Source: a virus. From it: a DNA stretch of 21,266 bases. Positions within the stretch are counted from its first letter, which is position 1, and every line of letters begins with the position of its first letter. The position numbers were made by a program, and so were the translations under genes. Positions 1-21,266 of this stretch are shown in pieces. The stretch lies in IMG/VR virus record IMGVR_UViG_3300025109_002457, positions 1 through 21,266 of that record; one strand, 5' to 3'. Under the pieces are notes generated by a model. It ran no database searches. It worked only from the letters and a program-made list of their open reading frames with translations, and was not told where the DNA came from.

Positions 1-21
1 TACATTTTTCAGCGCACTCTA

Positions 22-360
22 TCATAATTCAGGGTGCTCCTTGGCAAGAACATCAAATATATCTTCAATTTCTCCATCATTAATACCAAATTTTGATGCA
101 AGCTCTTCTCCTGCTTGTTTCAGTTTATCTGACTTGTGGTGACGTTGGGCAGATTTAATGCTGCTGTTTTGGAGCTTCCACGCGCCGAACCACTCCATAA
201 AACGTTCGTCTTCTTGCAAAAAAGCTTTTACAGCACCCCGTAAAAAAGCGGCTTGCGTTACTCCGTGGTGATGAAGTTTGATCTTTAAATCAACTTTGTG
301 TGATTGAGGAAGATTTGCATATATTTTTTCAGCAGGCTCATCCCATTGTTTTTTAGGCAT
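22..360 (-). CDS. Hypothetical protein, ribbon-helix-helix-like N-terminal half
   Basis: This is a 112-residue, lysine-rich protein whose family I do not recognise with certainty. Residues about 22-50 run as a short strand (VDLKIKL) followed by a helix-turn-helix pattern (GVTQAAFLRGAVKAFLQED). That is how small ribbon-helix-helix DNA-binding proteins look, so a phage regulator is a reasonable guess. The C-terminal third is charged and probably helical. A GGAG Shine-Dalgarno lies 5 bases before the ATG, and the gene overlaps the end of the IMPDH-like gene by 8 bases, so it is the last visible gene of the dUTPase unit. The RHH assignment is inference from pattern only. A structural role or a different small fold is possible. 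Confidence 0.7.
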   Translation of the reverse strand: MPKKQWDEPAEKIYANLPQSHKVDLKIKLHHHGVTQAAFLRGAVKAFLQEDERFMEWFGAWKLQNSSIKSAQRHHKSDKLKQAGEELASKFGINDGEIEDIFDVLAKEHPEL

Positions 361-1390
361 CGTATCTCCATTTAATGTGGGTATTGCTTTCTGCTAATCC
401 TGATTGAGTTTGGCGAACAAATTGAGCATTCTCTCTTAACTCTTTGAGGCTGCGAGCACCACTATATGATAAGCCGCTCCGCATTCCATTTTCTAGCTCT
501 TGTAATATATTAATAACGGGCCCTTTATATGGAATAACTGTAGCGATACCTTCCAGAGAGGACACGTTGCCGCGCCAATCCATTTGTGCATCTTTGCTTG
601 CCATCCCGCGATACGATTTAAGCTTCTTATCCATCTGATGGATGACGTGTCCAGGAGCCTCGGTTGTCCCAGCGAGTAAAGACCCTACCATAGCAAAATC
701 AGCACCTGCTGCGAGTGCCTTTACGATATCACCAGAATTTTTAATACCACCATCAGCAATAATTTTTACATCTGGAAACTTATCTTTAATTCGTGAACAA
801 TCAACAATCGATGCCAGGGTTGGCATCCCGTGCCCAGTTTGAATACGAGTTGAACAAATAGATCCCCCTCCTATTCCGACTCGTATACTGTGTGCGCCGA
901 GTTGCGCTAATGCAAAAGCGCCTGTATATGTTGCAACATTTCCCGCCATCAAGTGAACTATATGTCCATACTTGTCTTTTATATTGTGGAGCGCAACGTG
1001 CATTAATAAATGATCGCCATGGGCTACATCGAGACATAGCACGCTAGCACCAGCAGATACAAGTTCTCTTGCTCTCTCTAAATAATCTCCAGTGATTCCA
1101 ATAGCTGCGCCCACTGTTTTTATACCACCTTCCGAGGCTTCCGATACCATAGTCGCCTGTTTATCAATAGAATTATATCTATGGATAATGCCTAATCCGC
1201 CGAATTCCGACATCTTCTTTGACATATTTATTCCACACACAGTATCCATTGGGCTGGCAATGATCGGTACTCTAAGCTCAATCCCTTCCGATATTTCTGA
1301 AGATAGTGTAACCTCGCTCCGTGATTTAATATCGCTATATTGGGGTAATAATAAAATATCATCAAAAGTTAAAAGTGTTTCAAGATCCAT
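353..1390 (-). CDS. IMP dehydrogenase / GMP reductase family enzyme (no CBS domains)
   Basis: This 345-residue TIM-barrel enzyme belongs to the family that oxidises IMP to XMP or reduces GMP to IMP. The N-terminus [13 protein letters not shown] is the family signature. The catalytic loop [11 protein letters not shown] holds the nucleophile Cys179, where cellular members usually read GPGSxCTTR. IADGG (Asp213) and YRGMAS (260-265) follow as purine-phosphate contacts. The CBS pair of bacterial IMPDH is absent and the length equals that of GMP reductase. The stretch between YRGM and [11 protein letters not shown] is short and lacks the Arg-Tyr dyad of the IMPDH flap, which favours GMP reductase. 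The cofactor-side DVAHGDH is closer to IMPDH. Direction of reaction is therefore open. GGAGG sits 6 bases before the ATG. The gene overlaps the zinc protein upstream by 11 bases. Confidence 0.9.
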
Positions 1391-1664
1391 CTTCTTCCTC
1401 CATCGTCTTTAGAAAATTGGTAATTACTTCTTGTGCCGTATTCCAGCAGGTTGGACAATAAAGCCGAACAGGGTTATCTTTTTCTTGTTCTCTCACCACT
1501 ACATGCCAAGTCGTAGCCATTTCTTTGTTCGTCTTGTCGTATGCAGCTTCGCAAGCTGTACATTCTTCTGGCAATTCACCAAATAGGGCGACTTTTGATG
1601 TTAACTCTTCGCTGCTATCTTTTCGTGTTTGTACTGCTAATGCGCGTCTTTGTTTTCTATTCAT
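1380..1664 (-). CDS. Small zinc-knuckle hypothetical protein (MNRKQRRA type)
   Basis: This 94-residue protein begins MNRKQRRALAVQ. It carries two CxxC pairs, CTAC and CPTC, about 38 residues apart, which suggests one structural zinc site. I chose the ATG at 1664 because it makes an ATGA overlap with the stop of the methyltransferase gene. A longer version from 1703 would run deep into that gene. The N-terminus is basic and the C-terminus acidic. Small proteins with this MNRKQRR start are common in aquatic phage genomes, but I know of no assigned function. Nucleic-acid binding is a guess from the zinc pairs and the basic head. Confidence 0.75.
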   Translation of the reverse strand: MNRKQRRALAVQTRKDSSEELTSKVALFGELPEECTACEAAYDKTNKEMATTWHVVVREQEKDNPVRLYCPTCWNTAQEVITNFLKTMEEEDGS

Positions 1665-2149
1665 CGTTGAAGCGCTCCCATGCGAGGATAGTCGTTCCCC
1701 CACCCTTCGGGCAGCTTATTAAAAACTATTACTGCCGATGGAAATGGGGCACTGTTTTGGCTATTGCCAAACTTAAGGCGACCTTTAACAAAATATACCA
1801 GTTCCGCCTTCATAACGTAGTCGTGCCAATATCTCGTATCTGTCCGTGCTGGAATCAGCATTACAACTTTTGTATTGGGGTCTTGCGACTCTTCATATGC
1901 CTTCTTAATCCACGCTTCAATCCCTCTGCCATATGGGGGATTAATAAATACTGTATGTCCTTGCCAACTTTTTGATAATCCATTTTCTGGCTCAGTATAA
2001 AAATTGTCGCATTTAGTATTGTGAGGGCTTGCACAGGGGTCAAGGTCAAAAGGTCCAAACCTCCAATTTAATTTATTATAAAAATCTTGGGGAGTTGACC
2101 ATTCTCCCGATTTGCTGGAAAACATTGTTTCCTGGGCTGCCTTATTCAT
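1661..2149 (-). CDS. Phage DNA N6-adenine methyltransferase (Dam-like)
   Basis: This 162-residue protein matches the compact phage family of S-adenosylmethionine-dependent adenine methyltransferases. EWSTPQDFYNKLN opens the domain. FGPFDLDPCAS (32-41) is the cofactor-binding region, and NPPY (70-73) is the catalytic amino-methyltransferase motif. PSAVIVF near the end is the last core strand. No separate target-recognition domain is seen, as is usual in this family, so the target site cannot be read from the sequence. The likely role is protecting phage DNA from host restriction or marking it for replication or packaging. The start at 2149 overlaps the dUTPase stop by 8 bases. A second ATG at 2125 has a better Shine-Dalgarno (AGGA, 6 bases away), so the true protein may be 8 residues shorter. 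Confidence 0.92.
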   Translation of the reverse strand: MNKAAQETMFSSKSGEWSTPQDFYNKLNWRFGPFDLDPCASPHNTKCDNFYTEPENGLSKSWQGHTVFINPPYGRGIEAWIKKAYEESQDPNTKVVMLIPARTDTRYWHDYVMKAELVYFVKGRLKFGNSQNSAPFPSAVIVFNKLPEGWGNDYPRMGALQR

Positions 2150-2600
2150 CTGTGCTGCCTAATGTCCCGTCTTGGCGGTCGCTAATTGTAATTGGGTACC
2201 ACCCATAAAGATCGGGATTTGTAGTTTCCATTGCTCTAAACGGAACAACTGGAACCATTACAACCTGCGCGATCTTTGTATGAGGTTCAACTATTTGTTC
2301 CTCTGTGCCGACGTTATGAAGGTTAACAAACAATTCACCATCATATCCGCTGTCCACTACGCAAGCGCCCACAAGAAGAGAGCGCTTAGCCGCTACGCTT
2401 GATCGGTTCTTAACCTCAAGCATATATCCATGCGGAACGCCAAATTTAAGCCCTGTTGGAAGGATCATGCTTTCGCCCGGTTGAACGGAGATAGCCTTGT
2501 GTTCCTTGGGTGAAAAGTAAACGTCTAGCCCTGCATCGCTTGGATTACTTCGAGTTGGTGGATATGCGTTCATGTGTATTCTATGGTATTCAATAATCAT
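2142..2600 (-). CDS. dut: dUTP diphosphatase (dUTPase)
   Basis: This 152-residue enzyme hydrolyses dUTP to dUMP and pyrophosphate, keeping uracil out of phage DNA and feeding dTMP synthesis. All five motifs of the trimeric dUTPase family are visible. These are SDAGLDV (21-27), KNRSS (64-68), VVDSGYDGEL (81-90) with the catalytic Asp83 and Tyr86, KIAQVVMVPV (109-118), and the C-terminal arm R142 to GTLGSTD. The arm has Leu where most families have a stacking Phe (GFGST), a mild oddity. AAGGAG lies 5 bases before the ATG, and a consensus promoter lies directly upstream. It is the first gene of the unit running down to position 22 and complements the deaminase at 14754-15149. Confidence 0.97.
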   Translation of the reverse strand: MIIEYHRIHMNAYPPTRSNPSDAGLDVYFSPKEHKAISVQPGESMILPTGLKFGVPHGYMLEVKNRSSVAAKRSLLVGACVVDSGYDGELFVNLHNVGTEEQIVEPHTKIAQVVMVPVVPFRAMETTNPDLYGWYPITISDRQDGTLGSTDE

Positions 2601-2620
2601 TGTTACTCCTTGATTCTTAT

Positions 2621-2649
2621 ATTATAACCGGATTATGGTTTATTGTCAA
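2621..2649 (-). promoter_or_regulatory. Consensus sigma-70-type promoter for the dUTPase unit
   Basis: On the minus strand TTGACA (2644-2649) is followed by 17 bases and TATAAT (2621-2626). Both hexamers are perfect consensus and the spacer ends in GGT. The -35 contains the TGA stop codon of dnaE. The predicted start near 2614 leaves a leader of about 14 bases that consists of little more than the Shine-Dalgarno AAGGAG. It should drive the genes from dUTPase to position 22. Confidence 0.85.
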
Positions 2650-5600
2650 CTTAATAATCTAAAATTATGACGAATTGATCTTGTTGAGTAGCCCCATGTT
2701 GGGTGATACTCTAATCTAGCCATATAGGGGCGATTGAGAAATAAAATGTCACGATTTGAATTTACACCCCAACATTTGATACTTGTTGTATGCCCCGTAT
2801 CATCAATTACTTCAACAACCCAATATTCTTTATTATGCTTTGTTTTTCTTGGAAGAATTTTACGAGGGATAAACCAAGTAAGCTGTAGCTCAGGATCGAA
2901 CTCTCCAATTGGTGGGATAAATTTATCATTTAGTTTCTGTCTAATCTTTTGATTCATTACTTCGCCCATGGGAAAAACGCCTGTTAAATCTACCGTATAC
3001 TGAATCAGTTCTTCTTCCTCAAAATCGCCTTCTGGGCGGTAAAGATCGATATTATTTTCAAGTTGCTTAGGTTTTCTTGGTCTATCGACTGCTACAGCAG
3101 ACCAAAAATGTTTTAACCCGCTGAATCTTGTGTCCACTAAACCATTCATTGCACCGGAACGAACCAGGACATCTACTGCTTTCTTGTTTAGCTTAGAATA
3201 GGTAATATTTTCATTGAATAAAAAATCCTCAATCGTCTCAAAAGGACGATTAGTTAAGATTTGATCGATTGCTGCGTCTCCAAACCCTTTAATAGAAGTT
3301 AGCGGCTGAACCAGCGTATGCCCATCTTCGCTAATTTCCCAAACGCGCCCGGAGGTGTTTATGTCGAGCTTTTTAATATTAAAACCAAAGCCTTTGGCAA
3401 TATTGATTGCTTTTTCTTTTCGGCTTTCGGGTTCTTTATCAAGAAATGCCGCCATCCACTCTGCCGGATAATGATAAGCCAGCCAAGCGCATTGGTATGA
3501 GAGCATGGAATAAGAAACAGCGTGTGATTTATTAAATCCATAGCCAGAGAAGTATTCAAATTTATCCCAGATGCTTTGTGCAATATCGCGACGAATGCCC
3601 TTTTCCACACAGCCTTCAATAAACTTCCCATGGATTTTCATTTTGGCTCCATAGCTTTTGCCAGTTCCCTTTTTGGTTAATAGTTTACGAAGTTTGTTGC
3701 CTTCGTCAAGAGATATATCTTTTCCAAGCTTGTGAGCAAGAATAGCAATCTGTTCTTGAAAAATTAAGAACCCATATGTTTCCTGGGTAACTTCTTCGAT
3801 CAAAGGATGAATATGTTTAATATATTGAGGATTTTCCTTTGCCTCAACATATTCATCGTCTACGTTTGCCGACAGAGGACCAGGGCGGAAAATAGAAGTA
3901 ATAGCAGAAATATCAATAATACTCGTAGGCTTTGCTCGCTTACAAAATGCTTGAGCGCCTTTCTCGGTGAATTGAAAAATTCCTGCCCATTTTCCGTTGT
4001 GAAAAATGTTTTTATATACGTCTTGATTGGTCAAGTCGATTACGTCTGGATTCAAATGTTTCTCATAATAGTCTTTGACATCGGCAAAAGTCGGTTCTGG
4101 GATGCCCTGGTGTCGCTTTAAAATATGTCGAATTGCGCCGTCAAACATTGCCAACGTGGAAAGACCAAGAATATCAAATTTGATAAACCCCATTGGTTCA
4201 AGATGCCGAACGTGCTGCCCTTCTGCCCAGGGCGTCTGTCTAACACCCTTGCTGTTAATTATGGGCATCCACTTGTCTAAATTTTCACCCACGACCACAC
4301 CGCCAGCATGACGCGAACAAGAGCGAACCTGTCCATAGAGAACATCAATATGATTGGCGATATGTGGATACTTGGATAGGAATGCCTGGAGAGTTGGTGA
4401 ATATTCTTTCACCTCTTCAAACGTTGGCGCATATACACCTGCCTTAATTCCGTGTGCCTTCTTTGCTGCCGGGGTTGCCTCCATAAGCATTTTTCCAGTA
4501 ACCTCGTTAACTTCCTTGAAAGGGATGCCATAGAACTTCGAAATATCTTTAATCAAAGAGCGAAGTTGAAGCGTGTTCCAATTTGAGATAGGAACAACAG
4601 TGGTATCGCCCCACTCTTCAATAAGCCGCTCTTTTAGTTCCATTGGCGCGGCAACATCATAATCGATATCAGGATAATCAGTTGCGTCTGATCGTAGAAA
4701 ACGCGAGAACAAAAGTCCATACTTAATTGGGTCAATCTGGGTGATTCCGAGAACATAAGCCACCAAGGATCCGGCAGCAGATCCGCGACCTGGACCCGTA
4801 AGCATGCACTGGTTTGCTCTATCGGCAATTGCCTTCATGGTCAGAAAATACTTGGGAAAACCGCGATCATCAATAACATGAAGTTCGTGACGCAGCCTAT
4901 CTATATATTCCTTATTCTTATGTAAATTTTTATTTCGAAGACCTTCTAACGACATATTAACTAGCGCCTGGGTTGCAGTGTGCCCAGCAGGAACAACAAA
5001 GTCAGGTAGGCGCACCGTATTATCAGGAAGGAAATCTTCGATCCGCTGATGTGCAATTGCGTGTGTATCTGTAATAGACTTCAAAACAAGATCGTCATCA
5101 TATTCAACGCCACATTCTTCTGAATACTTTTTATAGCTCGCCCACATTTGATCACCATTCTTGGGATAAAGCTCGTATCCAATTTCCTCAACAGAAATAG
5201 GAAGTTCGTTACTCATATAGTCGGGCTGGAAGGTTGACTTTCCAAGCCATCCTAGGCGTTTATAAAGCTCTCTATCTTTCCAAGCATCGTTATTCGGATA
5301 ATGACTATCCGCAGTTGAAACTAAACCGATGCCAAACTCGTTGTGCATCTGAATAATATATTTATTAATAATATGTTGTTCTGGCACATTATTCCACTGG
5401 AGTTCGCCGTACCACCGATCTCCGAAAATATTCACCATGCGCCGGGTGGTTTCTCGCATTGCCTCAAGAATTGCTTCTTCGCCCTTTTCTCGGTTTTCCC
5501 AATAGTTTCCAGAATATACGCCACCCAAGCAGGCAGAAGCAGCGATGACACCTTCGCTATATTTTGCGAGCATATCATAATCCATACGCGGATAGCGATA

Positions 5601-6083
5601 AAAATTCTCACTCTTATAACTCTCCGAAATTAGTTTAAAAATATTTTGAAGTCCTTGCTGGTTTTGGGCGAGGAGGATAAGATGGCGGCGGCGGCGCAGC
5701 ATGTCTTGGACTTTCTTGCTAGAGGTTTCATCCTCCACGGTTGCTGCGCTCAATTTGCTACTCAGAGTTTTTGCCCGCTTTTTGTCGTTAAGCGCCTTTT
5801 CGTATTCCTCTCGCCACTCAGAAAGTGATGGAAGAAAATACGCCTCAGTTCCAAAGATAGGTTTGAAATCCTTACCTTCTTCTCTCATTTTTTTGGCGTG
5901 TAACACTTGATGAGATAGCCCATTAGCATTGCCGTGATCGGTTAGTGCTAAAGCATCACATCCGTTCTTAAAAGCAAAATCCATATGCTCCCCCGGATAA
6001 CCTATGGCATCAAACAGGGAGCCTGCAACGCTGTGCGCGTGTAGCCCAACAAATGGGATTTTCGACTTTTTTCTATCGTCCAT
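2646..6083 (-). CDS. dnaE: DNA polymerase III alpha subunit (DnaE, family C)
   Basis: This 1145-residue replicative polymerase is close to the length of cellular DnaE (about 1160). The N-terminal PHP domain keeps a full set of candidate metal ligands: H15, H17, D25, H50, E80, H134, C185, D259 and H261. A charged insert lies at about 95-130. The palm contains GPGRGSAAGSLVAYVLG (430-446), PDIDYD with catalytic D472 and D474, and the later IKFDILGL that supplies the third aspartate. A helix-hairpin-helix region (SIKGFGDAAIDQIL) and a C-terminal OB-fold (WVVEVIDDTGHTTSIKCWG) follow. I see no obvious clamp-binding pentapeptide. GAGGAGG precedes the ATG and a near-consensus promoter lies just upstream. 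No clamp, clamp loader or primase is in the window. It coexists with a family A polymerase at 18903-20108. Confidence 0.97.
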   Translation of the reverse strand: MDDRKKSKIPFVGLHAHSVAGSLFDAIGYPGEHMDFAFKNGCDALALTDHGNANGLSHQVLHAKKMREEGKDFKPIFGTEAYFLPSLSEWREEYEKALNDKKRAKTLSSKLSAATVEDETSSKKVQDMLRRRRHLILLAQNQQGLQNIFKLISESYKSENFYRYPRMDYDMLAKYSEGVIAASACLGGVYSGNYWENREKGEEAILEAMRETTRRMVNIFGDRWYGELQWNNVPEQHIINKYIIQMHNEFGIGLVSTADSHYPNNDAWKDRELYKRLGWLGKSTFQPDYMSNELPISVEEIGYELYPKNGDQMWASYKKYSEECGVEYDDDLVLKSITDTHAIAHQRIEDFLPDNTVRLPDFVVPAGHTATQALVNMSLEGLRNKNLHKNKEYIDRLRHELHVIDDRGFPKYFLTMKAIADRANQCMLTGPGRGSAAGSLVAYVLGITQIDPIKYGLLFSRFLRSDATDYPDIDYDVAAPMELKERLIEEWGDTTVVPISNWNTLQLRSLIKDISKFYGIPFKEVNEVTGKMLMEATPAAKKAHGIKAGVYAPTFEEVKEYSPTLQAFLSKYPHIANHIDVLYGQVRSCSRHAGGVVVGENLDKWMPIINSKGVRQTPWAEGQHVRHLEPMGFIKFDILGLSTLAMFDGAIRHILKRHQGIPEPTFADVKDYYEKHLNPDVIDLTNQDVYKNIFHNGKWAGIFQFTEKGAQAFCKRAKPTSIIDISAITSIFRPGPLSANVDDEYVEAKENPQYIKHIHPLIEEVTQETYGFLIFQEQIAILAHKLGKDISLDEGNKLRKLLTKKGTGKSYGAKMKIHGKFIEGCVEKGIRRDIAQSIWDKFEYFSGYGFNKSHAVSYSMLSYQCAWLAYHYPAEWMAAFLDKEPESRKEKAINIAKGFGFNIKKLDINTSGRVWEISEDGHTLVQPLTSIKGFGDAAIDQILTNRPFETIEDFLFNENITYSKLNKKAVDVLVRSGAMNGLVDTRFSGLKHFWSAVAVDRPRKPKQLENNIDLYRPEGDFEEEELIQYTVDLTGVFPMGEVMNQKIRQKLNDKFIPPIGEFDPELQLTWFIPRKILPRKTKHNKEYWVVEVIDDTGHTTSIKCWGVNSNRDILFLNRPYMARLEYHPTWGYSTRSIRHNFRLLS

Positions 6084-6102
6084 CTTACCCTCCTCTTAAT
6101 AG

Positions 6103-6132
6103 ATTATAACGCACGACTGAACACAGTGTCAA
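6103..6132 (-). promoter_or_regulatory. Sigma-70-type promoter for dnaE
   Basis: TTGACA (6127-6132) and TATAAT (6103-6108) on the minus strand are separated by 18 bases ending in CGT. It lies over the last codons of the small coiled-coil gene. The predicted start near 6096 gives dnaE a leader of about 13 bases containing GAGGAGG. Confidence 0.8.
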
Positions 6133-6301
6133 TCTCGTGTACGATTTGAGTTCGAATTTTTGGCTCAAGCTCTAAAACTTCAATAACGCGATAGCGCAAT
6201 TGCCCTAAGATTGTTGCAAATTGTTGTGTTTTTGCCTGTGCGTCTTGTAATTGTTGGGTTAACTCCTTAACCTGTGCTTCTAGATCATTCTTCGTTTTCA
6301 T
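6104..6301 (-). CDS. Small coiled-coil hypothetical protein
   Basis: This 65-residue protein has no family I recognise. Residues 6-30 (LEAQVKELTQQLQDAQAKTQ) show heptad-like spacing of hydrophobic residues typical of a short coiled coil. A second amphipathic segment (LRYRVIEVLELEPKIRTQIV) follows. It overlaps the end of the preceding gene by 17 bases and has a good ribosome site (AGGAG, 6 bases before the ATG). It may also have its own promoter at 6457-6484. Its size and position just before dnaE would fit a small accessory or regulatory protein, but nothing in the sequence shows this. Confidence 0.75.
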   Translation of the reverse strand: MKTKNDLEAQVKELTQQLQDAQAKTQQFATILGQLRYRVIEVLELEPKIRTQIVHEIDTVFSRAL

Positions 6302-7193
6302 GGTTTACTCCTATTCCATTCCATTCATGATATTTAATTAGTCCCTCGTAGGGACGTTTTATTGTTTTTGCTTCAGATGAAGCAAGAAAATTAATATAAT
6401 TTTCCCAGCTAGCAAGACTGTGAAACCAGCCTACTTCTTTTGTATTTCTTTCTTCTATTATAACAGGTTCTAGAACTTTGTCAAGGGAAAAATATCTTGC
6501 TGACCATCTTTCTTCAAGCGGTAGTTTTTCTGTGGGTATTTCGCTTCCAGAATTTTTCCAAGTTTTTGTCCCCTCTTTTCTTATCACCTGTCTGCATTTA
6601 ATAAAATCGTCTGGTCCAAATGAAAATCCTAGATATTCACCGTCCTTGGCTGTTTTTCCATTATAACATAGAAAAAAGTTATTTTCACTAGAAATTAAAC
6701 TTCTATGCTCTCGCGGAGCATCCTCGGGGTAAACGCCAAAGGGAAAAGAAACATAATATTTATCTGGTGTGACCCATTTGCTCATTTGTTTGCTTATCCA
6801 GTATGCGGTCAATGCCCCAAATAATATACTCCACGCATGGCAGTCAACTCTGTCCCTATCTTTTGGGTGAATTGGGACATAATATATTGGTATTGGGCGT
6901 CGATAGTCTTCTGGATGAGCAGCCAATATTCTCCCATACCAGATAGGATCTTGAACCACTTCGCCTATTCTATGACGTATGAGAGGTTGAACATCATTGT
7001 TGCACACTATCCAAATCGTTTCACATCCCGCATAGGCGCACTCTATAACTGAACGTTCAAGGGCAGTATAGTTTTCAGCAATCGGCATCAAACAATCGCC
7101 CCACTCAAATCCAAAATCTTGCTCATATCCTGCAACTGGGATTATGCCCGCCAAATGAAACGCGGCTTTATTTATAGGTTTTTCTTCAATCAT
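6285..7193 (-). CDS. Putative nucleotidyltransferase / GT-A-like protein
   Basis: This 302-residue protein has an N-terminal half resembling NTP-transferase (sugar-nucleotide pyrophosphorylase) folds. It has a first strand AGIIPVAG at residues 15-22, then DCLMPIAENYTALERSVIEC, where the family has the sugar-phosphate loop and first helix. AGCETIWIVCNNDVQPLIRHRIG follows as the second strand and helix. The classical GxGTRL/xPK residues are not clearly present, so catalysis is unproven. The C-terminal half (KWVTPDKYYVSF, LGFSFGPDDF) is aromatic-rich and unassigned. The start codon makes an ATGA overlap with the Rossmann-like gene upstream, showing tight co-translation. A role in making an activated sugar or other nucleotide-linked group is inferred, jointly with the two genes upstream. 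A glycosyltransferase is an alternative. Confidence 0.7.
   Translation of the reverse strand: MIEEKPINKAAFHLAGIIPVAGYEQDFGFEWGDCLMPIAENYTALERSVIECAYAGCETIWIVCNNDVQPLIRHRIGEVVQDPIWYGRILAAHPEDYRRPIPIYYVPIHPKDRDRVDCHAWSILFGALTAYWISKQMSKWVTPDKYYVSFPFGVYPEDAPREHRSLISSENNFFLCYNGKTAKDGEYLGFSFGPDDFIKCRQVIRKEGTKTWKNSGSEIPTEKLPLEERWSARYFSLDKVLEPVIIEERNTKEVGWFHSLASWENYINFLASSEAKTIKRPYEGLIKYHEWNGIGVNHENEE
6457..6484 (-). promoter_or_regulatory. Internal sigma-70-type promoter candidate
   Basis: TTGACA (6479-6484), 16 bases ending in TGT, then TATAAT (6457-6462) on the minus strand, inside the 6285-7193 gene. Both hexamers are perfect consensus. It would transcribe the 65-residue protein and reinforce dnaE, with a leader of about 150 bases. 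The spacer contains the palindrome GTTCTAGAAC, which may be chance. Confidence 0.6.
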
Positions 7194-8098
7194 AGAGCAT
7201 TGAGCAATTTTGATGTATATGTATCCATTTCAACTTGATTGTTGGATATAATTTCTTCAGACGTTTCATATACAAATGTAATCTTTTCGTTATCCTCGTA
7301 TTTTCCCATAGGAAAGGGCATTACCTGTCTACGCATCAAAGAGATTTTTGGAGATAGCCACTTAAATGGTTCGGAAGAACGATCTGGATAGTTTGGATTT
7401 TTGCCATTTTTTGGACCGCGAATTCCTGCTTCTTTTATGCATTGCAGAATCTTAAATTTTGCATATGTGTTTGAATATTGATAGTTTTGAGTTGCTTCCT
7501 CGGGTGTTAAATACGATATGGCTAATAAATCTTTTTTATCACTTTGAGTATAATCTCGTTGCGAAGAATAAAAGAAAATTTGCTTTACAAAATTATTATC
7601 TGTTTCAATATAATCAAGGTCGTGGGTGCTTCCAAGATTTATTTCGAACCAATCTAAAACCTGTGTTGGCTTATTTTGGTTATTTTCAACAATGTGCGGA
7701 AGACCATTGATTTTATTATCGTCAAATACAATTAACTGCTCATATTCAACGTTTACGGTCTTATTCCCCTCTGTTATAACCTTTAAGTAGTCATCTTCAA
7801 TATTAATAGATTTTGCTAAATGTGAAAAAGGCACAAGTCCCGATAACGATAAGAGCGCTAATAATTTTTCATATACCTGCTGCTTTGGTGGACCAAACAC
7901 GACTTGTTTGCCATCTGGCTGTTTGAGGAAATAATTTTTAGGATCAATTTTAAGCAAGCTTAGGTCAACATCAGAATTGTAAAAATCAAACGGATGTATT
8001 TTTGCCCCTTCTACAAAAATCAACGGTATTTGGGTATAGAAAGAATATAATATAGAACTTAAAGTTGCTCCAATTATTATTTTCTTATATTTTAACAT
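7190..8098 (-). CDS. Hypothetical protein, possible Rossmann-type nucleotide-binding fold
   Basis: This 302-residue protein is not firmly recognised. The N-terminus KYKKIIIGATLSSILYSFYT followed by PLIFVEG looks like the first strand, glycine loop, helix and second strand of FAD/NAD-dependent oxidoreductases, but the GxGxxG loop is degenerate (GATLSS). Later segments such as VEYEQLIVFDDNKINGLP resemble the strand that precedes a flavin-contact loop in amine-oxidase or UDP-galactopyranose-mutase-like proteins. This is a fold guess only. The stretch could instead be read as a short membrane segment, though it contains charged and polar residues. It overlaps the genes on both sides (7 bases upstream, ATGA downstream), so it belongs with the two nucleotidyltransferase-like proteins. 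Confidence 0.6.
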   Translation of the reverse strand: MLKYKKIIIGATLSSILYSFYTQIPLIFVEGAKIHPFDFYNSDVDLSLLKIDPKNYFLKQPDGKQVVFGPPKQQVYEKLLALLSLSGLVPFSHLAKSINIEDDYLKVITEGNKTVNVEYEQLIVFDDNKINGLPHIVENNQNKPTQVLDWFEINLGSTHDLDYIETDNNFVKQIFFYSSQRDYTQSDKKDLLAISYLTPEEATQNYQYSNTYAKFKILQCIKEAGIRGPKNGKNPNYPDRSSEPFKWLSPKISLMRRQVMPFPMGKYEDNEKITFVYETSEEIISNNQVEMDTYTSKLLNAL

Positions 8099-8556
8099 AC
8101 AGGTTTGTTAGCTTCTGGCACGCGTCCTTTAGCAAGAGCACTGCTGCTTTGCACTTTGCCGCCGCCGACTTCCCATAACATTTCAATTCCAAGTTCTTCA
8201 CAAACTGCCATTTCTGGAGTGTTGTTGTTTGTCCTGTCGCCGCCATTAGCAAAATAATCTGGCTTGAATTTTCGCAGAGCCTTACACACTGTGTCGTCGG
8301 CATCGTCTGCCTGAATGACTATAGAAACGCCCCGCATACATGAGAGAATTTCTTGCCTTTCTGCAAAAGACATAAATACAAATCCCTTTTTTCTTTGTAA
8401 CCACTCGTCAGAATTGGCAACAACAATTAATTTTCCATATTTTGCCGCTTCTTGTATCATGCGACAATGACCTTTATGAACCGGGTCAAATCCTCCACTA
8501 ACCATAATAGTTTTGGCTTCTCGGTGTCTTCTATATTCATTGTAATGGTGTGCCAT
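8092..8556 (-). CDS. Cytidylyltransferase-like nucleotidyltransferase (HldE C-domain/TagD type)
   Basis: This 154-residue protein contains the HxGH-superfamily signature GGFDPVHKGH (21-30) with the nucleotide-binding histidines H27 and H30. NGGDR (104-108) follows, and VQSSSAL (135-141) takes the place of the ISTT phosphate-contact motif. In this family the enzyme transfers AMP or CMP from the NTP to a phosphorylated small molecule such as heptose-1-phosphate or glycerol-3-phosphate, releasing pyrophosphate. The NGGD pattern is nearer to the ADP-heptose synthase (HldE/RfaE) domain than to TagD. Substrate is not readable. It joins the GroES-like gene by TAATG. The three genes 6285-8556 probably act together on an activated sugar or similar group. 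Confidence 0.88.
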   Translation of the reverse strand: MAHHYNEYRRHREAKTIMVSGGFDPVHKGHCRMIQEAAKYGKLIVVANSDEWLQRKKGFVFMSFAERQEILSCMRGVSIVIQADDADDTVCKALRKFKPDYFANGGDRTNNNTPEMAVCEELGIEMLWEVGGGKVQSSSALAKGRVPEANKPVC

Positions 8557-8849
8557 TATTCTTTATTCTCCTTAAGTTTTGCAATGACATAATTGTCTAA
8601 TATTAAATAATGTTTGTCTCCTCCATATTCTATTTCTTCGATCATGCTCCGATCTACTAGGATCTGTTCTCCCTTGACTATAGACTCTAATCGACAGTCG
8701 GGTGCCCAATCAAATACGGTGGCAGCACAATATCTTCCCTCAATTTTAGTATAATCATCTGGCAAGAGGATTGTTGTTTGTTCTTTTATTTTATCTTTCT
8801 TAACATGCTCTGGCATGATTAATATATGTCTGTTAAATGGTTCTAGCAT
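8556..8849 (-). CDS. GroES-like co-chaperonin
   Basis: This 97-residue protein has the GroES length and pattern. It opens MLEPFNRHILIMPEHVKKD, followed by EQTTILLPDDYTKIEG where the mobile loop that docks on GroEL sits. GEQILVDRSMIEEIEYGG and YLILDNYVIAKL form the closing beta strands. I chose the ATG at 8849 because AAGGAG lies 5 bases upstream. A GTG at 8867 would start upstream of that Shine-Dalgarno and inside the RNR gene. Known phage co-chaperonins (T4 gp31, RB49 CocO) cap host GroEL to fold the capsid protein. No GroEL gene is visible, so the same use of the host chaperonin is inferred. Its position among nucleotide genes rather than head genes is notable. Confidence 0.87.
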   Translation of the reverse strand: MLEPFNRHILIMPEHVKKDKIKEQTTILLPDDYTKIEGRYCAATVFDWAPDCRLESIVKGEQILVDRSMIEEIEYGGDKHYLILDNYVIAKLKENKE

Positions 8850-8859
8850 TTTTTCTCCT

Positions 8860-11271
8860 TTATCCACATTTTGCGTATCCGCAGCTTTTGCAGGTTAAAC
8901 AGCCCTCAATATAAATAAGTCCATCGCCCACCCCACAAGAAGGGCACTCTTTATCAGATGCTTCTGTTCCGTCCTTAATGTAGTTTTTAAGGACTCTCGC
9001 AACACACTTGGCAAAGCTGAACATGTCACTATCTCGATCTTTTTGCATCTGTTCTACTGCGTATTGAATATTTGCACCGTGGCGAAGGGAGAGGCTAATC
9101 AATCGCGTAAAGGCGGAATTATTCGGGTTATCAAAAACTTTTACGATGTCTCTTACCCTTATTTCGTCTCCGTTTATGCCCACCATGAGATCATAAACAG
9201 AATTCATCGTTTTTCTCGGATGTTTGACTAAAAGCCCTTCTGTGTGCTTCTGTGGGATCTCAATTAAATTTGATAAACCTCCCATAACTTCGTATGGTTT
9301 GCCGTCTAGAAGTCCAACCAAGATTATCCACTTTTCCCCTTGGATGGTTGTATGGTAAATATCACAAGGTAGTTCTTTGGGACGCACAGTGGCAGTATTT
9401 TGTGGAAAAACGTTTTTTTCCTTTTCGGACACCAAAACACCAGAACGAGAGCCATCGACATAAACCGTAATCCCCTTTAAGCCCGATTTCCAGCCTAATT
9501 GATAGAGATTGCCAACGATTTCGGGGGATGTATCTTTGGGTAAATTAATCGTGGAGCTAATGGAGTGATCGATGTGCTTTTGAATTGCGGCTTGAATACG
9601 AACCCTAATTTCCCAATCAATTTGATCCGATTCGGTAAAAAAGTCAGGAACTTCATCAGTCTCCATCAGGTTAAGATATTGTCTAATATTGTGGTGGAAT
9701 ACACTATATTCACTCCACCTGTCTCCCAGGTCATCGACAAAATCTGCCTCTATGTGTTCCTCGTTGTGTGAAAGTTTACGACGGCGAGTATATGAATTTC
9801 TAAACACTGGCTCGATACCGGAACTGGTTTGTGACATAATCGAAACGGAGCCTGTTGGGGCGTTTGTGAGAATAGATATATTTCGCCTTCCGTGCTGAGC
9901 GATCAGCAACTGTAATTCTGGGGGCAATAATTTAATAAATTCATTGTCCTTTTCCTTTTCCCAGTTAAACACTGGAAAAGAGCCTCGTTCTTCGGATAGA
10001 CGAACGCTTTCTGTATAAGCGGCAATTTTCAAAGTCTCATAAATTTTGTCAATCATTGAGATTGCTTCTTTAGAGTCATAGGCTAAGTTAAGGCAAGCCA
10101 GGGCATCTGCCAAGCCGTGCGTGCCTAAACCAGTTCGCCTTCCATTAACGCATGCCGTTTTAAGGCGTTCCCATAGCGCTTTCTCATCCGACGTGTCGCA
10201 GCAAGAAATAATATTATCAAGCTTTTCTATTTCAAGCTCTACTAAATCATCAGATAGTCTCATTGCTTTGGCAACAGTGTTTGAAAATCTGGAAAAATTG
10301 AACTCCGTATTTTTCTGGAACTTTCGATCTACAAAACTTTTTAGATTTACGGAGATCAGACGACACGAATCATATGCTGAGAGGGGGATCTCTCCACAAG
10401 GATTGGTGCATATTGTCTTGAACCCATCGTCAGCATATGCCTGGGCAGGGAGATACTTTTCAATGTTTCCCCACATTAAAAGTCCTGGTTCTGCTGTCTG
10501 TGTTGCAGACTCAACAATGGTATCCCATAACTGTTTTGCATCGATGTGTTTACTTATAGTAGGTGCTTCGCTTCCGACTGGAAAGTGTAAGGTAAACTCT
10601 TCATTACTCTCCACTGCCTCCATGAAGTCGTCGCTTATTTTCACCGAAATGTTTGCGCCAGTAACTTTAGTTAAGTTCTGCTTCATGGTAACAAAGTTTT
10701 CAATATCAGGATGGCGCACATCCATTGTAATCATAAGTGCGCCACGACGACCATTTTGACCAATCATTCGGCAAACATAAGAATAAAAATCTGCAAACGA
10801 CCAAGCCCCTGTGGTGGTGCCTGCCGAATTATTAACTGGTGTTCCCTCGGGACGTAAATTGCTGATGTCTAGACCGACTCCGCAGCGACGTTTAAAGAGG
10901 TTGGCAAGATACTTCCCCGAATCAATGATTGAAGATATATTATCGTCGGGCGATTCTACAACTACACAATTTGAAAGAGAGACATTAACATAATCGTTAC
11001 CAATGCCCATCATTGGAGAGCCTTGGGGAACAATATATTTAAAGTCCTTTAGAAGTTCATAAATTTCCTGTTCAGGTAAGGAGTTCGTGCCTCCAAACTG
11101 TTTTTCTATGCGAGCGAATTCGGATGCCAAACGATGATGCATGTCATCGGGGGTATGTTCAATAATATTTCCATCATTATCCTTAAGGGCATATTTCGTC
11201 AGCCACACATTTGTCGCAAGCTGATCGCCATTAAAATATTCGATGGCTGTGTTTTCTACATCGCTTGTCAA
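8860..11271 (-). CDS. nrdJ: Adenosylcobalamin-dependent (class II) ribonucleotide reductase
   Basis: This 803-residue enzyme reduces ribonucleotides to deoxyribonucleotides using coenzyme B12. Visible signatures are SNCVVVESPDD with redox Cys102, and NPCGE with N290, the thiyl-radical Cys292 and E294. DSCRL follows with the partner Cys303. GWKSGLKGITVYVDGSRSG is characteristic of class II enzymes. The C-terminal cysteine cluster (CPSCG, GCLTCKSCG, KCG) serves re-reduction by thioredoxin or zinc binding. No N-terminal ATP cone is seen, and no class I small subunit or class III activase lies nearby. The start is TTG at 11271, one base after the helicase stop, with AAGGAAGG just upstream. The next in-frame Met is 44 codons in, past conserved-looking sequence. 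The host must supply B12. Confidence 0.97.
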   Translation of the reverse strand: MTSDVENTAIEYFNGDQLATNVWLTKYALKDNDGNIIEHTPDDMHHRLASEFARIEKQFGGTNSLPEQEIYELLKDFKYIVPQGSPMMGIGNDYVNVSLSNCVVVESPDDNISSIIDSGKYLANLFKRRCGVGLDISNLRPEGTPVNNSAGTTTGAWSFADFYSYVCRMIGQNGRRGALMITMDVRHPDIENFVTMKQNLTKVTGANISVKISDDFMEAVESNEEFTLHFPVGSEAPTISKHIDAKQLWDTIVESATQTAEPGLLMWGNIEKYLPAQAYADDGFKTICTNPCGEIPLSAYDSCRLISVNLKSFVDRKFQKNTEFNFSRFSNTVAKAMRLSDDLVELEIEKLDNIISCCDTSDEKALWERLKTACVNGRRTGLGTHGLADALACLNLAYDSKEAISMIDKIYETLKIAAYTESVRLSEERGSFPVFNWEKEKDNEFIKLLPPELQLLIAQHGRRNISILTNAPTGSVSIMSQTSSGIEPVFRNSYTRRRKLSHNEEHIEADFVDDLGDRWSEYSVFHHNIRQYLNLMETDEVPDFFTESDQIDWEIRVRIQAAIQKHIDHSISSTINLPKDTSPEIVGNLYQLGWKSGLKGITVYVDGSRSGVLVSEKEKNVFPQNTATVRPKELPCDIYHTTIQGEKWIILVGLLDGKPYEVMGGLSNLIEIPQKHTEGLLVKHPRKTMNSVYDLMVGINGDEIRVRDIVKVFDNPNNSAFTRLISLSLRHGANIQYAVEQMQKDRDSDMFSFAKCVARVLKNYIKDGTEASDKECPSCGVGDGLIYIEGCLTCKSCGYAKCG

Positions 11272-11272
11272 T

Positions 11273-12637
11273 TTATCGCCCTTCCTTATATTTCTTATAT
11301 CTTTCTTTTAACTTGTCAGATTGTTGTTTGGCGGCATTGATCTGGACCTCACCGATGGTTTCCCCTGTTGATGGTAGAATGGCAATTTTGACTCTTGCCA
11401 AATCCATTTTGGCAGGATAAATAATACCATCTGGTCCAAATCTGTTCTTTGCTACAAACAGTCGCCCCGTATCATTATTTTTATCGTCAATAGTCCTGGA
11501 GACAGAAAAGATAAAATCTGCAACGAAGCACTTACTGTAGGCTTCGGAGATAGCTTCCATCGTAATGACTTCTGCATTTAACCCTGACCTGTTAGTTTGG
11601 GAAGCAGTCCAAACTGGACATTTCTGTTCCTGTGCGATGGCTCGCAACTCCTCATAAATAGATTCCAAGTCGTGCCTCTTCTCTCTCGTAGTTATAACGG
11701 GCTTTAATAAGTCTCCATAGTCTACCAAAATCATATCCACTTTTATATCTTTTTGTTTTAATTTTTCAAGGTGAATCTTAATTGTCTGGGTTGTAGCCGA
11801 CTTTGTGGGATACTCTTTAATAATTAGCTTTCCCTCAATTTCCTGAACCTTCTCATAAATCATTTCTTTAAAAGAGTGTAGCTCTGAAAGTCCGACACCG
11901 GTTACGCAGCTATCGTATCTGATACCGATGCTTGTATCTTGAAGTTCCAGGGTATAATGTACAACTGTCTTGCCTGCTTTCATCGCTTGAGTGCCTAAGT
12001 GAACTAGAGCCATTGACTTGCCTGCTCCGGTAGGAGCAATAACTACGCCCAATTCTCCGTTTCCAAGTCCGCCCTGGAGGAGAGCGTCGATTTCATCCCA
12101 TCCCGTTGCAATCGGATCCCTGGCTTTAATCTCAAATCTTTTCTCGAAATCTTGAATATAATCATATCCAAAATTCGAATCGTTTCCTAGTTTTAAGGCA
12201 TCATTTATAACTTTAGCGATTTCATCGAATGAAGATGACTTAAGAAGTGAAACAGATTGTATCATCGCAGATTTAAGAACCTGCTTGCGGCAAAAGTCAA
12301 GTGCTGTATTCTTTACAAACTCTGCATCTTTAATTTCGGTATTATAGATCCTTGCGAAAAAGTCTCTTGTCTGTTTCTTTACCGCATCCGTCTCATCGTC
12401 TAATTCTATTCGGAGAATAGTGGTAAGGATTTTTGAAGTTGGATGAACATTGTATTTCTCTTTATAACTGAAAATCTTATCAACAAAAACTTGTAGATAT
12501 TTAAGTTCAAAATATTCAGTTTCAAGAACCTCCTGAATCTGATCACAGAACGCTCGATCCTCAAGAATAAGAGCGGCAAGACCTTCTTGGAAAGTCTTGC
12601 CGTAGCGACTAAAACTGACTTGCTCTTGCGAGTTCAA
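11273..12637 (-). CDS. Replicative DNA helicase (DnaB / T4 gp41-like)
   Basis: This 454-residue RecA-fold helicase unwinds the phage fork. An N-terminal helical domain (about 1-165) precedes a motor domain with TGWDEIDALLQGGLGNGELG, Walker A APTGAGKS (201-208), the catalytic-glutamate strand YTLEL (E231) and Walker B MILVDYGDLL (D306). ASQTNRSG then gives the sensor motif that contacts the gamma phosphate. The start is TTG at 12637 with AGGA about 8 bases upstream; the nearest ATG upstream is out of frame. A promoter with a leader of about 19 bases precedes it. It heads the unit that runs through RNR. No primase or helicase loader is visible, so both may lie outside the window or come from the host. 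Confidence 0.93.
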   Translation of the reverse strand: MNSQEQVSFSRYGKTFQEGLAALILEDRAFCDQIQEVLETEYFELKYLQVFVDKIFSYKEKYNVHPTSKILTTILRIELDDETDAVKKQTRDFFARIYNTEIKDAEFVKNTALDFCRKQVLKSAMIQSVSLLKSSSFDEIAKVINDALKLGNDSNFGYDYIQDFEKRFEIKARDPIATGWDEIDALLQGGLGNGELGVVIAPTGAGKSMALVHLGTQAMKAGKTVVHYTLELQDTSIGIRYDSCVTGVGLSELHSFKEMIYEKVQEIEGKLIIKEYPTKSATTQTIKIHLEKLKQKDIKVDMILVDYGDLLKPVITTREKRHDLESIYEELRAIAQEQKCPVWTASQTNRSGLNAEVITMEAISEAYSKCFVADFIFSVSRTIDDKNNDTGRLFVAKNRFGPDGIIYPAKMDLARVKIAILPSTGETIGEVQINAAKQQSDKLKERYKKYKEGR

Positions 12638-12662
12638 CTCTTCCTCATATATTATATTTTAT

Positions 12663-12691
12663 ATTATAACCTGTTTAGAAACACAAGTCAA
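12663..12691 (-). promoter_or_regulatory. Sigma-70-type promoter for the helicase-RNR unit
   Basis: TTGACT (12686-12691), 17 bases ending in GGT, then TATAAT (12663-12668) on the minus strand. The GGTTATAATATAA core is identical to that of the dUTPase promoter at 2621. The predicted start near 12656 gives a leader of about 19 bases before the TTG start codon. Confidence 0.82.
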
Positions 12692-12694
12692 GCT

Positions 12695-13531
12695 TTATTG
12701 TTTAAGTGAGAGCATTGAATCATATGCCTTGCGCTTTGCGCCCGACAGCCTTTCAAGATAATCAGTTCTTCTCAATACCTTAAAGGCAAGATTTTCAACT
12801 GAATATGCCCCTATTGTGTCCAATCCAGTTTTTCGCATCTTTCGAATTTTTTCTTTTAGCTTGTCAGCGTATTTTTCTGCTTCTTCATACTTGCCGTCAT
12901 CAATTAATTGTTCTACACGATCAACCTGATCCATCAGGGATGCTGCTTTCTTTCTAATGTTGTCTTTGTCAAAATCTTTTGATTCGAAGGTGGGCTTCTT
13001 TAACCACTCACCTTTAAGAACTGAATATAGTCCTTGTGCTTCGTGGGGGTCGTTAATATCTTGAACATAAATTTCAACTTCAAACCCCTTAATTCTGATA
13101 TCGTGAAGACGATTCCATAACGCTTTCATTGCATTAAAATATTCTCGGACAAGATCAACCTTATCGTCTATGTCTCTGAAATCTAGTAAAATGTGTAAAT
13201 CTACATCAGAGAAGCGGGAATAATTATATGCTGCCAAAGAGCCCGTAAACGTGACATCCTCATATGGGACATCACCTACTTCGAGGGAGTCATAAAAATC
13301 ATTTGCGATAATCAATAACTTCGCCTGAATCTCTGGATCTAAATTGTCATCTGGCTGGTTCCAGAAGTCTCGATCAAGTCTATCGTGCATTTCAAAACTG
13401 GAAAGATCAACAGATTCTGGATCAACATCTTCTAAAAGAAATGCTTTAAGGTTGGCGACGAGCATTTCGGGAGACGGTGTAATGTTTTCCGATTCTTTAA
13501 ATGTGTTTACCCATTGCTTAAATAATTGCAT
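12695..13531 (-). CDS. Nucleotidyltransferase-fold protein (Pol beta-like, phage type)
   Basis: This 278-residue protein has the minimal nucleotidyltransferase signature FTGSLAAYNYSRFSDVDLHI. It comprises the Gly97-Ser98 loop and the metal-binding pair Asp109 and Asp111. FEVEIYVQD (about 150-158) offers a third acidic residue. The C-terminal third is rich in Lys and Glu and predicted helical (KYADKLKEKIRKMRK). Proteins of this superfamily transfer NMP to nucleic acid, antibiotic or protein. Substrate cannot be told here. I start at the ATG at 13531, 14 bases after the exonuclease stop. An upstream TTG at 13564 would overlap the exonuclease, and neither has a clear Shine-Dalgarno. It is last in the deaminase-exonuclease unit, so a nucleic-acid substrate is plausible. 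Confidence 0.85.
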   Translation of the reverse strand: MQLFKQWVNTFKESENITPSPEMLVANLKAFLLEDVDPESVDLSSFEMHDRLDRDFWNQPDDNLDPEIQAKLLIIANDFYDSLEVGDVPYEDVTFTGSLAAYNYSRFSDVDLHILLDFRDIDDKVDLVREYFNAMKALWNRLHDIRIKGFEVEIYVQDINDPHEAQGLYSVLKGEWLKKPTFESKDFDKDNIRKKAASLMDQVDRVEQLIDDGKYEEAEKYADKLKEKIRKMRKTGLDTIGAYSVENLAFKVLRRTDYLERLSGAKRKAYDSMLSLKQ

Positions 13532-13544
13532 GTTATAAATAGTT

Positions 13545-14507
13545 TCACAACTTTGAATCAGCAACTATCTTGTTCATTGCTGCAAACAAATCAGTGAAGT
13601 TCACCACTCCAAACCCATCTTCAATCATCATCGCTTTTACATTAGTTTTGGCGAGTTCCGGCTCAAAATTCTCAAGCGCATAATCGATCTTTTTCTTACC
13701 CTGAACGCTGAGAGACGGCGTATAAAGTTGCATGAGACGATAGTTTTCGTTGATAAGATCCTGATGTTCGATAACACTGTCATACGCCTTGACTTTGCCC
13801 TTGTTCTCTTCCGCGTGTATGACAAGGCTATCAATGCCAAATGACATATTCTCACCCAAAAAAGGAAATCTTTTGCTTACCGTGGGGAGCCCGACACCGC
13901 CGACGCCTGGAAGGTTGTCTGACTTGTCGCCTGCAACTGCGCGTGCAAGAGCAAAATTCTTTGGATGAATTCCATATTGTTCTACTAATGCTTTTTGGTT
14001 TATCACTTCTTTCTGAATGGGTCGGAATACGACAGTCTCATTATCGCACAACTGAAAGAAGTCTTTATCTGATGAGACAATAACTTTTTGCCAGCCATTG
14101 TAAAGTGGGTGTTGGGCAACGACGCTAATAATATCATCTGCTTCGACGGCAGGTAACACTAACTGTACAATCGGAAGTTCGTTAAGATATTCTGCCAGTC
14201 TTGTCTGTTGCCAAATTTTATTTGCGATCTCTTCGTTCGCGGAAAGATTGCGGATATCTCGATTTAAACGAATGGGCTTTCTGCCTTCCTTATATCCTTT
14301 GTTCTTCGTTTTGCGTTTTTGACTTCCGCCCTCTCCGTCCCAGCAAATTACTATTTCATCTGGTTTGGTATCGCGCACAAGTTTTTGTAGAATTTTCAAA
14401 AACCCCTTCATGCCGCCGATGGGTTGCCCGTTTGTAGACAAACTAGGATCGACAATATATGCTCTAAAGTACATATTAAGAGCATCAATAATAAGTAATC
14501 GTTTCAT
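13545..14507 (-). CDS. 5'-3' exonuclease / RNase H (T4 Rnh / FEN family)
   Basis: This 320-residue nuclease removes RNA primers and flaps from lagging-strand fragments. The metal-binding acidic residues of the PIN-like FEN family are present: D8 (LIIDALNMYFRAY), D57 (ICWDG), E122/D124/D125 (VEADDII), D147/D149 (SSDKDF) and D194/D197 (GDKSDNLPGV). The last lie in the helix-three-turn-helix that grips the DNA backbone. KRKTKNKGYKEGRK (64-77) is the disordered helical-arch region. Length fits T4 RNase H (305). It overlaps the preceding small gene by ATGA. It may supply the 5' nuclease function that the short family A polymerase lacks. Confidence 0.94.
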   Translation of the reverse strand: MKRLLIIDALNMYFRAYIVDPSLSTNGQPIGGMKGFLKILQKLVRDTKPDEIVICWDGEGGSQKRKTKNKGYKEGRKPIRLNRDIRNLSANEEIANKIWQQTRLAEYLNELPIVQLVLPAVEADDIISVVAQHPLYNGWQKVIVSSDKDFFQLCDNETVVFRPIQKEVINQKALVEQYGIHPKNFALARAVAGDKSDNLPGVGGVGLPTVSKRFPFLGENMSFGIDSLVIHAEENKGKVKAYDSVIEHQDLINENYRLMQLYTPSLSVQGKKKIDYALENFEPELAKTNVKAMMIEDGFGVVNFTDLFAAMNKIVADSKL

Positions 14508-14746
14508 TTCTTTGCCGGGTAATATTCAATTAATTCTCTTTCAATTTGGCGCTTCAGAAAGCTGTCAAGAACCTTGTGATATTGGTATCCCCATCCAATC
14601 ACTTCCCACATCGCAGGAATGTCTCTTTCTTTTTCTTCGCTATAATAAGGAGATTGCTTTTTGTGTAATATTGCTTGTTCTGGAATTCCATTGTCATACT
14701 TGACGAGCAGATCCCCTACTCTAAGCTTTATTCTTTTTTTACCCAT
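14504..14746 (-). CDS. Hypothetical protein
   Basis: This 80-residue basic protein has no family I recognise. It starts GKKRIKLRVGDLLVKYDNG, which reads like a small beta-barrel entry, followed by MWEVIGWGYQYHKVLDSFLK and a charged helix. It begins 7 bases after the deaminase stop and overlaps the exonuclease start by ATGA, so it is translated with them. The ribosome site is weak (GAGG 14 bases upstream), so translational coupling to the deaminase is likely. It could be a small nucleic-acid-binding or accessory protein, but there is no direct evidence. Confidence 0.7.
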   Translation of the reverse strand: MGKKRIKLRVGDLLVKYDNGIPEQAILHKKQSPYYSEEKERDIPAMWEVIGWGYQYHKVLDSFLKRQIERELIEYYPAKK

Positions 14747-14753
14747 AATATTT

Positions 14754-15149
14754 CTATAGCCTCACACATCCCAATTGTTGTTCATTAATAGAATAGAAAA
14801 CACGCCTAACACCCACATGGCGTAGAAGCGCTTCACACATTTCACACGGCTTAGAAAGACGAAGTTCGCCCCCTTTGCCGATTCGCACAACATATAGATC
14901 TGCTCCGCGAGTTGTAGTTCGATCTAACCCAAGAACACAGCCTAATTCAGCATGGTGTGTTGCATGTCCACAATCTCGTTTTCGAAATCGTTTGCCCAAT
15001 CTTGCATGCGAATTTTTATTAATAGAGACATTAAGCACGGAACTGCCTTTTACAAGGACAGCGCCGTGCCTATAATCTGGAGCTTCTGAATTTTCCGCTA
15101 TGCGTTTGCTAAGCTCTATGAATCGCTTTTGACGCCCTGCAATAGACAT
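14754..15149 (-). CDS. Zinc-dependent cytidine/deoxycytidylate deaminase family protein
   Basis: This 131-residue protein has the zinc site of nucleotide deaminases: HAE (H66, E68) and PCEMC (C102, C105). In phages such enzymes usually convert dCMP to dUMP, feeding thymidylate synthase together with dUTPase. Both activities are thus in this window, although no thymidylate synthase is. The protein is shorter than T4 dCMP deaminase (193), and its PCEMC motif is at the end of a short domain, so a cytidine or guanine-type substrate is not excluded. AAGGA precedes the ATG and a promoter lies about 20 bases upstream. It leads the unit containing the exonuclease and nucleotidyltransferase. Confidence 0.88.
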   Translation of the reverse strand: MSIAGRQKRFIELSKRIAENSEAPDYRHGAVLVKGSSVLNVSINKNSHARLGKRFRKRDCGHATHHAELGCVLGLDRTTTRGADLYVVRIGKGGELRLSKPCEMCEALLRHVGVRRVFYSINEQQLGCVRL

Positions 15150-15168
15150 TCGCTTTCCTTACTATGAT

Positions 15169-15197
15169 AATATAACATATTAACAGCAAGGTGTCAA
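15169..15197 (-). promoter_or_regulatory. Sigma-70-type promoter for the deaminase-exonuclease unit
   Basis: TTGACA (15192-15197), 17 bases ending in TGT, then TATATT (15169-15174) on the minus strand. The predicted start near 15162 leaves a leader of about 13 bases. The stretch TATGTTATATTAT and a following TAGTAAGG are shared with the SSB promoter at 17753, suggesting a common promoter subtype. Confidence 0.82.
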
Positions 15198-15204
15198 GTA
15201 GTTT

Positions 15205-15528
15205 TTAGCGATATCTGCGAGCGGGTGGAGTAGGTCTGCCACGACCCTTTACATACCTAACGTGTGTATGGGGTTGTCGATTAATTATATATCGCGGTAC
15301 TGTACGCAACTCCCAATATCCATGTACCCATCCCCCGCGAGGAGTTTGGTGTCCTTTAACCCATACCCATGCCTTAACTCTAACAGGTTGTTGCGCGTTG
15401 TGGTGCGGAGTATGATGTCGAACCGCAGGTGGATTCGGGCGAGCAGGTGCAGGCTCAGGGGGCGCGTGTGCGTGTACACTGCATCCCGTCAACCCAAAAA
15501 ATAGTGTAAATAATGTAGTTCTAATCAT
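15205..15528 (-). CDS. Small lipoprotein with WXXGXW-like repeat
   Basis: This 107-residue protein starts MIRTTLFTLFFGLTGC, a short lipoprotein signal peptide with lipobox LTGC, so Cys16 would be lipidated and the mature protein anchored in a membrane facing the periplasm. The mature part is Pro- and His-rich (APPEPAPARPNPP), then has AWVWVKGHQTPRGGWVHGYW. That resembles the YXWV/WXXGXW motif of small bacterial envelope lipoproteins. The tail is Arg-rich. It overlaps the small gene before it by ATGA and ends the recA unit. Possible roles are an outer-membrane spanin-like subunit, superinfection exclusion, or a host-derived envelope protein. None is shown by sequence. A lipoprotein in a replication block is unusual. 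Confidence 0.8.
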   Translation of the reverse strand: MIRTTLFTLFFGLTGCSVHAHAPPEPAPARPNPPAVRHHTPHHNAQQPVRVKAWVWVKGHQTPRGGWVHGYWELRTVPRYIINRQPHTHVRYVKGRGRPTPPARRYR

Positions 15529-15740
15529 TTCTTCTTCCTTTTGTTATTTGTGGGCTTGACAAAATCTGGATGCCAATATTTAACTTGGAACTTTTCGTAT
15601 CCTTGCCCATACCTCTTTATTTTGACGATTAACTCGTCGTTCCATTCACTTAAAAGAGAAGTTTTTTTACTAGATGCATCTTCATACAGATCATATAAGC
15701 CTGCTCGTTTCCAAACTTTATTTTGTTTTTCTTCTGACAT
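15525..15740 (-). CDS. Small basic hypothetical protein
   Basis: This 71-residue Lys-rich protein ends KPTNNKRKKK. No family is recognised. The ATG at 15740 forms a TGATG overlap with the recA stop. A TTG one codon earlier has the better Shine-Dalgarno spacing (AGGAG, 8 bases), so the first residue is uncertain. The body (SLLSEWNDELIVKIKRYGQGYEKFQVKYW) alternates aromatic and basic residues, which would suit nucleic-acid binding, but this is inference. It lies between recA and the lipoprotein gene and shares their transcript. Confidence 0.65.
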   Translation of the reverse strand: MSEEKQNKVWKRAGLYDLYEDASSKKTSLLSEWNDELIVKIKRYGQGYEKFQVKYWHPDFVKPTNNKRKKK

Positions 15741-16858
15741 CAACTTTCTGTCTCCTCATAGAAATCGGAAGCATTGCCTTCTCGTTTATCAAACTTCATA
15801 ATAACCTCTTCATCGATTAGTTCAACAATTCTGTCTTTAAACTTTTCATCTTCGATCATTTCTTTCCATTTAGAGGGTTGAAACTTTTGTTCAGTGCCAT
15901 CGGCATACGTAAGAGTATACCATGCGCCAGCTTGCTTAAGCTGCTCTGAGCCCTTGATTGCGTCGAACCAAGATTCTTCATCTTGAATACCGATTTCATC
16001 ACCCCATAAAATCTTAAAATTACATTGGCGACCTTGTGTGCCAAAACGTGATTTTTCAAGTTTTACTTTTACTTCGGATCCGATTCTGAATCCCTTGTCA
16101 TCAGTTACAAAGCTTGCCTTTGCCTTGCGTCCGGTTAACCAGATTCGTAAAGAGTAGGCATAAATCATCGCCTTTCCACCAGGGGTTACATACGGAGTAG
16201 TCATAGCCTCGGAGGGCGAACGAGTAATATTCGTCTTCAACTGGTTAAGAACCAGGAAAGTGGATTGTGAATTAGCAATCGGAACTGTTAACTTGGACAT
16301 TCCCTTGGCGAGGATTCTTGCTTTCATTGCCATGGATGATTGAGGATTAAAGTCACCTTCAACATCCGACACAGCAGGGGTTAATGCCAGTGAGTCCCAG
16401 ATAAACAACATTCGATTATTATTGCTTGCCAAAAGATCCTCGATTGTCTCTAACACAAACTCAACAGATGCTGCTTGTACATAAAGTAGGCTATTCAAAT
16501 CGCAGCCCGCTCTTGCAAGAAATGCCGGATCAATTGCAGATTCAGAATCAAAATAGATTACGTCAATATCCATCTTTTGAGCATTGGCTGCAACCTGTGC
16601 TGCCATATAACTCTTTCCGGTTGATTCAAGCCCAGCAATTTCTACGATCTTGCCCATAGGAATGCCTGATCGCTTTCCTCGACATATAATAGAGTCAAGC
16701 CAGCGAGAGCCGGTCGGAATCCAGTCCTTAACTTGCGTTGGGTTCTCTTCTGTTAAATTATGGGCTACATTGATACCCGCTTTTTTGTTGATTAAAGCAC
16801 GCATATCCGATAAACTTAGTTTGCCTGCTTTGGTGCTTTTAGATCTCGCCATTCTCAT
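15740..16858 (-). CDS. recA: RecA/UvsX-type recombinase
   Basis: This 372-residue strand-exchange ATPase carries Walker A GLESTGKS (76-83), catalytic Glu107 in YFDSESAIDPAF, and Walker B LFIWDS (151-156). LVLNQLKTNI and the L2-region end TPGGKAMIYAYSLRIWL follow, all in RecA order. It is closer to cellular RecA than to T4 UvsX in Walker A and in the GGKA motif. It would form filaments on SSB-coated DNA for repair and recombination-dependent replication. GGAG lies 5 bases before the ATG. I find no separate promoter. Transcription probably comes through the hairpin that follows ssb, which would set recA below ssb in level. Confidence 0.95.
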   Translation of the reverse strand: MRMARSKSTKAGKLSLSDMRALINKKAGINVAHNLTEENPTQVKDWIPTGSRWLDSIICRGKRSGIPMGKIVEIAGLESTGKSYMAAQVAANAQKMDIDVIYFDSESAIDPAFLARAGCDLNSLLYVQAASVEFVLETIEDLLASNNNRMLFIWDSLALTPAVSDVEGDFNPQSSMAMKARILAKGMSKLTVPIANSQSTFLVLNQLKTNITRSPSEAMTTPYVTPGGKAMIYAYSLRIWLTGRKAKASFVTDDKGFRIGSEVKVKLEKSRFGTQGRQCNFKILWGDEIGIQDEESWFDAIKGSEQLKQAGAWYTLTYADGTEQKFQPSKWKEMIEDEKFKDRIVELIDEEVIMKFDKREGNASDFYEETES

Positions 16859-16874
16859 TTAATCTCCATTGAGT

Positions 16875-16910
16875 AAAAAGGGTGAGGCACCTGATAACCC
16901 TGTGCCTCCC
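16875..16910 (-). terminator. Intrinsic terminator or attenuator between ssb and recA
   Basis: On the minus strand GAGGCAC (16902-16908) pairs perfectly with GTGCCTC (16884-16890). The stem extends by GG-CC past a bulged A, and a five-T run (16875-16879) follows. An alternative helix AGGGT/ACCCT would end exactly at the T run. The hairpin begins 14 bases after the ssb stop. Since recA has no visible promoter of its own, partial termination is more likely than a full stop. Confidence 0.7.
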
Positions 16911-16923
16911 TGTGGACGTGGGA

Positions 16924-17682
16924 TTACGCTCCCATGAGTTCGTTGAAAGCAGCATCAACAGAAGAAACTGTGTCAGTTGAAGGAGGGGTGGTTGTAGAAT
17001 CAGCCTCCTCGCTGGTGCTTTCATCACCAATAAGATAGGCATCTAGGAGTGCCCCTACATCTTCTGGTGTTTTACGCTCAAAGAGCGTGTCGAAGTCGGG
17101 AATGCTTTCAAGCAATTCCGCGCAACGTTCGTCTCCACCCACTGCATCATCACATAACACAGAAGAGCGGCGACGGGGGGTAAGCTTCGTTTGAGGGAAG
17201 CTAGCGCCCTGTGGCTTACCATAATGAAGGACGAGATCTGTACCCGTTTCAGTATCGGTAATATCTCCATATTCAGGATTAAGAACAAGATTGAGCAACT
17301 GCTCATATACCATCTTGCCATATCCCCAAATACGGACACCCCTTTCTTCTTCACCCCGCACAAGAACGGGCGAGAAGAACCGCTGACGAGCCATAAGAGA
17401 CTTTGCCATCTTGATGCTTTCTTCGGTGCCCTCGTTAAAAAGTTTCCGAACAAAATCATCCAACGGATCACCTTCACCGAAGTTCTTCTTCGGGCTTAGA
17501 AAACCAGGATTGTTGCCCACATTATAGTGGAACCAGAAATCCTTAAAAGGATCTCCATCAGAGGTGGGGACAATGCGAATACATTGTTCGCCGTCTTGTG
17601 GACGCCAGAACGTGTCACGATTGCCTCCTCTGCTATCTAATGCAGCCTTGCGCTGCTTCATTTTATCAATATTAATTGCCAT
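16924..17682 (-). CDS. ssb: Single-stranded DNA-binding protein (T4 gp32-like)
   Basis: This 252-residue protein looks like the gp32-type SSB of tailed phages, not bacterial SSB. It has a short basic N-terminus (INIDKMKQRKAALD), as used for cooperative binding, then FWRPQDGEQCIRIVPTSDGDP, the opening of the OB-fold core. The core continues as FWFHYNVGNNPGFLSP and RFFSPVLVRGEEERGVRIWG. The last 30 residues are acidic and Ser/Thr-rich (IGDESTSEEADSTTTPPST), ending in a short hydrophobic helix, which is the usual docking tail for replication partners. The zinc residues of T4 gp32 are not evident. A strong promoter with an AT-rich upstream element and a leader of about 64 bases precede it. A terminator hairpin follows. 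High expression is implied. Confidence 0.88.
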   Translation of the reverse strand: MAINIDKMKQRKAALDSRGGNRDTFWRPQDGEQCIRIVPTSDGDPFKDFWFHYNVGNNPGFLSPKKNFGEGDPLDDFVRKLFNEGTEESIKMAKSLMARQRFFSPVLVRGEEERGVRIWGYGKMVYEQLLNLVLNPEYGDITDTETGTDLVLHYGKPQGASFPQTKLTPRRRSSVLCDDAVGGDERCAELLESIPDFDTLFERKTPEDVGALLDAYLIGDESTSEEADSTTTPPSTDTVSSVDAAFNELMGA

Positions 17683-17746
17683 TTTTTATTTCTCCTTATT
17701 TGTGGCTTTTGCCTATAGTTAAGACGACAAATGTTTCGCCTTACTA
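17683..17746 (-). promoter_or_regulatory. ssb mRNA leader with possible small hairpins
   Basis: The predicted 5' leader of ssb is about 64 bases, much longer than the roughly 13-base leaders of other units here. It can form a weak 5-pair stem (GGCGA with TCGTC) and GGCAAAAGCC just before the AGGAG ribosome site. T4 gp32 represses its own translation through its leader, so an autoregulatory site is possible. The stems are weak and this is inference. Confidence 0.35.
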
Positions 17747-17752
17747 AGATAT

Positions 17753-17781
17753 AATATAACATAATCCCGTGGTGCTGTCAA
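17753..17781 (-). promoter_or_regulatory. Sigma-70-type promoter for ssb
   Basis: TTGACA (17776-17781), 17 bases ending in TGT, then TATATT (17753-17758) on the minus strand, with start predicted near 17746. It lies in a 113-base intergenic gap, the longest here. It shares TATGTTATATTAT and TAGTAAGG with the deaminase promoter. Confidence 0.85.
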
Positions 17782-17785
17782 GAGA

Positions 17786-17803
17786 TTAATTAAAATTAAT
17801 TAA
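17786..17803 (-). promoter_or_regulatory. AT-rich double palindrome upstream of the ssb promoter (UP-element-like)
   Basis: Two copies of the palindrome TTAATTAA (17786-17793 and 17796-17803) are spaced by two A residues, directly above the ssb -35 box, in the position where an UP element binds the RNA polymerase alpha subunit. The second copy covers the TAA stop of the membrane-protein gene. A repressor operator is another reading. Confidence 0.5.
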
Positions 17804-18059
17804 AAAAACTGTGATCGACCGGAATAGTAAGAATAAAGCCGCCTGCTTGTTCGCACTGGCAAGCGCCCTCATATTCAAATCCCGAGAAGTCCGCACCCAA
17901 GACGGAGCATGCAACTTCACAGTGACCAACTATTCTTCCAAATTCAAAACCTTCCTTATATGTAGCGGCAGCTAGCAAGCTTCCACCGGCTGCGAGGATA
18001 AGCATGACGAGCGCCCTTTTCCAATATTTTTGTATCAGATTTCGTAGCTTGCTCAACAT
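17796..18059 (-). CDS. Small membrane-anchored hypothetical protein
   Basis: This 87-residue protein has a basic head (MLSKLRNLIQKYWKR), one hydrophobic segment at about 16-34 (ALVMLILAAGGSLLAAATY) and a C-terminal domain. That domain has four cysteines in CEVACS and ACQCE, which would pair if exported. The positive-inside rule places the head in the cytoplasm and the cysteine domain in the periplasm. It has no lipobox. It could instead be read as an uncleaved signal peptide. It follows the tubulin-like gene by 22 bases and may have its own promoter at 18253-18281. The ribosome site is weak. I do not recognise the family. A membrane anchor, holin-like or antiholin role is speculative. Confidence 0.72.
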   Translation of the reverse strand: MLSKLRNLIQKYWKRALVMLILAAGGSLLAAATYKEGFEFGRIVGHCEVACSVLGADFSGFEYEGACQCEQAGGFILTIPVDHSFFN

Positions 18060-18081
18060 AATACTTTATAACCTTTACTTT

Positions 18082-18915
18082 TTAATTGCTTGTGTGCGAA
18101 GTGTTTGCCACAATATATCCATAGTTCTTTTCGTAAGAAGTGGAATAAATTTGAAAACTTGTTTTAATATCTTTTTGATTTTGTTGAATATTATCAGTTA
18201 AACGTCGAAAGAGTGCGCCATCTTGTTCCAACTCTTTCTCGTTAATAGCATAATAATAACTCTTTTCAGATACATTGTCAAGAGAAAAAAACAATTTTTC
18301 TTCACCGTTCTGGAGATCTGTTAATCCAAAAGTGCTTATACTCCGACCTACCTTGCTCTCAAAAGGAGTTTTGTATATAGGTTCATTGTGTTTATAGACA
18401 TTAATCATATGGACAGTAGATACGAGTAGGTCATTGATATGATCAAAATATGTCATAATTGGAACATCACCTAAAATCTTTTCTATTTCTGTGTTGTCAA
18501 CAATGTAAAGCCGCTTAAAAAGACCAGATCTGGTATATTCCTGTAAGACGTTTCTAACTAATTGTTCTTGTAATAAGTTAGTTTCTGCCAAAAATTGTAA
18601 TTCTGGCTTTATGTATAAAATATTAATATTCTTTGAAGACAAGTGTTTAAGTATCTGTAGTGCTGCGCCTGAAACGAATCCCGAGCCACAAACAATAAAA
18701 AGAATATCGTTAGTGGTGTTGTTAAAAAACGTTTTGAGAGAAGGGGCTTGATTCTCGTATTCTTCGGGGTGAGTATATCGTTTTAATAGATAGCTTCCTT
18801 CGTCTTCGTGATCGACATCTTCGCTATCAATCTTAAAGATTTTATACTGGGGATGTTGAGCAAATTTATCTGCTATAGCGCAGCCTGCTCTTCCAAGACC
18901 GATTATTGTGTCCAT
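18082..18915 (-). CDS. Divergent tubulin/FtsZ-like GTPase-fold protein
   Basis: This 277-residue protein follows the order of the tubulin/FtsZ nucleotide-binding domain. IIGLGRAGCAIADKF (4-18) matches the first strand and glycine loop (FtsZ GVGGAGGNAV). DILFIVCGSGFVSGAALQI (70-88) aligns with the GTP-binding GGGTGTG signature, but reads CGSGFVSG. NINILYIKPE (97-105) matches the next strand. RLYIVDNTEIEKIL and TYFDHINDLLVSTVHMINV match the strand and the H7 helix that carries the sugar-contact region. The catalytic T7 loop (NxDxxD) is not recognisable. Thus nucleotide binding is plausible but hydrolysis-driven polymerisation is doubtful. It is shorter than PhuZ (about 315) and overlaps polA by 13 bases. 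The fold assignment is my inference from pattern; a different Rossmann-like fold is the main alternative. Confidence 0.65.
   Translation of the reverse strand: MDTIIGLGRAGCAIADKFAQHPQYKIFKIDSEDVDHEDEGSYLLKRYTHPEEYENQAPSLKTFFNNTTNDILFIVCGSGFVSGAALQILKHLSSKNINILYIKPELQFLAETNLLQEQLVRNVLQEYTRSGLFKRLYIVDNTEIEKILGDVPIMTYFDHINDLLVSTVHMINVYKHNEPIYKTPFESKVGRSISTFGLTDLQNGEEKLFFSLDNVSEKSYYYAINEKELEQDGALFRRLTDNIQQNQKDIKTSFQIYSTSYEKNYGYIVANTSHTSN
18253..18281 (-). promoter_or_regulatory. Internal sigma-70-type promoter candidate before the membrane-protein gene
   Basis: TTGACA (18276-18281), 17 bases ending in AGT, then TATTAT (18253-18258) on the minus strand, within the tubulin-like coding region. It would start near 18246 and transcribe the 87-residue membrane protein with a leader of about 187 bases. 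The weaker -10 makes it less certain than the others. Confidence 0.5.
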
Positions 18916-20108
18916 TCTATCCTTCTCATCGCGCCATATGATTTTCCTGCACCCACATTGACCCTAAATCTACCAAAAGGAGTTTGAGAGAAAATGTTAA
19001 TCAAGTCTTCAACCACTGTGCGCTCGCTATCGTCACAATCTATAATAATACTATCATGAAGTGTGAAAGAAATAAAGGACTTTTTCTCCTTTAGTTTGTC
19101 TGCAATCTTAAACGCCCTAGACAGTACCAAATCGCTTGTGGTGCTCTGTATTAAATAGTTTAATGCATGGTGTTTGTCCGCTTCAATTTTTCTATTATAA
19201 GGTGTCGTTACTTGTTGTCCGTTAAAATATTTTTGCAATATACCATCTCGATCATAATGCCGATTTGATAAATAATCTTTAGCCTTTGGGTTATATAGCC
19301 AAGCAAAAATTCGTTTTTTTGCCTCTTCGCGTGTTCCCATACCGCGATAGATATTATCAATATTCCACTGATGGATATCGTCTTGTGGTTGTTCTTTCTC
19401 GCTTAGTCCAAGAAGAACACGAAGTTCTGCTGCATTGTAGTCTAATTCAACAAAATAATCATTCACGGGTTTTAATATATTTCTATAATCGGCATTTAAA
19501 GTTAATATTGGGAAGCTTCGTTTATACGTTGTCATCCTTCCAGTCTTCGTACCATAAATATTATATGAAATATATGGTTTAATATGCTTACTCTTCTTTA
19601 GAAAGTTTCGAGTCTTCAGTTGGTGGCTCTCCCTGGCAATTTCTGCATAGTTAATATTCAGTTTTTGCTGCCGAATGTTATATGTAAGTTCTGATAGGTT
19701 TCTCATGAAAGCATAGTTCCCTGGCATGTCGTATTTTTTGATAACATGCTCAGTAATTTTGTTCTTAACCTCACAATATTCAAGCAGAAATCGTTGGGGA
19801 ACGAGATCATAAAAGCAGTGCCTATCGAGAGAGATTTTTGCCGTTGAAAATGACTTGTAAAACGCTCTTAGGCGGGCGTTAATAGCCTCCCAACGATGTC
19901 TTAGAAAATCAGGGCAGACCTCATTCAATGAATTACCTCCAACGAATAGAGAGGCAATGAGGGCACGATTGTGGGCTAAAATAGGGCTATAATTCCAAGT
20001 TGCACTTACAGCATTGAAGTTAAATTCATCACAATCGTAAATAAGTTTGCCGTCGTGATATATCCCAATACAATGTTTTTTATCGTCTAGTGTTTGAATA
20101 AACAACAT
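18903..20108 (-). CDS. polA: Family A DNA polymerase, short, no exonuclease domain
   Basis: This 401-residue protein contains the Pol I palm and fingers but little else. GTKTGRMTT (186-194) precedes motif A, VELDYNAAELRVLLGLS (220-236), with metal-binding D223. Motif B is R260-EEAK264-KRIF268-AWLY272, where Phe268 lines up with E. coli Phe762. NYLIQSTTSDL (317-327) carries the Gln that contacts the template strand. Motif C is LHDSIIID, with D352 kept but Ser353 replacing the usual Glu. The N-terminal 180 residues have no 3'-5' exonuclease DED motifs. Length is well below T7 or E. coli Pol I. Catalysis is plausible, with repair or lagging-strand gap filling as the likely job next to DnaE. It follows the partial gene by 14 bases. 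Confidence 0.9.
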   Translation of the reverse strand: MLFIQTLDDKKHCIGIYHDGKLIYDCDEFNFNAVSATWNYSPILAHNRALIASLFVGGNSLNEVCPDFLRHRWEAINARLRAFYKSFSTAKISLDRHCFYDLVPQRFLLEYCEVKNKITEHVIKKYDMPGNYAFMRNLSELTYNIRQQKLNINYAEIARESHQLKTRNFLKKSKHIKPYISYNIYGTKTGRMTTYKRSFPILTLNADYRNILKPVNDYFVELDYNAAELRVLLGLSEKEQPQDDIHQWNIDNIYRGMGTREEAKKRIFAWLYNPKAKDYLSNRHYDRDGILQKYFNGQQVTTPYNRKIEADKHHALNYLIQSTTSDLVLSRAFKIADKLKEKKSFISFTLHDSIIIDCDDSERTVVEDLINIFSQTPFGRFRVNVGAGKSYGAMRRIEWTQ

Positions 20109-20122
20109 TCACCTATTAATAG

Positions 20123-21266
20123 TTATTTTTGCAAAGATAAAAGTTCGATTGGGTATCTATGGAAATTTATCTTATCTTTAATATAACCTTTTGCGGCGTC
20201 GATGTCAATGTTTTTATATAAATCTTTTGCATTTTTTATTGTCTTGCGGACATCGACATCTTTCATAGGGCTTGATAATTCATAGTTTAGCATTTCAATA
20301 TATAAAGGGATCCAATAGATATCAGTATAGGTGGTACTCAAATCTTCTACAGCTATCTGTCGTCTTTCTTGCAATTGCGTTTTTGTAAGGCGACATTTGG
20401 TGATATTTGGATTATTTCCGTTACCTCCTCGATTAAGTGATTGGGCTCTTGGAACATTGGGTGTCCCTCTCTGTCCCGGCGTCCTCTTTATCGAGTTAAC
20501 CGATGGCATTCCATTGTTCTTGTAATCATTGGTAGAATTAAAAATATATTGATATGTGGCACCAGTGCCCTGATTTGTTATAATTGTTTTTGTAGGATGA
20601 AGCACAACATAGTTGTTATATATTTGAATAAGATACGTTCTTATAATATCATAGTCAAACTCACAGGCTTTATAGAAATAAGTTTCAAAAACGTCATCAA
20701 TTGATATTAATCCATAGTTTGCCATATATGCCTGCATTTGTGGAGAACCGAGATCTGCAATAATCCTATTTGGATTTTCTTTATTTGCCATAAATCCAAA
20801 TTTTTTAAGGGCATGCATATAAAATTCAAAATTAGGATTGTCAAAAAAAGTAAAACTATTCATAGAATCAGAATCAGCCTGATCTGCTTGAATATTTGGA
20901 ACAATATCTATTGCTAGTCCCGATATGTGTGTTGAACATTTCTGTGATAAGATAAAATAAGATCTGCTTAGCCCAACGTGCTTACCATTTGTTTTATGAA
21001 AATGTTTTGTGGATTTAATGAACTCATCAAAATTCATGGGACGGCTGTGCTCCATTCCTCGGGATGCCATTGGCTGTTCCAAATATACATCGACCATATT
21101 TGTGAACAAACTTTTAATATGAGGACCATATAAGCTGTGCATACTTTTCCACCCACTAACTGGCTTAATTTTATCTAGGCTGTTCTCGCCAGAATCCTTG
21201 AGTAAGTTCATTTTATATGCTTTATTAAAATAATCTTGAAGATCGCCAAAAGCATCTGCTACAAAA
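20123..21266 (-). CDS. Partial protein with VanY/M15-like zinc motif, incomplete at window edge
   Basis: The reading frame stays open to the right edge: 380 residues are visible, and the first 18 before the Met at 21211 (FVADAFGDLQDYFNKAYK) read as ordinary protein. The true start is therefore outside the window. STHISGLAID (20906-20935) matches the SxHxxGxAxD zinc signature of M15 D,D-peptidases and phage L-alanyl-D-glutamate endolysins. FEFYMHALKKFGFM follows as the usual helix. The third ligand, normally in a WH near PNRIIADLGSP, is missing, so peptidase activity is doubtful. A low-complexity linker (RTPGQRGTPNVPRAQ, NRGGNGNNPN) separates a C-terminal helical part. Function unknown; a virion or baseplate protein with a decayed peptidase fold is one reading. 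Confidence 0.78.
   Translation of the reverse strand, partial: FVADAFGDLQDYFNKAYKMNLLKDSGENSLDKIKPVSGWKSMHSLYGPHIKSLFTNMVDVYLEQPMASRGMEHSRPMNFDEFIKSTKHFHKTNGKHVGLSRSYFILSQKCSTHISGLAIDIVPNIQADQADSDSMNSFTFFDNPNFEFYMHALKKFGFMANKENPNRIIADLGSPQMQAYMANYGLISIDDVFETYFYKACEFDYDIIRTYLIQIYNNYVVLHPTKTIITNQGTGATYQYIFNSTNDYKNNGMPSVNSIKRTPGQRGTPNVPRAQSLNRGGNGNNPNITKCRLTKTQLQERRQIAVEDLSTTYTDIYWIPLYIEMLNYELSSPMKDVDVRKTIKNAKDLYKNIDIDAAKGYIKDKINFHRYPIELLSLQK
20180..20208 (-). promoter_or_regulatory. Sigma-70-type promoter for the polA unit
   Basis: TTGACA (20203-20208), 17 bases ending in GGT, then TATATT (20180-20185) on the minus strand, within the last codons of the partial gene. Start is predicted near 20173, giving polA a leader of about 65 bases. 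It would transcribe polA, the tubulin-like gene and the membrane-protein gene. Confidence 0.75.

Follow-up and report, generated by a model that had tools for sequence, protein, structure and literature searches.

Does the short reading frame that runs into the end of a phage DNA polymerase gene encode a tubulin, and if so, what would a tubulin be doing among replication genes? The frame occupies positions 18082–18915 on the minus strand, marked (−) below, of the window, a 21,266-nucleotide stretch of the IMG/VR record IMGVR_UViG_3300025109_002457. ORF analysis, structural modelling and homologues together describe its 277-aa product as a tubulin-fold protein lacking the T7 loop. The ATG start codon sits within the last codons of polA, giving an overlap of 13 nt (18903–18915), and a likely ribosome-binding site, AGAAGG (18921–18926 (−)), is found in the sequence 5 nt upstream of this ATG, likewise within polA. 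Comparison to a 94% identical homologue yields a dN of 0.025 and a dS of 0.164 (dN/dS ~0.15), and the gene is under purifying selection. Given this ratio and the existence of hundreds of homologues, the ORF cannot be attributed to chance, and the 277-residue frame is confirmed as real.

Searches by sequence leave the protein nameless. Pfam, PHROGs and NCBIfam returned noise for the window protein and nothing significant, no tubulin was found for it in the PDB by either phmmer or profile search, and Rfam has no match within the window. When 57 family members were scanned singly, the Pfam Tubulin model (PF00091) was touched by nine (best E 0.0055, short of the gathering score), while five contigs gave no match to it. 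The TrkA_N model was touched by eight of the 57 (best E 0.0007). As the two were touched about equally often, sequence alone could not decide the fold, and an unrelated Rossmann-fold protein, for example a TrkA_N-like one whose tubulin likeness is a glycine-loop coincidence, had to be considered.

Structure prediction gives a clearer answer. An AlphaFold2 model of the window protein, generated from a 57-sequence alignment, has a pLDDT of 92.0 and a pTM of 0.90. A Foldseek search of this model against the PDB placed Staphylococcus aureus FtsZ at the top (E 1.8e-13, probability 1.00), closely followed by TubZ; the best 50 matches are all FtsZ or TubZ. Using VIA-align, the model matches CetZ (3zid) with a Z score of 25.1 over 255 residues at 2.9 Å, CetZ2 with Z 24.5, TubZ with Z 23.7 over 273 residues, Aquifex aeolicus FtsZ with Z 23.0, and tubulins with Z ~21.8; these matches to tubulin-fold chains span residues 1–277, with about 260 residues aligned. 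Among viral models, a phage 'FtsZ' is the best match (TM 0.83), followed by other phage tubulins and PhuZ. A divergent member that is 36% identical to the window protein and lacks the nucleotide pocket (L012) was also modelled, with a pLDDT of 94.5 and Z 24.8 to CetZ; the two models are not fully independent, as their alignments have most rows in common. Both display the GTPase-type domain, the H7 core helix and the C-terminal domain, and both align end to end with tubulin-fold chains, C-terminal domain included (Z 21–25, 255–274 residues). The best 50 PDB matches in each search consist of tubulin, FtsZ, TubZ or CetZ chains only. Hence, the notion of an unrelated Rossmann protein is refuted unless both models are wrong, and we regard it as extremely improbable.

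Profile comparison by hhalign points the same way. The family profile aligns to PhuZ over residues 3–102 (E 6.5e-5, probability 64) and to FtsZ with T4, T6 and H7 in register (E 0.008, probability 5), compared to E 0.16 and probability 0.4 for a PolA profile used as negative control. Based on the two models, their structural matches and the hhalign scores relative to this control, membership of the tubulin/FtsZ superfamily by fold is well supported by prediction. A preliminary description of this DNA had proposed just such a fold, and neither outcome that it had named as refuting, a model without the tubulin fold or a match to another Rossmann family, was obtained.

The order of motifs from which the fold had originally been guessed is present in the sequence as described: the N-terminal glycine loop IIGLGRAGC at residues 4–12, CGSGFVSG at 76–83, KPE at 103–105 and VDN at 139–141. 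Of these, the named loops coincide with conserved columns of the family. The T1 glycine loop, delimited by conservation to residues 5–15 (IGLGRAGCAIA, 18871–18903 (−); GLGxAGCxIA in the family), retains G6, G8 and G11 in at least 176 of 177 members. T6 (VDN, residues 139–141, 18493–18501 (−)) is placed by the hhalign register, with N141 present in 166/177. Helix H7, assigned by DSSP of the model to residues 153–175 (18391–18459 (−)), carries N161, conserved in 167/177. N141 aligns with the guanine-contact residues N165 of FtsZ and N206 of tubulin, and N161 with the guanine contact made by N228 of tubulin and the H7 aspartate (D187 region) of FtsZ.

The phosphate-holding T4 loop, by contrast with the signature GGGTG[ST]G that it replaces, is altered throughout. 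In the window protein it reads CGSGFVSGA (residues 76–84, 18664–18690 (−)), which hhalign puts on FtsZ GGGTGTGAA, and its commonest form in the family is GxGxxSG. Even the permissive pattern G[GA][ST]G[STAV] is matched by only 12 of the 177 members, compared to 15/15 PhuZ and FtsZ controls. The preliminary description had held that the known phage and plasmid tubulins keep both GGGTGSG and T7. For PhuZ this is correct as regards T7, with DxxD in 9/9 sequences, but not for a strict GGGTGSG, since GGGSGS, GGASGS, AGGTGS and AGASGS all occur among the nine.

The most pronounced departure lies beyond H7. A segment comprising residues 176–191 (18343–18390 (−)), coil in the model and devoid of a conserved acidic pair, stands in place of T7 and helix H8, and the distance from H7 to the next strand (192–199) is 16 residues in 175/177 members. 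The best acidic position within it is conserved in 120/177, i.e. none exceeds 68%. Apart from one chance match among 57 members, no NxDxxD-like T7 pattern was found, while the T7 aspartates are kept in all nine PhuZ (DxxD) and all six FtsZ (NxDFxD) controls. Helices H8 and H9 are missing from the window model, and in most members the protein ends ~5–16 residues past the last strand, S10, leaving no long C-terminal tail. The absence of T7, as originally claimed, is thus borne out, and as far as sequence can tell canonical catalysis has probably been lost. Because T7, the H8 base and the C-terminal tail, i.e. the polymerisation parts of PhuZ, TubZ, FtsZ and tubulin, are all missing, we infer that a canonical GTPase filament is unlikely.

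A further signature marks the end of H5 at residues 125–131 (QEYTRSG, 18523–18543 (−)), recognised by its conservation as QEYARSG in the family. Q125 and R129, together with Y261, are unchanged in 177/177 members, including those that have lost the nucleotide pocket. This invariance even in the absence of the pocket suggests that another feature is conserved besides, perhaps a site for binding a partner. An assignment of Q125 and R129 to the FtsZ T5 ribose/phosphate contacts was considered and dropped, as counting back from N141 places both residues at the distal end of H5.

The two pocket asparagines are mostly lost together. N141 and N161 are both kept in 166/177 members and both lost in 10, with one further member lacking N141 only, so that 10 of 11 losses are joint; in 9 of the 10 double-loss members T4 G79 is replaced by glutamate. 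On a tree built without the pocket columns, the loss maps to three changes on supported branches, and with so few changes the coupling, striking when counted by row, is not significant once kinship is taken into account. Pairs of pocketless members have a dN/dS of ~0.06, indicating purifying selection, and their gene order is the same as in the rest of the family. The retention of the locus at such a ratio implies the protein can be useful without base contacts. Furthermore, as T4 is altered in all branches, nucleotide binding could be weak or absent in the whole family.

The gene neighbourhood is fixed, in the order family-A DNA polymerase, tubulin, gp32-like single-strand DNA-binding protein (SSB) and UvsX. 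In the window, the polymerase (401 aa, 18903–20108 (−)) is identified by PF00476 (E 5.5e-12), phrog_17 and synteny. The T4 gp32-like SSB (16924–17682 (−)) matches PF08804 (E 2.7e-10) and phrog_1192, and the UvsX-like recombinase (15740–16858 (−)) matches phrog_97 (E 7e-57). Between the tubulin and ssb genes, ORF and locus comparison reveal a small 87-aa protein containing a single hydrophobic stretch (17796–18059 (−)), present in close relatives only. Upstream of polA lies a conserved protein without Pfam or PHROG match, 362 aa in length here (20123–21211 (−)) and ~460 aa in full loci. Starting from the tubulin gene, polA was found upstream in 92/93 distinct loci and gp32-like ssb downstream in 97/97. 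A stronger test is provided by the reverse count, in which polA loci found without reference to tubulin carry the tubulin gene downstream in 85 of the 85 with room for it. Nine contigs of 102–204 kb each contain exactly one tubulin copy. The link to polA first noted from the overlap therefore extends to a near-invariant gene pair, although a position next to polA and ssb can reflect expression timing alone.

Other genes of the window deserve mention. At only 401 aa, the family-A polymerase has little room for the full Pol I exonuclease domains, and a separate exonuclease-like protein is found at 13545–14507. A full-length DnaE (Pol III alpha, ~1145 aa) is encoded at 2646–6083 (−), and DnaE and PolA co-occur in 8/9 large Gp23-type contigs (G002, G003 and G006–G011). 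An IMP dehydrogenase (GuaB, guanine-nucleotide synthesis; 353–1390 (−)) is present in 6 of the 12 contigs tested. By eye, the ORF at 8556–8867 (−) resembles a GroES-type co-chaperonin, and that at 12695–13564 (−), which matches phrog_36119 (E 1e-40), contains a nucleotidyltransferase-like DVDLHILLD motif.

The T4-type capsid protein Gp23 is encoded by 9/9 of the large contigs (102–204 kb) and by the contig bearing a 100% identical tubulin gene (L001, the same as G012), which identifies the carriers as Gp23-type (T4-like) phages. They are probably Far-T4-like, a placement made by Gp23 and the literature rather than by a tree of our own. None of the four profiles (tubulin, PolA, SSB and UvsX) finds a match in Rhodothermus phage RM378, the cultured Far-T4 reference, and the 2015 paper on Far-T4 phages mentions neither tubulin nor FtsZ (PMC4360716). 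Within IMG/VR viral contigs, a first scan yielded 12 loci with a homologue, an alignment-based scan 136 candidates of which 80 were kept, and a deeper scan at least 550 confirmed stretches related to the window gene. Isolated phages gave no tblastn match across 50,697 records with two different family members as query. A scan of GTDB, with one genome per prokaryote species, likewise gave no match, and being pattern-based it can overlook relatives. Among the open-licence PMC papers searched, no earlier description of this family was found, and the proposal of a new tubulin branch is supported.

Known tubulin-fold systems show both likenesses to this branch and differences from it. PhuZ and PhiKZ TubZ are the tubulins of nucleus-forming jumbo phages, and the PhuZ tail is acidic. 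They share with the window protein a phage origin, the fold and a short length (PhuZ is ~315 aa), as well as, for PhuZ, the weak N-terminal profile likeness. In contrast, PhuZ has both T7 and a C-terminal tail, neither of which is seen in the 277-aa window protein, and in phage 201phi2-1 it lies among hypothetical genes rather than between polA and gp32. Archaeal CetZ, a cellular GTPase for which GTP-bound protofilaments are known (4b45), achieves the highest structural score, in a comparison made by structure alone at 12–13% identity; T7 and H8 are absent from the window protein. TubZ is ~400 aa and works with TubR in plasmid segregation; it has the fold and an extrachromosomal DNA context in common with the window protein but possesses T7 and a long tail. 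FtsZ shares the fold, with T4, T6 and H7 aligned in register, while the window family is without its T7, H8, H9 and C-terminal tail. The closest viral model is A0A6J5RW92, annotated 'FtsZ cell division GTPase' of an uncultured Caudovirales phage (TM 0.83 by query length, E 2e-13), which at 452 aa is 15% identical to the window protein.

Diverged superfamily branches have been described before, as FtsZl1 and FtsZl2 (Makarova and Koonin 2010, PMC2875224). In FtsZl1 the T6–H7 elements are not identifiable and filament formation has been doubted (PMC2875224). Both branches keep GGGTG[ST]G, and FtsZl1 carries a C-terminal coiled coil and helical domain and FtsZl2 a ~300-aa region (PMC2875224). The window family, by contrast, has kept T6 and H7, has lost T7 and the canonical T4, and has no extra domain.

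Regarding function, we give an even chance to an accessory protein of the replication machinery, either nucleotide-sensing or purely structural, as opposed to a PhuZ/TubZ-like motor filament. Such a protein would be produced together with the SSB and DNA polymerase of the phage and work alongside them. The usual pocket may be filled by GTP or GDP in most members, which would fix the shape of the T1–T6 face, but as the protein cannot give a neighbouring subunit a T7 loop, no canonical head-to-tail GTPase filament would be expected. A monomer or small oligomer might instead dock on PolA, the gp32-like SSB or UvsX, and the invariant QEYARSG region is a candidate for making that contact. A tuning or sensing role would fall to nucleotide binding, which would be non-essential given that some branches without the pocket still keep the gene.

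A dynamic GTPase filament that moves or centres phage DNA, as in PhuZ or TubZ, would fit the fold and the weak PhuZ likeness over residues 3–102, but with the T7 catalytic loop, H8 and the tail missing family-wide and T4 altered, we consider it very unlikely. Alternatively, the protein might build a static, non-canonical polymer in which replicating phage DNA is held or clustered, the scaffold suggested in the preliminary description. PhuZ carrying T7 mutations still makes filaments, albeit non-dynamic ones (PMC7950403), and both the fold and the replication neighbourhood would suit such a role. In PhiKZ TubZ, tubulin and FtsZ, however, T7, the H8 base and S9 take up equivalent positions where protofilament subunits meet, and H8 and the C-terminal tail also build the filament contact (PMC3678025). 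Both are gone here along with T7, which leaves the known longitudinal contact unable to form as usual. With only ~5–16 residues after S10 in most members, no tail is available either, and we judge the static polymer unlikely.

The one-sided pattern of loss raises another option, that the protein might act as a decoy to host FtsZ or cap its filaments. The nucleotide-side face is kept (T1, T6, H7) while the T7 side is absent, which is the geometry expected if the phage protein were to meet the free T7 face of an FtsZ filament and end it, and several phages encode FtsZ inhibitors (for example PMC3961180 and PMC10714956). Yet so tight an association with polA and gp32-like ssb at nearly every locus is unexpected for a host-takeover gene, the nucleotide pocket is lost in some branches, and there is no special sequence likeness to FtsZ, as the hhalign score indicates. 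Host-takeover genes usually move about. Capping, which would halt division and thereby provide the phage with a larger cell, is accordingly rated a rather poor prospect. An accessory role in replication remains our preferred reading. In its strongest form, a catalytically dead tubulin would have been recruited into a DNA replication machine as an obligate subunit or regulator, working beside the polymerase and not as a skeleton filament, across abundant uncultured marine Gp23-type phages; this is put forward tentatively, at somewhat less than even likelihood.

To our knowledge, the known prokaryotic tubulins (FtsZ, TubZ, PhuZ, CetZ and BtubAB) are GTPases that form filaments. A phage family with hundreds of members or more that keeps the fold without the catalytic and filament parts, and does so beside a polymerase, would widen the roles of the tubulin fold, and it allows the involvement of a cytoskeletal fold in DNA replication to be tested. 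A gene that is universal in the loci examined, and that sequence searches had left nameless, gains a name. These observations suggest tubulin has been re-used as part of virus DNA replication in a large group of uncultured marine phages.
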